Shown here: positions 1 to 62,280 of the stretch, one piece after another
Position numbering within the stretch: the first letter of the stretch is position 1
Layout: every line of letters starts with the position of its first letter
Translations under genes and position numbers: made by a program
Notes under the pieces: model-generated
Database searches by the model: none
What the model was told of the DNA's origin: nothing
Seen by the model: only the letters and a program-made list of their open reading frames with translations
Assembly (NCBI RefSeq): GCF_000717175.1
Contig: NZ_JNYD01000033.1
Coordinates: 1-62,280 of the forward strand
DNA from: Pseudonocardia autotrophica
GTDB lineage: Bacteria > Actinomycetota > Actinomycetes > Mycobacteriales > Pseudonocardiaceae
DNA: 62,280 bases
Direction: 5' to 3'

Positions 1-101
1 CCACCCGCCTGGCCTACATGACCGACGAAGCCGTCGAAGGCCGCGACTCCTTCCTGCAGAAACGCGACCCCGACTGGTCGCCCTACCCCTGGCACTACTG
101 A
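1..101 (+). CDS. Enoyl-CoA hydratase/crotonase-family protein, C-terminal end (partial)
   Basis: Only the last 32 codons are inside the window, read in the frame whose codons begin at position 3, ending at TGA 99-101. The tail includes MTDEAVEGRDSFLQKRDPDW and ends SPYPWHY, which is the characteristic C-terminal helix (EGRxxFLxKRxPD) of actinobacterial enoyl-CoA hydratases of the MenB/EchA type. The family hydrates or otherwise remodels acyl-CoA thioesters; the exact substrate cannot be told from this fragment. A 40-bp palindrome follows five bases after the stop and probably terminates it. Confidence 0.75.
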   Translation, partial: TRLAYMTDEAVEGRDSFLQKRDPDWSPYPWHY

Positions 102-105
102 CCCC

Positions 106-145
106 GTGAGTGGCGATAGTCGCTATAGCGACCATCGCCACTCAC
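106..145. repeat. 40-bp palindromic element, copy 1 (terminator-like)
   Basis: Left arm GTGAGTGGCGATAGTCGC, a TATA loop, then the complementary arm with one mismatch (18-bp arms). It sits between two convergent gene ends and overlaps the stop codon of the HATPase gene at 142-144. A second 40-bp copy occurs at 40472-40511, so this is a dispersed repeat rather than a unique terminator. Confidence 0.85.
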
Positions 146-651
146 AGGGTGGGGACGGGCGGGCTGAGCAGGGTCACCACCGTGCCGTCGGCGGGCGCCG
201 GGCCGCCGCGGTGGATCAGGACCTCCGCCATCAGCACGGACATCATCGGCAGCCCGCGGCGCCGATTGACGTCCTCCTCGGGGCCGGGCCGCGGGAGCCA
301 GCGGCCGGTGTCGCGGATCCGGACCCGCAGCCGCCGCTGCCGGTCGACCGGCTCGACCTCGGCGACGACCTCGACCGTCCCGTCCGGCGCCCCGGGGGGG
401 AAGGCGTGCTCCACGGCGTTGCTCACCGCCTCGTTGACCGCGAGGAGGACGTCGAGGGCGGCGTCCTCCGGCCACCCGAGCTGCGCCAAGCGGCGGCGCA
501 GCCCGGTGCGCACCAGGCCCAGCGTCTCGAGCACGGCGGGGAGGCGGATCTCCCAGGCGTGTCCATGCCCGGCGGCCCGGGGCGCGGCACGACCCGGGCC
601 CACGCCCGGAGGCGGGCCCGCACGGTCAGACTGGTCCCGATGCGCTGGCAC
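142..651 (-). CDS. RsbW/SpoIIAB-like ATP-binding protein (HATPase_c_2)
   Basis: Predicted anti-sigma factor or serine kinase of a partner-switching module (169 aa from a GTG start; the first 30 or so residues are low complexity and the true start may be later). The N-box NEAVSNAVEHAF (about residues 91-102) and a G1-type segment IRDTGRW followed by RRRGLPMM define a GHKL ATPase fold. The next gene upstream on the same strand is a STAS anti-anti-sigma factor, the usual partner. No sigma-factor gene lies beside the pair, so the target is unknown. The family assignment is firm; the regulatory role is inferred. Confidence 0.85.
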   Translation of the reverse strand: MPAHRDQSDRAGPPPGVGPGRAAPRAAGHGHAWEIRLPAVLETLGLVRTGLRRRLAQLGWPEDAALDVLLAVNEAVSNAVEHAFPPGAPDGTVEVVAEVEPVDRQRRLRVRIRDTGRWLPRPGPEEDVNRRRGLPMMSVLMAEVLIHRGGPAPADGTVVTLLSPPVPTL

Positions 652-718
652 TACCCGAGAGTGTGACGCGCCTTGCCCCCGCAGGACCAGCCGGGCCGCC
701 GCACGGCGTCCCGCCGGG

Positions 719-1108
719 TCAGCCCCCGCTGCCGCGCGGCTCGCCGAGCGCCTCGGCCACGTCGTAGTACAGGGCGAGCACGCGCTCCAGGCCGGTGATC
801 TCGAGCGGCCGGACGACCGGCCGGTTGTGGTCGACGACCACCCGCAGCGGCTCGTCCTGCCGCTGGGCCGCCCGATGCGCGGTGACCAGCGCGCTCAGCC
901 CCGCCTGGTCGAGGAACTCGACCTGTGTGAGGTCGACCACGATCACGTCCACCGCGGGGTCGGCGAGCGCCCGGCCGACCGCCGCTTCCACCCGCGGGGC
1001 GGTGAACATGTCCACCTCCCCCGCGACCGTCACCACCATCGCGGGCCCCGCCCGGCGCGACTCCACGCGCAGCAGCTGCTCGGCCGCGGGAGCCTGGTCA
1101 CCTGTCAC
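719..1108 (-). CDS. STAS-domain anti-sigma factor antagonist-like protein
   Basis: 129 aa, a single STAS domain with the strand-helix signature VVVDLTQVEFLDQAGLSAL. RsbV/SpoIIAA proteins bind an RsbW-type kinase and are switched off by phosphorylation of a Ser in the D-S-x-G-L motif. Here that motif reads D-Q-A-G-L, so the phosphoacceptor Ser is replaced by Gln; the protein may be constitutively active or bind a different partner. It lies 67 bp upstream of the HATPase gene on the same strand and is probably co-transcribed with it. Confidence 0.85.
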   Translation of the reverse strand: MTGDQAPAAEQLLRVESRRAGPAMVVTVAGEVDMFTAPRVEAAVGRALADPAVDVIVVDLTQVEFLDQAGLSALVTAHRAAQRQDEPLRVVVDHNRPVVRPLEITGLERVLALYYDVAEALGEPRGSGG

Positions 1109-1180
1109 GCGCCACAGTCTTCCCGGCGACGTGGCCGTTCCGACAGGGCCCCACGCCTCCGGTCCCGGGCGGCGCGCCCC

Positions 1181-1654
1181 TCATCCGGCGTGCGCGTGGC
1201 CGGGCTCGGTGAGGGCGTGCCGGAGCCGCTCGCGCATGGCCGGGTGCATCGCCAGCCCGTCGAGCCGGTCGAGGGCCACCCAGTCCGCCTCACTCGTCTC
1301 CTCGCCGTCGGGCCGCGGGTCCCCGGACACCGGCCGGGCGTGCACGCACACCGCGAACTGCTGGCGCACCTCGCCGGTGCCGTCGACGATGACGTGGCCG
1401 GGGTCGCTGTAGACCCCGGCCACCCGCAGCACCTTGATCGCGACCCCGCTCTCCTCCGCCACCTCCCGCTCGGCCGCGTCGACCGCCGACTCGCCGACCT
1501 CGACGCGGCCGCCGGGGAGCTCCCAGAACCCGTCGTCGGCGCGCCGCACGAGCAGGACCCGGTCGGCGTCGTCGCGCACCACGGCGAAGACGCTCGGCGC
1601 GACGAGGGTGGGCCGCGGCGGGTCCGGATGGTGGTAGTACTCGGTGCGGGCCAT
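1181..1654 (-). CDS. Nudix hydrolase
   Basis: 157 aa. The Nudix box GX5EX7REUXEEXGU is complete ([18 protein letters not shown] followed by AEESGV, about residues 47-70), giving the Mg2+-binding helix that hydrolyses nucleoside-diphosphate-linked substrates. N-terminal [16 protein letters not shown] is the typical first strand pair. Substrate is not predictable. It precedes the STAS gene with a 72-bp gap on the same strand, so it could head the same transcript. Confidence 0.9.
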
Positions 1655-1877
1655 GGTCAGGGCACGGTCGCACCGGGGCGGTAGGGCTGGGAAGTGACGA
1701 AAGCCCTGTTCGGCAGCCCCCGCCCGGCCGATCGCTCCACACCCGACCGACCTTCACCCCACCGGGGCGAGGCGCGGGGACGGCGGGCCGCCCATCGTCC
1801 GATGCACGGCGAGCGGGGGAGGTCGCGGTGCCTGCGGCGGACGAACGGACGGGCACGCCCGGCACGGGGCGTGCAGC

Positions 1878-2147
1878 GTGCTGAGCGGCGACGAGGAACG
1901 CCTGCTCACGGCGATCGAGCGCCAGCTCCGCGCGGAGGACCCGGAGCTGGACAAACGGCTCGGGCGCGGCCTCGGGCCGCCCACCGGCAGGCGCCGCTGG
2001 CTCCTGCCCGTGCTGGTCACGCTGGCCGCGCTGTGCATCCTGGTCGGCCTGGTCGTTGCGGAGGCGGCGGTGTTCCTCGGCGGGCTGGCGCTGGCCGGGG
2101 CGGCGTGGATCGTCGTCCACCGGCGGCGCCGGGGCCGGCGGACCTGA
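1878..2147 (+). CDS. DUF3040 small membrane protein
   Basis: 89 aa from a GTG start. The N-terminus MLSGDEERLLTAIERQLRAE matches the DUF3040 signature (MLSxxEExxLxxIExxL), followed by two closely spaced hydrophobic segments (about residues 41-60 and 62-80) and a basic tail. DUF3040 proteins are widespread in actinobacteria, with no established biochemical role. Its stop lies 3 bp from the stop of the convergent SulP gene. Confidence 0.85.
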   Translation: MLSGDEERLLTAIERQLRAEDPELDKRLGRGLGPPTGRRRWLLPVLVTLAALCILVGLVVAEAAVFLGGLALAGAAWIVVHRRRRGRRT

Positions 2148-2150
2148 CCG

Positions 2151-3878
2151 TCACCCCGGCTGCGGCGCGGTCCAGCGCGCGCCGGTCTCCCGCCGGAAGG
2201 CGTCGACGGCGGCGTCGAGGGTCGGGAAGAAGTGCGCGGGGTCGAGGGTCCCGGTCAGCTCGTAGCGGTCGATCTTGCGGCGCACGGGGTCCTTCATCTC
2301 GGCGAACACGAGGTGCACGCCGCGGCCGTTGAGGGCGACGTCCAGGTCGTGGAGCATGTCCGCCGCCGTCGTGTCGACGTCCGTGATCGGCTCGGCGGCC
2401 ACCACGATCCAGCGGGGCGCGGGGTCGCTGCGGCTGCGCCGTTCCAGCTGCTCGCGGAAGGTGCGGGCGTTCGCGAAGAAGAGCGGCGCGTCGAACCGGA
2501 CGAGGACGCAGCCCGGCAGCAGCTCGGCCTCGGGGTAGCTGCGGACGTCGTGGAAGCCCGGCAGGCCGGGCACCCGGCCGAGCACCGTCTGGTACGGCCA
2601 CCACGCGCGGCGGAACACGTTGCCGATCGAGAGCGCGACGGCCACCGCGATCCCCGGCAGCACGCCGAGCAGCACCACCCCGAGGAAGGCCGCGACCGAC
2701 AGCGCGAACTCCGTCCGCCGCACCCGGAACAGCCGCACCGTCCCGGGGACGTCGGCGAGCGAGACGGATGCCGCGATCACGACGGCCGCGAGCGTCGGCT
2801 GCGGCAGGGTGCGCAGCAGGCCCGGGGCCAGCAGCAGGATCAGCGTGATCGCGGCCGCCCCGACCAGGCCCGTCACCTGCGTGCGCGCCCCGACCTGCAC
2901 GGCCACGGCCGTGCGCGACCCACTCGTGCTGACCGGGAAGCCCTGGAAGAAGCCGGCCGCGAGGTTCGCCGCGCCGATCCCCACCATCTCCCGGTTGCCG
3001 TCGATCGTCCGGCCCTCCCGCGCCGCGAAGGACGAGGCGGTCGAGATGGTGTCGGTCAGCGAGACGAGCGCGATGCCGGCCGCGCCGGCCAGCAGCGGGA
3101 GGACGTCCGACAGCCCGATCAGGGGCAGGGTGGGCGGCGGGAAGCCCTGCGGCAGCGTGCCGACGAGCACGACGCCCCGCTCGTCCAGCCCGAACAGGGC
3201 CGCCGCAAGCATCGACAGCACGACCACGACGAGCACCCCGGGGATCCGCGGGAGCACCCGCGGCAGCACCCCGATGAGGATCAGGCCGCCGAGGCCGACG
3301 GCCAGCGCCGCCGGCACGACCTCACCGGCGAGCACGCCCTGCACGAACCCGGCGACCTCGCCGCCGAAGCCCTTGGCGTCGACCGAGAACCCGCAGAGCT
3401 TCGGGAGCTGCCCGACGAAGATCGTCAGGGCCAGCCCGTTCATGTAGCCGATCATCGTCGGCTTCGAGATCAGGTCCGCGACGAACCCGAGGCCGCCCAG
3501 CCCGGCGACCATCATGATCGCGCCGGTCATCAGCGCGAGCGCTGACGCCAGCACGACGGCGCGCTGCGGGTCGCCGTCCGCCGCGACGAGCGGGAGGACC
3601 GTCGCCGCGATCATCGGGCCGAGCGAGGAGTCCGGCCCGAGCACGAGGATCCGCGACGGGCCGAAGACCGCGTAGGCGAGCAGGCAGAGGATCGACGTGT
3701 ACAGGCCGGTGATCGCGGGCAGCCCCGCCAGCTCCGCGTAGGCCATGCCCTGCGGCACGAGCAGCGCCGTCAGGACCAGGCCGGCGACGAGGTCGCGGGG
3801 CAGCCACGCCCGGCGGTAGGACCGCAGCATCGCCAGGCCCGGGACCGGCGAGGACTCCCCGTTCACGCCGCCCAGCAT
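2151..3878 (-). CDS. SulP-family anion permease with C-terminal STAS domain
   Basis: About 575 aa from the ATG at 3878 (an upstream in-frame start at 3905 is possible). The Pfam-type Sulfate_transp core begins RDLVAGLVLTALLVPQGMAY with the conserved GLY(T)S and LVLGPDSSLGPMIA segments and 10-14 hydrophobic helices; the last 120 residues form a STAS domain (about 450-560). SulP proteins move sulfate, bicarbonate or related anions across the cytoplasmic membrane; this sequence alone does not fix the anion. The gene is convergent with the DUF3040 gene. Confidence 0.92.
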   Translation of the reverse strand: MLGGVNGESSPVPGLAMLRSYRRAWLPRDLVAGLVLTALLVPQGMAYAELAGLPAITGLYTSILCLLAYAVFGPSRILVLGPDSSLGPMIAATVLPLVAADGDPQRAVVLASALALMTGAIMMVAGLGGLGFVADLISKPTMIGYMNGLALTIFVGQLPKLCGFSVDAKGFGGEVAGFVQGVLAGEVVPAALAVGLGGLILIGVLPRVLPRIPGVLVVVVLSMLAAALFGLDERGVVLVGTLPQGFPPPTLPLIGLSDVLPLLAGAAGIALVSLTDTISTASSFAAREGRTIDGNREMVGIGAANLAAGFFQGFPVSTSGSRTAVAVQVGARTQVTGLVGAAAITLILLLAPGLLRTLPQPTLAAVVIAASVSLADVPGTVRLFRVRRTEFALSVAAFLGVVLLGVLPGIAVAVALSIGNVFRRAWWPYQTVLGRVPGLPGFHDVRSYPEAELLPGCVLVRFDAPLFFANARTFREQLERRSRSDPAPRWIVVAAEPITDVDTTAADMLHDLDVALNGRGVHLVFAEMKDPVRRKIDRYELTGTLDPAHFFPTLDAAVDAFRRETGARWTAPQPG

Positions 3879-4013
3879 GGCGCGACCGGCGGCGCGCCCC
3901 CTCACCCCGGCGGTGTGGGCGGGTCCGTCTCACCCGTGCGGGGTGACGGCCCCCGGCCGCCGCAGGTCCATCGTCGGGCCGTGGCCCGCACACCCGATCG
4001 TCACGGCAGCGGG

Positions 4014-4562
4014 GTGGCGACGGGCGGCTCCCCCGCCGCGTCGACCCGTCCCGGGCTGCCCCGCAGGCTGTTCCGGCACACCCCGCTCAGCCGGTACCGG
4101 TGGCACAGCGAGGAGGACCTCTCCCAGGCGATCTACGGCACCGTCATCGGCGCGGCCGGGATCGCGGTCGGCAGCGCGCACGGCGACCTCCGCGAGATCG
4201 TCCTCACCGTGGTGGTGACCGTCGCCGTGTACTGGGCCGCCGAGCGGTACGCGGACGTGCTCGCCGCCGCCGTCCACGCCGGCGGCCGGGCCGAGCGGGT
4301 GCGGGCGGCGCTGCGGCGCGGGCTCCCCGTCGTCGAGGCGGGGCTGACGCCGCTCGTGCTGCTGGTCGTCCTCGCGCTGCTCACCGGGCGCCTCCCGCTC
4401 GCAGTGTTCGTCGCGCTCGGCCTCGCCACGGTCATGCTCGGCGGCTTCGGGCACGTGGCGGCCCGCCGGGCCGGGGCCTCCGTGGTCCAGGCGGTCGGCT
4501 GGGGCCTGTGCAGCGCGGCGCTGGGCGGGCTGGTCATCGGGCTGAAGATGCTGCTCCACTGA
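4014..4562 (+). CDS. Hypothetical multi-pass membrane protein
   Basis: 182 aa from GTG 4014; the open frame extends upstream to 3915 but the upstream residues look non-coding. A short basic N-terminus (RRLFRHTPLSRYRWHSEEDL) precedes about five hydrophobic segments. I do not recognise the family. It lies between the divergent SulP gene and an FAD oxidoreductase 25 bp downstream, with which it may be co-transcribed. Start choice is uncertain. Confidence 0.7.
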   Translation: MATGGSPAASTRPGLPRRLFRHTPLSRYRWHSEEDLSQAIYGTVIGAAGIAVGSAHGDLREIVLTVVVTVAVYWAAERYADVLAAAVHAGGRAERVRAALRRGLPVVEAGLTPLVLLVVLALLTGRLPLAVFVALGLATVMLGGFGHVAARRAGASVVQAVGWGLCSAALGGLVIGLKMLLH

Positions 4563-4587
4563 GGCGGGGACGACTCCGGGGGGCGGC

Positions 4588-6048
4588 ATGCAGGTCGTGG
4601 TCGTGGGCGCGGGTGCGGCCGGACTGATGGCCGCGCTGCTGGCCGCGCGCGCCGGGCACCAGGTCACCGTGCTGGAGCGCGAGGCGCTGGAGCCCGCCGG
4701 GTCGGTCGAGGAGGCCGCCGGCCGGGCCTTCCGCCGCACCGCGCCGCAGATCGTGCAGCCGCACGTGCTGCTCGCCCGCTACCGGCTCCTGCTGCGCGAC
4801 CACCTGCCGGACGTCCACGCGGGGCTGGTCGGCGACGGTGCCGTCGAGTCCCGCCTCGAGGCCCAGCTCCCGCCCACGCTCCGCGGCCTCGTCCCCGAGC
4901 CCGACGACGACCGCTACACCATGCTGCTCACCCGCCGGTCGACGCTGGACCGGGTCCTCGACGCATGCGTGCGCGCGGAGCCCGGGATCACGCTGCGCAC
5001 CGGCGCGACCGTCCGCGGGCTGCGGACCCGGGGCGGCGCCCCGCCGGAGATCACCGGCGTCCGCCTCGGCCACGGCGAGGTGGCCGCCGACGTCGTGGTC
5101 GACGCGGCGGGGCGGCGGTCCCGGATCGACGGCTGGCTGGCCGACGCAGGCGCGCGGCCGCGGCCCCTCGTCACGGCCGACTGCGGCCTCGCCTACTACA
5201 GCCGGCACTACCGGCTGCGGAGCACGGACGGCCTGCCCGGGCGCGCGGACAACCGCACGATCCTCCCGCTCGACGAGTTCGTCGCCGGGATGTGGGGCGC
5301 CGACAACGGGACCGTCGTGCTGGGGCTGTGCCCGCTGGCCGAGGACCATCGATTCCGCGTCCTGAAGGACCCCGACGTGTTCACCGCGGTCTTCGCCACC
5401 GTGCCGGGCCTGCGGGGCTGGCTCGACGTGCTGGAACCGATCAGCGACGTGTTCCCGATGGGCGGTCTCCACAACACCCTGCACCGGCTGGTCGACGAGG
5501 CCGGCCCGATCGCCCTGGGGCTGCACGCCGTGGGCGACGGCGTCTGCACCACCAACCCGACGCTCGCCCGCGGGCTGGGCGTGGCCCTCCGCACCGCGCT
5601 CGACCTCGTCGACGTCCTCGCCGCGCACCCCCGCGACCCGCACGCCCGCGCCCTGGCGCACGACGCGGCGATCACCGAGGGCGTCGAGCCGTTCTACGTC
5701 GACCAGGCACGCACGGACGCGGCCCGGCTCGCCCGGGTCCGCGGGGTGCTGCACTCGCGGGGCGTGCTCGCCGGGCGGCCCGCCGCACCGGCGGCGCCCC
5801 CGCCGCCGGCCCCGTCGGCCGACCGGGTGGGGTTCGACGAGCTCTCCGCCGCGGCCCTGGTCGACGCGCCCCTCTTCCGCGCCGCCACCTCGGTGCGGGG
5901 CATGCTCGCCCGCCCCGAGGACGTCTACACCGACCCCGCCGTCGTCGCCCGGGTCCGGGAGGTGCAGGCCACCCACCACGACGCGGTCCCCGGGCCCGCC
6001 CAGCCCGACCCCGACCGCCTCGCCTCGGCCCTCGCCACGCGGGCCTGA
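4588..6048 (+). CDS. FAD-dependent monooxygenase-type oxidoreductase
   Basis: 486 aa. The N-terminus VVVVGAGAAGLMAALLAARA is a Rossmann dinucleotide-binding motif, with the E at the end of the second strand (LER, about residue 31). A second FAD segment VVVDAAGRRS (about 169-178) and the flavin-proximal VGDGVCTTNPTLARGLGVAL (about 315-335) resemble UbiH/PHBH-like hydroxylases. The C-terminal third is proline/alanine-rich and atypical. The substrate is unknown; the neighbouring membrane protein gives no clue. Confidence 0.8.
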   Translation: MQVVVVGAGAAGLMAALLAARAGHQVTVLEREALEPAGSVEEAAGRAFRRTAPQIVQPHVLLARYRLLLRDHLPDVHAGLVGDGAVESRLEAQLPPTLRGLVPEPDDDRYTMLLTRRSTLDRVLDACVRAEPGITLRTGATVRGLRTRGGAPPEITGVRLGHGEVAADVVVDAAGRRSRIDGWLADAGARPRPLVTADCGLAYYSRHYRLRSTDGLPGRADNRTILPLDEFVAGMWGADNGTVVLGLCPLAEDHRFRVLKDPDVFTAVFATVPGLRGWLDVLEPISDVFPMGGLHNTLHRLVDEAGPIALGLHAVGDGVCTTNPTLARGLGVALRTALDLVDVLAAHPRDPHARALAHDAAITEGVEPFYVDQARTDAARLARVRGVLHSRGVLAGRPAAPAAPPPPAPSADRVGFDELSAAALVDAPLFRAATSVRGMLARPEDVYTDPAVVARVREVQATHHDAVPGPAQPDPDRLASALATRA

Positions 6049-6056
6049 GCGGCGGA

Positions 6057-6314
6057 TCAGGCCGGCTCGTTCCCCGCCCGCTTCCGGGCGGCGCCGAAGC
6101 GCTGCTGGACGTTCTGCTTGGTCGTGCCGTAGAGCGCGCCGATCTTCGACCAGCTCGCGCCGGCCTCGCGGGCCTCGGCCGCGCGGCGGCGCTCGACCTC
6201 CTCAGCGGCACGGCGCAGGTCCCTCGCCGCGGCCAGGGCCTCGAGGGGGCTCCCGGCGGCCGCGAGGGCGTCGAGGGCCTTCTGCACGTGCTTGAGGCCA
6301 CCGTCAGCCGACAC
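6057..6314 (-). CDS. Small helix-turn-helix protein
   Basis: 85 aa from a GTG start that lies one base from the first of three tandem operators. The C-terminal half GASWSKIGALYGTTKQNVQQ is a typical actinobacterial homeodomain-like HTH (GxSWxxIGxxxGxTxQxxxxRF); the N-terminal half is a highly charged alanine-rich helix. The position of the operators suggests autoregulation. The start codon sits almost on the operator, so the mRNA may be leaderless. The function beyond DNA binding is unknown. Confidence 0.75.
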   Translation of the reverse strand: MSADGGLKHVQKALDALAAAGSPLEALAAARDLRRAAEEVERRRAAEAREAGASWSKIGALYGTTKQNVQQRFGAARKRAGNEPA

Positions 6315-6315
6315 G

Positions 6316-6381
6316 CGTCAATGCTAGCTTGACGCCTCCCTCGTCAATGATAGGTTGACGAACGTCAACTCGGTATTGACG
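6316..6381. promoter_or_regulatory. Three tandem 19-bp operators, CGTCAA-N7-TTGACG
   Basis: Perfect 6-bp inverted arms around a 7-bp spacer occur at 6316-6334, 6342-6360 and 6363-6381. Centre-to-centre distances are 26 and 21 bp, i.e. roughly 2.5 and 2 helical turns. They fill the gap between the divergent genes at 6057-6314 and 6415-6741. The spacers differ (TGCTAGC, TGATAGG, CTCGGTA) while the arms are identical, which points to protein binding rather than to simple tandem duplication. Confidence 0.85.
6329..6356 (+). promoter_or_regulatory. Candidate promoter overlapping operators
   Basis: TTGACG (6329-6334), a 16-bp spacer and TAGGTT (6351-6356) resemble a housekeeping -35/-10 pair pointing to the gene at 6415. 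Both boxes lie within operator arms, so a bound repressor would block polymerase. This is inferred from sequence only. Confidence 0.4.
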
Positions 6382-6414
6382 GGCACCGACGGGACACCGA
6401 CGCAGGAGGTGTGT

Positions 6415-6741
6415 GTGCGGATGGACGGGCGGATCCACCAGCAGGGCCGGGCGGAGCGCGACCGGCGCGCGACGGCGCCGGACCGGGAGCTGCGCCGCGC
6501 CCTCCGCGCGGTCTACTTCGCGGTCGCCGCGCTGCGGCACGCGCCGCGGTCGCCGCAGGTCTCCCGGGCCATCTCCGAGGCGAGCACGGCCGTCGCCACG
6601 CTGCCCGGCGGCTTCGTGGCCGAGGCCCTCTACCGGCTCATCGGCACCATCGAGGACTGCCACCGCGCGGGCACGGCGAACTCCACGCGGCTCGACGAGC
6701 GGTGGCGCACCGCCACCGCCGCGGTGCGACTGGCGGGTTGA
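6415..6741 (+). CDS. Hypothetical protein divergent from the HTH gene
   Basis: 108 aa from GTG 6415 (AGGAGG at 6404-6409, 5-nt spacing); ATG 6421 is an alternative. The N-terminus is very basic (QQGRAERDRRATAPDRELRR) and the remainder is alpha-helical with no Cys or recognisable motif. The family is not recognised. It shares the three-operator region with the HTH gene, so the two are likely co-regulated. Confidence 0.65.
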   Translation: MRMDGRIHQQGRAERDRRATAPDRELRRALRAVYFAVAALRHAPRSPQVSRAISEASTAVATLPGGFVAEALYRLIGTIEDCHRAGTANSTRLDERWRTATAAVRLAG

Positions 6742-6751
6742 GCCGGGCCGG

Positions 6752-7120
6752 TCAGGTCCGCTCGGCCACCAGCAGCTGCCGACCCTCGGGGTCGGTGACG
6801 TTGACGAACGTGCCCCAGCCCTCGGTCGTCGGCTCGGACACCTCGACGCCGGCGGCCCGGGCCTCGGCGGCGAAGGCGGCGACGTCGTCGGTCGCGAAGG
6901 TCATCGGGTAGCCCTGGTCCGGGTCGCGGCCGAAGTCCTTGGCCGCGCTCAGCACCACCGACGTCTCCGCTCCCGGCGGCCGCACCTCCACCCAGCGCGC
7001 ACCCGGCCACATCTCGGCGTCGGTCACGGTCTCGAACCCGAGCCGCCCGAAGAAGTCCAGCATCCGGTCCTGGTCGGCGACGGCGAGGATGGCGCCCGCC
7101 ACCCTCCTGATCCCGCTCAT
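6752..7120 (-). CDS. VOC-family (glyoxalase/bleomycin-resistance fold) protein
   Basis: 122 aa from ATG 7120. GAILAVADQDRMLDFFGRLG followed by FET (first betaalphabeta unit) and the C-terminal TFVNVTDPEGRQLLVAER are the standard VOC signature. Such proteins coordinate a divalent metal and act as lyases, isomerases, dioxygenases or drug-binding proteins; the specific activity cannot be inferred. It is divergent from the hydrolase at 7236. Confidence 0.85.
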   Translation of the reverse strand: MSGIRRVAGAILAVADQDRMLDFFGRLGFETVTDAEMWPGARWVEVRPPGAETSVVLSAAKDFGRDPDQGYPMTFATDDVAAFAAEARAAGVEVSEPTTEGWGTFVNVTDPEGRQLLVAERT

Positions 7121-7187
7121 GCGGCCATCGTGGCAGCGACCCGCTGCGAGGGGAAGCGTTCCGCCCCGCACTTTGCGAACGACGTAC

Positions 7188-7230
7188 GCGATCGGCTACC
7201 GTTGTTTGCGAACGCCGATCGCGAAGGAGG
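7188..7230 (+). promoter_or_regulatory. Inverted repeat and strong RBS before the hydrolase gene
   Basis: GCGATCGGC (7188-7196) and GCCGATCGC (7214-7222) form a perfect 9-bp inverted repeat with a 17-bp spacer. TTTGCGAACG also occurs twice as a direct repeat (from 7172 and 7205). A Shine-Dalgarno GAAGGAGG (7223-7230) follows, 5 nt before the GTG. The repeat may be an operator or a hairpin in the 5' leader. Confidence 0.55.
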
Positions 7231-7235
7231 CAGCG

Positions 7236-8144
7236 GTGGTGACGCGGTACGCCCACAACGGCCAGGTCCGGATCGCCTACGAGGACCTGGGTGGAGCCGG
7301 CGGCGAGCCGTTCCTGCTGGTCATGGGCCTCGGCGCCTCCCGCGCCTGGTGGCCGGCGGGGTTCGTGGCGGCCCTGGTCGAGGCGGGCTTCCACGTCGTC
7401 TCCTACGACCAGCGGGACGCGGGCGAGTCCACGCACTTCACCGACCACGAGCAGGTGCACCCGTTCGTCGGGCTCTTCCGGCGGCGGCCGGTGGCCTACA
7501 CGGCGGAGGACATGACGGACGACGCCGTCGCGGTGCTCGACGCGATGGGCTGGGACACCGCGCACCTGTTCGGCCACTCGCTGGGGGGCCTGCTCACGCA
7601 ACGCTTCGCGCTGCGCCACCCGGACCGGGCCCGGACCATCACGGTCTCCGGCGCCATGCCCAGCGACGCGCGCGGGCTCGCGCAGCTGCGGCACGTCCGC
7701 CTCGGCTTCGTGCTCCGGGCGTCCCGGCTCGCCACCCCGGAGGACGACGAGGGCCACGTCGCCGCGGGGGTGGCGCTGGCCCGGCGGATCTCCTCACCCG
7801 GGTACGCCTTCGACGAGACCACCGCACGCACCGCCGTGCGGCGGGAGCTGGCGATCTCCCACGGCCTCCACGACGCCGGGGCGCAGGGCAGGCAGACGGG
7901 CGCGCCGTGGAGCGGCGGCCGGTTGGCCGCGGTCCGCACGCCCACGCTGGTCCTGCACGGCGAGCAGGACCCGGTCGTCCGCCCGTCGGCGGCCCGGGCC
8001 ACCGCGGCCGCGATCCCGGGCGCCCGCCTGGTGCTGCTGCCCGGCGTCGGCCACGACCTGCCGCGGGAGCTCTGGCCGCGCGTCGCCGGCGAGATCCGGG
8101 CGCTGGCCGACCGCGCCGCACCCCCGGCCGCCACCGGACGCTGA
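7236..8144 (+). CDS. Alpha/beta hydrolase
   Basis: 302 aa from GTG 7236. Nucleophile elbow GHSLGG (about residues 111-116), acid in LHGEQDPVVRP and histidine in LPGVGHDLP give a complete Ser-Asp-His triad. The oxyanion segment LLVMGLGASR is present. The sequence resembles the TAP/epoxide-hydrolase-like group of esterases; the substrate is unknown. The 3' end is only a few bases from the truncated end of a methyltransferase remnant on the other strand. Confidence 0.9.
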   Translation: MVTRYAHNGQVRIAYEDLGGAGGEPFLLVMGLGASRAWWPAGFVAALVEAGFHVVSYDQRDAGESTHFTDHEQVHPFVGLFRRRPVAYTAEDMTDDAVAVLDAMGWDTAHLFGHSLGGLLTQRFALRHPDRARTITVSGAMPSDARGLAQLRHVRLGFVLRASRLATPEDDEGHVAAGVALARRISSPGYAFDETTARTAVRRELAISHGLHDAGAQGRQTGAPWSGGRLAAVRTPTLVLHGEQDPVVRPSAARATAAAIPGARLVLLPGVGHDLPRELWPRVAGEIRALADRAAPPAATGR

Positions 8145-8149
8145 CCGGC

Positions 8150-8282
8150 GGCGCCGGCGTCCGCGCATCCGGGCGGCGAGCAGCCACAACGGGTTCGGGC
8201 CCCGGTCGCAGGCGACCAGCCAGGCCGCGTCGTCGCCGGCGGAGCGCGGGTAGCGTGGGTCGCGGACGAGGTCGAGGCTCAC
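8150..8282 (-). pseudogene. SAM-dependent methyltransferase, N-terminal remnant
   Basis: Reading from a GTG at 8282 (GTGA overlap with the PhyH-like gene stop) gives VSLDLVRDPRYPRSAGDDAA, then WLVACDRGPNPLWLLA. This matches the start of a known actinobacterial methyltransferase type (RYPRSSxYDxxWVxxxxMGPNxLWL). Similarity stops near 8175, before the SAM-binding GxGxG region; the frame then runs antisense through the hydrolase gene. The gene looks cut off by a deletion or rearrangement. The exact break is estimated, not measured. Confidence 0.65.
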
Positions 8283-9061
8283 CCGGCGGCCGTCAGCGCC
8301 GCGAGCACCGGCTCCTCGACGGGCGTCGGGTCGGACGCGTGCAGGTCCAGCAGGCCCGTCGGGTCGAGGGGCGGCTGGGCCATGAACCGCGGCCGGGTCC
8401 CGCGGTGCGGTTGCGCGGAGTGCACCAGGAACGGGTGGACGAGGTAGACGTCCCCGGGCAGGCCGGTGGCGAGCGCGACGGGCAGGTGCTCGGTGGCCGG
8501 GACGGCCTCGCCGGCGAAGGCGAAGAAGTCCGCGCCCTCGTCGCCGTGCTGGGCGAGCAGTCGCGCCGCTTCCCGGTGCGACCCGATCCGCACCTTGGTG
8601 GGGGCGTCCGACTCGCCGACCTCGGAGAACAGGAAGAGCATCAGCAGCGCCCGGCCGCGCGAGCGCAGGTTCAGCCGGAACCCGCCGTCGGGGCCGGCGA
8701 AGCTGCCCTCGACGTGCCAGCCGGCGTCGCCCGGGTCGTCGGGGTGCGGGAACCGGATCGGGAAGGTGCCGAGACCGAGCCGCGGCCGCCACCGCCCCGG
8801 CCCGACGAGCTGGTCCAGCGCCCCGTGCAGCCGCCCGGTGGTCGCGGCCCGCCGGAAGGGCGGGTCGGCGCGGCCGCCGATGCGGTGGACGGGCACGGTC
8901 CAGGTGGCGGGGTCGTCGGGCGCGGCGCCGGTCTCGGTGCGCACCTGCTCCCACAGCAGGGTGCGGCACTCGTCGGCGAGCGCGCGGGGGAAGGCCTCCT
9001 CGAGCCGGACGAACCCGTCGTCGACGAAGGCGCGGACCTGGGCGGCGGAGAGGATGGTCAT
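8279..9061 (-). CDS. Phytanoyl-CoA dioxygenase (PhyH)-family protein
   Basis: 260 aa from ATG 9061. PhyH proteins are Fe(II)/2-oxoglutarate oxygenases with an HxD...H facial triad. Here the segment is GWHVEGS (about residues 117-123), so the acidic ligand is Glu instead of Asp, and the distal His and 2-oxoglutarate Arg lie in LVHPFLVHSAQPHRGTRPRF. The substrate is unknown. The gene ends by overlapping the GTG of the methyltransferase remnant, which suggests the two once formed an operon. Confidence 0.8.
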   Translation of the reverse strand: MTILSAAQVRAFVDDGFVRLEEAFPRALADECRTLLWEQVRTETGAAPDDPATWTVPVHRIGGRADPPFRRAATTGRLHGALDQLVGPGRWRPRLGLGTFPIRFPHPDDPGDAGWHVEGSFAGPDGGFRLNLRSRGRALLMLFLFSEVGESDAPTKVRIGSHREAARLLAQHGDEGADFFAFAGEAVPATEHLPVALATGLPGDVYLVHPFLVHSAQPHRGTRPRFMAQPPLDPTGLLDLHASDPTPVEEPVLAALTAAG

Positions 9062-9097
9062 CGTCGGTGAAGGGTGGGGCGGTCCGGGTGTCGCCGC

Positions 9098-9116
9098 CAC
9101 CGATTTCCCTTCGGTG
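9098..9116. promoter_or_regulatory. Inverted repeat CACCGA-N7-TCGGTG
   Basis: A perfect 6-bp inverted repeat located in the 168-bp divergent gap between the PhyH-like gene and the DUF1707 gene. It could be an operator, but a chance occurrence cannot be excluded in GC-rich DNA. Confidence 0.35.
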
Positions 9117-9229
9117 ATCCCCGTCCGGGAAGCAGAACGCTCGGTCACCGGACGTTCCCCTGCCGGGCCGTGGATCATGTCCCGCCGGAACCCGCTGGAC
9201 GGCATCACGATCATCGGTACGGTCGGGCC

Positions 9230-9781
9230 GTGACCGCCGCCGTGCCCGACGACCTCGAACCCCGACGCCGCGACGCGCAGCAGCGGCTGGAACGCGCCGT
9301 CGGCGAGGGCCGCCTGACCCTCGACGAGTTCACCGACCGGGTCGGCCGGGTGTGGGCGGCCGAGGACGGCGTGGCGATCGAGCGGCTGCTCACCGACCTG
9401 CCCACGCCGGTGGTGGGCGCGACCCGTCCCGGCCGCTCGGTCCTGGTCGGCGTGCTGGGCGACCTGCGGCGCAAGGGCCGCTGGTCGCTGCGCCGCCGCA
9501 CCACCGTGCTGCTCCTGCTCGGCGACGTCGACCTGGACCTGCGCGGCGCGGTGGTCGAGCAGGGCACGTCCGACGAGCCGATCGTGGTCGACACCTGGTC
9601 GCTGATCGGCGACGTGCAGCTCACCGTGCCGGAGGGAGTCGAGGTCGAGATCGGCGGGTTCTCGCTGCTCGGGGACCAGAAGGTGGACCTCGCACCGGTG
9701 CCGCGGGTGCCCGGCGCGCCCGTCGTCCGGCTGCGGGTGTGGTCCCTGCTGGGCGACCTGACGGTGCGCAGCGCGGGCTGA
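9230..9781 (+). CDS. DUF1707 and LiaF-like C-terminal domain protein
   Basis: 183 aa from GTG 9230. The N-terminal 55 residues (RRRDAQQRLERAVGEGRLTL, then DEFTDRV) are a DUF1707/SHOCT-like module. The C-terminal 110 residues contain repeated beta-strand units ending LLGDL/LIGDVQ, typical of the cell-wall-active antibiotic response (LiaF C-terminal) domain. Relatives occur in envelope-stress contexts; the function here is unproven. Its stop lies one base from the stop of the convergent IclR gene. Confidence 0.85.
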   Translation: MTAAVPDDLEPRRRDAQQRLERAVGEGRLTLDEFTDRVGRVWAAEDGVAIERLLTDLPTPVVGATRPGRSVLVGVLGDLRRKGRWSLRRRTTVLLLLGDVDLDLRGAVVEQGTSDEPIVVDTWSLIGDVQLTVPEGVEVEIGGFSLLGDQKVDLAPVPRVPGAPVVRLRVWSLLGDLTVRSAG

Positions 9782-9782
9782 C

Positions 9783-10565
9783 TCACCCGCTCCGGCGGTG
9801 CCCCATCTCGCGGGAGATGGCGAGTCCCGTCGCCCGCACCACCTGTTCGTAGGCCTGCGGCCGCGCGCTCCCCGCGGGGACGACGACCGACACCGCGGCG
9901 ATCGTCCGCCCGGTCCGGTCGCGCACGGGCGCGGCGACCGAGGAGACGGGCGCGGGGCGGCGCCGGTCGAAGATCGCGACGCCCAGCCGCGGGACGTCGG
10001 CGAGCCGGCGGCGCAGCCGTTCCGCGGCGGCGGGCTCGAGGCTCCCGAGGTACCCGGCCCGCACCTCGGGCTCGGCCCCGGCCAGCAGCACGAGGCCGAC
10101 GCCGGTGTCGTGCAACGGCATCCGCCCGCCGACCCGGTACGCGATCTCCACCGCGCCGTGCGCCGAGAGCCGCTCCACGAGCAGCGCCTCCTCGCCCTCC
10201 CGCACCGCGAGCAGGACGTGCTGGCGCGACACCTCGTGCAGGTCCTCGAGGTGGGGCAGCGCCACCTCGCGCAGGCCGTGGCTGCGCGGCGCCAGCGAGG
10301 CGATCTCGAACAGCCGCAGGCCCACGACGTAGCGGCCCTCGTCGTCGCGTTCCAGGGCGCCCCACTCGACCAGCCGGCGGGCCAGGCGCAGCGTGGTGCT
10401 GGGCGGGGTCGCGGCCCGGCGGGCCAGCTCGGCCAGGCTCAGCGCCCGGTGCTCGGCGTCGAACGCCGCCAGCAGGGCCAGCGCACGCAGGACGACCGGG
10501 TCCCCCTGCAGGGGCTTCCTCCCCCGCCGCGGCGGCGCGTCCACGGTACGAGGATCGCATGCCAT
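9783..10565 (-). CDS. IclR-family transcriptional regulator
   Basis: 260 aa from ATG 10565. An N-terminal winged HTH (LSLAELARRAATPPSTTLRL, about residues 43-62) is followed by the IclR effector domain with LHDTGVGLVLLA and a C-terminal AAVSVVVPAG. IclR proteins typically control aromatic catabolic operons and bind aromatic or keto acid effectors. It is divergent from the flavonol-glycoside operon with an 89-bp gap and is the obvious local regulator. The 10566-10654 interval shows no clear palindrome, so the operator is not identified. Confidence 0.92.
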   Translation of the reverse strand: MACDPRTVDAPPRRGRKPLQGDPVVLRALALLAAFDAEHRALSLAELARRAATPPSTTLRLARRLVEWGALERDDEGRYVVGLRLFEIASLAPRSHGLREVALPHLEDLHEVSRQHVLLAVREGEEALLVERLSAHGAVEIAYRVGGRMPLHDTGVGLVLLAGAEPEVRAGYLGSLEPAAAERLRRRLADVPRLGVAIFDRRRPAPVSSVAAPVRDRTGRTIAAVSVVVPAGSARPQAYEQVVRATGLAISREMGHRRSG

Positions 10566-10654
10566 TCACTGGAACGCCCACGGACAACCGGTCGGCGGGC
10601 CCCCCATCCTGGGCCGCACGCCGGACCACCGACGATCCGACCCGGAGGACCTCG

Positions 10655-11203
10655 ATGACCCTGGAGTTCGCCACTCCCGCCGCGGGCGGCCCGCACTTCG
10701 CGCTGCCCGGCAAGCCCGTTCCGTTCTTCCTCGAGGCGGGCGAGGGCGAACGGGCCCACCTGTTCGACCAGCTCTTCACCGTGCTGCTGTCCGGCGACGA
10801 GACCGACGGCCAGTTCGGCGTGTTCACCATGGAGGCGCCGAAGGGGCAGGCGATCCCGGTGCACTCGCACGCGGCGGTCCACGAGATCTTCTACGTGCTC
10901 GACGGGAAGGTGCGCGTGGTCGTGGAGGACGCCGACGGCGTGCGCCACGACCGCCTGCTGACCAGCGGCGACTTCGGGTACGTGCCGGCCGGGCACCTGC
11001 ACACCTTCCGGGTGGAGTCGCACCGCGCCCGCACGCTCGGGGTGAACACCGGCGGGTTCGAGCGCTTCTTCGCCGCGGCGGGCGAGCGCACCGACTCCCG
11101 GATGCCGCCGGCGACGCCGGTCGTCCCCTCGCCGGAGCAGCTCGGGGCGGCCGCCCGCGAGTACCGGAACGACTTCCGCCACGATGTCCGCCTCCTCGAC
11201 TGA
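10655..11203 (+). CDS. queD: Quercetin 2,3-dioxygenase (QueD-type monocupin)
   Basis: 182 aa from ATG 10655 (GGAGG about 10644). Motif 1 reads PVHSHAAVHEIFYVLDG, giving the metal ligands H-x-H-x4-E, and motif 2 GDFGYVPAGHLHTF supplies the third His. The overall pattern (GKP, RAHLF, PKGQAIPVHSHA, LLTSGDFGYVP, GGFERFF) and the length follow the Streptomyces monocupin quercetinase. That enzyme opens the flavonol C-ring with O2, releasing CO and a depside. It is the first gene of the eight-gene operon and overlaps the next by 20 bp. Substrate range is inferred. Confidence 0.85.
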   Translation: MTLEFATPAAGGPHFALPGKPVPFFLEAGEGERAHLFDQLFTVLLSGDETDGQFGVFTMEAPKGQAIPVHSHAAVHEIFYVLDGKVRVVVEDADGVRHDRLLTSGDFGYVPAGHLHTFRVESHRARTLGVNTGGFERFFAAAGERTDSRMPPATPVVPSPEQLGAAAREYRNDFRHDVRLLD

Positions 11204-12071
11204 CGCCCCGGCCGGGCCGCCGCCGCTGCGACCGGCGCCGATCCCCGGACCGGAGCGGGCCGGCGGCGTCGCGACCCGGCGGGCCGTCGAGTACGCCGTC
11301 GTCCCCGGCTACCGCCCGCTGCTGCTGGACCTGCACCGGCCGGACACCACCGCGACCGTGCCCCTGGTGCTGTTCCTGCACGGCGGGGGCTGGCGGGTCG
11401 GCAGCCGCGCAGCGGTCGGTCCCGCGTTCGCCGACTGGGACCCGTCGCCGTTCGCGCGGCTGGTCGGAGCAGGGTTCGCCGTCGCCTCGGTCGACTACCG
11501 GCTCAGCGGCGAGGCCCGCTTCCCCGCCCAGCTCGACGACGTGGCCGCCGCCCTCGCCTGGCTGCGCGAGCACGCCGCGGAGCTCGGCCTCGACACCGGG
11601 CGCACCGCCGTGTGGGGCGAGTCCGCGGGCGGGCACCTGGCCGCCCTGCTCGGTCTCACCGAGCCGGGCGTGCGCGCGGTCGCCGACTGGTACGGCCCGT
11701 CCGACCTGGCCGCCCTGCCCGCGGACGCGGCCGCCACCGGCATCGCGGTCACCGACCCCGGTGCGCCGGACTCGCGCGAGGCCCTGCTGCTCGGTGCGCC
11801 CCCGCAGGCGGCGGCCGAGGTCGCCCGGGCCGCCTCCCCGGTCGCGCGGGTGCACCCCGCCGCACCCCCCTTCCTGCTGGTCCACGGCACCGCGGACCGG
11901 TTCGTCCCGTGCCGCCAGTCCGAGCGGCTGGCGGAGGCCCTCGCGGCCGCCGGGGCCCCGCACGACCTGCAGCTCCTCGAGGGCGCCGACCACATGTGGC
12001 TCGGCACGCCCGAGCACGCCCGGACCGCCTTCGACCTCACCCTCGACTTCCTCCGCCACCACCTGAGCTGA
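11184..12071 (+). CDS. Alpha/beta hydrolase (esterase/lipase, HGGGW type)
   Basis: 295 aa. The oxyanion motif LFLHGGGWRVG (about 65-75), nucleophile GESAGGHLAALLG (about 143-155), acid in VHGTADRFVP and His in GADHMW form a complete hormone-sensitive-lipase-like triad. The ATG lies inside the 3' end of the quercetinase gene, so translation is probably coupled. In context it is the best candidate for hydrolysing the depside produced by quercetinase into two phenolic acids. That role is inference from operon position. Confidence 0.88.
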   Translation: MSASSTDAPAGPPPLRPAPIPGPERAGGVATRRAVEYAVVPGYRPLLLDLHRPDTTATVPLVLFLHGGGWRVGSRAAVGPAFADWDPSPFARLVGAGFAVASVDYRLSGEARFPAQLDDVAAALAWLREHAAELGLDTGRTAVWGESAGGHLAALLGLTEPGVRAVADWYGPSDLAALPADAAATGIAVTDPGAPDSREALLLGAPPQAAAEVARAASPVARVHPAAPPFLLVHGTADRFVPCRQSERLAEALAAAGAPHDLQLLEGADHMWLGTPEHARTAFDLTLDFLRHHLS

Positions 12072-12140
12072 CCACCCACACCCGTCCCGCGCCGGCCGCC
12101 GGCCCGCGCGGCGATGCGCCCTGCCGCACACAGGAGAGCC

Positions 12141-13031
12141 ATGAGCACCGACCACGAGCTCGACCGCCTGCTCGGCGAGGTCCTCGCCCAGGTCCGCGCC
12201 GACGACCCGCGCCTCGCCGAGGTCGTCACCGGGGCCGTCCGCCACCTCCACGCCTTCGTCCGCGAGCTGCGCCCCACCGAGGAGGAGTGGCTGCGCGGCA
12301 TCGACTTCCTGGTCCGCGTGGGGCAGACCTGCACGCCCGAGCGCAACGAGCTGATCCTGCTGTCCGACATGCTCGGCCTGACCTCCGCCGTCGACGAGGT
12401 CAACCACGCCGGGCCCGCCGACGCCACGCCGTCGTCGGTCGAGGGTCCCTTCCACTCGCCCGCGCCCGCCCGGCCGCCGGGCGCCTGGATCGCCGACGGG
12501 CCGGAGCGCGCCCGCGCCGAGCAGATGGTGGTGCACGGGCGGGTCACCGACACCGAGGGCGTGCCGATCGCCGGCGCGACGGTCGACGTGTGGCAGGCCG
12601 ACGACGACGGCCGCTACGACACCCAGGACCCCGCCCAACCGCGCGGCAACCTGCGTGGGCTGTTCACCACCGGTCCGGACGGCGGGTACTGGTTCCGCAG
12701 CGTGCTCCCGGCCAGCTACCCGGTGCCGACCGACGGCCCGGTCGGCGAGCTGCTCACCGCGCTCGGCCGGCACCCGATGCGCCCCGCCCACGTGCACCTG
12801 CGGGTCGAGGCGCCCGGCCACCGCCCCGTGACCACCCACGTCTTCGTGGCCGACGACCCGTACCTCGACTCGGACGCGGCCTTCGCGGTCAAGGACGCGC
12901 TGGTCGTGACCCCGGTGCCGCGGACCGACCCCGCGGAGTCCGCCCGGTGGCAGGTCGACGGGCCGTTCCTGGAGTTCCCGTTCGACGTCCGGCTGGTGCC
13001 GGTGCGCGTGCCCGCGGCGGTGGCGCGGTGA
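12141..13031 (+). CDS. Intradiol ring-cleavage dioxygenase (hydroxyquinol/catechol 1,2-dioxygenase family)
   Basis: 296 aa from ATG 12141 (AGGAGAG just upstream). It has the N-terminal dioxygenase_N helical domain and the motif VDEVNHAGPADATPSSVEGP followed by FHSP. The Fe(III) ligands are Tyr in DGRYD, Tyr in LPASYPVPTDG and two His in MRPAHVHLRV. This is closest in pattern to hydroxyquinol 1,2-dioxygenases. It cleaves between vicinal hydroxyls of a polyhydroxybenzene. In this operon the likely substrate is a hydroxylated product of the flavonol A- or B-ring. The stop overlaps the next start (GTGA). Confidence 0.9.
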   Translation: MSTDHELDRLLGEVLAQVRADDPRLAEVVTGAVRHLHAFVRELRPTEEEWLRGIDFLVRVGQTCTPERNELILLSDMLGLTSAVDEVNHAGPADATPSSVEGPFHSPAPARPPGAWIADGPERARAEQMVVHGRVTDTEGVPIAGATVDVWQADDDGRYDTQDPAQPRGNLRGLFTTGPDGGYWFRSVLPASYPVPTDGPVGELLTALGRHPMRPAHVHLRVEAPGHRPVTTHVFVADDPYLDSDAAFAVKDALVVTPVPRTDPAESARWQVDGPFLEFPFDVRLVPVRVPAAVAR

Positions 13032-13858
13032 GGCTCGTCGGGCTGCGCGACGGCCGGGACGTGCTCGTCTCCCGTGTCCTCGGCGACCGGCTCACCCCGG
13101 TGGCCCAGGTCGACGACTTCTACGCCGACGTGCTGAAGTGGCGGGCGGCCGCGGCGGCGGTGACGGCCGGCGAGCGGCCGCTGGCCGGGGCGCGGCTCGC
13201 CCCGCCCGTGCCCGCCGCGGCGCGGGTCCTGTGCCTCGGCCTCAACTACCGCCGGCACGCCGAGGAGGGCGTCTACGGCGTCCCGGACCACCCGACGATC
13301 TTCGGCCGCTGGACGCGCTCGCTGACCGTCGGCGACACCCCGGTCCCGGTCCCGGCGAACGAACCCGGGCTGGACTGGGAGGGCGAGGTCGCCGCCGTCG
13401 TCGGGGATCGGCTGTCCGACGTCGACGCGGCCACCGCCGAGCGGGCCGTCCTCGGCCACGCCGTGGTCAACGACCTCACCGCCCGCACCGCGCAGAAGCT
13501 CACCGCCCAGTGGACGCTCGGGAAGAACGCCGACCGCAGCGGCCCGATGGGCCCGCTGGTCACCGTCGACGAGTCCGGCCCGCTCTCGACCGGGCTGCGG
13601 CTGACCACCCGGGTCAACGGCGAGGTGGTGCAGGAGGGCGACACCCGCGACCTGATCTTCGGCGTCGGCACGGTGTTGTCGCTGGTCAGCCGCACCCTGA
13701 CGCTCGAGCCGGGCGACGTGCTGCTCACCGGCACCCCCGAGGGCGTGGGCTACGTCCGGACGCCACCGCGGTTCCTGCGCCCCGGCGACGTCGTCGAGGT
13801 CGAGGTCGACCGCCTGGGCGTGCTCCGCACCCCGATCGTCGGGCCGGAGGAGCGGTGA
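13028..13858 (+). CDS. Fumarylacetoacetate hydrolase (FAH)-family protein
   Basis: 276 aa from GTG 13028. The C-terminal FAA_hydrolase domain shows the metal-binding acidic set in GLDWEGEVAAVVG and the conserved TLGKNADRSGPMGP, and ends LTLEPGDVLLTGTPEGVGYV. Family members hydrolyse acylpyruvates or decarboxylate/isomerise dicarboxylic ring-fission products. Placed between an intradiol dioxygenase and an FAD hydroxylase, it probably cleaves the ring-opened product. Coupled to both neighbours by 4-bp stop/start overlaps. Confidence 0.88.
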   Translation: MRLVGLRDGRDVLVSRVLGDRLTPVAQVDDFYADVLKWRAAAAAVTAGERPLAGARLAPPVPAAARVLCLGLNYRRHAEEGVYGVPDHPTIFGRWTRSLTVGDTPVPVPANEPGLDWEGEVAAVVGDRLSDVDAATAERAVLGHAVVNDLTARTAQKLTAQWTLGKNADRSGPMGPLVTVDESGPLSTGLRLTTRVNGEVVQEGDTRDLIFGVGTVLSLVSRTLTLEPGDVLLTGTPEGVGYVRTPPRFLRPGDVVEVEVDRLGVLRTPIVGPEER

Positions 13859-15465
13859 CGACCCGGTACCCGGTGCTGATCGCCGGCGGCGGGCCCAGCG
13901 GGCTGGCCGCCGCGATCGAGCTCGGCCGGGCCGGGGTGCGGTGCGCGGTCGTCGAGCCGCGCACCGAGGTCGCCGCCGACCCGCCCAAGGCGAAGACGAC
14001 CAGCGCCCGCACGATGGAGCTGTTCCGCCGGTGGGGCCTGGTCGACCGGGTCCGGGCGGCCGCGCCGCTGCCGGTCTCCTACGCCCAGGACGTCGTGTTC
14101 TGCACGCGGCTCGCCGGCCGCGAGATCACCCGCTTCCGCAACGCCTTCGGCCTCTACGCGGAGCGCCGCGACGAGCTCGCCGAGTGCGGCCAGCAGATCC
14201 CGCAGCCCGTCGTCGAGAGGGTGCTGCGGGAGGCGGTCGCCGCCCTGCCGACCGTCGACCTCCTGCTCGGCCACCGGCTGGTCTCCGCCGTCGACGGGCC
14301 GGACGGCGTGCGCGCCGCGGTCTCCGGGCCGGTCGGCGAGCGCGAGGTGCACGCGGACTACCTGCTGGGTTGCGACGGCGCGAACGGCGTGGCCCGCGCG
14401 GCGATCGGGGCGCGGTACGCCGGCGGCAGCGGCGCCCGACCCAACCTCAACGTCACCTTCCGCGCCCCCGGCCTCGGCGACGACCTGCTCTGCGCCCGCG
14501 CCGTGCACTACTGGGTCCTCGGCGCCGACGCCGGCGGGATCGTCGGGCGCGCCGACCTCGACGGCACCTGGTGGACCGTGGCGCAGAACGTGCCGCCGGG
14601 CACCGACCCGGTCGGGCTCGTGCGGCGGCTGATCGGCGCGGACGTGCCGGTGGAGGTGCGCGCGGCCGACCCGTGGGAGGCGCGGATGCTCCTCGTCGAC
14701 CGCTACCGGGGCAGGAGGACCTTCCTGGTCGGCGACGCGGCGCACCTCAACCCGCCGTGGGGCGGGCACGGCTACAACACGTGCGTCGGCGACGCCGTGA
14801 ACCTCGCCTGGAAGCTCGCCGCCGTGCTGCACGGGTGGGCGGGTCCGGCGCTGCTGGACAGCTACGAACCGGAGCGCCGGCCCGTCGCCCGGCAGACCAT
14901 CGACGACGCGGCCGCGCAGGAACCCCTGCTCGCGCACGCGTTCGCCCACCCCGACCTCGACGCCGCCGGGCCCGCCGGCGTCGCCCGCCGGGCCGCGGCG
15001 GCCGAGGCGCTGGCCGCCAAGCGCGGCGAGTTCCACAGCCTCGGTCTGGTGCTCGGCTACCACTACGCGGACTCCCCGGTCGTGGTCGACGACGGCTCGC
15101 CGGTCCCGACGCACGAGCCGCTGCGCTACCACGGTTCGCCCCGCCCCGGGGCCCGGCTGCCGCACCGCTGGCTGGCCGACGGGTCGTCGCTCTTCGACCA
15201 CCTCGGCCCCGGGTTCACCCTGCTCCGCCTCGATCCCCGCGCCGACGCCGGGCCCTTCACCGCCGCGGCCGCCCGGACCGGGGTGCCGCTGACCCTGCTC
15301 GACGTGCCCGGCACAGCCGACGCCTACGGCGCACCGCTGCTGCTGGTCCGGCCGGACCAGCACGTCGCCTGGCGGGGGTCCGACGCCCGGCACGCCGCCG
15401 CCGTCCTCGACCGCGCCCGCGGCGCCTCCCACACCTCCCACCCCACCCCGGCGCTCGCCGGCTGA
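13855..15465 (+). CDS. FAD-dependent aromatic hydroxylase (MhpA/PheA/TfdB family)
   Basis: 536 aa from GTG 13855. FAD-binding motif LIAGGGPSGLAAAIELGRAG, the DG motif LLGCDGANGVARAAIG (about 170-185) and the GD motif RRTFLVGDAAHLNPPWGGHG (about 284-303) define a group A flavoprotein monooxygenase. The C-terminal thioredoxin-like domain of phenol hydroxylase-type enzymes follows. It should hydroxylate a phenolic ring, supplying the vicinal diol needed by the intradiol dioxygenase. The precise phenol (phloroglucinol carboxylate, protocatechuate or other) is not determined. Confidence 0.9.
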   Translation: MTTRYPVLIAGGGPSGLAAAIELGRAGVRCAVVEPRTEVAADPPKAKTTSARTMELFRRWGLVDRVRAAAPLPVSYAQDVVFCTRLAGREITRFRNAFGLYAERRDELAECGQQIPQPVVERVLREAVAALPTVDLLLGHRLVSAVDGPDGVRAAVSGPVGEREVHADYLLGCDGANGVARAAIGARYAGGSGARPNLNVTFRAPGLGDDLLCARAVHYWVLGADAGGIVGRADLDGTWWTVAQNVPPGTDPVGLVRRLIGADVPVEVRAADPWEARMLLVDRYRGRRTFLVGDAAHLNPPWGGHGYNTCVGDAVNLAWKLAAVLHGWAGPALLDSYEPERRPVARQTIDDAAAQEPLLAHAFAHPDLDAAGPAGVARRAAAAEALAAKRGEFHSLGLVLGYHYADSPVVVDDGSPVPTHEPLRYHGSPRPGARLPHRWLADGSSLFDHLGPGFTLLRLDPRADAGPFTAAAARTGVPLTLLDVPGTADAYGAPLLLVRPDQHVAWRGSDARHAAAVLDRARGASHTSHPTPALAG

Positions 15466-15498
15466 TCCCGACCGGTCCACCAGCAAAGGAGCTCGGAG

Positions 15499-16797
15499 AT
15501 GACCACCTCACCGCTCGAGGGCACCGGGGCGCCCGGCACCCGCACCCCGGAGTCCGTGCCGACCTGGACGAACCCGCGCCGCGGCTTCCTGTTCTTCCTC
15601 GGCGTCGCCGCGATCGGCGCGGCCATGGCGAACCTGGTCCCGCTCGTCCTGACCCTGTCCCTCAAGGCCACGGTGATCGACCCGGCGAACGCCACCTCGA
15701 TCCTGTCCGTGGTGGTGGCCGTCGGGTCGGTGTTCTCCCTGGTCGCGTTCCCGGCGCTCGGCCGGCTCAGCGACCGGACGACGAGCCGGCTCGGCCGGCG
15801 CCGCCCGTTCCTGCTGGCCGGTGCGGTGCTCGTGCTGCTCGGCGCGCTGGGCACCGTCGTCGCCGGGAGCACGCCCGTGCTCGCGCTGGCCGGGATCCTC
15901 ACGCAGGTCGGCTTCAGCGCGTCGATGGTGGCGTGCACCGCCGCCATCCCGGACCAGTTCGCGCCGGACCGCCGTGGCCCGGCCTCGGCGATCGTCGGGC
16001 TGAGCCTGCCGGTCGGCGCGGTCGTCGGGCTGTTCCTGGCGCAGCTGTTCGCGCCGAGCCTGCCGCTGATGATCCTGGTCCCGGCCGCGGTCGGTGCCCT
16101 GGGCTCGCTCCTGTTCGCCGCCGTGCTGCGCGACCGCCGGATCACCGCCGCCGAGCGGCCCCCGTTCGACTGGCGGGCCTTCCTCGGCACCTTCTGGGTC
16201 AGCCCGCGGCGCAGCCCCGACTTCGCCTGGGCGTGGGCCAGCCGGCTGCTGCTGTTCCTCGGCGTGGCCGCCGTGCAGGCCTACCAGGCGTTCTACCTGA
16301 TCGCGGTGCTGCACTTCGCCCCTGCGGAGGTGGCCGGCGCGGTGTTCCTGTCGACGCTCGTGCTGACCGCCGCCGCCCTGCTCTTCGCCCCCGTCGCGGG
16401 CAAGGTCTCCGACCGGATCGGCCGCCGCAAGCCGTTCGTCATCGGCGCCGCGGTGATCTTCGCCGTCGGGCTCGCGCTGGCGTCCGTCGCGCAGAGCTTC
16501 CCGGCCTTCCTCGTGGCGATGGGCGTGATCGGGCTGGGTCAGGGCGTGTACTTCGCGGTGGACATCGCGCTGGTCACGCTGGTGCTGCCGGACCCCGCCA
16601 ACCCGGCCAAGGACCTCGGGATCATGAACCTGGCGAACACGTTGCCGTCGACGATCGTGCCGGCGGTCGCGCCCGCCGTGCTCGCGGTGGGCGCGAGCGC
16701 CGCGCACCCGCAGAACTTCACGGCGCTGTTCCTCTTCGGCGCCGTCGCCGGGCTCCTCGGTGCGCTGCTGATCCTCCCGATCCGGGGCGCCCGGTGA
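15499..16797 (+). CDS. MFS transporter (GPH/SUC-like sugar or glycoside permease)
   Basis: 432 aa from ATG 15499 with AAAGGAG upstream. About 12 hydrophobic helices; the loop 2-3 signature appears as GRLSDRTTSRLGRRRPFLLA and again as GKVSDRIGRRKPFVIG in the second half. The doubled R-x-GRRRP motif is typical of sucrose/glycoside-type MFS symporters. Position between aromatic-ring genes and two glycosidases suggests import of the glycoside or aglycone. Its stop overlaps the start of the GH1 gene. Confidence 0.85.
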   Translation: MTTSPLEGTGAPGTRTPESVPTWTNPRRGFLFFLGVAAIGAAMANLVPLVLTLSLKATVIDPANATSILSVVVAVGSVFSLVAFPALGRLSDRTTSRLGRRRPFLLAGAVLVLLGALGTVVAGSTPVLALAGILTQVGFSASMVACTAAIPDQFAPDRRGPASAIVGLSLPVGAVVGLFLAQLFAPSLPLMILVPAAVGALGSLLFAAVLRDRRITAAERPPFDWRAFLGTFWVSPRRSPDFAWAWASRLLLFLGVAAVQAYQAFYLIAVLHFAPAEVAGAVFLSTLVLTAAALLFAPVAGKVSDRIGRRKPFVIGAAVIFAVGLALASVAQSFPAFLVAMGVIGLGQGVYFAVDIALVTLVLPDPANPAKDLGIMNLANTLPSTIVPAVAPAVLAVGASAAHPQNFTALFLFGAVAGLLGALLILPIRGAR

Positions 16798-17972
16798 CCC
16801 GGTTCCCCGAGGGCTTCCTGTGGGGTGCGGCCACGGCGGCGCACCAGGTGGAGGGCGGCAACGTCGGCAACCACTACTGGGAGTGGGAGCACGACCCGCA
16901 CGGCCCCTTCGCCGAGCCCAGCGGCGACACCTGCGACCACTACCACCGCTGGGCCGAGGACCTCGACCTGCTCGCCGCGGCCGGGCTCACCGCCTACCGG
17001 TTCAGCCTGGAGTGGAGCCGCATCGAGCCCGAGGAGGGCGAGATCTCGCGGGCCGCGCTCGACCACTATCGGCGGATGGTCGCGGGCTGCCGCGATCGCG
17101 GGCTCGCCCCCGTGGTCACGTTGGCGCACTTCACAATGCCCCGCTGGATGGCCCGCGACGGCGGCTGGACCGGGCCGAAGGCGGGCGACCGGTTCGCCCG
17201 GTTCACCGAGACGGTGCTGCCGGTCGTCGCCGACGCCGGGTACGTCTGCACGGTCAACGAGCCGAACCTGATGGCCTGCATGCCCGTCCTGGCCGCGACG
17301 GCCGCGCGCGGAGAGCGGGTCGGCGGGCTGCCGCGGCCCGACCAGGAGACGGCCGAGGCCCTGCTCGAGCTGCACCGGCGGGCCCGCACCGTGCTCCGCG
17401 ACGGCGGCGCCCCGCCCTCCGGCCTCACCCTCGTCGGGCAGGAGTTCCTGGCCGAGGACGGCGCGGTCGAGGAGATGGCGGCGCACCGCGCGGCCATGGA
17501 GGACCAGTTCCTCGCGGCCGCGGCGGACGACGACTTCGTGGGGCTGCAGGTCTACAGCTGCGCCCGGATCGGCCCGGACGGCCCCGTAGCCCCGCCCGAC
17601 GACCTGCGCACGCTCGCGGACATGGAGTACCGGCCGGGCGCGCTCGGCGCGGCGGTCCGCCGGGCCGCCGAGGTGCTGCCCGGGACACCCCTGCTGATCA
17701 CCGAGAACGGCATCGCCACGGCCGACGACGCGCAACGCGTCGCCTACACCGAGGGCGCGCTGCGCAGTCTGCACGCCGCGATGGCCGACGGCGCGGACGT
17801 CCGTGGCTACCTGCACTGGAGCCTGCTCGACAACTTCGAGTGGTTCGCGGGCTACCGGCCCACGTTCGGGCTGGTCGCGGTGGACCGCAGCACCTTCCGC
17901 CGCACCCCGAAGCCGAGTCTGGCGTGGCTGGGCCGCGTCGCCCGGGCCAACGCCCTCGGAGCCGAGGCATGA
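16794..17972 (+). CDS. Glycoside hydrolase family 1 beta-glucosidase
   Basis: 392 aa from GTG 16794, slightly short for GH1 (usually about 440-480). N-terminal signature FLWGAATAAHQVEGG, the acid/base glutamate in TVNEPNL and the nucleophile glutamate in LITENGIA (about residue 304) are all present, with HWSLLDNFEW near the end. No signal peptide, so it acts on imported glycoside. In this operon it would remove the glucose left after rhamnose removal. ATGA-coupled to the rhamnosidase gene. Confidence 0.92.
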   Translation: MTRFPEGFLWGAATAAHQVEGGNVGNHYWEWEHDPHGPFAEPSGDTCDHYHRWAEDLDLLAAAGLTAYRFSLEWSRIEPEEGEISRAALDHYRRMVAGCRDRGLAPVVTLAHFTMPRWMARDGGWTGPKAGDRFARFTETVLPVVADAGYVCTVNEPNLMACMPVLAATAARGERVGGLPRPDQETAEALLELHRRARTVLRDGGAPPSGLTLVGQEFLAEDGAVEEMAAHRAAMEDQFLAAAADDDFVGLQVYSCARIGPDGPVAPPDDLRTLADMEYRPGALGAAVRRAAEVLPGTPLLITENGIATADDAQRVAYTEGALRSLHAAMADGADVRGYLHWSLLDNFEWFAGYRPTFGLVAVDRSTFRRTPKPSLAWLGRVARANALGAEA

Positions 17973-20677
17973 CCGTCCCGACCCGGCTGCGCCTGGAGCA
18001 CCTCCCGCCGGGCCAGGCCTGTGGCGCCGCGCGGCCACGCGGCTCGTGGCGGCTGCCCGCCGGCACGGCCGCGCAACAGGCCTACGCGGTGCGGATCTCG
18101 GGGCCGGACGGGCCGGTGTGGGAGTCCGGGCGCCGCGCGGGCGGCGGGTCGGCCCTGGTCGACCTCGACGTGCCGGCGGAGCTGACCGGACGCCCCGCCA
18201 CCGCCGATCCCCTGACCTGGCAGATCCGGGTGTGGACCGACCGCAGCGCGAGCGGCTGGTCGGAGCCCGCGCCGTGGACGAGCGTGGCCCTCTTCCCCGG
18301 CCTCGACGCGGCGGTCTGGATCGCGCCGCACGAGCCGGAGCCCGCTGCGCCCGGCTCGCGGCCCGCACACCGGCTCCAGCACTCCTTCACCCTCGCCGCG
18401 GCACCGGCGGCCGCGGTCGCCTGGGCCACCGCGCACGGCATGTACGAGCTGTTCGTCAACGGGCACCGGGTCGGCGACGCCGAGCTCACCCCCGGCTTCA
18501 CGGCCTACCGCACCCGGCTGCAGGTGCACGCCCACGACGTCACGCGCCTGCTGCGGGCGGGCGCCAACGACCTCGAGATCCTGCTGTCCGACGGCTGGTA
18601 CCGGGGCCGGCACGGGTTCGAGCGCCATGCCGACGGCTACGGCACCCGCACCGCCGCACTGCTCGCGCTGGACCTGCGGCTCCCCGGCGGGGACACCCGC
18701 ACGGTCACGACGGGCCCGGACTGGTGGTCGCGCCCGAGCGGGATCATCGCCGACCTGATGGACGGCCAGCACACCGACCTGCGCGCTCCGGCCCCCGGCA
18801 GCCGGCGGGACCCCGCCGATCCGGCCTGGCGACCCGCACCGGTGACCGACCGTCCCGCCGCCCGGCTGGAGCTGCCGGTGGCCCCGCCGGTCCGGGCCGT
18901 GGAGGAGCTCGCGCCCGTCGCGCTGCACCGCGTACCCGGCGGGACCGTCGCGGACTTCGGCATCAACCTCAACGGGTGGGTCCGCCTCGCGGACCTCGGT
19001 CCGCGCGGGACCGTCGTGACCCTCACCCACGGCGAACTGCGCGACGACGCCGGGCGGGTCACCACCGAGAACCTGCGCGCCTTCGACTTCGCCACCGGGG
19101 AGCGGCTGCCCGCGGGCCAGGTCGACACCGTCACCGCGGCGGGCCGGCGCGGGGAGACCGCCGAGCCGCGGCACACCACGCACGGCTTCCGGTACGTGCA
19201 GGTCGACGGCCGTCCCGACCTCGCCGCCGACGACCTCCGCGCCGTCGTCGTCCACAGCGACCTGCCGCGCACGGGCTGGTTCCGCTGCGGCGACCACCGC
19301 CTCGAGGCGCTGCACGAGGCCGCCGTCCGAAGCTTCCTCGGCAACGCCTGCGACATCCCCACCGACTGCCCGCAGCGCGAGCGGTCGGGCTTCACCGGCG
19401 ACTGGCAGGTCTTCGCCGACGCCGCCGCCTTCACCCACGACGTGGCCGGGTTCGGGGACAAGTGGTTGCGGGACCTGGCCGCGGACCAGCGCGCCGACGG
19501 GCGGGTGCCGACGATCGTGCCCGACCCGGCCGACCCGGCGGGCGGCGCGGCCACGCTCGCCATGGACGGCTCCGCCGGCTGGGGCGACGCCGCGGTGATC
19601 GTCCCGTGGACGCTGTGGCGGGCCTACGGGGACCGGGACCTGCTGGCCCGGCAGTACCCGTCGATGGTGCGGTGGGTCGGGTACGCCGCGGGGTGTGCAG
19701 GCTCGCGGCGTCACCCGGACCGCGCGGCCGCCAGGCCCACGCCGGCGCCGCACGAGGAGTTCCTCTGGGACACCGGCTTCCACTTCGGCGAATGGCTCGA
19801 GCCCGGCGAGGTCCCGGACCTCGACCCGGCGCGGGACCACGGGATCGTCGCCACCGCCTACCTCGCGCGCTCGGCCCGGCTGCTGAGCCGGATCGCCGGG
19901 CTCCTCGGCCGCGACGACGACCGGGTCCGCCACGACCGGCTCGCCGACGCCGCCCGGGATGCGTGGCAGCGCGAGTACCTGTCCGCGGACGGTGAGCTCG
20001 CCGTGCCGACGCAGGCGAACCACGTCCGGGCTCTGGCGTTCGATCTGGTGCCTCCGCACGTGCGCTCGGCGGTGGCAGACCGGCTGACCGGCCTGCTCCG
20101 GGCGAACGACCACCACCTGGCCACGGGCTTCCTCTCCACCGGCCTGCTGCTCCCCGTCCTCGCCGACACCGGCCACCTCGACGAGGCCTACCGGGTCCTG
20201 TTCAGCCCCGGCGAGCCGTCCTGGCTGGGCATGATCGACCGCGGCGCCACCACGATCTGGGAGAACTGGGCCGGGCCCGACGACCCCCGCGGCCCCGGCT
20301 CGCTCAACCACTACGCCAAGGGCGCGGTGATCGGCTTCCTCCACCGGTACGTCGCCGGGATCCGGCTGCCCGAGGACCCCGGGCCGGAGGCGGCGGGGTA
20401 TCGCCGGTTCGTGGTCGCCCCGCAGCCCGGCGGCGGCCTGACCTGGGCCGACGCCACCCACGACAGCCCGAACGGGCGCATCCGCAGCGCCTGGCGGCGG
20501 GACGCCGACGGGCTGCTCGTGGACGTCGAGGTGCCGCCCGGGACCCGGGCGGAGATCCGCCTGCCCGACGGCCGGGTGGTCGACGCCGGGCCGGGCCGGC
20601 ACGTGCACCGGTGCGGGAGCTACGCCGCCTCGGTGGAGCGGACCGTGAGCACGTGCAGGGTGCGCTCGCCCCGGTAG
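17969..20677 (+). CDS. Alpha-L-rhamnosidase (GH78)
   Basis: 902 aa from ATG 17969. It has the N-terminal Bac_rhamnosid_N jelly-roll (YELFVNGHRVGDAELTPGFT), a central concanavalin-like module and the (alpha/alpha)6 catalytic domain with DIPTDCPQRERSGFTGDWQV (about 463-482), which carries catalytic acidic residues, and TTIWENWAGPD. No signal peptide, so cytoplasmic like the GH1. It would remove terminal rhamnose from rutinosides. The 3' end overlaps the convergent TauD-like gene by 58 bp. Confidence 0.95.
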   Translation: MTVPTRLRLEHLPPGQACGAARPRGSWRLPAGTAAQQAYAVRISGPDGPVWESGRRAGGGSALVDLDVPAELTGRPATADPLTWQIRVWTDRSASGWSEPAPWTSVALFPGLDAAVWIAPHEPEPAAPGSRPAHRLQHSFTLAAAPAAAVAWATAHGMYELFVNGHRVGDAELTPGFTAYRTRLQVHAHDVTRLLRAGANDLEILLSDGWYRGRHGFERHADGYGTRTAALLALDLRLPGGDTRTVTTGPDWWSRPSGIIADLMDGQHTDLRAPAPGSRRDPADPAWRPAPVTDRPAARLELPVAPPVRAVEELAPVALHRVPGGTVADFGINLNGWVRLADLGPRGTVVTLTHGELRDDAGRVTTENLRAFDFATGERLPAGQVDTVTAAGRRGETAEPRHTTHGFRYVQVDGRPDLAADDLRAVVVHSDLPRTGWFRCGDHRLEALHEAAVRSFLGNACDIPTDCPQRERSGFTGDWQVFADAAAFTHDVAGFGDKWLRDLAADQRADGRVPTIVPDPADPAGGAATLAMDGSAGWGDAAVIVPWTLWRAYGDRDLLARQYPSMVRWVGYAAGCAGSRRHPDRAAARPTPAPHEEFLWDTGFHFGEWLEPGEVPDLDPARDHGIVATAYLARSARLLSRIAGLLGRDDDRVRHDRLADAARDAWQREYLSADGELAVPTQANHVRALAFDLVPPHVRSAVADRLTGLLRANDHHLATGFLSTGLLLPVLADTGHLDEAYRVLFSPGEPSWLGMIDRGATTIWENWAGPDDPRGPGSLNHYAKGAVIGFLHRYVAGIRLPEDPGPEAAGYRRFVVAPQPGGGLTWADATHDSPNGRIRSAWRRDADGLLVDVEVPPGTRAEIRLPDGRVVDAGPGRHVHRCGSYAASVERTVSTCRVRSPR

Positions 20678-21440
20678 CCGTCCCGCCCGTGCAGGAACCG
20701 GTAGTTGTCCAGCACGAACAGGTCGCCCGCGTCGAGCCGGAAGCGCGGGGCCACCTCCATCGCGGTGGCCAGCGCGTCCGCGTACCGCTCGATCAGCTCG
20801 AGGTGCCGGTCCCACTCCGGCTCGCGCGGGACCGGGGCCGCGTAGTCGCTCGCCCGCACCACCCGGCGGCCGGCGCGGGTGTACTCGACCAGCCGCCGCA
20901 CCAACGGGGTTCCCGGCACCCCTCGAGCCGGGTTCACCCAGGTGCCGAAGTAGTCGACGTCCGTGCCGACGAGGAAGTCGTGCACCTCGCGCAGTTCGGG
21001 CTCACCGGCGGTCCGCAGCGCCTCGACCAGCGCGTACCCGTCGATCAGCACGGAGTCGCCCCCGTCGTCGGCCGCCCTGCCGCACAGCATGAGCAGCCAG
21101 TCCTCGTCCGGGTCCCGCAGCCGGACGGACCGGCCGTGCACGTCGACCACGACGTTCGCCCCGTCCGAGTGCAGCCCGAGCGGAGGCGCGTCGGGCCCGC
21201 CCTGCGGCCGGATGCCGAAGAGCTCGCGGAGGCGGCCGCCGAGCGCGGTCGCGGCCGCGTCGACCAGCCGCTCGGGGTCCGTGGCGTGGCGTAGCCGGCG
21301 ACGATCGCCGCGCCCGCGGCCGCGAGGCCCGCGCGCAGGTCGGTCACCACCGGCGGGACGCGGCCGACGCCGCCGAGCGTCTCCTTCCACTCCGGCCGGA
21401 CCTCGCCGTGCCGCCGCCCGCCCGCATTCGTGACCGCCAC
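20620..21440 (-). pseudogene. TauD/TfdA-family dioxygenase, frame-disrupted
   Basis: The C-terminal 220 residues carry the HxD pair (LHSDGANVVVDVHG) and the distal His/Arg region (YRFLHGRDGYRGERTLHVLT) of Fe(II)/2-oxoglutarate oxygenases. The N-terminus (VRPEWKETLGGVGRVPPVVT, then DLRAGLAAAGAAIVAGYAT) is in another frame. The frames meet near 21290, where one extra base would restore GYA-T-A-TDPERLVDAA. Start taken as GTG 21440. The gene follows the ABC permease genes by 36 bp on the same strand. It is either a genuine pseudogene or a single-base sequence error. Confidence 0.75.
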
Positions 21441-21476
21441 CCGGAGCCCCTTTCGCAAGTTACTGGCAGGAGCACC

Positions 21477-22262
21477 CTATCGGCCGGAACACCGCGACTC
21501 CAGCCTCCGGCCGAGCAGCGTGACGGCCAGTGACACCGCCACGACCGCCACGGCGGGCACCAGCACGAGCTGCGGGGCAACGAACAGGTACTGCCGCCCC
21601 TCGGCGAGCATCGCGCCCCATTCCGGGGTGGGCGGCTGGGCCCCGAGCCCGAGGAACGAGAGCCCGGCGAGCGAGAGCAGCACGTTCGCGAACCGCAGGC
21701 AGGCGTGCGCCGTCAGCGGACGCAGCGCGTTGGGGAGGATGTGCCGCACCGCGATCCGGCCGGGCCCGGCGCCCAGCGCGACCGCCCCCTCCACGTACTC
21801 GCGGGCCCGTTCCCGGACCGTGAGCTGGTAGGCGAGCCGGGCGAACGGCGTCCAGCCGGTGAGCAGCACGGCGATCAGCAGGGTGCTCGGCCCGGGTTCG
21901 CGGACCGCCGCCACGACCAGGCCGACGATCACGGTCGGGATCGCCACCAGGACGTCGAGCGTGCGTTGCAGGAGCTGCCCCACGACCCCGCCCGCGTAGC
22001 CCGCGACGATCCCGAGCAGCGTGCCGACCGCGGCACAGGCCAGCACCGCGACCAGGGTGAACCACACGGACAGGCGGGTGCCGACGAGCAGCCGGGCCGC
22101 GACGTCCCGGCCGAGGTTGTCCGTGCCGAGCGGGTGGGCGAGGGAGGGCTCGGCGAACCGGTCGGACAGGTCGGTGGTGAGCGCGTCGACCGGCAGCAGC
22201 GCGGCCACCACCAGCAGCCCGGCGAGCACCGCGAACGCGACGAGCACGGGATCGCGCCTCAC
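21477..22262 (-). CDS. ABC transporter permease (DppC/OppC type)
   Basis: 261 aa from GTG 22262, which overlaps the stop of the upstream permease. SLAHPLGTDNLGRDVAARLL is the hallmark N-terminal segment of DppC-like permeases, and the EAA loop reads EYVEGAVALGAGPGRIAVRH, followed by ILPN. About six membrane helices. It forms the inner-membrane channel with the DppB-type partner. No ATPase gene lies nearby, so the energising subunit must be encoded elsewhere. Confidence 0.92.
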   Translation of the reverse strand: MRRDPVLVAFAVLAGLLVVAALLPVDALTTDLSDRFAEPSLAHPLGTDNLGRDVAARLLVGTRLSVWFTLVAVLACAAVGTLLGIVAGYAGGVVGQLLQRTLDVLVAIPTVIVGLVVAAVREPGPSTLLIAVLLTGWTPFARLAYQLTVRERAREYVEGAVALGAGPGRIAVRHILPNALRPLTAHACLRFANVLLSLAGLSFLGLGAQPPTPEWGAMLAEGRQYLFVAPQLVLVPAVAVVAVSLAVTLLGRRLESRCSGR

Positions 22263-23203
22263 ACCTCCACCTCCGCCCGGGCCACGGGATCCAGGGCGAG
22301 CTGCAGCAGCTCGGCGGCGACCCCCGCCAGCACCGCCACCGCGACCACGGCCAGCAGCCCGGCCTGCAGCATCGGCAGGTCCTGGGCGGTCACGGCGTCG
22401 TAGAGCAGCCGGCCCAGCCCGGGGATCCCGAACGCCACCTCGACCACCACCGCGCCGCCGAGCAGGCCGGCGAAGAACATCCCGGAGAGCGCCGTGACGC
22501 CGGTCAGCGCCAGCCGCGCCCCGTGCCGCCAGAGCAGCTGCGATCCGCCTACCCCCTTGGCGAGGGCGACGGCGACGTGCGGGCGGGAGAGGGCGTCGAC
22601 CGTCTCCGCACGGGCGAGCTGGGCAGCCAGCGCGACCGGGAACGCGGCCAGGGTCAGCACCGGCAGCACGGCCTGCGCGGGCGTGCCCCAGCCGGTCGCC
22701 GGGAACAGCGGCACCGCGACCGCGAGCAACAGCACCAGCAGCGGCGCGAGCACGAACTCCGGCACGGCCACGCCCAGCACCGAACACCCGGTGACCACCC
22801 GGTCCAGCACGCCGCCCGGGCGTCGGGCCGCCCGAACGCCGAGCGGGATCCCGACCACCGCGGCGACCAGCAGCGCGAGCGCCGCCAGCACCACCGACAC
22901 CCCGAGCGCCGCCGCGAGCTGCGGCGCGATCGCCGTGCGGGTGGCGTACGAGACGCCGAGGTCCCCGGTGAGCGCGTGGCCGAGCCAGCGCAGGTACTGC
23001 TCCGCCCACGAGCGGTCCAGGCCCAGCTCGGCCGCCACCCGCGCGGCCACCGCCGGGTCCGGCTCGGCCTCCGCGACACGGCCGCGCAGCACCGCCCGGA
23101 CGGTGTCGACGCCGGCCAGCCGCGGCAGCAGGAAGATCAGCAGCGAGGCGCCGAGCAGGACCGCCGGCAGGGTCGACAGCCGGCGCGCGAGGGTGCCGCC
23201 CAC
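22259..23203 (-). CDS. ABC transporter permease (DppB/OppB type)
   Basis: 314 aa from GTG 23203, which begins immediately after the stop of the lipoprotein gene. N-terminal RRLSTLPAVLLGASLLIFLL and WLGHALTGDLGVSY are DppB signatures; the EAA loop is HVAVALAKGVGGSQLLWRHG. Six predicted membrane helices. Works with the adjacent DppC-type permease in the peptide/opine/nickel importer family. Confidence 0.92.
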   Translation of the reverse strand: MGGTLARRLSTLPAVLLGASLLIFLLPRLAGVDTVRAVLRGRVAEAEPDPAVAARVAAELGLDRSWAEQYLRWLGHALTGDLGVSYATRTAIAPQLAAALGVSVVLAALALLVAAVVGIPLGVRAARRPGGVLDRVVTGCSVLGVAVPEFVLAPLLVLLLAVAVPLFPATGWGTPAQAVLPVLTLAAFPVALAAQLARAETVDALSRPHVAVALAKGVGGSQLLWRHGARLALTGVTALSGMFFAGLLGGAVVVEVAFGIPGLGRLLYDAVTAQDLPMLQAGLLAVVAVAVLAGVAAELLQLALDPVARAEVEV

Positions 23204-24769
23204 TCAGCCGGTGCGGGTCAGCTCGGGCGTGACCAGCGACTTCGCCAGCGGGTCGACGGTGTACCCGGAGACGCCCCTGGTCACCGCGTTCTCCTGCGAG
23301 TGCACCAGCGGCAGGCCCACGGCGTCCGCGGTCAGCTTCGCCGCCGCGGCTCTGAACACCTCCTGGCGTTGCGCAGGGTCCGTGGTCGTGGCCAGCGGAG
23401 CGAGGAGCGCGTCGTACTCCGCCGAGCAGTACCGGTTGATGTTGTACGAGCCGGCGCAGGAGTAGTCCGTGACCAGCGTGGACCCGGTGTCCGGCACGTC
23501 GGTGAGGTAGTTGCGGGACAGCAGGAACATGTCGTAGCGGCCGGCCAGCAGCTCCGGCTCCTGCGGCCCGTACTCGGCGATCCGGATCTGCGCGTCGACG
23601 CCGACCTCGCGGAGCATGCCCTGCACCGCGGTGGCGAGCGTGGGCAGCTCGGAGCGGTTCGGGTAGGTCTGCAGCCGCACGGTCAGCGGCCGGTCCGGGC
23701 CGTAGCCGGCCTGGGCGAGCAGATCCTTCGCGGCCTGCAGGTCCGGCGCGGGCGGCGGGCCCTGGCTGCCCCAGGCGACCGCCGGACCGTAGAGCTCCGA
23801 CGCCGGCACGGCCGACCCGGCCAGCGCCTGCTCGGCCAGTGCGGTGCGGTCGATCGCCCTGGCGACGGCCTGCCGCACCCGGATGTCGGAGAAGGGCGCG
23901 GCGGACTGGTTGAGCATCAGCGAGACGGTCCGCGGGGCGGCGACGGTCTGGTCGTCGTAGCCGCTGTCGGGGGTGAACTCGAGCAGCGCGGACTCGGGCA
24001 GCCCCTGGGCGACGTCGACGTCCCCGGCCCGCAGCGCCAGCGCCCGGGCCGCCGGGTCGGTCACGTACCGCACGCTCACCTTCGCCAGCTGCGGCCGCCC
24101 GCCCCAGTAGGCGTCGTTGCGCTCGAGGGTGGCCGACTGGGTGCCGTTCGCGGCGACCAGCTTCATCGGCCCGGTCCCCGTCCCGACGGCGGCGGGCGGG
24201 CCGCCGGTGTACGCGGACGGGGCGAGGATCGCGGTGTTCACGCTGCTCAGCCGCAACGGCAGGATCGGGTCCGGCTCCGCCGTCGTGATCGCGACGGCGG
24301 CCGGGCCGTCCTCGGCGACCTGCAGCCCGATGCCTTTGATCGCCCGCGGCGGGGCGGCGACGCCGGCGACCCAGGACAGCGCGGTGACCACGGCCGCGGG
24401 GGTGAGCGGGGTGCCGTCGTGGAAGGTGACGCCGGGCCGGAGCTCGAACCGCCACGTGCGCGGGTCGGTGGTCTGCGCCCAGGAGGTCGCGAGGCCGGGC
24501 TGCGGCGTGCCGTCCGGCCCGGCCTTCACCAGCGCCTCGGCCGACCCCAGCTGCGCGAGGACGAACGCGTCGTCGGTGTCCATCGCGTAGCCCGAGCGCG
24601 GCGCGAACTGGGCGGCCAGGCGGAGCTCGCCGTCCGGCACCGGGGTGCCGGTCGGCGTCGCGCCGGACCCGCAGGCGGTGACGAGACCGACCAGGGCGAC
24701 GACCGCGAGGGCGACGCCGGGCCGGACACGGGCGCGCCGGCCCGGACGGGGCAAGGTGGGGCGGGGCAT
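23204..24769 (-). CDS. ABC transporter substrate-binding lipoprotein (SBP family 5)
   Basis: 521 aa from ATG 24769. A lipoprotein signal peptide (basic start, VALAVVALVGLVTACGSGA; the Cys of the lipobox is about residue 33) is followed by an SBP_bac_5 domain with RTWRFELRPGVTFHDGTPLT. The family binds peptides, nickel complexes, opines or oligosaccharides outside the membrane. The first gene of the SBP-permease-permease-TauD operon. The ligand is not deducible. Confidence 0.92.
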   Translation of the reverse strand: MPRPTLPRPGRRARVRPGVALAVVALVGLVTACGSGATPTGTPVPDGELRLAAQFAPRSGYAMDTDDAFVLAQLGSAEALVKAGPDGTPQPGLATSWAQTTDPRTWRFELRPGVTFHDGTPLTPAAVVTALSWVAGVAAPPRAIKGIGLQVAEDGPAAVAITTAEPDPILPLRLSSVNTAILAPSAYTGGPPAAVGTGTGPMKLVAANGTQSATLERNDAYWGGRPQLAKVSVRYVTDPAARALALRAGDVDVAQGLPESALLEFTPDSGYDDQTVAAPRTVSLMLNQSAAPFSDIRVRQAVARAIDRTALAEQALAGSAVPASELYGPAVAWGSQGPPPAPDLQAAKDLLAQAGYGPDRPLTVRLQTYPNRSELPTLATAVQGMLREVGVDAQIRIAEYGPQEPELLAGRYDMFLLSRNYLTDVPDTGSTLVTDYSCAGSYNINRYCSAEYDALLAPLATTTDPAQRQEVFRAAAAKLTADAVGLPLVHSQENAVTRGVSGYTVDPLAKSLVTPELTRTG

Positions 24770-24982
24770 CGAGGCCTCCCTGGTCGCGACCCTGGTCTCG
24801 GCACCGTGGGCCGGCTTCGTGGCCGGCACGGCGCCGGGCCGGCAGGCGCCGCCGGGCCGCCGAGATCGTCCGTGCATCGGAACAAGCTGTCAATCATGTG
24901 CATCGACCTGCATGAATGCCGCACCGATGATCGCTCGGGTCCCCTATCGCGTCTCCACTGCAAATGCTAGTAATGGGCGGTT
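24770..24982. other. Divergent intergenic region, ABC operon / MFS gene
   Basis: 213 bp without a supported gene. The 24890-24970 stretch is unusually AT-rich for the window (TCAATCATGTGCATCGACC, CTGCATGAATGC, TGCAAATGCTAGTAATG), as expected for promoters of both divergent units. Imperfect TGCAT repeats are present, but no clear operator could be assigned. Confidence 0.5.
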
Positions 24983-26251
24983 ATGCCCGGAACCCGGCCC
25001 GAGGGCCCATCCCCCGCACGGGCCGGCCTGCGCCGGTTCGCCGCCCTGGCGAACTTCGGGCGGCTGCCGCCGGTCATGCGGCTGCTCGTGGCCACGCAGC
25101 TGGCGTTCAACGTCGGCTTCTACATGGTGCTGCCGTACCTGGCGACCCACCTCGCCGAGGACCTCGCGCTCGCGGGCGGCGTCGTCGGGCTGGTGCTCGG
25201 GCTGCGGACGTTCAGCCAGCAGGGCCTGTTCGTGGTGGGCGGGGCACTCGCCGATCGGTGGGGCGCGAAACCGGTCGTCCTGGCGGGCTGCGTGCTGCGC
25301 GTCGCGGGGTTCGTGCTCCTCGGTCTCGCGACGGCGCTGCCGGGCGTGCTGGCCGGGGCGCTGCTCACCGGGTTCGCGGCCGCCCTGTTCTCGCCGGCCG
25401 TCGAGTCGTCGCTGGCCCGCGAGGCCGGGGCGCAGGAGGAGGTCGGCGGGGTCGCGCGGGCGGACGTCTTCGCGATGTTCGCCGTCAGCGGCCAGATCGG
25501 CTCGGTGCTCGGGCCGCTGCTCGGCACCGCGCTCCTGCTCGTCGACTTCCGGCTGGCCTGCCTGGTCGCAGCCGGCGCGTTCGTGCTGATCCTGGCCGCG
25601 CACGCCGCGTGGCTGCCGCGCCGGCCCGCCCCGCACGCGGGCGAGCCGATCCTCGCCGGGTGGGCGGAGGTGCTGGCCAACCGGCGCTTCCTCGCGTTCG
25701 CGGCGGGCTACTCCGGCTACCTGCTCTGCTACAACCAGCTCTACCTGGCCCTGCCCGCCGAGCTCACCCGCGCGACCGGCGGCCGGGCGGCGCTGGGCTG
25801 GCTGTTCGTGCTGGCGTCGGTGATGGTGATCGTCGGGCAGCTGCCGGTCACGCGCTGGGCGCGGCGGCGCGGCGGGCTGCGGCCGCTGGTGCTCGGATTC
25901 GTGCTGATGGCGGCGGCCTTCGCGGTCGTGGCGGTGGCGATCGCCGCACTGCCCCCGGCGCTCTGGCCCGCGGTCGCGTTCGTCGTGCTGCTCACCGCGG
26001 GGCAGATGCTCGCCGTGCCGGTCGCGCAGGACCTCGTGCCCCGGCTGGCCGGGGAGCGCCGGCTCGGCGCCTACTTCGGCGTGCTGTCCTCGGCGGGCGG
26101 GCTCGCGGTGCTGGTCGGCAGCACCGCGGCCGGCGCCCTGCTCGACCCGGCCGTCGCCCCGCCCGTCGTCGCGTGGGTGGTGCTGGCCGCGGTGCCGCTG
26201 CTCAGCGCGCTGGTGATCGGCCGGCTCGCGCGGCGCGGCGCCCTCGACTGA
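24983..26251 (+). CDS. MFS transporter
   Basis: 422 aa from ATG 24983. About 12 hydrophobic segments, with the loop 2-3 motif GGALADRWGAKPVVLAGCVL and an arginine-rich mid-loop. DHA1-like drug/metabolite exporters look like this. It is divergent from the ABC importer operon and shares its intergenic region, so export and import of related compounds is possible but unproven. Its stop directly abuts the stop of the SDR gene on the other strand. Confidence 0.88.
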   Translation: MPGTRPEGPSPARAGLRRFAALANFGRLPPVMRLLVATQLAFNVGFYMVLPYLATHLAEDLALAGGVVGLVLGLRTFSQQGLFVVGGALADRWGAKPVVLAGCVLRVAGFVLLGLATALPGVLAGALLTGFAAALFSPAVESSLAREAGAQEEVGGVARADVFAMFAVSGQIGSVLGPLLGTALLLVDFRLACLVAAGAFVLILAAHAAWLPRRPAPHAGEPILAGWAEVLANRRFLAFAAGYSGYLLCYNQLYLALPAELTRATGGRAALGWLFVLASVMVIVGQLPVTRWARRRGGLRPLVLGFVLMAAAFAVVAVAIAALPPALWPAVAFVVLLTAGQMLAVPVAQDLVPRLAGERRLGAYFGVLSSAGGLAVLVGSTAAGALLDPAVAPPVVAWVVLAAVPLLSALVIGRLARRGALD

Positions 26252-27175
26252 TCACCGGTAACCGGTCGTGTCGGCCGGCTTGCCCGCGTCCTGCACCTCC
26301 ACGACGTAGCGCCAGGCGTCCGGCCGGGAACCGTCGAGGTCGTCGACGCCGTAGACCTGCGCGAGCTCGCCGCTCGACGTCGATCGTCCGGTCCAGCGCA
26401 CCCGGTCCGGGTCCGCCGCCAGCGCGGCGATCCCGCGGCCCACGAACCGCGGCGTCTCCGAGATCGCGAAGTGCGGCACGGTGGTCAGCGCGTCCCGCCA
26501 GGTGTCCTCGGTGACGCCGAAGTGGTCCAGCATCGCCTCCGACCGCAACCAGCCGGGGGTCACGGCGACCGCGGTGCCGCCGTGCTCGCGCAGCTCGTGC
26601 GCCCAGCTGCGCGCCAGCCGGATCGGCGCGACCTTGGCCAGGTCGTAGTAGACGGTCAGCCGGTAGTTCTCGGCGTTGTACTCCGCGGTGCCGTCGGTGA
26701 TCTCGACGACGAGCCCGCCCGGCTCGCGGACGAGCAGCGGGAAGGCGTACCGCGCCGTCACGATGTGGGTGTCGATCGCGAGGCGCAGCAGGTGCAGGCC
26801 GTCGTCGAGGGAGTGCTCCCACACCGGGCGGAACCACTCGGTCAGCGGGTCGCCGCCGAAGATGTCGTTGACCACCACGTCGAGCCGGCCCTGCTCGGCG
26901 TCGATCCGGGCGCACAGCGCCTCCACCTGCGCCGGGTCCAGATGGTCGACCACGGCCGGGACCACCCGCCCGGGCAACCCCGCCGCCAGCTCCGCGGTCT
27001 GCTCGATCGTCTCCGCACGGCCGTACTCCGACGGCCTCCCGGTCGTGCTCCGCCCGGTCGCGTAGACCGTCGCGCCCGCCGCCGCGAGCTCCAGCGCGAT
27101 CCCCCGCCCCGCGCCCCGGGTCGCCCCCGCGACCAGCGCGACCCTGCCCCGCAGTGCTGCCATCTCCTCCGCCAT
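26252..27175 (-). CDS. Short-chain dehydrogenase/reductase (SDR)
   Basis: 307 aa from ATG 27175 (27184 and 27163 are alternatives). The cofactor motif is GATRGAGRGIA and the catalytic pair is Y-D-L-A-K. LDVVVNDIFGGDPL replaces the usual NNAG strand, as in a subgroup of long SDRs annotated as oxidoreductases of unknown substrate. The Ser of the classical triad is not obvious (ITDGTAEYN), so activity might be altered. No operon partner. Confidence 0.88.
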   Translation of the reverse strand: MAEEMAALRGRVALVAGATRGAGRGIALELAAAGATVYATGRSTTGRPSEYGRAETIEQTAELAAGLPGRVVPAVVDHLDPAQVEALCARIDAEQGRLDVVVNDIFGGDPLTEWFRPVWEHSLDDGLHLLRLAIDTHIVTARYAFPLLVREPGGLVVEITDGTAEYNAENYRLTVYYDLAKVAPIRLARSWAHELREHGGTAVAVTPGWLRSEAMLDHFGVTEDTWRDALTTVPHFAISETPRFVGRGIAALAADPDRVRWTGRSTSSGELAQVYGVDDLDGSRPDAWRYVVEVQDAGKPADTTGYR

Positions 27176-27281
27176 GCGCCCCACGCTTCCGTGGATCCCT
27201 GACAGGTGCGGTCAGGAACCACCGCGAACCCAGCCGCAGCGGGCGGCCCCTCGCAGGTCGAGCCGGGCGCCGTCCGGCTGC

Positions 27282-27752
27282 CTACGCCGCCCCGCCGCCG
27301 CTCTGGTCGTCGACGGACGAGGGGAAGGCCAGCCGGACCGTGGTGCCGCGGGCGGAATGCAGGACGGTGACCTCCGCGAGCGTCGTGGCCACCCGGAGGG
27401 CGTCGGCGGCGGGTGGGTCGCACAGCCCCATGTCGACCCGGATGCGGACGCCGTCGGTGCGGGAGCACCACCGGACCCGTACGGACCGCGCGCCCAGGTC
27501 CAGGGCGTGCGCGACGACCTCGTCCACCGCGATCGTCAGCCGCGCCTGCCGGTCGACGGCGTAGCCGCGGTCCCTGGCGAGGCGCCCCAGGTCGTGTCGC
27601 AGGCCGGCGAGCTCGAGCACCCCCGCGACCTCGACGTCCAGCGCGGGTGGCACGCGGCCACCCGCACGATGCCGCACCAGCTGCATCCCGCACCAGTCCT
27701 TCCCGCCGTCCGGATCGACGTCCACGTCGCCGCCCGGATCGTCGCTCCGCAT
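27282..27752 (-). CDS. HATPase-like anti-sigma-type protein with degenerate N-box
   Basis: 156 aa from ATG 27752 (ATG 27686, MQLVRHRAGG, is an alternative). The C-terminal 120 residues have the RsbW-like order: helix RHDLGRLARDRGYAVDRQAR, then LTIAVDEVVAHALDLGARSV and the core strand VRWCSRTDGVRIRVDMG. The ATP-binding Asn of the N-box (E-x3-N) is His here and no clear G-box is seen, so ATP binding may be lost. Divergent from a SigF-type sigma gene, it is probably that factor's regulator; this is inference. Confidence 0.65.
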   Translation of the reverse strand: MRSDDPGGDVDVDPDGGKDWCGMQLVRHRAGGRVPPALDVEVAGVLELAGLRHDLGRLARDRGYAVDRQARLTIAVDEVVAHALDLGARSVRVRWCSRTDGVRIRVDMGLCDPPAADALRVATTLAEVTVLHSARGTTVRLAFPSSVDDQSGGGAA

Positions 27753-27763
27753 GCCCCCGGCAG

Positions 27764-27841
27764 GGCCGGCCAAACCCCGGGCCGGTGAGCACGGGAAACC
27801 TCTGCGTGGCCGGTTTGGCCCGCCCGGCCCCGGGCACCCGC
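27764..27841. promoter_or_regulatory. Inverted repeat with two divergent SigF-like promoter candidates
   Basis: GGCCGGCCAAACC (27764-27776) and GGTTTGGCCCGCC (27812-27824) are inverted with 12 of 13 matches. Each arm begins a GGTTT-N15-GGG element: rightward GGTTT at 27812-27816 then GGGCAC, leftward GGTTT ending at 27772 then GGGCAT. This resembles the actinobacterial SigF consensus (GGTTT-N15-17-GGGTA). It would let the sigma factor drive both its own gene and the HATPase-like gene. Confidence 0.4.
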
Positions 27842-27969
27842 CCCGCACTCCCGGCGCTTCCGCGCGGCGGGCCCGCCGGCAGGCAGCGGCGGCAGCGGGC
27901 GGCCGTGTCCCGTCCTCCCCTCCGGCCACGCCGGATCCACCCCCTTCCGCGGAGGAGGCTGCGCGCACG

Positions 27970-28725
27970 GTGGACGCCCCCAGCGACTACGCCCGGCTCC
28001 TGCCGGCGCTCGCGGAGTACGCCGCGCTGCCGGGCGACGACCCGCGGCGGCCGGGCCTGCGGTCCACGCTGATCCTCGCCTTCCTGCCGGTCGTGCAGCA
28101 CCTCGCGCGGCGCTACGGCGACGACGCCGCCCGGGAGGACCTGACGCAGGCGGGCGTGATCGGGCTGATCCACGCGATCGACCACTGGGATCCCGACGCG
28201 GCGCGCGGCGACGCGCTCGGGTACGTCGTGCCCTGCGTGCGCGGGGAGATCCTGCGGCACCTGCGGGACCGCACGTGGTCGGTACGGGTGTCGCGGCCGG
28301 TGAAGGAGCTGGTCGTGACGCTCGACAAGGCCGTCGGCCCGCTCACCCAGCGGCTGGGGCGGGCGCCGCGGCCGAGCGAGCTCGCCGAGCACCTGGGGGT
28401 CCGCGTCGACGACGTGATCGACGCGATCGCCGTCCGGGCCGAGCGGCGCAGCGCCAGCCTCGACGCGTCGATCGAGCCCGGCGAGCCGCCGCTCGGCGAG
28501 CGGCTCGGGGACGCCGACCCCGCGATGGACGACGTGGAGTTCCGCCGCAGCGTGTGGCCGCTGCTGGCCGGGCTGCCCGAGCGGGAGCGGCGGATCGTGC
28601 TGCTGCGCTTCTTCGGCAACAAGACCCAGTCCGAGATCGGCGAGATGGTCGGCCTCTCGCAGATGCACGTCTCGCGCCTGCTCGCCCGCGCCCTCGCCAC
28701 CCTGCGCCGCGGTCTGATGTCGTGA
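27970..28725 (+). CDS. SigB/SigF/SigG-family RNA polymerase sigma factor
   Basis: 251 aa from GTG 27970 (AGGAGG about 27950). Region 2 (FLPVVQHLARRYGDDAARED, LTQAGVIGLIHAIDHWDPD), region 3 (LGRAPRPSELAEHLGV) and region 4 (LPERERRIVLLRFFGNKTQS, EIGEMVGLSQMHVSRLLARA) are all present, as in stress/development sigma factors of actinobacteria. The HATPase-like gene on the opposite strand is the likely cognate regulator. A longer open frame upstream looks non-coding. Confidence 0.93.
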   Translation: MDAPSDYARLLPALAEYAALPGDDPRRPGLRSTLILAFLPVVQHLARRYGDDAAREDLTQAGVIGLIHAIDHWDPDAARGDALGYVVPCVRGEILRHLRDRTWSVRVSRPVKELVVTLDKAVGPLTQRLGRAPRPSELAEHLGVRVDDVIDAIAVRAERRSASLDASIEPGEPPLGERLGDADPAMDDVEFRRSVWPLLAGLPERERRIVLLRFFGNKTQSEIGEMVGLSQMHVSRLLARALATLRRGLMS

Positions 28726-28734
28726 CGGGCCGCG

Positions 28735-29151
28735 CTACGGAGCGGCGGCCCGGGCGGCGATCTCGTCGGCCCGGGCGCTCGCGGCGGCGACACCCCCGAT
28801 GGCCCAGTTCTCCGGCGCGACCTCGACGATCCGGCCGCGCACCCGCCGTCGCTCCACCCCGAGCACGTCGACGACCAGGTCGGTCAGGCGCGCGAGCAGC
28901 TCCTCGCGCTGCGCCGCCGGCCTGCCCGCGAGCACGATCGCGGTGAAGTAGGGCGCGGCCGGCGCTCCCTCGGCCACGATCTCGCCGCCCACGGCCGCGG
29001 CCTCCGCGTCGTACTCGACCACGAACACGCGCACCCTCTCGATCGGCGAGTCCAGTACCTCGGCGTAGATCCGGCTCGCCTCGACCAGCAGCCTCCGTCG
29101 CCGGGCGGGGTCGACGCCCGCCCGCACGACATGGAAGTGAGCGACGGGCAT
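28735..29151 (-). CDS. Tautomerase-superfamily protein (double-length)
   Basis: 138 aa from ATG 29151 with GGAGG upstream. It starts MPVAHFHVV, giving the N-terminal catalytic Pro after Met removal; two beta-alpha-beta units are seen (residues 1-60 and 65-125), so it is a fused 4-oxalocrotonate-tautomerase/cis-CaaD-like form rather than the 60-residue monomer. ENWAIGGV near the C-terminus is typical of this subgroup. It may process dienol acids or haloacids; no pathway partners adjoin it. Confidence 0.8.
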   Translation of the reverse strand: MPVAHFHVVRAGVDPARRRRLLVEASRIYAEVLDSPIERVRVFVVEYDAEAAAVGGEIVAEGAPAAPYFTAIVLAGRPAAQREELLARLTDLVVDVLGVERRRVRGRIVEVAPENWAIGGVAAASARADEIAARAAAP

Positions 29152-29327
29152 GCGACCTCCTCCGCGTGACGACGACACCGATCCTCACGCCCGCCGCCCC
29201 GCCGGGTCGACCCCGCCGTTCGCCGGTGGGGAAGGGCCGGCGCCCCACAGCCCGTTCACAGCCCGCACACCGTCGCCGCCCACGAACGCCCCGGACGCTG
29301 GTCCTCGACCGATGCCGAAGGAGCACC

Positions 29328-29840
29328 GTGAGCAACGACCTGTCCTCCAGCGGGTCCCGCTGGGAACCCTTCTCCTCCCCGCGCCCCGTCCTCGCCCACC
29401 CCGACGGGCCGATCACGCCCGACGACCACAGCGAGAACCGGGCGCCGCACCCCGTCTACGACATCACCTCGACGGCCACGCACGCCGTCGCCGGGCCATC
29501 CGGCCGAAAGGGCGTGCGCCGGACCGTCGTGCTGGTGGCCGCCGCCGCCGGCCTCGTGCTCGCCGGCGGGGCCGGCGGGTACGCGATCGGGCACGCCACC
29601 GGCGGGACCCCCGCGGCCGGGATCGACGGCGGGACAAGTGGTCTCGGCGGGTTCGGCGGGGAGCGTCATCGCCTCGGCGGGCAGGCCCCGGGCGACGGCC
29701 AGGGCCTCGGCACGCCGGGCGACGGGGCCCTCCCGCAGGGCGGCACCGGAACCGGCGGCACCGGGACCGGCGCCGGAACCGGGTCAGGGTCCGGCTCGAG
29801 TACCGGAACCACCGGAACCACCACCGGGCTCTCCGCGTGA
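29328..29840 (+). CDS. Membrane-anchored Gly/Thr-rich protein of the flavin electron-transfer operon
   Basis: 170 aa from GTG 29328 (GAAGGAG upstream). A polar N-terminal domain of about 65 residues precedes one membrane segment (VVLVAAAAGLVLAGGAGGYA) and an extracytoplasmic Gly/Thr/Ser-rich tail (GTGTGGTGTGAGTGSGSGSS). No enzyme motif. It overlaps the ferric-reductase-like gene by GTGA. The tail composition is shared with the linker of the FMN-binding protein two genes downstream. Confidence 0.75.
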   Translation: MSNDLSSSGSRWEPFSSPRPVLAHPDGPITPDDHSENRAPHPVYDITSTATHAVAGPSGRKGVRRTVVLVAAAAGLVLAGGAGGYAIGHATGGTPAAGIDGGTSGLGGFGGERHRLGGQAPGDGQGLGTPGDGALPQGGTGTGGTGTGAGTGSGSGSSTGTTGTTTGLSA

Positions 29841-31234
29841 GCGTCACGCTCGACCCGCCCGTCCCCCGGCACGGCTCGCGCATCGACACCCGCCCGGCCC
29901 GCACCGACGCCGCCGTCCGCTACCTCGCCGGCACCCTGGTCGCGGCGAGCCTCGTGGTCGTCACGTACCTCTGGGTCGCGGGCGGCGGGATCCAGGACCT
30001 CGCGTCCTGGGCCGACGGCCTGACCTCGCTCGGCCGGTGGACGGGGTTGCTCGCCTCGGACCTCCTGCTGGTCCAGGTCCTGCTGATGGCCCGCATCCCG
30101 CCGCTGGAGCGCGCCGTCGGCCAGGACCGGCTCGCCCGCGTCCACCGGTTCGCCGGGTTCGGCTCGTTCACGCTGATGCTCGTCCACCTGGCGCTGATCA
30201 CGTGGGGCTACGCCGGCGGCCGGCTCACCGCGGTCCCCGGCACCTTCTGGACGCTCACCGTCGACTACCCCGGCATGCTGCTGGCGCTGGCCGGCACCGT
30301 CTGCCTGGTTCTCGTCGTGGTGACGAGTGTGCGCGCCGCCCGCAGCCGGCTCCGCCACGAGTCCTGGCACCTGCTGCACCTCTACGCCTACCTCGGTGTC
30401 GGGCTCGCACTGCCGCACCAGCTGTGGACCGGGCAGGAGTTCCTGTCCTCGACGGCCGCGACCGTCTACTGGTGGACCCTGTGGGCCGCGGCCGCCGCGG
30501 CGGTCCTGGTCTGGCGGGTCGGCCTGCCCCTCGTCCGCTCGCTGCGCCACGACCTGCGGGTCACCTCGGTGGTCCCCGAGGCCGCGGACGTCGTGTCCGT
30601 CTACCTGACCGGCCGGCACATGGACCGCCTCCCGGTCGCGGCCGGGCAGTTCCTGAGCTGGCGTTTCCTCACCGGTCCCGGCTGGTCCCGCACGCACCCG
30701 TACTCGCTCTCGGCCGCCCCCGACGGCCGCAGCCTGCGCATCACCGTCAAGGACCTGGGCGACGGCAGCCGGCTCACCCGCAGCCTGCGCCCCGGAACCC
30801 GCGTGCTGGTCGAGGGCCCCTACGGCCGGCTCACCGCCCGCCCGCGCACCCGCGACCGGGTCGCGCTGATCGGCGCCGGCGTGGGGATCACCCCGCTGCG
30901 GGCGCTGGCCGAGGGTCTGCCCTACGCCCCCGGCGACGCGGTGCTGCTCCAGCGCGGCGCGCCGCTGTTCGCCGCCGAGTTCGACGTCCTCGCCCGCGAG
31001 CGCGGCCTGCAGGTGCACCGGCTCCCCGGACCGCGCCGCGCGCCGGACTCCTGGCTCGGCGACGGGGTCGGCCCCGGCGACGACCGGGCCGTCCTGCTCG
31101 GCCTGATCCCCGACGTCGCCCAGCGGGACGTCTACCTCTGCGGCCCCGAGGCCTGGTCCGCCTCCGTGCGCCGCACCCTGGCCGCCGCCGGGGTGCCGGC
31201 GAGCCGCATCCACGTCGAGACCTTCGGATGGTGA
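29837..31234 (+). CDS. Ferric-reductase-like transmembrane ferredoxin/flavodoxin reductase
   Basis: 465 aa from GTG 29837. Six membrane helices with haem-ligand His residues in RVHRFAGFGSFTLMLVHL and HESWHLLHLYAYLGVGLALP precede an FAD-binding segment HPYSLSAAPDGRSLRITVKD and an NAD(P) motif GAGVGITPLRALAEGL, ending in YLCGPEAW. It would carry electrons from NAD(P)H via FAD and haem across the membrane. Next to FMN-binding and ApbE genes it probably feeds a covalently flavinylated partner. Confidence 0.92.
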   Translation: MSVTLDPPVPRHGSRIDTRPARTDAAVRYLAGTLVAASLVVVTYLWVAGGGIQDLASWADGLTSLGRWTGLLASDLLLVQVLLMARIPPLERAVGQDRLARVHRFAGFGSFTLMLVHLALITWGYAGGRLTAVPGTFWTLTVDYPGMLLALAGTVCLVLVVVTSVRAARSRLRHESWHLLHLYAYLGVGLALPHQLWTGQEFLSSTAATVYWWTLWAAAAAAVLVWRVGLPLVRSLRHDLRVTSVVPEAADVVSVYLTGRHMDRLPVAAGQFLSWRFLTGPGWSRTHPYSLSAAPDGRSLRITVKDLGDGSRLTRSLRPGTRVLVEGPYGRLTARPRTRDRVALIGAGVGITPLRALAEGLPYAPGDAVLLQRGAPLFAAEFDVLARERGLQVHRLPGPRRAPDSWLGDGVGPGDDRAVLLGLIPDVAQRDVYLCGPEAWSASVRRTLAAAGVPASRIHVETFGW

Positions 31235-31238
31235 CCGC

Positions 31239-31711
31239 GTGCGCCGCATCCTGACCTGGTTCCTGAGCACGGTCGCCGTGGTCGCGCTGCTGTTCGGCTA
31301 CAAGACCTCGACCGGCGCCTCCGCCACCCCCACCTCGGACCCGTCGCCGCCGCACCGGGCACGGGCTCGAACACCGGCAGCACCGGCAGCCCCGGCAGCA
31401 CCGGCAGCACCGGCACCTCGGGCAGCACCGGAACCACCACGTACACCGGTTCCGTCGCCCAAACCCGGTTGGGACCCGTGCAGGTCACGATCACCGTGGC
31501 CGACCGGAGGATCACCGACGTCGCCGTGCCGCAGTACCCGGACGGCAACGGCAAGGACCAGCAGATCAACGCGTCCGCCCTGCCCGTGCTGACGAAGGAG
31601 ACGATCAGCGCGCAGAACGCCGACATCGACATGGTCAGCGGCGCGACCGTGACCTCGCAGGGTTATCTCGAGTCCCTGCAGAGCGCCCTCGACCAGGCGG
31701 GCCTCGCGTGA
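31239..31711 (+). pseudogene. FMN-binding domain protein, frame-disrupted
   Basis: Residues from GTG 31239 form a signal/anchor (RRILTWFLSTVAVVALLFGY). The Ser/Gly/Thr linker and FMN_bind domain (VQVTITVADRRITDVAVPQY) are in the next frame. The flavinylation motif SGATVTS, whose Thr is modified by ApbE in this family, is intact near the end. One extra base at about 31341 would join the frames as DP-VAAAPGTGSNTGS. Decay and a one-base sequence error are both possible; intact flanking genes favour an error. Confidence 0.8.
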
Positions 31712-32460
31712 CGGCGCCCGTCGCACCCCGCCCGGCGCGGTACGTCGAGCACGTCATGGGGCTGCCGGTCAGCCTCGCCCTGCGCGGCCGGCACACCACC
31801 GACGCCCACGCCCGCGCCGCCTGGGCCGAGGCCTTCGCCGTGCTGCGCGAGGCGGACCGCGTCTTCAGCACCTTCCGGGCCGACTCGGTGGTGTCCCGGC
31901 TGGATCGGGGCGAGCTCGACGAGTCCGACTGCCCGCCCGAGCTGCACGAGGTCCTGGCGATCGGCGAGGCCGCCCGCCGCGACTCCGACGGCGCGTTCGA
32001 CGTCCGGCGCGACGGGCGCCTGGACCCGTCCGGCGTGGTCAAGGGCTGGGCCGTGGAGCGGGCGGCCGCGCCGCTGCGCGCGCTGCCGGACACCGACTTC
32101 TGCCTCTCCGCGGGCGGCGATCTGACCTGCCGCACCCTCCATCCCGACGACGCCCCGTGGCGGATCGGCGTCGAGGATCCCCGCGACGCCCGGCGGCTGG
32201 TCGCGGTGGTGCCCGTCCGGACCGGGGCCGTCGCCACCTCGGGTGCGGCCCACCGCGGCGCCCACGTGGTCGACGCGCGGACCGGGCTGCCGCCCGCCGG
32301 CCTCGGCTCGGTCACCGTGATCGCGCCCTCGCTCACGGAGGCCGACGTCGACGCCACCGCCGCCTACGCCCTCGGGCCCGACGCGGCGCGCTGGCTCACC
32401 GCACGCGGCCGGACGGGGCTGGTGGTCGGGGACGACGGCGTCACGACGGTCGTGGGGTAG
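31708..32460 (+). CDS. apbE: ApbE-family FAD:protein FMN transferase
   Basis: 250 aa from GTG 31708, overlapping the preceding stop. Signatures: DRVFSTFRADSVVSRLDRGE, LDPSGVVKGWAVERAA, the AGGDL FAD-binding motif and TGAVATSGAAHRGAHVVDAR, with metal-binding ADVDATA near the end. It attaches FMN through a phosphoester to Thr of a partner protein, here evidently the SGATVTS motif of the FMN-binding protein immediately upstream. Shorter than many ApbE proteins and without a signal peptide. Confidence 0.93.
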   Translation: MTAPVAPRPARYVEHVMGLPVSLALRGRHTTDAHARAAWAEAFAVLREADRVFSTFRADSVVSRLDRGELDESDCPPELHEVLAIGEAARRDSDGAFDVRRDGRLDPSGVVKGWAVERAAAPLRALPDTDFCLSAGGDLTCRTLHPDDAPWRIGVEDPRDARRLVAVVPVRTGAVATSGAAHRGAHVVDARTGLPPAGLGSVTVIAPSLTEADVDATAAYALGPDAARWLTARGRTGLVVGDDGVTTVVG

Positions 32461-33606
32461 TCACTCCTCCCGGGCCCCGGCCTCGAGCCGGGCCGCGATG
32501 TCCCGGCGCTCCCGCTGCCGGTGGCCGTAGGCGACCAGCCGCACCGTGGCGTCGTCCTCCAGCCCGGACCCGACCGCCCCGGCGACGACGCCCATGATCG
32601 TCGCGAGGACCACGATCGGCACGTAGTCGGCGAGCCCGGCAGGATGCCCGAGCACCTGGCTCAGGTACGACGCCGGAATGATCACCGCCGCGACGATCGA
32701 GTTGAGCACGAGCAGGGCCAGCGAGAACAGGCCCGTCCCGGTCGCCAACGTGAGGACCGTGCCCAGGTTGAGCAGCCGATCCAGGCCGAGCTCGGGGTCC
32801 CCGCGCTCCCACAGCCGGTGGCCGACGATCAGCCAGGCCACGAACACCGCGATCGAGCCGACGAACGCGAGCCCGAGCCGCCACGGTTCGAGCGCGGCGG
32901 CGAGCGTCCAGAGGTTGGAGTAGAGCAGCCCGAAGGCCGATCCGGCGGCAGCCCCGGCGAGGGCCGTGCCGAGCCCGACGGCCAGCCGCCACGGCCGGTT
33001 GGTGCGCACCATGCCGGCGAGCAGCCGCAGCGAGCCGCGCCGGGTCAGCACGGTCTCGTCGGAGTCGTCCGCGTCGTCGCCGAGCGCGTCCGGATCGGTC
33101 AGCAGGGCCGCGCGCCGGGTCGGCCGGCGGGCCGCCGCCGCCGCGTCGATCCCGAGCAGCCGCCCCACCAGCTCGACGACGGCGTCGCGGACCCGCGGGA
33201 GCAGCCGCACCCCGCCGAGGGCGGGCACGGACACGACCGCGACCCGGTCCCGCTCCCCCACCTGCGCGACGACCGGGACGCCGCTGGACCTGGCCGGCAC
33301 GTCGGTGAGGCACACCGCGACGTCCCAGCGGGTCCGGCGGACCCGCTCGCGCGCCCGGTCCAGGGCACGTTCGCCGCGGTCGTTGGCCTCGAAGGGCTCG
33401 ACGACGGTCTCGACCTCCCAGGTCCGCGGCGCGTCCAGCCGCGCGGCCAGGACCTGCGGCAGGCCCTCGGCGAGCCGGGTGGCCAGCTCGCCGGGCAGGT
33501 TCGGGTCGGCGAGCAGGCCGACGACGGTGACGGTCTCGGTATCGGTCTCGGTCTCGCCGTCCGCGGCCGCGTGGCCGACGGGCTCGGGGATCAGCTCGTC
33601 CGGCAT
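32461..33606 (-). CDS. Hypothetical membrane protein with soluble N-terminal domain
   Basis: 381 aa from ATG 33606. A soluble domain of about 190 residues (TVVGLLADPNLPGELATRLA, WDVAVCLTDVPAR) is followed by about five hydrophobic segments (from residue 217) and a basic C-terminus. Similar proteins recur in actinobacteria and are sometimes mislabelled as folate enzymes; no folate motif is present. Its stop directly abuts the ApbE stop on the other strand. Function unknown. Confidence 0.8.
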   Translation of the reverse strand: MPDELIPEPVGHAAADGETETDTETVTVVGLLADPNLPGELATRLAEGLPQVLAARLDAPRTWEVETVVEPFEANDRGERALDRARERVRRTRWDVAVCLTDVPARSSGVPVVAQVGERDRVAVVSVPALGGVRLLPRVRDAVVELVGRLLGIDAAAAARRPTRRAALLTDPDALGDDADDSDETVLTRRGSLRLLAGMVRTNRPWRLAVGLGTALAGAAAGSAFGLLYSNLWTLAAALEPWRLGLAFVGSIAVFVAWLIVGHRLWERGDPELGLDRLLNLGTVLTLATGTGLFSLALLVLNSIVAAVIIPASYLSQVLGHPAGLADYVPIVVLATIMGVVAGAVGSGLEDDATVRLVAYGHRQRERRDIAARLEAGAREE

Positions 33607-33667
33607 ACGCGAGGACTACCCACCGCACCCCGCGTCCCACCCGGGCGGGTGAGTCGGACCTCAGCGC

Positions 33668-34660
33668 TCACCCGATGTCGACGAGCACCTTCCCCGTCGT
33701 GCCGGACTCGACGGCCTCGTGGGCGGCGGCGATGTCGTCGAACCCGAAGCGGTGCACCGGCAGCGGGCTCAGCGCCCCCTCCGACACCGCGACCGTGATC
33801 TCGCGCGCGGCCGTGCCGAGGTCCTCGCGCGGCACGGCGTAGAGCAGCACGAACCGCAGCACGGCGTTGGCGGTCATGAGCCGTCGGACCGGGATCGTGG
33901 GGTCCTGGGGCGTGGCGGCGTAGGTGACGATCGTGCCGCCGTTGGCCAGCAGCGCCAGGTCGAGGTCGAGGTTCGCCCCGAACGCGACCTCGACGATCCG
34001 GTCGACCTGCGGGACCAGTGCGCGGATCTGCTGCTCCGCGTCGGGCTCGCGGTAGTTCACCACCAGGTCGGCGCCGGCCCGCGCGGCCAGCTCCGCCTTC
34101 TCCGGGCCCGACACGGTGGTGACGACCGTGGCCCCGGCCCAGGTCCCGAGCTCCACCGCGTAGTGGCCGACGGCGCCCGCACCGCCCGCGACCAGCACGT
34201 TCGACTTGCCCGGGGAGCCGCCGGTGAACAGGCAGTGGTACGCCGTCATGGCCGGGACGCCGAGGCAGGCGCCCAGCTCGTCCGACGCCGACTCCGGCAG
34301 CGGGACGGCCTGCTCCTGCGGGACCACGCAGTACTCGGCCGCGGTGCCCCACTCGGCGACCGGCGCGGGACCCGGCCCGCCGGGCGAGGCGAGCCAGAGC
34401 CACACCCGCTGGCCGACGCGCACCGGGTCGACGCCCTCGCCCACGGCGTCGATCTCGCCGACGCCGTCCTGGTGCGGCACGCGGACGCCCTGGAACGGCC
34501 GGGCCGTCGTGCCGTCCCGGGTCTTGACGTCCGTCGGGTTGACCGCCGACACCCGCACCCGGACGCGGACCTGCCCCGGCCCGGGCTGGGGGGTGTCGAC
34601 CTCGCCGACGGTCAGGACCTCGCGCGCGGGTCCGGTGTGGTCGTAGAACGCAGCCCTCAT
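33668..34660 (-). CDS. NADPH:quinone oxidoreductase-type MDR protein
   Basis: 330 aa from ATG 34660. GroES-like N-terminal domain (RVRVSAVNPTDVKTRDGTTA) and a Rossmann domain with VLVAGGAGAVGHYAVELGTW; the catalytic zinc Cys/His ligands of alcohol dehydrogenases are absent, as in the zeta-crystallin/quinone reductase branch. It should reduce quinones or enones with NADPH. Monocistronic appearance. Confidence 0.9.
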   Translation of the reverse strand: MRAAFYDHTGPAREVLTVGEVDTPQPGPGQVRVRVRVSAVNPTDVKTRDGTTARPFQGVRVPHQDGVGEIDAVGEGVDPVRVGQRVWLWLASPGGPGPAPVAEWGTAAEYCVVPQEQAVPLPESASDELGACLGVPAMTAYHCLFTGGSPGKSNVLVAGGAGAVGHYAVELGTWAGATVVTTVSGPEKAELAARAGADLVVNYREPDAEQQIRALVPQVDRIVEVAFGANLDLDLALLANGGTIVTYAATPQDPTIPVRRLMTANAVLRFVLLYAVPREDLGTAAREITVAVSEGALSPLPVHRFGFDDIAAAHEAVESGTTGKVLVDIG

Positions 34661-34714
34661 ACCGACAGGCCTACCCCCCGGACGGCGCGAGCACCACGGC
34701 GCAGCCGAGGGACG

Positions 34715-35218
34715 TCAGCGCGCCGGGCCCGGCCCGGCCACCTCCGTGACGCGCTCGCCGGGCAGGACCGCGTGCACCGCGTCGTCGCTCTCGACCAGCA
34801 CCGCGCCGAGGTCCCGCAGCACCGCGACCGCGGCCACGTTGTCGGCGGTGGTCGCGGCGACCACCGGCCGGCCCCCGGCCCGCGCGACCAGCTCGCGGAC
34901 GGCGGCGTGGCCGATCCCCCGCCCGCGGGCGCCGCGGGCCAGCCAGAGCCCGACCTCCAGGCCGTCGGCCACCGGCTCGAGCCGGCCCGCCCCCACCACC
35001 GTGTCGCCCTCGAGGATCACCCAGGTCCGCTCCACCGGCGCGACCGCGCCGACCGACCGGCTGCGGTGGAAGGTCAGGAAGGCGGCACGGGCCGCGTCGC
35101 TCCAGCCCTCGGCACCGGCGACCGGGGGCATGACCTCGGCCGGCTCGGCTCCCGCGACGGCGGCGTCGAGCAGGGCGACGAGCAGCGGCTCGTCGAGGGG
35201 ACGAAGGGTGACGAACAC
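34715..35218 (-). CDS. GNAT-family N-acetyltransferase
   Basis: 167 aa from GTG 35218. The acetyl-CoA motif A reads LEVGLWLARGARGRGIGHAA (R-x-x-G-x-G/A form GARGRGIG) and motif B NVAAVAVLRDLGAVLV. The N-terminus begins FVTLRPLDEPLLVALL. It transfers an acetyl group to an amine; the acceptor is unknown. Confidence 0.88.
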   Translation of the reverse strand: MFVTLRPLDEPLLVALLDAAVAGAEPAEVMPPVAGAEGWSDAARAAFLTFHRSRSVGAVAPVERTWVILEGDTVVGAGRLEPVADGLEVGLWLARGARGRGIGHAAVRELVARAGGRPVVAATTADNVAAVAVLRDLGAVLVESDDAVHAVLPGERVTEVAGPGPAR

Positions 35219-35340
35219 GGCCCCGAGTCTGGGGGGCGGGGCGGTCCGCGGTCGACCGAATTCGCGGTGAACGAACCGGATCGGGCCCCCGGGCCGGCGA
35301 CGACGACGGCGGACCGTGAGCGCGACCACGGGTGGGCGTC

Positions 35341-35370
35341 TTGCTCCCGGGTCCGGCTCGCCCGTATGGT
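35341..35370 (+). promoter_or_regulatory. Candidate promoter for the His-loop membrane protein gene
   Basis: TTGCTC (35341-35346), an 18-bp spacer and TATGGT (35365-35370) resemble a -35/-10 pair in the 248-bp gap between the divergent GNAT gene and the gene at 35467. Sequence resemblance only. Confidence 0.4.
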
Positions 35371-35466
35371 CCAACTCAGACAGCGACCGGTGGCGCACGC
35401 TCGGTGATCGACGCTGCCGCACGCCCCGCACGCCCCGAACGCGACGGCCGTCCGCGGAGGTCCGGA

Positions 35467-36051
35467 GTGCTCCACCACGCCCACCGGTACGGCCCGCGCC
35501 GTCCGGTGCCGTGTGGGCGGACCGCCCGGACGGCGGCGGTCACGCTCACGGCCCTGGTCACCGCGATCGGCGGGCACGCGCTCGGCGGCGGCGACCTGCC
35601 CACGCCCGCCGGGGTCCTCCTCGCGGTGCTCGCCCTGGCCGGTCCGGGATGGTGGCTCGCGCGGGACGAGCGCGGGTGGGAACGGCTCGCCGCGGCCCAG
35701 CTCGCCGCGCAGCTCGGGGTGCACCTCCTGTTCGAGGCGACCGCCGGCCCGTCGGTCGGCGGGCACGCCCACGGTCACGACGACGGCCTCGGTCCCGGGA
35801 TCGTGCTCGTCGCCCACCTCGCCTCCGCCGCGGTCGCGGCGGCGTGGCTGCGCTGCGGCGAGCGCCGCGCCATCGAGCTGTCCCGCCGCGCCCTCGCGGC
35901 GCTGTTCGCCCTGGTCACCGCCCTGGTCGGACGGATTCTCCCGCGTCCTGCCGGACCAGTCGTCCGGCGCCCCGCCCCGGTCGCGCCCCGTGTCCGGGGT
36001 GTGCGGCTGCGCCACGCGATCGTCCATCGCGGCCCACCGCTCGCCCCCTGA
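35467..36051 (+). CDS. Hypothetical membrane protein with His-rich loop
   Basis: 194 aa from GTG 35467 (GGAGG at about 35454, 8-nt spacing). About four to five hydrophobic segments; between the third and fourth lies GGHAHGHDDG, a possible metal-binding loop. Located upstream of a PepSY protein that also has a His-containing loop, so a metal (copper or iron) link is plausible. No family recognised. Confidence 0.7.
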   Translation: MLHHAHRYGPRRPVPCGRTARTAAVTLTALVTAIGGHALGGGDLPTPAGVLLAVLALAGPGWWLARDERGWERLAAAQLAAQLGVHLLFEATAGPSVGGHAHGHDDGLGPGIVLVAHLASAAVAAAWLRCGERRAIELSRRALAALFALVTALVGRILPRPAGPVVRRPAPVAPRVRGVRLRHAIVHRGPPLAP

Positions 36052-36229
36052 ACCGGCCGCCCGTCCTCCGCGGTCGACCACCCACACGGATCCGTCGCCG
36101 ACGGGAGTCGCGGCGCCGCGCGGCGCATCGGCCCGGGCCGGATCCGCTGTCCTCCCCGCCGTCGTCCCACCTCCCCGGGACCCGGCGGTGCCCCCGCGCC
36201 CCCACGCGCCCTCCCACCCGGAGACCCCG

Positions 36230-37651
36230 ATGTCGCTCGTGTCCGAACCCACCCCCGAGGGAACCGCCTCCCCACCGATCGCACCGCCCGCACCGCCGCA
36301 CCTCCGGCGCTCGGCCTGGAAGGGCCTGGCGCTGCGGATGCACTTCTACGCCGGGCTCTTCGTGGGCCCGTTCATCCTGGTCGCGGCCGTGACCGGGGTG
36401 CTCTACGCGCTGCTCCCGCAGCTGGAGTCGTGGATCTACGACGAGCACCTGCACGTTCCCGCCACCTCCCGGGAGCTGCCGCTCGCCGACCAGGTCGCGG
36501 CGGCGCTGGCCACGAACCCGGCCGGCACGCTCGACGCCGTCCGCCCCGCCCCGAACCCCGGCGACACCACCCGCGTGCTGTTCACGCAGGAGGGCCTCGG
36601 CGAGTCCGAGCGCTGGACCGTCTTCGTCGACCCCGGCACCGCGGAGGTCCGGGGCGAGCTGGTCACCTACGGCACCAGCGGCGTCCTCCCGCTCCGGATG
36701 ACCCTCGACCAGCTGCACCGCAACCTGCTGCTCGGCGAGCCGGGCCGGCTCTACTCCGAGCTCGCGGCCTCGTGGTTGTGGGTGGTCGCGCTCGGCGGGC
36801 TGGTGCTGTGGATCGCCCGCTGGCGCGCCCGGCGGATCCGGCGCGCGGCCGACCTGGTGCGGCCGGAGCGCGGGGTGAAGGGCCGACGCCGGCTGCTCGG
36901 CCGGCACGGCGCGCTCGGCGTGTGGCTGCTGCTCGGCATGCTGTTCCTCTCCGCGACCGGGTTGACCTGGTCGACCTACGCGGGCGCCGGGATCAGCGAC
37001 ATCCGGGCGCAGGTCGGCTGGAGCACGCCCGCGCTCGACACCGGGGGCGGCGACCACGCCGGTCACGGCGGCGGTGCCCCGGGTGCGCCGGTCCCCGTCC
37101 GCCCGGGACAGTTCGACAGCGTGCTCACGGCAGCCCGCGGCGCCGGCATCGACGCGCGCCAGGTCGAGGTCGGCGTGCCCGCGGAGGCGGGCGGGCCCTG
37201 GACCGTCACCGAGGTGAAGCGCAGCTGGCCCACCCAGGTCGACTCGATCGCGATCGACGCCGGCACCGGCACGGTCGTCGACGAGGTGCGGTTCGCCAAC
37301 TACCCGTTCATGGCGAAGCTGGCCCGCTGGGGCATCGACGCCCACATGGGCGCGCTCTTCGGCGTGGCCAACCAGGTCGTGCTCGTCGCGTTCGGGATCG
37401 GGCTGGTCACGGTGATCCTGCTGGGCTACCGCATGTGGTGGGTCCGGCGGCCCGACGCCGGCCGCCCGGCCCCGCTCGTCGGGCGCGGGCAGTTCCGGGA
37501 GCTGAGCCAGCCCGTCGGCTTCGCCGTCGTGCTGGCGGCGGTGGCGATCGGCTGGCTGGCCCCGCTGTTCGGTCTCAGCCTGCTCGCGTTCCTGCTGGTC
37601 GACGCCTGGCGGGGGTACCGCGCCGCGCAGCGGGAGGCCGCGGCAGGCTGA
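36230..37651 (+). CDS. PepSY-associated TM-helix protein (PepSY_TM family)
   Basis: 473 aa from ATG 36230. Four main membrane segments: LRMHFYAGLFVGPFILVAAV, WLWVVALGGLVLWIARWRAR, ALGVWLLLGMLFLSATGLTW and VVLVAFGIGLVTVILLGYRM; two PepSY-like extracytoplasmic domains lie between. H-rich insertion GGGDHAGHGGGAP at about residue 268. Such proteins are linked to siderophore/iron reduction or peptidase control; function not assigned here. A 178-bp gap with no gene precedes it. Confidence 0.88.
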   Translation: MSLVSEPTPEGTASPPIAPPAPPHLRRSAWKGLALRMHFYAGLFVGPFILVAAVTGVLYALLPQLESWIYDEHLHVPATSRELPLADQVAAALATNPAGTLDAVRPAPNPGDTTRVLFTQEGLGESERWTVFVDPGTAEVRGELVTYGTSGVLPLRMTLDQLHRNLLLGEPGRLYSELAASWLWVVALGGLVLWIARWRARRIRRAADLVRPERGVKGRRRLLGRHGALGVWLLLGMLFLSATGLTWSTYAGAGISDIRAQVGWSTPALDTGGGDHAGHGGGAPGAPVPVRPGQFDSVLTAARGAGIDARQVEVGVPAEAGGPWTVTEVKRSWPTQVDSIAIDAGTGTVVDEVRFANYPFMAKLARWGIDAHMGALFGVANQVVLVAFGIGLVTVILLGYRMWWVRRPDAGRPAPLVGRGQFRELSQPVGFAVVLAAVAIGWLAPLFGLSLLAFLLVDAWRGYRAAQREAAAG

Positions 37652-37655
37652 CGCC

Positions 37656-38201
37656 GTGACAGTCGTGACGGTGACGGCCGGCGCCCTGCCCGACCTCGTC
37701 CGGGAGCGTCCTCCCGGGCCGGGCGGGTGCCGGCTCGTCACCGTCGACGGCTGGTCCGGCTCGGGGAAGAGTGCGCTCGCGGTGCGGCTCGCCCGGGCCC
37801 TCGACGCCCCGGTCCTCTCGATCGAGGAGCTCTACCCCGGCTGGGACGGTCTCGCCGCCGCGATCCCGCTGGCCCGCGAGTGGATCGCCGAGCCGCTCTT
37901 CCACGGCCGCCCCGCCCGTTGGTGGCCATGGGTCTGGGAGCGCGACGAGCGCTCGCCGGACCCGCGCACCCAGCCGTGCGTGCCGGTGGTCGTGCTGGAG
38001 GGCTGCGGCTCCGGTGCGGCCGCGCTGCGCCCCTTCACCAGCACCGCGATCCGGGTGGACTGCCCGCCCGGGGAGCGGGAGCGCCGGCTGCGCGCCCGCC
38101 CCGACTGGCCGGGCTACGCACCGCACCGCGCCCGCTTCCTCGCCCAGGAGCACCGGTACTTCCCCGGCGCCCCCGGGCCCGACGTCGTCGTCCGGACCTG
38201 A
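37656..38201 (+). CDS. Uridine-kinase-like P-loop ATPase
   Basis: 181 aa from GTG 37656, 4 bp after the PepSY stop. Walker A GWSGSGKSALA (about residues 32-42), then IEELYPGWDGL and a kinase-like basic lid RRLRARPDWPGYAPHRARFL. Resembles actinobacterial proteins annotated as uridine kinase-like or ATP-binding; phosphate acceptor unknown. Probably co-transcribed with the PepSY gene by position only. Confidence 0.8.
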   Translation: MTVVTVTAGALPDLVRERPPGPGGCRLVTVDGWSGSGKSALAVRLARALDAPVLSIEELYPGWDGLAAAIPLAREWIAEPLFHGRPARWWPWVWERDERSPDPRTQPCVPVVVLEGCGSGAAALRPFTSTAIRVDCPPGERERRLRARPDWPGYAPHRARFLAQEHRYFPGAPGPDVVVRT

Positions 38202-38305
38202 GAAGGCCGACGTCCTGGGAACGCCGGGGGCCGCCGCCCCGGACCCCCCGATCCGGGACGACGACCCCCGCTCCCCCCTCGGCGGTCCCCCCACCGCCGT
38301 GTGCG

Positions 38306-39064
38306 CTACACCGAGGCGCGGCGCAGGAACAGGTAGGCGACGCCGGCCGCCAGGACCGCGACGATCGCCGGGTAGCCGGCGAACAGCACCGCCGCGGGCG
38401 TGTCGCTGACGAAGCGACCCACCGCCGGCCACGCCTCCTGCCAGGTGACGATCACCGCGGCGACGCCGGCGAGCAACAGCAGCCCCACGGACGCGATCCA
38501 CATGCCGACCTGGCCGAACCGCTTGAGGATCGTGCCCGCCAGGATGCTCACGAAGGAGAAGAACACGAACGGCACCGTGTAGACCAGCCACTGGAGCGCC
38601 CAGTTCTGCTGCGTCAGGAACGGGATGCCGAAGAAGTGCAGCCCCATCCCCCAGCCGCCGGTGACCTGCTCGAGCGCGAGCAGCAGCGTCAGCAGGAGGC
38701 CCTGCACCGCGGACTGGGCCAGGACGAACAGCGCCGTGCCGGTGAAGAAGTCGCGGCGGGTCACCGACAGCCCGAGGGCAAACGGGAAGACCTGCGTCAT
38801 GGTCACCAGGTGGGCGACGATCACGAAGATGTAGATCGACAGGAGCCCGCCGGTCACCTTCGGCTCCCCGGCCGGCGGATCCGGGACCAGCGCGAAGATC
38901 ACCAGGTTGATCGCGAAGGCGATGCCGAGGATCAGCCACGGCATGCCCAGCTGCACCGGCAGGTTGACCAGCTGCATCCGCGCCACGGCGAGCGGGCGGC
39001 GGCGCCGGCCCGGCGAGTCCAGGGCGGCGGGGACGGAGTCGAGTGCGGTGGTCGGGGTCGTCAT
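38306..39064 (-). CDS. ABC-2-type membrane protein of GntR-ABC operon
   Basis: 252 aa from ATG 39064. Six hydrophobic segments beginning LVNLPVQLGMPWLILGIAFA, without an EAA loop, as in ABC exporter permeases of YtrA-type operons. Overlaps the ATPase gene stop by 4 bp, so it is the cognate membrane subunit. Exported substrate unknown; related operons respond to cell-wall antibiotics. Confidence 0.82.
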   Translation of the reverse strand: MTTPTTALDSVPAALDSPGRRRRPLAVARMQLVNLPVQLGMPWLILGIAFAINLVIFALVPDPPAGEPKVTGGLLSIYIFVIVAHLVTMTQVFPFALGLSVTRRDFFTGTALFVLAQSAVQGLLLTLLLALEQVTGGWGMGLHFFGIPFLTQQNWALQWLVYTVPFVFFSFVSILAGTILKRFGQVGMWIASVGLLLLAGVAAVIVTWQEAWPAVGRFVSDTPAAVLFAGYPAIVAVLAAGVAYLFLRRASV

Positions 39065-39966
39065 CGCGCGGCCACCTCCCGGCCGTCGTGGTTCTCGCGC
39101 CGGGGTTCCGTCGCGAGCTGGGTCGTGCGGACCACGAGCTGCTGCAGCGAGACGGGCTCGAACTCCAGCCCCTCCGAGCGCAGCCGGGTATCGGGGTCGG
39201 CGCCCTCGAGCGTCACCCGCAGGAAGCCCCCCAGCTCCTCGCGGTGCAGCTCGGTGTGCCCCTCGGCGAAGGCCTTCACCGCGGCCGCCGGCCCGGTGAC
39301 CGTGACGGCCCGGCCGCGCAGCACGTCGGCGTCCTCGTCCATCAGGATCCGGCCCCTGTCGATCAGCACGACGTGCTCGATCAGGTCGGAGACCTCGTCG
39401 ATCAGGTGCGTGCTCAGCACGATCGTCCGCGGGTGCGCGGCGTAGTCGGCGAGCAGGCGGTCGTAGAACAGCTGCCGCGCGACCGCGTCGAGGCCCAGGT
39501 AGGGCTCGTCGAAGAAGGTCAGCGGCGCCCGCGAGGCCAGCCCGATGATCACCCCGACGGCCGAGAGCTGGCCGCGCGAGAGCTTCTTGATCATCTGCTT
39601 CGGGCGCAGGTGGAACTCCTCGACCAGCGACGCGGCGAAGCCGGCGTCCCAGTTCGGGTAGAGCATCCCCGCCGTGCGCAGGGCGTCGCCCACCCGGAAG
39701 TTGTCCGGGTACTTCTGCGCCTCCCGGATGAAGCAGACCCGGTCGAGCACGGCTGGGTTCTCGTACGGGTGCAGGCCGAAGACCTCGACCTCGCCCGCCG
39801 TCTCGAAGCCCTGCCCGGTCAGGATCTGCATGATGGTGGTCTTGCCGGCACCGTTGCGGCCGAGCAGGCCGTGGACGGTGTTCTCCCTGAGCTCGAGGTT
39901 CACGTCGTCGAGCGCGGTGAAGCCGCCGTAGCGCTTCACGACCCCGCGCATCCGCACCGCCGTCAT
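39061..39966 (-). CDS. ABC transporter ATP-binding protein
   Basis: 301 aa from ATG 39966. Walker A GRNGAGKTTI, a signature segment LSRGQLSAVGVIIGLAS (consensus LSGGQ has Arg for the first Gly), Walker B LTFFDEP and the H-loop VLSTHLIDE. The gene overlaps both the GntR gene upstream and the membrane-subunit gene downstream by 4 bp. Confidence 0.93.
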   Translation of the reverse strand: MTAVRMRGVVKRYGGFTALDDVNLELRENTVHGLLGRNGAGKTTIMQILTGQGFETAGEVEVFGLHPYENPAVLDRVCFIREAQKYPDNFRVGDALRTAGMLYPNWDAGFAASLVEEFHLRPKQMIKKLSRGQLSAVGVIIGLASRAPLTFFDEPYLGLDAVARQLFYDRLLADYAAHPRTIVLSTHLIDEVSDLIEHVVLIDRGRILMDEDADVLRGRAVTVTGPAAAVKAFAEGHTELHREELGGFLRVTLEGADPDTRLRSEGLEFEPVSLQQLVVRTTQLATEPRRENHDGREVAAR

Positions 39967-40325
39967 TCGTCGTCCCCCCAGACGTCGATCATCTTCTTGA
40001 TCTGCTCGGCGTCCATCCCGAGCCTGCGGGCCTCCATCAGCAGCGGCGCGACGTACTGCTTCGCGAACTCCTCGCGGCGTCGCTCCAGCAGCTGCGTGCG
40101 GGCGCCCGTGCTGACGAACATCCCGATCCCCCTCCGCTTGTACAGCACCCCGTCGGCGACGAGCTGGTTCACGCCCTTCGCGGCCGTCGCCGGGTTGATC
40201 CGGTGGAACGCGGCCAGCTCGTTGGTCGACGGGACCTGGCCCTCCTCCGGCAGCGAGCCGTCGATGATCGACGCCTCGATCTGCTCCGCGATCTGGAGGA
40301 AGAGGGGCCGCCCGTCGTCGATCAC
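39963..40325 (-). CDS. GntR-family (YtrA-type) transcriptional regulator
   Basis: 120 aa from ATG 40325. N-terminal winged HTH PLFLQIAEQIEASIIDGSLP, then VPSTNELAAFHRINPATAAK, and a short C-terminal dimerisation helix pair as in the YtrA subfamily. First gene of the regulator-ATPase-permease operon and probably its autorepressor. Confidence 0.92.
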   Translation of the reverse strand: MIDDGRPLFLQIAEQIEASIIDGSLPEEGQVPSTNELAAFHRINPATAAKGVNQLVADGVLYKRRGIGMFVSTGARTQLLERRREEFAKQYVAPLLMEARRLGMDAEQIKKMIDVWGDDE

Positions 40326-40355
40326 GGCGACCGCCCCGCCCGGTCCCAGTCCGTT

Positions 40356-40379
40356 GGTTCATTACTCATGTAGGTAACC
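40356..40379. promoter_or_regulatory. Candidate GntR/YtrA operator upstream of the ABC operon
   Basis: GGTT (40356-40359) and AACC (40376-40379) bracket an AT-rich 24-bp imperfect palindrome (GGTTCATTAC...GTAGGTAACC) 30 bp upstream of the GntR start. YtrA-type regulators bind imperfect palindromes in this position. The remaining sequence to 40614 holds only the palindromic repeat below and no gene. Confidence 0.5.
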
Positions 40380-40471
40380 ATGCAGCCACTGAGGTGGCGG
40401 TGTCAAGCGGACTGACGGGAACGCCGGACCCACGGGGTGCCCGAGAGGCCCGGACCGGGGCTCGGAGCGTC

Positions 40472-40511
40472 GTGAGTGGCGATGGTCGCTGGAGCAGCTA
40501 TCGCCACTCAC
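40472..40511. repeat. 40-bp palindromic element, copy 2
   Basis: Same length and outer arms (GTGAGTGGCGAT...ATCGCCACTCAC) as the element at 106-145, differing mainly at the centre (left arm GTGAGTGGCGATGGTCGCT). It lies downstream of the GAF-ANTAR gene and upstream of the GntR operon, so again near a gene end. Supports a dispersed, possibly REP-like family. Confidence 0.85.
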
Positions 40512-40614
40512 GGGGTGTCACGAGGGGCTGTGCGGGCTGGTCCGCCTCGCCGGCCGCCTGAAGACCGGGTCGACGCACCGCCCGCCCAGGCCCGCGGCCG
40601 GGTGACGGGCCGGC

Positions 40615-41385
40615 TCACAGCTCGGACCGGCGGCTGGCGAGCGTCTCGGCGACCTGCGCGAGCTTGACGTTGAGCGCCTGCGAGGTGCGCCGCAGGATGT
40701 CGAAGGCCTCCTCGGCCGAGATTCCGCGGCGCTCCATCAGGATCCCCTTGGCCTGGCCGATCACGTCCCGGCTCTGCAGCGCCCGGCGCAGCTGCGCCGT
40801 CTCCAGGTCCGCCGCCGCACAGGCCTGGGTGGCGGCCAGCGCGGTCGACGCGTGCGCCGCCAGCACCACCGCCACGTCCCGCTCGGCCACGTCCAGCCCG
40901 CCGACCTCCCGCGAGTAGAGGTTCAGCGCACCCATCCGCGGGGTGTCGCCCTCGGGGAACAGGCCGACGGCCAGCACGGCACGCACGCCGAGCGCGGCGG
41001 CGGCCGGGCCCCACCGCGGGAACTCCCGCGAGTCGACGAGGTCGGCCACGTGCACCAGGCCCATCCCCTCGCGCCGGGTGGCAGCCACGCACGGGCCCTC
41101 GTCGAGCCGGTACTGCAGCTCGTCGAGCCGGGTGGCCAGCTCCTCGGTCTCGACGGGGGTGTGGAAGCCGCGCTCCGGGTCGCGCAGCGTGACGCTCACC
41201 AGGTCGGCCCCGGGGACCACGGCCTTCGCCGACCTGATCACCCGGTCCAGCACGTCGCGCACGGTGCCCGCCTCGAGCAGGGCGGACGCCAGCGCCACGA
41301 ACTCGCCGGCCAGCGGCCCGACGATCCGGTCGTCGGGCAGGGCGAAGCGCCGCCGGTCCTCCGCCCAGTCCTGCTCCGTGGTCAC
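40615..41385 (-). CDS. GAF and ANTAR domain protein
   Basis: 256 aa from ATG 41385. GAF sensor domain (about residues 30-180, DEGPCVAATRREGMGLVHVA) followed by a C-terminal ANTAR helical domain (LQSRDVIGQAKGILMERRGI, SAEEAFDILRRTSQ). ANTAR domains bind paired RNA hairpins and cause antitermination. The RNA target is not visible next to the gene. GAF ligand unknown. Confidence 0.93.
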   Translation of the reverse strand: MTTEQDWAEDRRRFALPDDRIVGPLAGEFVALASALLEAGTVRDVLDRVIRSAKAVVPGADLVSVTLRDPERGFHTPVETEELATRLDELQYRLDEGPCVAATRREGMGLVHVADLVDSREFPRWGPAAAALGVRAVLAVGLFPEGDTPRMGALNLYSREVGGLDVAERDVAVVLAAHASTALAATQACAAADLETAQLRRALQSRDVIGQAKGILMERRGISAEEAFDILRRTSQALNVKLAQVAETLASRRSEL

Positions 41386-41447
41386 CGCTCACCCCTCCGC
41401 CGTCCGCCGGTGAGCGATCGTCGCCCGTCCCGCCCTCGGGGGCAAGC

Positions 41448-42074
41448 TCACCGGGCGCGGTGTGCGCCACCCCGCCGGTTCCGGCCCCGCAGCCGGCGCA
41501 CGACCAGCCAGACGAGCCCCACGAGGCAGAGGACGAGCATGACCTTGGAGACGGGCGCGAGATAACCCTCGACCCGCTCCCAGTTCTCCCCCAGCAGCCA
41601 GCCCAGGCCGAGGAACACGGCGTTCCACACCCCGCTGCCGATGGCCGTGAGCAGGGTGAACCGCCAGAGCGGCATCCGGGCGAGGCCGGCCGGGATGGAG
41701 ACGACGCTGCGGATCAGCGGCACGCACCGCGCGAGCAGCACGATCGCACTGCCGTGCCTGGCGAACAGCGAGTACCCGCGCTCGAGGTCCTTGCGGCTGG
41801 ACAGCACGAACCACCGCTTGCCGGCGAGCTCGTAGAGCCGCTCGTAGCCCAGCCAGGCGCCCAGCCCGTAGAGCACCAGCGCCCCGGCGACGGACCCCGC
41901 GGTCGCGGCCGGCCAGACCCACAGGGCGTCGATCGCGCCGACCCGGGCGCGGAAGCCCGCGAGCGGCAGGATCACCTCCGACGGGATCGGCGGGATCACG
42001 TTCTCGAGGAAGATCAGGAGCCCCACCCCGGCGGCTCCGAGACGGTCGACGATCGAGAAAACCCAGTCGGCCAC
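41448..42074 (-). CDS. DedA-family membrane protein
   Basis: 208 aa from GTG 42074. Conserved ENVIPPIPSEVILPLAGF and the arginine motif FARHGSAIVLLARCVPLIRS, then VVSIPAGLARMP, mark the DedA/Tvp38 family, with about five to six hydrophobic segments. Such proteins influence lipid scrambling and envelope homeostasis. The basic C-terminal tail (RRLRGRNRRGGAHRAR) is typical. Confidence 0.92.
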   Translation of the reverse strand: MADWVFSIVDRLGAAGVGLLIFLENVIPPIPSEVILPLAGFRARVGAIDALWVWPAATAGSVAGALVLYGLGAWLGYERLYELAGKRWFVLSSRKDLERGYSLFARHGSAIVLLARCVPLIRSVVSIPAGLARMPLWRFTLLTAIGSGVWNAVFLGLGWLLGENWERVEGYLAPVSKVMLVLCLVGLVWLVVRRLRGRNRRGGAHRAR

Positions 42075-42137
42075 CTAGCCAGGGTGCCCGATTTGCCTGA
42101 AAACAACCTGAGCGAGGGCGAGCCCCGGACGCACGAG

Positions 42138-42174
42138 CGGCACTCTCGTGCGGACCTACCGCACAAGAGTGCCG
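42138..42174 (-). terminator. Long hairpin downstream of fadB
   Basis: Arms CGGCACTCT-C-GTGCGG (42138-42153) and CCGCAC-A-AGAGTGCCG (42159-42174) pair over 15 of 16 positions around a 5-nt loop. It lies 17 bp beyond the fadB stop. No U-tract follows, as usual in high-GC actinomycetes. Confidence 0.75.
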
Positions 42175-42190
42175 TTCATGGGAACGTCGA

Positions 42191-44347
42191 TCAGGCCGCG
42201 GCAGCCGCCTCCTGGGCGCGCTTGCGCAGGGACTCCGGGACCTCGAAGCGCGGACCGTACTTGGCCGCGAACTCGTCCGCCCGCTTCACGAAGCCGGCGA
42301 CCCCGCCCGGGTAGCCCTCGATGTACTGCATCACGCCGCCCGTCCAGGCCGGGTAGCCGATGCCGAAGATCGAGCCGATGTTGGCGTCGGGCACGGTCTC
42401 GAGCACGCCCTCGTCGAAGCAGCGCACCGTCTCGAGGGACTCGATCACCAGCATGCGCTCGGAGAGCTCCTGCAGGTCCACCTCGTGGTTCGTGGCCCCG
42501 AACTGCTCCCGCAGGCCCGGCCACAGCCGGACGCGCTTGCCCTCGGCGTACTCGTAGAACCCGGCGCCGGAGCTCTTCCCCTTGCGGCCGAACTCGTCGA
42601 CCATGCGGTCCACGATCTCGTCCGCGGGGTGCGGGACCCAGGAGTCGCCGGCGGCCGCCTGCGTCTCCTTGCGGATCTTCTGCGGCAGGGTGAGCGTGAG
42701 CTCGTCCATCAGCTGCAGGACGGGCGCGGGGTAGCCGGCCTGGGCCGACGCCTGCTCGATCGTCTGCGGGTCGATGCCCTCGGCGAGCATCGAGATGCCC
42801 TCGTTGACGAACGTCCCGATCACGCGGCTGGTGAAGAACCCGCGCGAGTCGTTGACGACGATCGGGGTCTTGCGGATCCCGAGGGTGACGTCGAAGGCCT
42901 TGGCCAGCGTGGCGTCGGAGGTCCGCTCGCCCTTGATGATCTCGACCAGCGGCATCTTGTCCACCGGTGAGAAGAAGTGCAGGCCGATGAAGTCGCCGGG
43001 CCGGTCGAGGCCGGCCGCGAGCTCGGTGATCGGCAGCGTGGAGGTGTTCGAGCAGAGCAGCGCGTCCGGCTCGACGACCTTCATCGCCTCGCGGAAGACC
43101 TCCTGCTTGAGCTCCACCGACTCGAAGACGGCCTCGATGACGATGTCGCAGCCCGCGAGGTCGTCGTAGTCCGCGGTGGGGGTGATGCGCCCGAGCAGCG
43201 CCTCGCCCTTCTCCACGGTCACCTTGCCGCGCTTGACGCCCTTCGCGACCAGGCCCTCGGAGTAGCCCTTGCCCTTCTCGGCCGCCTCCAGCGAGACGTC
43301 CTTGAGCACGACCTCCCACCCGGCCTGGGCGCAGACGTACGCGATGCCCGCGCCCATCATCCCGGCGCCGAGCACGGCGACCTTGCGCGGCGTGTACCGG
43401 TCGTACCCGTCCGGGCGCGACTTGCCGCCGTTGATGGCCTGCAGGTCGAAGAAGAACGCCTTGGTCATGTTCTTCGACACCTGGCCCACGACCAGGTCCA
43501 CGAAGTAGCGGCTCTCGATGCGCAGGGCGGTGTCGAAGTCCACCTGCGCGCCCTCGACCGCGGCCGAGAGGATGTTGCGCGGGGCGGGCATCGGCGCGCC
43601 CTTGAGCTGCTTGCGCAGGTTCGCCGGGAAGGCCGGCAGGATCGCGGCGAGCTTCGGGTTCGACGGCGTGCCACCCGGGATCTTGTAGCCGGGGGTGTCC
43701 CACGGCTGCTTCGCCTCGGGGTTCGCCGCGATCCAGGCCTTGGCCCTGGTCAGCATCTCCTCCTTCGAGGAGGCCAGCTCGTGGAGCACGCCCAGCTCCA
43801 GAGCCTTCTCCGGCGTGAGCCGCTGGCCCTGCGCGAGCACGTTCATGAACCCGCCTGCGATGCCGAGCAGCCGGGTGATGCGGGTGACGCCGCCGCCCCC
43901 GGGCAGCAGGCCCAGGGTGACCTCGGGCAGGCCGTAGACCACGCCCTTCGCGTCGAGGCCGATCCGGTGGTGGCAGGCGAGCCCGATCTCCAGGCCGCCG
44001 CCGAGCGCGGTGCCGTTCATCGCCGCGACGACGGGCCGGCCCAGCTTCTCGAGCCGGCGCAGCTGCGCCTTGACCTCGGTGACGTTCTCGAACACCGCCG
44101 GGCCGTCGTCCGGCTTGGCCGAGATCAGGTCGTCGAGGTTGCCGCCGGCGAAGAAGGTCTTCTTGGCCGAGGTGATCACGACGCCGGTGATGTCGTCCTT
44201 CGCGGCCTCGAGCTCGGTGATCACCTCGCCCATGGCCTGCTTGTAGGCGTCGTTCATGGTGTTGGCGCTGGCGTTCGGGTCGTCCAGGGTGACGATCGCG
44301 ACCCCGTCGGAGTCCTTCTCCCAGCGCACGGCCTTCTGGTCGGTCAC
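42191..44347 (-). CDS. fadB: Trifunctional-type fatty-acid oxidation complex alpha subunit (enoyl-CoA hydratase/3-hydroxyacyl-CoA dehydrogenase)
   Basis: 718 aa from GTG 44347 (GAGGGG upstream). N-terminal crotonase domain (NGTALGGGLEIGLACHHRIG, about 110-130) then the NAD-binding motif VLGAGMMGAGIAYVCAQAG (about 333-351), the HFFSPVDKMPLVEI segment and a C-terminal 3HCDH domain (GFFTSRVIGTFVNEGISMLA). Performs hydration and oxidation steps of beta-oxidation. Located 14 bp after the thiolase gene, so fadA-fadB is an operon. Confidence 0.95.
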   Translation of the reverse strand: MTDQKAVRWEKDSDGVAIVTLDDPNASANTMNDAYKQAMGEVITELEAAKDDITGVVITSAKKTFFAGGNLDDLISAKPDDGPAVFENVTEVKAQLRRLEKLGRPVVAAMNGTALGGGLEIGLACHHRIGLDAKGVVYGLPEVTLGLLPGGGGVTRITRLLGIAGGFMNVLAQGQRLTPEKALELGVLHELASSKEEMLTRAKAWIAANPEAKQPWDTPGYKIPGGTPSNPKLAAILPAFPANLRKQLKGAPMPAPRNILSAAVEGAQVDFDTALRIESRYFVDLVVGQVSKNMTKAFFFDLQAINGGKSRPDGYDRYTPRKVAVLGAGMMGAGIAYVCAQAGWEVVLKDVSLEAAEKGKGYSEGLVAKGVKRGKVTVEKGEALLGRITPTADYDDLAGCDIVIEAVFESVELKQEVFREAMKVVEPDALLCSNTSTLPITELAAGLDRPGDFIGLHFFSPVDKMPLVEIIKGERTSDATLAKAFDVTLGIRKTPIVVNDSRGFFTSRVIGTFVNEGISMLAEGIDPQTIEQASAQAGYPAPVLQLMDELTLTLPQKIRKETQAAAGDSWVPHPADEIVDRMVDEFGRKGKSSGAGFYEYAEGKRVRLWPGLREQFGATNHEVDLQELSERMLVIESLETVRCFDEGVLETVPDANIGSIFGIGYPAWTGGVMQYIEGYPGGVAGFVKRADEFAAKYGPRFEVPESLRKRAQEAAAAA

Positions 44348-44361
44348 TGCTGTCGTTCCCC

Positions 44362-45594
<1,233 letters not shown>

Positions 45595-45670
45595 GCGAAC
45601 CCTCTCGTGAAGAAGTCTGCCCGGAGCGCAGGCGGTGGCGCCGCCCCGCGTCCGATCGTGACACCAGAAT

Positions 45671-45691
45671 TGTTACAGCAGGACTGTCACA
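45671..45691. promoter_or_regulatory. Inverted repeat TGTTACAG-N5-CTGTCACA in the fadA/merR divergent region
   Basis: Arms match at 7 of 8 positions. It lies 77 bp upstream of fadA and 30 bp upstream of the MerR start, where a repressor or activator of both would sit. Possibly bound by the MerR product; a TetR/FadR encoded elsewhere is an alternative. Confidence 0.6.
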
Positions 45692-45720
45692 TGGGTCAAC
45701 CCGTGCCGTAACCTGCCGCC

Positions 45721-46500
45721 ATGGCAGCACCAGCGCCTGCGGGACCCGATCCCGAGCTCCTCACGGTCGACCAGCTGGCCGCCCGCACCGGCACCACGGT
45801 GCGGACGATCCGCTACTACGCAGGTCGCGGGCTCCTCCCGCCGCCGCAGCTGCGCGGGCGCACCGGGCTGTACGGGCCGGACCACGTCGCCCGGCTGCTC
45901 CTGGTCGCCGAGCTCTCCGACCTCGGCTTCACCCTGACGGCGATCGAGCGGCACCTCGAGCGGCTCCCCCACTCGGCCGGGCCGGAGGAGCTCGCGTTGC
46001 AGCTCGCGCTGCTCACGCCGTGGGCGCCCGAGCAGCTCGACGAGGTCGACCACGCCGGGCTGGAGGCCAAGGCCGGGCGCCGGCTCGACGAGGGGGCCGT
46101 CGACAAGCTGGTCGCCTACGGCGCCGTCGAGCCCGTGGACGGGGACCGCTACCGCGTGCAGGGCCCGATCGCGCTCGGCGCGGGGCTCGACGCGCTGGAC
46201 TTCGGGCTGCCGGCCGACTTCTGGCGCCGCTCCCGCGAGGTCATCGACCGGCACACCTCCGCGCTCGCCGACGACCTGATGACGCTGTTCCAGGAGGAGG
46301 TCCTGCAGCCGTACCGGGACGCGGGCCGCCCCGCCGAGCAGCGGTCCCGGCTGGCGGCGGCGCTCTCCCGGCTCAAGCCCGTCACGGTGCAAGGCGTGGT
46401 CACGGCGTTCGGGCGCGCAGTGAACCGGACGATCCGGGAGCGCTCCGAGCACCCGCCCGCGCGGCGCTCGCCGCAGACCGGGGCCACCTCCGGCGGGTGA
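45721..46500 (+). CDS. MerR-family transcriptional regulator
   Basis: 259 aa from ATG 45721. N-terminal winged HTH TVDQLAARTGTTVRTIRYYA, then GRGLLPPPQLRGRTGLYGPD, and a 180-residue C-terminal region with no recognised ligand domain. Divergent from fadA with a shared inverted repeat, so it probably controls beta-oxidation genes. No Shine-Dalgarno is evident; leaderless translation is possible. Confidence 0.9.
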   Translation: MAAPAPAGPDPELLTVDQLAARTGTTVRTIRYYAGRGLLPPPQLRGRTGLYGPDHVARLLLVAELSDLGFTLTAIERHLERLPHSAGPEELALQLALLTPWAPEQLDEVDHAGLEAKAGRRLDEGAVDKLVAYGAVEPVDGDRYRVQGPIALGAGLDALDFGLPADFWRRSREVIDRHTSALADDLMTLFQEEVLQPYRDAGRPAEQRSRLAAALSRLKPVTVQGVVTAFGRAVNRTIRERSEHPPARRSPQTGATSGG

Positions 46501-46590
46501 CCCGCCGCCCCGGATCCGCGGCGAGACTGGCCGCTCGCGCGGAGGGAGGCATCGGGTGGGAGGCGTGGGGCAACCGGCCGGACACGGCGG

Positions 46591-47118
46591 ATGAACAGCC
46601 GCCCGGAGCGCCTCGGGTCCCGGCGGCGCCAGGCCGTGGCCTCCCTGACCCGCTCCGTGCTCACCACCGTGCTGCTGGTCGTCGTCTACTACCGGGCCCC
46701 CCTCGACCGGGGGATCAATCCCGGGACCCTGTTCTGGTTCGTGGCCGGCCTGGTCGCGCTCGCCCTCGCGGTCGTGTGGCAGACCCGGGCCATCATCCGG
46801 TCCGACGTGCCCCGGCTGCGCGCGGCCGAGACCGCGATGATCGGCCTGCCCGCACTCCTTCTGCTCTACGCGTCGGTCTACACGGTCATGTCGACCGCCG
46901 CGCCCGCGTCGTTCACGCAGAACCTCGGCCGCACGGACGCGCTGTACTTCACCGTGACCGTGTTCGCGACGGTCGGGTTCGGCGACATCACGCCCGTCTC
47001 GCAGGTCGCGCGGATCATCGTGACGACGCAGATGGTCACCGGGCTGCTCGCCGTCGGCGTGGTGGCGAAGCTGCTGCTCGGCGCCGTACAGCGGGCCACC
47101 ACGAAGAACGGCGGGTGA
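46591..47118 (+). CDS. Two-TM-pore potassium channel-like protein
   Basis: 175 aa from ATG 46591. Four hydrophobic helices; the last two flank the pore loop YFTVTVFATVGFGDITPVSQ, with selectivity filter TVGFGD (Phe in place of the usual Tyr). The two N-terminal helices make it a small Ion_trans_2 protein without RCK domain. Likely K+-conducting. Confidence 0.88.
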   Translation: MNSRPERLGSRRRQAVASLTRSVLTTVLLVVVYYRAPLDRGINPGTLFWFVAGLVALALAVVWQTRAIIRSDVPRLRAAETAMIGLPALLLLYASVYTVMSTAAPASFTQNLGRTDALYFTVTVFATVGFGDITPVSQVARIIVTTQMVTGLLAVGVVAKLLLGAVQRATTKNGG

Positions 47119-47127
47119 CGGGCGGCG

Positions 47128-47493
47128 TCAGGACCGCCGGACGCGCGGGCGGGCCGTCCGGCAGGACGGCAGCGTCGGGCCGGGTGTGGGGCCGGGCGCC
47201 GGGCGCGGCACCACCCGGGCGGGACGGGCCCGCGTCCTGGCGACCGCCGCGGCCCGCGACCGGGGGTTCCGCGCCGCGCCGGGCGCGGGCCGGCGCCGCG
47301 CCGGGGCGAGCAGGGCCGCCTCGAGCCGGGCGAGCAGCAGGACGGCCAGCATGAGCAGCACCGGCAGGCCAAGCGCGACCGGCAGCAGGACGAGCAGCAC
47401 GTGGAACCCCCTCCCGGCGCGGCCGTCCCACGCGGCGGCCGCACCTCCCCCAGGCACGGTCCATCGTCCGGCCGCGCCGACCGGTCGCATCAC
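47128..47493 (-). CDS. Hypothetical small membrane protein
   Basis: 121 aa. One hydrophobic stretch (VLLVLLPVALGLPVLLMLAV, then LLLARLEAALLA) followed by an Arg/Pro/Ala-rich basic tail. No family recognised. The tail composition could also be produced by non-coding GC-rich DNA, so coding status is uncertain; a shorter start near the hydrophobic segment is possible. Confidence 0.45.
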   Translation of the reverse strand: MMRPVGAAGRWTVPGGGAAAAWDGRAGRGFHVLLVLLPVALGLPVLLMLAVLLLARLEAALLAPARRRPAPGAARNPRSRAAAVARTRARPARVVPRPAPGPTPGPTLPSCRTARPRVRRS

Positions 47494-47511
47494 CTCGCGC
47501 AGGTGATCCCG

Positions 47512-47793
47512 TCAGGCCGTGACCCTCCTCCCCCGGCGGCCGTAGCGCCGGCTGCCGGCGTACCCCGACAGGTCGATCAGGAAGGCGAGGGCCAGCCAGA
47601 CGGCGTCGAACCCGTGGATCCCGCCGGGCGCGACGAGGACGTAGACCAGCGTCGTGAGCGGCAGGAACACGATGCCGAGGATCGGCCACAGGACGGTGTC
47701 GAAGGTGGCGTTCCAGCGGACGGGGTCGACGAGCCACCACAGCACGTCCACGATCCGCGGCCCGAACAGCAGCAGTCCGACGAACAGGCACAC
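47512..47793 (-). CDS. Small hypothetical membrane protein
   Basis: 93 aa with two to three hydrophobic segments (MCLFVGLLLFGPRIVDVLWW; TVLWPILGIVFLPLTTLVYV) and a basic C-terminus. Similar short membrane proteins occur in actinobacteria, with no assigned function. It follows the GH15 gene by 12 bp on the same strand and is probably co-transcribed. Confidence 0.7.
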   Translation of the reverse strand: MCLFVGLLLFGPRIVDVLWWLVDPVRWNATFDTVLWPILGIVFLPLTTLVYVLVAPGGIHGFDAVWLALAFLIDLSGYAGSRRYGRRGRRVTA

Positions 47794-47805
47794 GGTGTCC
47801 TCCCG

Positions 47806-49626
47806 TCAGCGCCGGCGGTCCAGCGCGGCGTCGAGCGTGGTGGCCGCGTCGATCAGCGCGAGGTGGGTGAACGCCTGCGGGAAGTTGCCGATCTGCTCAC
47901 CGGTGAGGGCGATCTCCTCGGAGTAGAGGCCCAGGTGGTTGGCGTAGGTCAGCATCTTCTCGAACGCCTGCCGCGCCTGGTCGAGCCGGCCCGCCCGGGC
48001 GAGCGCGTCGACCCAGGCGAAGGAGCACAGCGAGAACGTGCCCTCGGAACCGCGCAGCCCGTCCGGCGAGGCGGCCGGGTCGTAGCGGTACACCAGGCTG
48101 TCGGTGACCAGCTCGGCCTCCATCGCGTCGAGCGTGGAGATCCACATCGGGTCCTCCGGCGTGATGAAGCCGACGGTCGCCATGCGCAGCAGGGAGGAGT
48201 CGAGGACCTCCGTGTCGTAGTGCTGCACGAACGCGCCGCGGCGGGCGTTCCAGCCGCGCTCCATGACCTGGCGGTAGATCCGATCGCGCTCCTCGCGCCA
48301 CCGCTCCAGCGGCGCCGGGCGGCCGGACTCGATCGCCTGCCGGATGCCGCGGTCGAGCGCGACCCACCCCATCACGCGGCCGTAGGTGAAGGACTGCCGG
48401 CCGCCGCGGGTCTCCCAGATGCCCTCCTCCGGCTGGTCCCAGTGCTCACAGAGCCAGTCGAGGACCTCGGTCATCGCCTGCCATCCGCGGTGCGGGGCAC
48501 GGAGCCCGGCCCGGTCCAGCGCCGCGATGCTGTCCGCGGCCTCGCCGTAGATGTCGAGCTGGAGCTGCTCGGCCGCGCCGTTGCCGATCCGGACGGGGGA
48601 CGAGCCGCGGTATCCGGACCAGTGCTCGAGGATCTCCTCCTTGAGGTCCGAGGAGCCGTCGACGCGGTACATGATGTTGAGCGGGCCGCCCTCGCCGCCG
48701 ATCCGCTCCCGCACCCGGTCGCCCAGCCACCCGCCGAACCGCGACGCCTCGTCGACGAAGCCCATCTTGAGCAGCGAGAACACCGAGAACGACGCGTCGC
48801 GCACCCAGGTGTAGCGGTAGTCCCAGTTGCGCTCGCCCCCGACCTGCTCGGGCAGGGCCGCGGTCGGGGCCGCGACCAGCCCGCCCGACGGGTCGTAGGT
48901 CAGCAGCTTCAGCGTGATCGCCGACCGGTTCACCATCTCCCGCCACCGCCCGCGGTACGTGGAGCGGGAGAGCCAGGTGTGCCAGAAGGCCACGGTGTCG
49001 TCGAAGAGCCGGTTGATCTCCTCGACCCTGATCTCGCGCGGCGGGTCCGTGGCGTCGGCCTCGAGCACCACCCCGCGCAGCTCGCCGGCGGCGAGCTCCA
49101 GGGTGAACCCGACGTCGCCCTCCTCGACCTTGACCTGCGCGATGCGCGGGTCCTCCGGCTCGCGGACGGGGTTCAGGGTCAACGTGAGCGCGTCGGTGGC
49201 GAACACCGCGCCCTGATCCGTGACCTCGGTCCGGTGCGCGCGCCGGCCGTAGTCGAAGCGCGGCGCGATGTGCCCCGCGAAGCGCATCCGCCCCCGCACG
49301 CAGCGCACCATCCGGACCAGTCGGCTCCCGCCGTTGTGCCGGCCCAGGACCGGCATGAAGTCGGCGACCTCGCCGACGCCGGAGTCGGTGAAGAAGCGCG
49401 TGACCAGCACGGCCGAGTCCGGGAAGTACATCTGCCGGGAGGTGTGCGGATCCACCGGGGCCAGCCGGAAGTGGCCGCCGCGCTCGTCGTCGAGCAGGGC
49501 GCCGAACACGCTGGGCGAGTCGACGCGCGGGCAGCAGAACCAGTCGACCGTGCCCTCGGTGCTGACCAGGGCGGACGTGTGGAGGTCGCCGATGAGTCCG
49601 TGGTCGGCGATCGCGGTCTCGGTCAT
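47806..49626 (-). CDS. Glycoside hydrolase family 15 protein (glucoamylase/trehalase-like)
   Basis: 606 aa from ATG 49626. It has the N-terminal beta-sandwich (IADHGLIGDLHTSALVSTEG, TVDWFCCPRVDSPSVF) and the (alpha/alpha)6 domain with GGERNWDYRYTWVRDASFSV, LEHWSGYRGSSPVRIGN and EEGIWETRGGRQSFTYG, where catalytic glutamates reside. In mycobacteria related proteins are trehalases. No signal peptide, so cytoplasmic. Substrate (trehalose or alpha-glucan) unresolved. Confidence 0.92.
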   Translation of the reverse strand: MTETAIADHGLIGDLHTSALVSTEGTVDWFCCPRVDSPSVFGALLDDERGGHFRLAPVDPHTSRQMYFPDSAVLVTRFFTDSGVGEVADFMPVLGRHNGGSRLVRMVRCVRGRMRFAGHIAPRFDYGRRAHRTEVTDQGAVFATDALTLTLNPVREPEDPRIAQVKVEEGDVGFTLELAAGELRGVVLEADATDPPREIRVEEINRLFDDTVAFWHTWLSRSTYRGRWREMVNRSAITLKLLTYDPSGGLVAAPTAALPEQVGGERNWDYRYTWVRDASFSVFSLLKMGFVDEASRFGGWLGDRVRERIGGEGGPLNIMYRVDGSSDLKEEILEHWSGYRGSSPVRIGNGAAEQLQLDIYGEAADSIAALDRAGLRAPHRGWQAMTEVLDWLCEHWDQPEEGIWETRGGRQSFTYGRVMGWVALDRGIRQAIESGRPAPLERWREERDRIYRQVMERGWNARRGAFVQHYDTEVLDSSLLRMATVGFITPEDPMWISTLDAMEAELVTDSLVYRYDPAASPDGLRGSEGTFSLCSFAWVDALARAGRLDQARQAFEKMLTYANHLGLYSEEIALTGEQIGNFPQAFTHLALIDAATTLDAALDRRR

Positions 49627-49735
49627 GGGTTCCTCCTCGACGGCGGCGCTGGTCGCGCCACCGTCGCCCCGCGGGACGGGAGCGGCATCACCCGCCGCGA
49701 ACGATCCCCCTCGGGCACGCCTCTAGGCTCCGGGC

Positions 49736-50140
49736 GTGGCGACGGCGCAGGAGTACGTCCATCCGTGGCACGTCCGGTACCACGAGGTCGACCAGCAGGG
49801 CGTCGTCTTCAACTCCTGGTACCTGGCCTGGTTCGACGAGGCGATGTCCGGTTTCCTCGACCATGCCGGGCTCGCCTACGGCGACCTGGTCGCGGCGGGG
49901 TACGACGTCCAGCTGGTGCGGTCGGAGATCGACTGGCGGGCCGGGGTCGGCTGGGGCGACCCGGTGGCGATCGCGGTGTCGGCCGGGCGGATCGGCACCA
50001 CCAGCTTCGACCTGCACTTCGAGGTGCGCCGCGGGGACGAGGTCACGTGCGTGGGCCGCACCGTCTACGTCGTGATCGCCACGGACGGCTCCGGCAAGCG
50101 CCCGCTCCCCGACCTGCTCCGCAAGGCTCTCGAGAAATAG
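49736..50140 (+). CDS. Hotdog-fold acyl-CoA thioesterase
   Basis: 134 aa from GTG 49736. N-terminal VRYHEVDQQGVVFNSWYLAW matches the 4HBT/YbgC pattern (R-x-x-x-x-D-x-x-x-x-V-x-N), with catalytic Asp. Hydrolyses acyl-CoA thioesters; chain preference unknown. It is 37 bp upstream of a MerR gene on the same strand with operator-like sequence between them. Confidence 0.88.
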   Translation: MATAQEYVHPWHVRYHEVDQQGVVFNSWYLAWFDEAMSGFLDHAGLAYGDLVAAGYDVQLVRSEIDWRAGVGWGDPVAIAVSAGRIGTTSFDLHFEVRRGDEVTCVGRTVYVVIATDGSGKRPLPDLLRKALEK

Positions 50141-50152
50141 TGGACAGCGTCG

Positions 50153-50173
50153 CTATCGGATAGTTAAAGTATC
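50153..50173. promoter_or_regulatory. Overlapping palindromes upstream of the MerR gene
   Basis: CTATC-G-GATAG (50153-50163) is a perfect palindrome and continues into GATAGTTAAAGTATC (50159-50173), which is imperfectly symmetrical. The element ends 4 bp before the MerR start, as expected for an autoregulatory site over the promoter. Confidence 0.6.
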
Positions 50174-50177
50174 GGCC

Positions 50178-50855
50178 ATGCGCATGGCCGAGCTGAGCCG
50201 CGTGACCGGGGTGCCGGTCGCGACGATCAAGTACTACCTCCGCGAGGGGCTCCTCCCCCGCGGGGAGGTCACGACCTCGCCGAACCAGGCGCGGTACGGC
50301 CAGGAGCACGTCCGCAGGCTCGCGCTCGTCCGGTCGCTGGTGGAGGTCGGCGGCCTGTCGATCGCCGCGGTGCGGGCCGTCCTCGCCGCGATCGACGACC
50401 CGGCCGTCCCGCTGCACGACACCCTCGGCCTCACCATCGACGCCGCCGACGCGCCCGCGCCTGCCGTCGACGACCCCCTGCACGCGGCCGCCGCCGCACG
50501 GCTCGACGCGATCGTCGCGGAGCGGGGCTGGCGGCTCTCGCCGGACCCGCTGGCCCGCCGGGCCGCGATCGACGTCCTCGCCACGATGCAGCGCGTGACC
50601 GGCGACCGGCTCACCGGCCTGGCCGACGTCTACGCCGAGGCCGCCGAACGGATCGCCGAGGCCGACCTCGACACGGTCACCGCCGTCGAGGACCCCGAGA
50701 CCCGCGTGGAGACCGCGCTGGTCGGCACGGTCCTCGGCGAGCGGCTGCTCGCCGCCCTCCGCCGGCTCGCGCAGGAGCACGTGTCCGCCCAACGGTTCCC
50801 ACCGCCCTCCCGGGAGACGCCATGCCCGCCACCACCGGATCCGTCCCGTCCCTGA
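50178..50855 (+). CDS. MerR-family transcriptional regulator
   Basis: 225 aa from ATG 50178. N-terminal HTH RMAELSRVTGVPVATIKYYL, then REGLLPRGEVTTSPNQARYG. The C-terminal 130 residues form a helical effector domain of the kind seen in TipAL-like or actinobacterial MerR proteins of unknown ligand. Its 3' end overlaps the following membrane protein gene by 34 bp, suggesting that this gene is its target. Confidence 0.9.
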   Translation: MRMAELSRVTGVPVATIKYYLREGLLPRGEVTTSPNQARYGQEHVRRLALVRSLVEVGGLSIAAVRAVLAAIDDPAVPLHDTLGLTIDAADAPAPAVDDPLHAAAAARLDAIVAERGWRLSPDPLARRAAIDVLATMQRVTGDRLTGLADVYAEAAERIAEADLDTVTAVEDPETRVETALVGTVLGERLLAALRRLAQEHVSAQRFPPPSRETPCPPPPDPSRP

Positions 50856-51787
50856 CCCTCCGCGGCGCCCTCGGCTGGCACCGGCCGCTGATGGTGCTCG
50901 CCGTCGCGATGGCCGCGCTGAGCGTCGTCGGCCTCGTCGGGCTCGTCGCCGACGACCGGGTGCTCACCGGGCTGCCGATCTGGGCCAAGCCCACCAAGTT
51001 CGCCCTCTCGACCCTGATCTACGCCGTGACCTGGGCCTGGCTCGTCGCCCTCGTCCGCGAGCACCGGCCCGAGGCGGCCCGGTGGACGCACCGGGCCGGC
51101 ACCGTCGCCGCGGTGCTGCTCGGGGCGGAGTTGGTGATCATCGTCCTGCAGGTCGTGCGGGGCACCACCAGCCACTTCAACCGTACGACCCCGGTCGACT
51201 CGACCCTCTTCACGATCATGGCGGTCTCGATCGTCGCCGTGTGGCTCGCCTCGCTCTACGCCGCGGCCCAGCTCTACCGGGTCCGCGGGCTCGACCCCGC
51301 CCGCGGCCGGGCGGTCCGCGCCGGCGCGGTGCTCGCCGTCGTCGGGATGGGGCTGGGGGTCCTGATGACGCTGCCGGGGATCGCCGGGCCCACCGCCGCG
51401 GCCGGGATCACCGGGGCGCACACCGTCGGGCTGGCCGACGGCGGGGCGGGCCTGCCGCTGCTCGGCTGGAGCACCGAGGCCGGCGACCTGCGGATCCCGC
51501 ACTTCGTGGGCATGCACGCGCTGCAGGTGCTCCCGCTCGTGCTCGTCGGGCTGGAGCTGCTGGCGGCACGGGTCGCGGTGCTGCGGTCCGTCGACGTCCG
51601 GGCCGGGCTGATCGGGGTCGCCGCGGCCACCTACGCCGGGCTGCTCGCGGTCGTGACGTGGCAGGCGTTGCGGGGGCAGTCGCTGATCGCCCCCGACGCA
51701 GCGACCCTCGCGGTCACCGGCGCCGTCCTCGTGGGTGCGGCGGTGGGGGTGGTCGTGGTGCTGCGGCGGGGACCGGTCGCGGTCTGA
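50822..51787 (+). CDS. Hypothetical membrane protein in MerR operon
   Basis: 321 aa from ATG 50822. About eight hydrophobic segments, with the conserved-looking LPIWAKPTKFALSTLIYAVT near the start and IPHFVGMHALQVLPLVLVGL later. I do not recognise a named family. Three degenerate copies of its 3' end appear as 30-bp tandem repeats immediately downstream. Confidence 0.8.
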   Translation: MPATTGSVPSLTLRGALGWHRPLMVLAVAMAALSVVGLVGLVADDRVLTGLPIWAKPTKFALSTLIYAVTWAWLVALVREHRPEAARWTHRAGTVAAVLLGAELVIIVLQVVRGTTSHFNRTTPVDSTLFTIMAVSIVAVWLASLYAAAQLYRVRGLDPARGRAVRAGAVLAVVGMGLGVLMTLPGIAGPTAAAGITGAHTVGLADGGAGLPLLGWSTEAGDLRIPHFVGMHALQVLPLVLVGLELLAARVAVLRSVDVRAGLIGVAAATYAGLLAVVTWQALRGQSLIAPDAATLAVTGAVLVGAAVGVVVVLRRGPVAV

Positions 51788-51796
51788 GGTGGGGTG

Positions 51797-51886
51797 GTCG
51801 TGGTTCTCGCCGCGCCGGTCGCGGCCGTCGTGGTTCTTGCCGCGCCGGTCGCGGCGGTCGTGGTTCTCGCCGCGCCGGTCGCGGCC
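51797..51886. repeat. Three tandem 30-bp repeats
   Basis: The unit begins GTCGTGGTTCT and ends GCCGGTCGCGGC; copies at 51797, 51827 and 51857 differ at two or three positions. The last codons of the preceding gene (GTCGTGGTGCTG...GGTCGCGGTC) look like a diverged fourth copy, so the array may have grown from the gene's 3' end. The rest of 51788-52053 shows no gene. Confidence 0.85.
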
Positions 51887-52053
51887 TGACCAGGTTCAGG
51901 GCGTTCACGGTGGGTGAAAACCGCAGGTCCCGGATTCGCCGTGGGCGAAGCAGGGTTCCCGGTGGCCCGGCCGACCCTAGCGTCGGCCGGGTCAGGTCCC
52001 GCCGCCGTCGCGACCGCGTTCCGGTCCGCGGCGTCGCCCGCGAGGAGGTACCC

Positions 52054-52710
52054 GTGCCCGTCCCGATCCCGTCCCCGAACCCGCCGTTCCACCTGCCCGC
52101 CACGCCGCTGTCGGGCCCGCTGCCCCCGGTCCGGATGAGCGCACCCGCCTCCGCGCCCGGCCTGGCCGACTCGGTGTTCGAGCGGCTGCTGACCCACCGG
52201 ATCGTCGTCCTCGGGCAGGAGGTCGACGCCGACATCGCCAACCGCATCGCCGGCCAGATGCTGCTGCTCGCGGCCGAGGACTCCGAGGCGGACATCTCCC
52301 TCTACATCAACTCGCCCGGCGGTTCCGTGCACGACGGGCTCGCCGTCCTCGACACCATGCGGTTCATCCCGTGCGACGTCGCCACCTACGCCATGGGGCT
52401 TGCCGCGTCGATGGGCCAGGTGCTGCTGTCCGCCGGGACCCGCGGGAAGCGGTACGTGCTGCCGCACACGAAGGTGCTGATGCACCAGCCCTCGGCCGGG
52501 GTCGGGGGCGCGGAGACCGACATCCGGATCCGCGCGGAGCTGTTGCGGCGCAACAAGGAGGAGATGGCCCGGCTGATCGCCGAGCACACCGGGCAGACGG
52601 TCGAGCGGATCACCGAGGACTTCGACCGCGACCGCTGGTTCTCCGCCGAGGAAGCGCTCGCCTACGGCTTCGTCGACCACGTCGTGACCAGAGCGGGCGA
52701 GGTGAGGTGA
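52054..52710 (+). CDS. clpP: ATP-dependent Clp protease proteolytic subunit paralogue
   Basis: 218 aa from GTG 52054 (AGGAGG just upstream). Catalytic Ser in YAMGLAASMGQVLL, His in HTKVLMHQPSAG and Asp in DFDRDRWFSA are intact. A 40-residue Pro-rich N-terminal extension precedes the core. It stands alone with no clpX or second clpP adjacent, so it is probably an additional paralogue to the usual ClpP1P2. The stop lies within four tandem GGTGA units (52701-52720). Confidence 0.93.
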   Translation: MPVPIPSPNPPFHLPATPLSGPLPPVRMSAPASAPGLADSVFERLLTHRIVVLGQEVDADIANRIAGQMLLLAAEDSEADISLYINSPGGSVHDGLAVLDTMRFIPCDVATYAMGLAASMGQVLLSAGTRGKRYVLPHTKVLMHQPSAGVGGAETDIRIRAELLRRNKEEMARLIAEHTGQTVERITEDFDRDRWFSAEEALAYGFVDHVVTRAGEVR

Positions 52711-52824
52711 GGTGAGGTGAGACCCGGGCGGGCGTGAGGGGGAGGTTCGGCGCGGAGGCGGGGCGGAGATGGGGCGGAGGTGGGTCCCGCGAGTCGCGCC
52801 GTGGCCCCATGAGTCGCTCTGTCG

Positions 52825-52980
52825 CCTCCCGCGAGTCGGGAGCTCCGGCACCGCGAGTCGCGAGCTCCGGCACCGCGAGTCGGGAGATTTGGCACCGCGA
52901 GTCGCGAGCTCCGGCACCGCGAGTCGCGAGCTCCGGCACCGCGAGTCGGGAGATTTGGCACCGCGAGTCGGCACTCTCCG
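52825..52980. repeat. 22-bp tandem repeat array, left of methyltransferase
   Basis: Units begin at 52847, 52869, 52891, 52913, 52935 and 52957, each GGCACCGCGAGTCG followed by an 8-base variable tail that alternates between two types (CGAGCTCC and GGAGATTT); a partial unit precedes at 52827. No spacers, so not CRISPR. The whole 52711-53054 interval (344 bp) has no supportable gene; related CGAGTCG motifs continue to about 53000. Confidence 0.9.
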
Positions 52981-53054
52981 GTCACCGAGTCGGCGATTCC
53001 GGGACACAGGATCGTGGGCTTGCCGGAACCCGGGGGACCCGGCAGCGTCGGGGC

Positions 53055-53645
53055 GTGATCGAGGTGGTGCAGGAGTCGCTGGTGCTGCCGGGCGGCGAGA
53101 TCGTCGTCGTGCGGCCGGCATCCGGGGTCGAGGTGCCGTTCGACGAGCTCGGCGACGAGCTGCTGCCCCCGCACTGGGCGGAGATCTGGCCGAGCGGGAT
53201 CGCGTTGGCTCACACCGCCACCGCGATCCCGTCCGGCACGCGGGTGCTCGAGATCGGCTGCGGTCTCGGGCTCCCCGCCCTCGCGGCCGCGCGGGCGGGT
53301 GCCGACGTTCTCGCCACCGACCAGTCGTCGACGGCGATCGGCCTGGTCCGGCGCAGCGCCGAGCTGAACGACCTCGTGCTGCGGGCCGAGGCGCGCAGCT
53401 GGTCCGATCCGGCGCTGGAGCCCGTCGACCTGGTGCTCGGCGCCGACCTGCTCTACGGGCACCGCAACGTCGTCGAGCTGCTGGCGGTTCTCCCCCGGCT
53501 CGCGCGGGAGGTGTGGCTGACGGACCCCGGCCGAGCACTGGCCCCCGAGTTCCTCGCCGACGCCCGGGCGACCTGGACCGTGACCAGCCGGCCGACCGGG
53601 CAGGACGGCGTCACGCTCCACCGTCTGACCCGCGACACGACCTGA
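53055..53645 (+). CDS. Class I SAM-dependent methyltransferase
   Basis: 196 aa from GTG 53055. Motif I VLEIGCGLGLPALAAARAGA (about residues 64-83), acidic strand end ATDQS and a Rossmann core with LVLGADLLYGHRNV resemble the FAM86/METTL-like lysine or small-molecule methyltransferases. The substrate is unknown. The gene is boxed by oppositely oriented 22-bp repeat arrays on both sides. Confidence 0.88.
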   Translation: MIEVVQESLVLPGGEIVVVRPASGVEVPFDELGDELLPPHWAEIWPSGIALAHTATAIPSGTRVLEIGCGLGLPALAAARAGADVLATDQSSTAIGLVRRSAELNDLVLRAEARSWSDPALEPVDLVLGADLLYGHRNVVELLAVLPRLAREVWLTDPGRALAPEFLADARATWTVTSRPTGQDGVTLHRLTRDTT

Positions 53646-53682
53646 CCCAGGGCCTCCCGACATCGCACACTCGGTCGCCCGG

Positions 53683-53767
53683 AACTGCCGACTCGCGGTG
53701 CCGGAACTCCCGACTCGCGGTGCCAGAAGTCCCGACTCGCGGTGCCGGAACTCCCGACTCGCGGGAA
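53683..53767. repeat. 22-bp tandem repeat array, right of methyltransferase (inverted)
   Basis: Four units of the reverse complement of the left-hand repeat (core CGACTCGCGGTGCC). Relative to 52847-52978 the array is inverted, so the pair could fold as a long stem enclosing the methyltransferase gene or recombine to invert it. It also lies at the convergent ends of the methyltransferase and badH-like genes. Confidence 0.88.
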
Positions 53768-53795
53768 CCTTCACGCCGTCTCACGTGACGGGCGC

Positions 53796-54524
53796 TCAGC
53801 TCATGGTCAGCCCGCCACTGACGCTGAGGGTCTGCCCGGTGATGTAGGCGGCGTCGGGCGAGGCGAAGAAGGCCACCGCGCCGGCGAGGTCGGTGGGCTG
53901 GGCGAGACGGCGGAACGGGATCGCCCTGGTCAGGGACTCCCGCAGCTTCGGGTTGTCCCCGCCCATCGAGGCGAACAGCGCGGTGTCGGTCGGGCCGGGG
54001 CACACGACGTTGGCGTTGATCCCGTGCCGGGCCGTCTCGCGCGCCACGGTCTTGGTGAAGGCGATGACCCCGCCCTTCGCCGCGGAGTACACGGCCTCGC
54101 CGGACGAGCCGACCCGCCCGGCGTCGGACGCGAGGTTGACCAGCGTGCCGCCGCCCTGCTCGATCATGATCGGCAGCACGGCCTTGCACGTGTGCAGGAC
54201 GCCGTAGAGGTTGATCCGGATGACCGTGTCCCAGTCGGCCGGGTCGGAGTCGACGAACGGGCCGGCCTTGTCCCAGCCCGCGTTGTTGACCAGCACGTCG
54301 ATCCGGCCGAACCGCTCCTGGACCTGCGCGACCATGGCGTTCACGGACTCGCGGTCGGTCACGTCGGCGCGGATCCCGACCCCGCCGACGGCCTCCCCGG
54401 TCTCCTTCGCCGTGGCCTCGTCGACGTCGGTCGCGACGACCGTGACGCCGTCGGCCGCGAGCCGCTCGGCGATGGCCCGGCCGATCCCGCGGCCGGCCCC
54501 GGTCACGATGGCGATCCTGGACAC
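53796..54524 (-). CDS. badH: 2-hydroxycyclohexanecarboxyl-CoA dehydrogenase-like SDR (BadH)
   Basis: 242 aa from ATG 54524. TGAGRGIGRAI cofactor motif, NNAGWDKAGPFVDSDPADWD, then ASDAGRVGSSGEAVYSAAKG with Ser, Tyr and Lys of the triad, NVVCPGPTDTALF and LSVSGGLTMS at the end. These segments closely follow BadH of the cyclohexanecarboxylate/benzoyl-CoA lower pathway. NAD-dependent oxidation of the 2-hydroxy to the 2-keto ring acyl-CoA is predicted. Last gene of the operon started at 56479. Confidence 0.87.
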   Translation of the reverse strand: MSRIAIVTGAGRGIGRAIAERLAADGVTVVATDVDEATAKETGEAVGGVGIRADVTDRESVNAMVAQVQERFGRIDVLVNNAGWDKAGPFVDSDPADWDTVIRINLYGVLHTCKAVLPIMIEQGGGTLVNLASDAGRVGSSGEAVYSAAKGGVIAFTKTVARETARHGINANVVCPGPTDTALFASMGGDNPKLRESLTRAIPFRRLAQPTDLAGAVAFFASPDAAYITGQTLSVSGGLTMS

Positions 54525-54533
54525 TGTTCCTCC

Positions 54534-55670
54534 TTACGGGGCGAGCTCGCGGCCGACCCGCTGCCGGGCGATCACGAGCTTCATGATCTGGGCGGTGCCG
54601 TCGCCGATCTGCAGGCCGAGCACGTCGTTCATGCGCTGTGCGAGCGGCAGCTCCGTGCGGTAGCCGTACTGGCCGTGCAGCAGCAGGCACTGCGTGATGG
54701 CGTCGTGGGCGACCTTCGGCGCCCACCACTTGCACTTGGCGGCCTCCGCGGTGTGCGGGAGGTCGTGGTCCTTCAGCCACAACGTCCTCAGGCAGAGCAG
54801 GCGGGCCGCGTCGAGCAGGGTCTCCGCCTCGGCGAGCGGGAACGCGACCCCCTGGTTCGTCGACAACGGACGGTCGAAGGCCTCGCGGCGGGTGACGTAC
54901 TCCCACGTCTCGTCGAGCGTCTGTGCCGCGCAGCCGAGGACCTGCAGGCCGATCAGCGCGCGGCTGACGTCGAAGCCCCGCATGACCTGCGAGAACCCGC
55001 GGCCCTCGGCGCCGATCAGGTGGTCGGCGGGGATCCGGACGCCGTCGAGGTGCGCCGCGCCCCGCCCGACCGCGGCCGTGCCCATGTCCGGGTACGGCTC
55101 GCGGGTCACGCCGGGCCGGTCCAGTGGCACGAGGAACGCGCTGATGTCGCGGCCCCGCTCCTGGGACGGCCCGGTCCGGGCGAAGGCGACCACGGCCGCG
55201 GCGTCGGCGGCGAAGGACAGGGACTTGACGCCGTCGAGCACCCAGTCCGGCCCGTCGCGCCGGGCGGTCAGCCGGGGCGTCCCCGCGTCGGACCCGGCGT
55301 GCGGCTCGGTCAGCCCGATGCCGACGATCTCCTCGCCCGAGCAGATCCGCGGCACCCACTCGGCGGCCAGCTCCGGGGCGTTGCCCGCGAGGATCTGCCC
55401 GACGAGCGAGCCCACCACCTGCAGGTACCCGACGCAGACGTCGCCGCGCCCGATCTCCTCGGTGACGAGCCCGGCGGTGACCCGGTCCGTCCCGTGCCCG
55501 CCCAGCCCGGCGGGCAGCTCGGGGGCGATCAGGCCGGCGGCGCCGATCTCCTTGCGCAGCTCCGGCTCGATCCGCTCCCGCCCGCGGTAGGCCGGCAGCA
55601 ACGTCCCGACGGCGAGTGCGCGGGCCCGGTCGCGGAAGGACTCCTGCTCGGCGCTGAGCGAGAAGTCCAC
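54534..55670 (-). CDS. Acyl-CoA dehydrogenase (possible cyclohexanecarboxyl-CoA dehydrogenase)
   Basis: 378 aa from GTG 55670, three bases from the badI-like stop. FAD-binding segment GIGLTEPHAGSDAGTPRLTA and the C-terminal LQIGDGTAQIMKLVIARQRV are typical ACAD motifs. LPHTAEAAKCKWWAPKVAHD is near the usual active-site region. Sandwiched between badI- and badH-like genes, it probably oxidises an alicyclic acyl-CoA. A general acyl-CoA dehydrogenase is the alternative. Confidence 0.88.
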   Translation of the reverse strand: MDFSLSAEQESFRDRARALAVGTLLPAYRGRERIEPELRKEIGAAGLIAPELPAGLGGHGTDRVTAGLVTEEIGRGDVCVGYLQVVGSLVGQILAGNAPELAAEWVPRICSGEEIVGIGLTEPHAGSDAGTPRLTARRDGPDWVLDGVKSLSFAADAAAVVAFARTGPSQERGRDISAFLVPLDRPGVTREPYPDMGTAAVGRGAAHLDGVRIPADHLIGAEGRGFSQVMRGFDVSRALIGLQVLGCAAQTLDETWEYVTRREAFDRPLSTNQGVAFPLAEAETLLDAARLLCLRTLWLKDHDLPHTAEAAKCKWWAPKVAHDAITQCLLLHGQYGYRTELPLAQRMNDVLGLQIGDGTAQIMKLVIARQRVGRELAP

Positions 55671-55672
55671 GG

Positions 55673-56479
55673 TCAGTGGGCCTGGTAGTACTTGGCGAAC
55701 TCGGGCGGGCGCTTCTCGGCGAAGGCGCGGGCGCCCTCCATGCCCTCGTCCGACACCGCGAACAGGTCCAGGGCGGACATCGCCATGTTGGACAGTCCGG
55801 CGTGGTGGTCGGTGTCGGCGTTGAACGAGTGCTTGAGCACGCGGATCGCCGTCGGGCTCTTGTCGGCGACCTCGGCGGCCCAGGCCCTGGCCGTGTCCAT
55901 CAGCTCGGCGGCGGGGACGATCACGTTGACCAGGCCCATGTCGAGCGCCTCCTGCGCCGAGTACTGCCGGCACCAGAACCAGATCTCGCGGGCCTTCTTC
56001 TCGCCCACCACGCGGGCGAGGTAGGCGGAGCCGAACCCGGCGTCGAACGAGCCGACCTTGGGCCCGCTCTGGCCGAAGCGGGCGGTGTCGGCGGCGATCG
56101 TGACGTCGCACAGCACGTGCAGCACGTGCCCGCCGCCGATCGCCAGCCCGTTGACGGCCGCGATCACGGGCTTCGGCACGTCCCGGATCAGCTTGTGCAG
56201 GTAGCCGATCTCGAACATCCCGCTGTCGCTGGGCCCGTAGTCACCGGTCTCGGCCCGCTGCTTCACATCGCCGCCGGTGCAGAACGCCTTGTCCCCGGCC
56301 CCCGTGAGGATGATCGCGCGCACGTCGTGGTCCGCCCACGCGGCGCGGAACGCCCTGGTCAGCTCCTCGACGGTCTTCGCACGGAAGGCGTTGTACCGGG
56401 CCGGGCGGTTCATCGTGATGACGGCGGTGGTGCCGTCGACCTCGTAAACGATGTCGGTGAAATCAGGGCTGTAGGTCAC
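55673..56479 (-). CDS. badI: 2-ketocyclohexanecarboxyl-CoA hydrolase-like crotonase (BadI)
   Basis: 268 aa from GTG 56479, chosen because GAGGGAG lies 5 nt upstream and the longer start at 56536 would collide with the TetR start. Crotonase fold with GDVKQRAETGDYGPSDSGMF, NGLAIGGGHVLHVLCDVTIA and KVGSFDAGFGSAYLARVVGE, as in BadI/MenB-like enzymes. BadI opens the cyclohexane ring hydrolytically to pimelyl-CoA. First gene of a three-gene operon. Confidence 0.85.
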   Translation of the reverse strand: MTYSPDFTDIVYEVDGTTAVITMNRPARYNAFRAKTVEELTRAFRAAWADHDVRAIILTGAGDKAFCTGGDVKQRAETGDYGPSDSGMFEIGYLHKLIRDVPKPVIAAVNGLAIGGGHVLHVLCDVTIAADTARFGQSGPKVGSFDAGFGSAYLARVVGEKKAREIWFWCRQYSAQEALDMGLVNVIVPAAELMDTARAWAAEVADKSPTAIRVLKHSFNADTDHHAGLSNMAMSALDLFAVSDEGMEGARAFAEKRPPEFAKYYQAH

Positions 56480-56520
56480 GTCGACTCCCTCGTCTCGTTC
56501 GCCGACCACCGTGACAAACT

Positions 56521-56555
56521 TTGACTCTTGGGTCAAGATGTGAATCGTGAGTCAA
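56521..56555. promoter_or_regulatory. TetR-type operator between badI-like and tetR genes
   Basis: TTGAC-N6-GTCAA (56521-56536) is nested in a wider TTGACTC...GAGTCAA inverted repeat (56521-56527 and 56549-56555). The right arm overlaps the GTG of the TetR gene, which fits autorepression plus control of the divergent badI operon. Confidence 0.65.
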
Positions 56556-57134
56556 CGAGTGGCGCGCAAGCGCGGGCAGCGGGTGCGGGCGATCCTCACC
56601 GCCGCGGCCGAGCTCTTCGGCGAGCGCGGCTACGCAGGAGTGAGCCTCGAGGACGTGGCCGACCGGCTCGACGTCACGAAGGGCTCGCTCTACTACTACT
56701 TCGCGAGCAAGGACGAGCTGGTCACGGCCGCGATCGAGACCCTGGGCACGGACTGGACCGACCGGCTGGAGGCGCTGCCCGTCGCCGGGTCGCCCACCGA
56801 GCGGCTGCGGGCGCTGCTTCGCGAGCACATCCGGATCGCGGTCCGCGAGTACCCGGCGGCGCTGCGCATGTTCCTGGTTCCGGACGAGTGGCCAGAGGAG
56901 CAGCGGTCCCGGATCACGGCCCTGCGCCGCCGGCACGACGCGGTGTTCCGCGCCGTCCTCGAGGAGGGGCTGCGGGGCGGCGAGTTCACCGTGGTCGCCG
57001 TGGACCCGACCCTGCAGGCGATGCACGCCGCGATGTCGCAGGCGCCGGTCTGGGTGCACGACGACCGCGGGATCGACCAGCTCGCCGACACCCTGATGAT
57101 GCTGGTCGGCGTCAGCGCGGGAACTGCGGCATGA
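56547..57134 (+). CDS. TetR-family transcriptional regulator
   Basis: 195 aa from GTG 56547 (GTG 56559 possible). N-terminal HTH ILTAAAELFGERGYAGVSLE, then DVADRLDVTKGSLYYYFASK, and a TetR_C-type ligand domain with IRIAVREYPAALRMFLVPDE. Divergent from the badI-ACAD-badH operon with an operator overlapping its start. An acyl-CoA effector is likely. Its 3' end overlaps the convergent coiled-coil gene by 23 bp. Confidence 0.92.
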   Translation: MSQRVARKRGQRVRAILTAAAELFGERGYAGVSLEDVADRLDVTKGSLYYYFASKDELVTAAIETLGTDWTDRLEALPVAGSPTERLRALLREHIRIAVREYPAALRMFLVPDEWPEEQRSRITALRRRHDAVFRAVLEEGLRGGEFTVVAVDPTLQAMHAAMSQAPVWVHDDRGIDQLADTLMMLVGVSAGTAA

Positions 57135-58269
57135 GGGTGCCGGCGCGGCGGCGCAGCCCGTCGATCGTCGCGATGTCGTCGTCGATGTCGGTGAGGTCCG
57201 CGGCCACCTTCTCCAGCCCCTCCACGGCGGACAGGGCGGAGCCGAGGCGGGAGTCGAGCTCGTCGTCGCGGCGGGTCAGCGCGGCCGTGACGGCCCGGCG
57301 CAGCTCCGCGTTGGCCGAGCGCGCGGCATCCCGTGCCTGTTTGCCGACGGTCAGCTGGAACTCGTCGATCATCGTCCGGACCGCGGTACGCACGTCCGCG
57401 CGACGCCGGTCGAGGCCGCGCTTGCGCTCGCCGCTCAGCGCCGCGCCGCCCAGCCCGATCGCGCCCAGGCACGCGCCCGTGACCAGCATCCACACCGGCA
57501 CGGCCACGCCGAGGAACCGGGTGAGCACGAAGGCCATCATGATCCCGCCGTACGAGGGCATGACCACGGTGAGCAGCCGGGCCGGGATCGGGGTCCGCCC
57601 GGCGTCGCCCGCGGGCGGCTCCTCGATCAGCGCGACGGTCTCGGCGCCCGGCGGGATCGGGATGTGCGGCATCGGCAGCCGCTCGGTCAGCTCGGTGCCC
57701 TCGGTCAGCCGGTCCGCGACAACCCGAACACCGTAGTCCAGCTCCACCCGGAGCCGGTCCGCCTCGGCCGCGAGCCGGTCCCGGAACCGCCCCATGATGG
57801 CGGCCCGCTCCTTCCCCGGGTCGTGCTCGCCGATGTCCCGCTCGGTGTCCGCGAGCACCGCCCGGGTGCGCGTGCGCAGGGAGAACTCGACGTCCGAGCT
57901 CAGCCCGGCGAAGCCGTCGCCGAGGATCTGCGACCACTCCCGGGACACGGCCCGCAGCCGGGACGACCGCGTGCGCAGCGCCTTGAGCTCGGCGCGCAGC
58001 CGGGCGCCGCGGGCGGGGTCGGCCAGCGCGGCGCGGCGGAAGCGCAGGTCCGAGCGCAGCGAGTCGAGCGCCCGGACGAGCTCCTGCGAGGCCGCACGCA
58101 TCGCGGCCACCCGGCGGCCGGCCGTCGTCGCGCCCGCCAGGTCGTCCCGGGCGGCGCGCAGCCGGCGGGCAAGGTCCTCGCGGTCGTTGGCCTCCGCACC
58201 GGCGAGGGTGGTGCCGAGCAGGTCGAGCGCCTCGTCGACGGGGTTGCGGACGGGTTCCGGCGTGGCCAC
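57112..58269 (-). CDS. Coiled-coil membrane protein resembling a dynamin-like stalk/paddle without GTPase
   Basis: 385 aa from ATG 58269. Long charged helices (residues 1-190 and 290-370) flank one or two hydrophobic segments (MMAFVLTRFLGVAVPVWMLV, TGACLGAIGLGGAALS). This order resembles the region after the G domain in actinobacterial dynamin-like proteins, but no P-loop is present. It could also be an unrelated coiled-coil protein. No partner GTPase gene is visible in the window. Confidence 0.6.
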   Translation of the reverse strand: MATPEPVRNPVDEALDLLGTTLAGAEANDREDLARRLRAARDDLAGATTAGRRVAAMRAASQELVRALDSLRSDLRFRRAALADPARGARLRAELKALRTRSSRLRAVSREWSQILGDGFAGLSSDVEFSLRTRTRAVLADTERDIGEHDPGKERAAIMGRFRDRLAAEADRLRVELDYGVRVVADRLTEGTELTERLPMPHIPIPPGAETVALIEEPPAGDAGRTPIPARLLTVVMPSYGGIMMAFVLTRFLGVAVPVWMLVTGACLGAIGLGGAALSGERKRGLDRRRADVRTAVRTMIDEFQLTVGKQARDAARSANAELRRAVTAALTRRDDELDSRLGSALSAVEGLEKVAADLTDIDDDIATIDGLRRRAGTLMPQFPR

Positions 58270-58408
58270 GACCGGGCTCCTCCTCGGGCGGGGACGGGCC
58301 GGGGAGGGCCCGCGGGGAACGTGACGGACGGCCGGGGCGCGTGCGTGCCCCGGCCGTCACCGGCGCGGGAGGCCCGCGCCCCGTGCGGTGGTCCTGTCGG
58401 CGGCGGCC

Positions 58409-58696
58409 CTAGTGGACGACGCCGCCGCTGTGGTCGTGCCCGGAGTGCTCGTGGTGCTGGTGCCCGTGGTCCTCGTGGTCGCAGTTCTTCCAGTCGTGGT
58501 CGTCGTGCTTCCAGTCGTGGTCGTCGTGCTTCCAGTGGTGGTCGCCGAAGTCGTGGTGCTTGTCGTGCCCGTCGTGGTCGTGCTTGTCGTGCCCGTGCTT
58601 GTCGTGGTCGTCGTGGTGCTTGTCGTGGTGCTCGTGCTTGTCGTGGTGCTTGTCGCCGTGGTGGCTCTTGTCGTGCGAGCTCTTGAAGTCCGGCAT
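58409..58696 (-). CDS. Histidine/aspartate/lysine-rich small protein
   Basis: 95 aa from ATG 58696 (GGAG immediately upstream), ending at TAG 58409. My count is 33 His, 23 Asp and 11 Lys, with one Cys and three Trp. Units such as HDKHDHDGHDK and two WKHDDHD repeats recur. The product may bind Ni, Zn, Cu or Co ions, or act as a buffer; no named family recognised. The reverse strand is an open frame of Val/Leu runs, which I consider a shadow. Confidence 0.65.
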   Translation of the reverse strand: MPDFKSSHDKSHHGDKHHDKHEHHDKHHDDHDKHGHDKHDHDGHDKHHDFGDHHWKHDDHDWKHDDHDWKNCDHEDHGHQHHEHSGHDHSGGVVH

Positions 58697-58816
58697 CTCC
58701 GGTCTCCGTCCTCGTGGGCGCGGCCGGGTGGTCCCGGCCGTCGGTATGACCGTCACCACACGCTCGCTGATACGCCGCGTGTCGTTACCGCCGTTCCGCC
58801 CCACGGCGCAGCGGCG

Positions 58817-59995
58817 TCAGCCCGCGGGCAGGACCGTGCCACGCACCTCTCCGAGGGAGAACCGGCCGCCGTCCGGACGCGGGGCGCTGGCGACGATCGA
58901 GACCTCGTCGCCGTCGTGCAGGTAGTGGCGGGTGGTGCCGTCGGACAGCGCGAACTCGTCCCGGCCGCCCCAGGTCAGCTCGAGCAGGCAGCCGCGCTGG
59001 TCGCGGCGGGCCCCGGAGACGGTGCCGGAGCCGAGCAGGTCGCCCGGCCGGATCGGGGCGCCGTTCGTGGTCAGGTGCGTGACGAGCTGGGCCGGCGTCC
59101 AGTACAGGTCGCCGCCGGGCGGGGTGGAGATCCGCTCGCCGTTGAGCCGCACCTCGAGGGTGACGTCGAGCCCCCGGTCGGACTTGCCCAGCAGGTAGGA
59201 CAGCGGCTGCGGGTCCCGGGCGGGCGGCTCGGTCCAGGCGCCCGCCAGCTCGTCGAGCGGGGTGATCCAGGCGGAGATCGAGGTCGCGAAGGACTTGCCC
59301 AGCAGCGGGCCGAGCGGGCGGGACTCCCAGGACTGGAGGTCGCGCGCCGACCAGTCGTTGAGCAGGACCACGCCGAAGACGTGGTCGAGCGCCTCCTCCA
59401 GCGGCACCGGCCCGCTGCTCGCGCCGCCGAGGACGAAGCCCAGCTCGACCTCGAAGTCCAACGCCTTCGTCGGGCCCAGGTCGCCCGGACCGCGCTGGCC
59501 CGCGGGCCGGACGACGGGGCTGCCGCTCACGTAGACGGTGCCGGCGCGGCCGTGGTAGCCGACCGGGAGGTGCTTCCAGTTCGGGGTCACCGTGGCGCCC
59601 GGCTTCGCGATCGCGGCGGCGTTGGCCGCGTGCTGCTCGCAGGCGAAGAAGTCGACGTAGTCCGCGACCGTGAAGGGCAGCACCGGGACGACGCCGGCGT
59701 GCGGCAGGGCGTACGGCGCCAGCCGCTCGGGGTCGGCCAGCCACGAGGCCAGCCACTCCCGGACCTCCCGCCACGCCGGCCGGCCGGCCGCGAGCAGGCC
59801 GTCGAGCGTGGGCTCGGACAGCAGGGCCGGGTAGGGCCCGTCCTGGGCCGCGGCGAGCGTGCCGACGTCGATGTACGCGGTGCCGGCGGGCGCCACGATC
59901 CGCGACGGCCCGGGGCGCCCCGACCCGGCGACGACGCCGAGTGCCGTGCCCAGCGGCGGGTCCGGCGGGAGCAGGTCGGCGGCCGTCCGCGTCAT
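58817..59995 (-). CDS. fahA: Fumarylacetoacetase
   Basis: 392 aa from ATG 59995. N-terminal SH3-like domain, then the signature FTVADYVDFFACEQHAANAA, YHGRAGTVYVSGSP and DFEVELGFVLGG with the Ca/Mg-binding acidic residues, and the late SGTVSG segment. Hydrolyses fumarylacetoacetate, the last step of tyrosine/homogentisate breakdown. No homogentisate dioxygenase lies next to it in the window. Confidence 0.93.
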   Translation of the reverse strand: MTRTAADLLPPDPPLGTALGVVAGSGRPGPSRIVAPAGTAYIDVGTLAAAQDGPYPALLSEPTLDGLLAAGRPAWREVREWLASWLADPERLAPYALPHAGVVPVLPFTVADYVDFFACEQHAANAAAIAKPGATVTPNWKHLPVGYHGRAGTVYVSGSPVVRPAGQRGPGDLGPTKALDFEVELGFVLGGASSGPVPLEEALDHVFGVVLLNDWSARDLQSWESRPLGPLLGKSFATSISAWITPLDELAGAWTEPPARDPQPLSYLLGKSDRGLDVTLEVRLNGERISTPPGGDLYWTPAQLVTHLTTNGAPIRPGDLLGSGTVSGARRDQRGCLLELTWGGRDEFALSDGTTRHYLHDGDEVSIVASAPRPDGGRFSLGEVRGTVLPAG

Positions 59996-60005
59996 GCCGG
60001 GCACG

Positions 60006-60986
60006 CTACCCCGGATGTGCCCTCCCACCCGTCGTCGTCGACCTTGCGGGTGCCCTCGGCGACAGCCGGCGCGCCGCCGCCGCCAGCATCGACCGGACGA
60101 CGACGGGGTGCAGGTGCCGCACCACGCCCCAGTAGAGCCGGCCCCGGCCGCCGCGGATCCGCACGACCGTGCTCAGCACCACCCGCCCGGGCTCGCGCAG
60201 GACCGACGCCCGGAAGTCCAGGTGGCCGGCGTCGGTGCCCAGGAGCACCTCGTCGTCCGTGCGGCGCAGGGTGTCGAAGGCCGACCGGTCGGCCCGCTCG
60301 ATCCCGACGATCCCCACCAGCGCCTTGCGCAGGGCGAGCAGGGCCGCGACCCACCCCGGCACCCGGCGGAACACCGCGTCCGCCCAGGCCTGCGGGTCGG
60401 TCGGCGCGCCGGCCGGCGCGGGCACGGCGTAGGCGTCGGCGGCGTCGACCCGCGGCAACGCCCCGCGCAGCAGCGCGGTGTCCGGCACGGGCACGGCGGT
60501 GGCCCGCGGCCGCTCGGCGGCCCGCCGGAGCACCCGGACCAGCGGGGACCGGCGCGCCGGGCGCCCGGGCCCGGTGCCGAGCGCGCGCTCGGCGGTGTCG
60601 AGCAGGTCCTCGAGCACGGCGTCGTGCAGCGGGCGCACGGCCAGCGGCCAGAGCACGCGCATGGCGCCGCCCGTCCGCAGCTGCAGCTCGTGCCGGAGGA
60701 CGCAGCGGCCGGGCCCGCGGGACTCGACGACGAAGGCGTGCGTGCCGTCGAGACCCTGGCCGGGCGCCGCGGTGAACTCGACGAGCCGGCCCGGCTCGTA
60801 GCGGGAGACCGCGTACCGCAGCCCGCCGTGACCGCCCGACGCCCCCGGCCCGAGCGGGCGGTCGAGGGTCATCGGCGACCAGCCCGCGGGCCACAACCGG
60901 TCCCCCGGCCCGCCGAGGGAGTCGACCAGCTCCCACACCCGCTCCGCGGGAGCGGGGAGCTCACGCTCGTGCACGTTCCTGACCAT
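60006..60986 (-). CDS. DUF2867/SRPBCC-type protein
   Basis: 326 aa from ATG 60986 (CGGAGG upstream). N-terminal half is a START-like SRPBCC fold (PAPAERVWELVDSLGGPGDR, GPGRCVLRHELQLRTGG); C-terminal half is DUF2867-like (HLDFRASVLREPGRVVLSTV, RLYWGVVRHLHPVVVRSMLA). Similar domains occur fused to NAD-dependent epimerases. Divergent from a TetR gene with two operators between; likely its target. Confidence 0.8.
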   Translation of the reverse strand: MVRNVHERELPAPAERVWELVDSLGGPGDRLWPAGWSPMTLDRPLGPGASGGHGGLRYAVSRYEPGRLVEFTAAPGQGLDGTHAFVVESRGPGRCVLRHELQLRTGGAMRVLWPLAVRPLHDAVLEDLLDTAERALGTGPGRPARRSPLVRVLRRAAERPRATAVPVPDTALLRGALPRVDAADAYAVPAPAGAPTDPQAWADAVFRRVPGWVAALLALRKALVGIVGIERADRSAFDTLRRTDDEVLLGTDAGHLDFRASVLREPGRVVLSTVVRIRGGRGRLYWGVVRHLHPVVVRSMLAAAARRLSPRAPARSTTTGGRAHPG

Positions 60987-60994
60987 CGGAAACC

Positions 60995-61037
60995 TCCGTA
61001 CGCCACCGTACGGAAGCAACCATACGCTAGCGTACGG
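60995..61037. promoter_or_regulatory. Two TetR-type operators in the DUF2867/tetR gap
   Basis: TCCGTACG-N4-CGTACGGA (60995-61014, perfect 8-bp arms) and CCATACG-CTAG-CGTACGG (61020-61037, one mismatch). Both share the CGTACGG half-site and a 4-bp spacer, centre-to-centre 24 bp. The second overlaps the TetR start region. Confidence 0.8.
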
Positions 61038-61645
61038 TGATGTCGAGGGCCGGACGCAGGACGTTGACCGCGGACGACTGGGCCGCCGCCGCCCTGAGGG
61101 CGCTCGCCGAGGGCGGCACGCGGGCCGTCGCCGTCGAGCCGCTCGCCGCCCGGCTCGGCGCGACCAAGGGCAGCTTCTACTGGCACTTCCGCTCCCGCGA
61201 CGAGCTGCTGGCCGCCGCCCTCGACCGCTGGGAGCGGGTCGAGACCGAGGAGGTCATCCGCACCGTCGAGGCCGAGCCCGATCCCCTCGCCCGGCTGCGC
61301 GCCCTGTTGCTGTTGGTCCTGGGGGCCACCACCGAGCGCGCGGGCAACGCCGTGGAGCTGGGCCTGCAGGGCGACGCCGGGCACCCGCTCGTCGCCCCGG
61401 TGCTCGAGCGCGTCTCCCGGCGCCGGCTCGCCTACCTGACCGCCCTGTTCACCCGGCTCGGCTTCCCCGCCGCCGAGGCGGAGCGCCGCAGCCTCCTCGC
61501 CTACACCGCCTACCTCGGGCACGCCCAGCTCGCGCACGCCACGCCCGCCCTCGCCCCCCGGGGCGAGGTACTCCAGGCCTACGCCGACGAGGTGATCCGG
61601 ACGCTCGTCGACCGGGGCGGTGGGGACGACCGGCCCGCGGAGTGA
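61037..61645 (+). CDS. TetR-family transcriptional regulator
   Basis: 202 aa from GTG 61037 (ATG 61040 equally likely). HTH WAAAALRALAEGGTRAVAVE, then PLAARLGATKGSFYWHFRSR. C-terminal ligand domain is of unknown specificity. The start overlaps operator 2, so the mRNA is probably leaderless and autoregulated. Confidence 0.92.
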   Translation: MMSRAGRRTLTADDWAAAALRALAEGGTRAVAVEPLAARLGATKGSFYWHFRSRDELLAAALDRWERVETEEVIRTVEAEPDPLARLRALLLLVLGATTERAGNAVELGLQGDAGHPLVAPVLERVSRRRLAYLTALFTRLGFPAAEAERRSLLAYTAYLGHAQLAHATPALAPRGEVLQAYADEVIRTLVDRGGGDDRPAE

Positions 61646-61691
61646 TCACCGGCGCCCGGTTCTGTCGGTGGGGGCACGTACCCTCGCCGCC

Positions 61692-61916
61692 GTGGCGTCG
61701 ACCGAGCTGATCCGGATCACCTGTTGCGGCTCGTCGTGGGTCGGCGCCGACCGGGCCCACTGCTGCCGCCGATTCGGGGGTTGCGGCGCGGTGTTCGACG
61801 ACGTCAGGCTCTTCGACGCGCACCGGCCGAAGGGTGCGTGCACCGACCCCCGTGGGCTGGACCTGGTGCAGACCAAGAACGGCATCTGGCTGCGCCCGCT
61901 CGACCTCGCAGGCTGA
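61692..61916 (+). CDS. Small Cys/His protein with FDxHR motif
   Basis: 74 aa from GTG 61692. CCGSSWVGADRAHCCRRFGG, then CGAVFDDVRLFDAHRPKGAC. The C-x-x...F-x-x-FDxHR-x-x-GxC pattern is common in small actinobacterial and actinophage proteins and probably binds zinc. No function assigned. A prophage context is not visible. Confidence 0.65.
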   Translation: MASTELIRITCCGSSWVGADRAHCCRRFGGCGAVFDDVRLFDAHRPKGACTDPRGLDLVQTKNGIWLRPLDLAG

Positions 61917-62040
61917 GCGGGCTTCCCTCCCCCGGGGGACGTTCCGGGGCGAGGGACGCCGGGCACCTCGCGTCCGATCCATGAAAGGGTCACGATGCGC
62001 GCATCCCGCGCGGCGTGGACCGACACAGGAGTGAGAAGCA

Positions 62041-62280
62041 TGGCGCAAGAGGTCCGTGGGGTCGTCTCCCTCGAGAAGGGCAAGCCGGTCTCCGTCGAGA
62101 CGATCGTGGTCCCGGACCCCGGTCCCGGCGAGGCGGTCGTGAAGATCCAGGCGTGCGGGGTCTGCCACACCGACCTGCACTACCCGGGATCGTGGAGTCC
62201 GTCGGCGAGGGCGTCACCGACGTCGCCCCGGGTGACTTCGTGATCCTCAACTGGCGGGCGGTGTGTGGGCAGTGCCGGGC
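62041..62280 (+). pseudogene. mscR: S-(hydroxymethyl)mycothiol dehydrogenase-like gene, internally deleted and truncated by window end
   Basis: ATG 62041 (AGGAG upstream) starts [20 protein letters not shown], reaching the zinc-ligand motif [11 protein letters not shown]. The reading then jumps frame at about 62187; the other frame continues [20 protein letters not shown], then [11 protein letters not shown]. Relative to the family, about 18 residues including the conserved GHE zinc-binding segment are missing. Upstream start 61995 is less likely. The remainder lies outside the window. Confidence 0.75.

Follow-up and report, generated by a model that had tools for sequence, protein, structure and literature searches.

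Gene content and layout of the operon

The stretch of DNA analyzed (the window, 62,280 nucleotides of Pseudonocardia autotrophica contig NZ_JNYD01000033.1) carries, between positions 10655 and 20677, eight co-oriented genes on the plus strand and, divergent from them, a gene for an IclR-family regulator (Table 1). Their order is a QueD-type quercetinase (QueD), a BD-FAE esterase, an intradiol dioxygenase (IDD), an FAH-family hydrolase (FAH), a flavin monooxygenase (FMO), an MFS transporter, and glycosidases of families GH1 and GH78. The divergent IclR and QueD genes are separated by 89 nt, and the successive gaps within the operon are -20 (QueD/esterase), 69 (esterase/IDD), -4 (IDD/FAH), -4 (FAH/FMO), 33 (FMO/MFS), -4 (MFS/GH1), and -4 nt (GH1/GH78). 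The first-pass annotation had described this arrangement, with overlaps or short gaps and a divergent regulator, and the recomputed starts and stops (gaps of -20 to 69 nt) agree with it. The most likely start of QueD is 10655, since the first possible one, at 10559, falls within the IclR gene.

Table 1 Features of the operon and its divergent regulator gene
Feature	Position	Strand	Evidence
IclR-family regulator	9783-10565	-	PF01614 + PF09339 over cut-off
QueD-type monocupin quercetinase (flavonol 2,4-dioxygenase)	10655-11203	+	5fli/5flh match, E 1.5e-44
HGGGW alpha/beta-hydrolase (BD-FAE), predicted depside esterase	11184-12071	+	PF20434, 172.7 bits
IDD, predicted 1,2,3,5-tetrahydroxybenzene dioxygenase	12141-13031	+	PF00775 + PF04444
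FAH, predicted acylpyruvase-like splitter of ring-fission product	13028-13858	+	PF01557, 201.9 bits
FMO (PRK06126 subfamily), predicted 2,4,6-trihydroxybenzoate (or phloroglucinol) hydroxylase	13855-15465	+	PF01494 + PF21274; NF004780
MFS transporter, predicted importer of intact glycoside	15499-16797	+	PF07690 + PF13347 over cut-off
GH1 beta-glycosidase	16794-17972	+	PF00232, 223.5 bits
GH78 alpha-L-rhamnosidase	17969-20677	+	PF17389, PF08531, PF17390, PF05592, PF25788 over cut-off

All nine proteins exceeded the curated Pfam cut-off for a model of the family first assigned to them, with motifs intact, including the presumed catalytic residues. Homology supports the prediction of a quercetinase, an esterase, an intradiol dioxygenase, an FAH-family enzyme, an aromatic FMO, a GH1, and a GH78 enzyme. 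A codon-model gene caller recovered all of these genes, but it had been trained on them, so its agreement is no independent proof; this comes instead from the recurrence of the same families side by side in diverged genomes. One record, Pseudonocardia halophobica VKM Ac-1069 (L004), has proteins identical to those of the window and may be the same genome.

QueD could be aligned along residues 1 to 177 with the solved chains 5fli and 5flh, which, together with 5flj, we take to be the Streptomyces nickel quercetinase QueD. Both proteins are monocupins, comparable in length, and share the 3His/1Glu metal site. In the window protein this consists of H70, H72, E77, and H116, which were invariant across 29 aligned sequences, that of the window included. 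Ligands H69, E76, and H115 of the characterized quercetinase correspond to this site (PMC4416304). The available part of that paper deals with the enzyme alone, and the terms "operon," "gene cluster," and "catabol" are absent from its text; in the searchable papers, the quercetinase of bacteria is treated as a stand-alone enzyme. Given the strong homology, the window cupin is predicted to act on flavonols, yielding CO plus a depside. The HGGGW and GESAG motifs of the esterase are intact. Among 80 related QueD loci, each with a flank of up to 10 kb, the esterase gene was called directly behind QueD in 71, and an esterase-like match was found in 76. Neighborhood and chemistry suggest the depside, 2-protocatechuoyl-phloroglucinol carboxylate, as its substrate.

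Both catalytic Glu motifs of GH1 are intact, TVNEP (NEP) and ITENG (TENG), and its closest solved relative is SGR_2426 (8kap, E 6.3e-121). It scored 242 bits against the beta-glucosidase equivalog TIGR03356, below the curated cut-off of 478.5, and was therefore filed as GH1 only. Likewise, GH78 (311 bits for PF17389, plus four further domains over Pfam cut-offs; intact motifs DCPQRERSGFTGD and TTIWENW; solved relatives 3w5m and 6gsz) was filed only at the family level because its 512.6 bits against the equivalog NF041573 (rhamnosid_Stmyc) lie below the curated cut-off of 1720. By inspection, neither glycosidase has an obvious secretion signal. GH1 or GH78 was within the fetched flank in 41/80 QueD loci and in the remainder neither was, so that the cupin-glycosidase linkage previously proposed is common, not obligatory. 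The transporter family also stood, although the protein matches the general MFS_1 (124.8 bits) more strongly than the sugar-type MFS_2 (44.9 bits). From its position, the substrate would be the intact glycoside.

Two alternative putative ring openers beside the same monooxygenase

The FMO scored 592 bits against the PRK06126 subfamily model NF004780, above the curated cut-off of 445; the model itself bears the name "hypothetical protein." Among the 80 QueD loci, 44 contained members of the IclR cluster and 34 the FMO. Those with the FMO carried either IDD (8) or DUF3500 (20, all Geodermatophilaceae), never both, and six had neither. Pfam detected no DUF3500 in the window operon, where IDD is found instead, in the place that DUF3500 occupies in the 20 sister loci. 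We also scored 31 FMO genes (at least 57% identity) from 30 of the 50 genomes searched, considering ring openers within 12 kb of the FMO and DUF3500 at 300 bits or more. IDD was near 11 of them and DUF3500 near 14; again none had both and six had neither. For these six, four genomes have DUF3500 elsewhere, with FAH one gene away, one has IDD elsewhere, and one neither. FAH accompanies both openers, adjoining IDD in 13/13 loci and DUF3500 in 21/25, with one more gene between in the other four. Thus, IDD and DUF3500, which are unrelated, are alternatives with the same FMO. We dropped the idea that repeated swaps between them had been demonstrated, since on the FMO tree the in-locus labels alone need just two changes (one without L056); adding labels from elsewhere in the genome raises this to four (three without L056).

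Which ring the lower genes may act on

The IDD, with Y159, Y193, H217, and H219 intact, belongs to the same branch as hydroxyquinol 1,2-dioxygenase, and the presence of an FMO in the operon is a further point in common with the hydroxyquinol pathway; its nearest solved relatives are hydroxyquinol dioxygenases, and enzymes of this type, 50 to 56% identical to it, occur in related genomes. The lower genes might, from this, be thought to act on the B-ring, the FMO converting protocatechuate into hydroxyquinol and the IDD, as an ordinary hydroxyquinol 1,2-dioxygenase, forming maleylacetate. We consider this unlikely. The hydroxyquinol pathway proceeds with a maleylacetate reductase, whereas the window operon has FAH instead, and a blastp search (E 1e-20) of the genes called in the 80 QueD loci detected no maleylacetate-reductase-like gene. 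In ten hydroxyquinol-type genes, taken from 18 full-length matches in that identity range, such a gene was present in 9/10 and FAH alongside in none, against the constant FAH partner of the IDD. Besides, 18 alignment columns, three of them forming an insertion, distinguish the IDD group from the hydroxyquinol-type enzymes, making it a separate group with its own residues and its own partner gene. One of these residues, E101, is a difference from the hydroxyquinol enzymes and no proof of a new substrate, because catechol dioxygenases presumably also carry Glu at this position and it is not unique in the superfamily. Finally, the genome of the operon already encodes a protocatechuate 3,4-dioxygenase (pcaH, 348.8 bits, over cut-off). 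The first-pass annotation spoke of one ring without naming it; our results favor the A-ring (phloroglucinol carboxylate) as the ring handled by the lower genes.

Cupins are functionally diverse, and with glycosidases flanking only about half of the loci (41/80) the substrate might be something other than a flavonol, the operon degrading another plant phenolic glycoside ester. This seems highly improbable to us, given the full-length match to solved QueD with intact ligands, the esterase partner in 71/80 loci, which suits depside hydrolysis, and lower genes that would suit a phloroglucinol unit. We give even less credence to a role of FAH in sugar catabolism instead of ring fission, as a 2,4-diketo-3-deoxy-L-rhamnonate hydrolase for the rhamnose that GH78 would free. 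That hydrolase is indeed its top NCBIfam model (NF053535, 2,4-didehydro-3-deoxy-L-rhamnonate hydrolase), but FAH scored 155.6 bits (five relatives, 148 to 174) against a curated cut-off of 500, it lies beside IDD or DUF3500 even where GH1 and GH78 are missing from the flank (e.g., L014, L015, and L033), and the genome encodes the rhamnulose-phosphate aldolase RhaD (1061 bits, over cut-off) of another rhamnose route.

A proposed route from flavonol glycoside to central metabolism

We regard as probable that these genes of a soil actinobacterium form a catabolic operon for plant flavonol glycosides in which the A-ring is processed via 1,2,3,5-tetrahydroxybenzene, opening by IDD, and hydrolysis by FAH. 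The first steps are based on strong homology, and the full-length similarity of QueD together with the 80 conserved neighborhoods bears out the first-pass proposal of glycosidases, quercetinase, and depside esterase followed by processing of one ring. The genes would be co-transcribed, probably under IclR control. The MFS transporter would bring in the intact glycoside (rutin, quercitrin, or another, e.g., a quercetin rhamnoside), from which GH78 would remove rhamnose and GH1 glucose, in the cytosol since neither has an evident signal peptide. QueD would then cleave the flavonol C-ring to CO and the depside, from which the esterase would release 2,4,6-trihydroxybenzoate and the acid of the B-ring, protocatechuate in the case of quercetin. 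The latter would enter the protocatechuate pathway, whose genes lie elsewhere in the genome; pca-type genes lay inside the QueD locus in 7/80 cases and pobA-type genes also in 7/80 (one set tested). A CO dehydrogenase large subunit (1305 bits, over cut-off) is encoded in the same genome and, like pcaH and RhaD, would provide a sink for the products released.

For the A-ring, neighborhood and chemistry suggest that the FMO forms 1,2,3,5-tetrahydroxybenzene, either from 2,4,6-trihydroxybenzoate by hydroxylation with decarboxylation or by hydroxylating phloroglucinol that has arisen through spontaneous decarboxylation. IDD would open the tetrahydroxybenzene between vicinal hydroxyls to 2,4-dihydroxymuconate, that is, 2,4-dioxoadipate (malonylpyruvate), which FAH would perhaps hydrolyze to pyruvate and malonate. 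One relative has a CoA-transferase and a carboxyltransferase-like gene downstream of IDD-FAH-FMO, and such a pair, to be expected if malonate arises, is also present in the genome of the operon.

The 1,2,3,5-tetrahydroxybenzene central pathway of Aspergillus is set out in the available part of PMC13094099, and an Aspergillus nidulans DUF3500 protein is proposed as the ring opener (PMC12388069, seen in part); in these reviews the pathway is called exclusively fungal. The proposed central intermediate is the same, and sister actinobacterial clusters have, at the ring-opening place, DUF3500, the family proposed for this step in Aspergillus. However, the Aspergillus pathway is described there as fed from gallate, whereas the window operon uses IDD and then FAH, and as DUF3500 is absent from it our claim is that it works like the fungal pathway, not that it is identical to it. 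We find the case evenly balanced for a broader proposal, an actinobacterial 1,2,3,5-tetrahydroxybenzene pathway fed by the flavonol phloroglucinol ring, with interchangeable unrelated openers (the Glu101-marked IDD group or DUF3500) and a common FAH that would yield pyruvate and malonate.

An isoflavone catabolism cluster from the soybean rhizosphere (PMC11069340, consulted in extract) is likewise a bacterial gene cluster for flavonoid catabolism. The available sections of PMC11153144 and PMC13039779 contain anaerobic phloroglucinol routes or references only, and PMC12366328 has the relevant terms only in its reference list. In the searchable papers we came across no genetic description of what becomes of the flavonol A-ring in bacteria under aerobic conditions. 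The operon had been thought novel, and the literature searched, which may miss older subscription work on quercetin and phloroglucinol catabolism, yielded no description of such an operon or of a bacterial tetrahydroxybenzene route. Comparable sets of genes are present in other actinobacteria, which makes the window operon a representative of a recurring type.

The operon suggests a route, open to testing, that leads from the glycoside into central metabolism, and it points to genes worth seeking in soil and plant-associated microbiomes. The alternation of IDD and DUF3500 suggests a bacterial role for the latter, a family of unknown function. If true, the proposed route would mean that a central aromatic pathway of fungi also operates in actinobacteria.

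Upper genes of the operon and their conservation

The proposed flavonol-glycoside catabolic operon forms one unit of nine window genes, a divergent IclR regulator and eight plus-strand genes, and all nine products scored above a Pfam cut-off for their own family. The intergenic spacing along the plus-strand run (-20, 69, -4, -4, 33, -4, and -4 nt) suggests co-transcription. Beyond the run, a TauD-family gene overlaps the end of GH78 by 58 nt and precedes a peptide-type ABC transporter, and the window also holds a GH15 family glycosidase. The record of Pseudonocardia halophobica VKM Ac-1069 (locus L004) encodes proteins identical to those of the window and is possibly the same genome, so we place the window in P. 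halophobica or a very close relative.

Features of the window (IDD, intradiol dioxygenase; FAH, FAH-family hydrolase; FMO, flavin monooxygenase)
Feature	Start	End	Strand	Remark
IclR regulator	9783	10565	minus	89 nt from QueD
QueD, esterase, IDD, FAH, FMO, MFS, GH1, GH78 (in this order)		20677	plus	
TauD-family gene, then SBP_bac_5 and two permease genes	20620	24877	minus (TauD)	
GH15 family glycosidase	47812	49629		N-terminal domain trehalase-like

The window QueD aligned over its full length to a solved quercetinase QueD and keeps the 3His/1Glu site, which was invariant across 29 aligned sequences (the window's included) and is described for a characterised Streptomyces enzyme in PMC4416304. 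The window esterase carries HGGGW and GESAG motifs and falls in the BD-FAE group. For comparison we used the best 80 of the 90 QueD loci found (hereafter the best 80), with genes clustered into families at 38% identity and 60% length; locus counts depend on our own gene caller, trained on the window genes, and all counts are drawn from related genomes. A same-cluster esterase was the very next called gene after QueD in 71 of the best 80 loci (72 if a same-strand start within about 1.3 kb of QueD counts), as expected if the esterase hydrolyses what quercetinase produces. Elsewhere, one gene lay between the two (L021), a tblastn esterase-like match stood at that place but had been missed by gene calls or clusters (L020, L079, L082, and L083), the locus stopped just past QueD (L039), or no esterase-like tblastn match followed QueD (L008, L019, and L028).

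GH1 or GH78 appeared in the fetched flank of 41 of the best 80 loci, and both in 17. Inspection of the N-termini revealed no obvious signal peptide in the window GH1 and GH78, which, together with the MFS gene, suggests that glycoside import precedes deglycosylation. Rhamnulokinase-like genes were present in 4 of the best 80 loci (the one scored reached 440.9 bits, cut-off 528), a RhaD-type gene, truncated by the locus end but above cut-off, in L041, and galK/galT-type genes in L053. The window's own genome has a RhaD match of 1061 bits. Several Geodermatophilaceae QueD loci (L036, L039, L041-L043, and L049-L051) carry genes for an IlvD/Edd-type dehydratase and a DHDPS-type aldolase, which may serve a non-phosphorylative route for the released sugars; L056 has the aldolase type without the IlvD/Edd type. 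The own genome also encodes a molybdenum CO dehydrogenase large subunit (G000:C12:19374-21641; 1305 bits, cut-off 991), a possible sink for quercetinase-made CO.

Alternation of IDD and DUF3500 beside the flavin monooxygenase

FMO was found in 34 of the best 80 loci; one more, partial match, lying at the L045 end, is left out of this count. IDD accompanied FMO in 8 of the 34, DUF3500 (PF12006; the single one scanned scored 339 bits) in 20, all Geodermatophilaceae, neither in 6, and both in none. Two SDR clusters were represented in 16 other loci of the best 80, and 15 of those 16 had two FAH genes; the remaining 30 loci had none of these genes within the flank.

Fifty of the 80 genomes were searched whole for PF12006, FMO, and IDD, with a DUF3500 considered strong at 300 bits or more and near when within 12 kb of FMO. 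Thirty of these genomes together held 31 FMO genes at 57% identity or higher, which had IDD (11), a strong DUF3500 (14), both (0), or neither (6) within 12 kb. Four of the last six (G002, G021, G024, and G041) encode a strong DUF3500 elsewhere in the genome, with a divergent FAH one gene away that is 76 to 86% identical to the FAH of DUF3500 loci; a GntR-type regulator lies between them in the one of the four tested. In the fifth (G030), IDD, FAH, and FMO form a separate cluster (L096); the sixth (G004) has neither IDD nor a strong DUF3500. Two genomes (G014 and G026) combine IDD beside FMO with a strong DUF3500 elsewhere. Among weaker FMO matches (41 to 56%), a strong DUF3500 lay within 12 kb of two (G042 and G017); the remaining typed ones had neither it nor IDD within that distance. 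Since IDD and DUF3500 are unrelated, stand beside the same FMO and FAH, and never occur there together, their alternation is best explained if both act on one compound in the same step. At least one DUF3500 was present in 40 of the 50 genomes, many scoring weaker than the QueD-cluster ones, and 1 of 14 control genomes, Corynebacterium glutamicum, had one above the family cut-off.

On the 34-protein FMO tree, three labels (IDD, DUF3500, and other) required 5 changes (shuffled mean, 9.3), with L005, L027, L030, and L058 labeled DUF3500 from the genome search; IDD alone required 3 and DUF3500 alone 4. Recounts gave 2 changes with in-locus labels only (1 without the long-branched L056) and 4 with genome labels, L038 being IDD (3 without L056). 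The change count thus hinges on the genome-derived labels: at least one replacement of the predicted ring opener is shown, and several are likely but not proven.

A candidate route for the A-ring

Hydrolysis of the depside yields a B-ring acid and 2,4,6-trihydroxybenzoate. Because the A-ring is constant, while the B-ring acid differs between flavonols and is served by general pathways, dedicated lower genes would fit the A-ring. Genes of pca type occurred in 7 of the best 80 loci, of 4-hydroxybenzoate-hydroxylase type in 7, and of both in 5; among four scored on NCBIfam, PcaH and PcaG were above cut-offs, the hydroxylase exceeded one of its two, and PcaB fell slightly short. In the own genome, pcaH scored above cut-off. 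One hydroxylation with CO2 loss would convert 2,4,6-trihydroxybenzoate to 1,2,3,5-tetrahydroxybenzene, whose intradiol opening would give C6H6O6 (2,4-dihydroxymuconate or 2,4-dioxoadipate), and we deduce that an FAH-type acylpyruvase could split dioxoadipate into pyruvate and malonate. According to a review (PMC12388069), the Aspergillus nidulans DUF3500 protein AN10530, a putative dioxygenase, is proposed to convert 1,2,3,5-tetrahydroxybenzene to 5-hydroxydienelactone. The latter is the C6H6O6 intradiol product less one water. DUF3500, reached here from neighborhood alone, had thus already been linked, independently, to the compound expected from the chemistry. The modeled fold of one DUF3500 protein (L049:12394-13638; model m8541200e6b92) was strongly similar to ApmL, whose label, dehydratase of amipurimycin biosynthesis, conflicts with the published "putative dioxygenase."

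The best solved relatives of IDD are hydroxyquinol dioxygenases, and the searched genomes also encode enzymes 50 to 56% identical to it, of which we compared 10 of the 18 full-length places listed. FAH adjoined none of these 10 hydroxyquinol-type genes, whereas it adjoins IDD in 13 of 13 cases (8 from the best 80 QueD loci and 5 fetched separately). Conversely, a maleylacetate-reductase-like gene lay beside 9 of the 10 (four assigned to the Fe-ADH family by Pfam, the remaining five recognized from their resemblance to those four), and none was found beside the five separately fetched IDD genes or among the called genes of the best 80 loci. Eighteen alignment columns, three of them an insertion, distinguish the IDD group from the hydroxyquinol-type one, with no more than one exception per group; in IDD they include E101, Y183, V195, and R221. 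The partner of E101 in the 1tmx alignment is Phe, at a position that presumably lines the active site. Judging from sequence and partner genes, IDD is different from the usual hydroxyquinol enzyme.

Downstream of IDD-FAH-FMO in Pseudonocardia nigra (L096) come an MFS gene (top model an aromatic-acid symporter, under cut-off) and genes for a family III CoA-transferase and an AccA/AccD-like carboxyltransferase. The IDD-FAH pair of Nonomuraea zeae (L098) precedes a methylmalonate-semialdehyde-dehydrogenase-type gene, which scored above cut-off, and a CoA-transferase of that kind; the best models of both CoA-transferases were dicarboxylate ones, under cut-offs. Contig C10 of the own genome carries the CoA-transferase (83% identity) and carboxyltransferase (62%) side by side. 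Malonate as a product would fit these neighbors but is not proven.

Distribution and novelty

QueD was rare among Pseudonocardiaceae, being present in 3 of 150 genomes, the own included. The IDD clusters of the FMO set came from Pseudonocardiaceae, Streptosporangiaceae, Streptomycetaceae, and one unclassified actinobacterium. A third cluster type, with 15 loci (L057, L061-L063, L066-L069, L072, L073, and L075-L079) from Microbacteriaceae, Demequina, and others, contains QueD-esterase, one or two SDR genes, two FAH genes, and, in most, a weak CMD-like protein and IclR/LysR regulators; no FMO, IDD, or DUF3500 was found within these loci. An actinobacterial-type QueD cluster on a contig labeled Stenotrophomonas maltophilia (L074) is probably contamination.

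The literature searched, which covered few subscription journals, contained no description of such operons or of a bacterial aerobic tetrahydroxybenzene route. The proposed pathway links known enzyme families, and descriptions of its lower part have come only from fungi.
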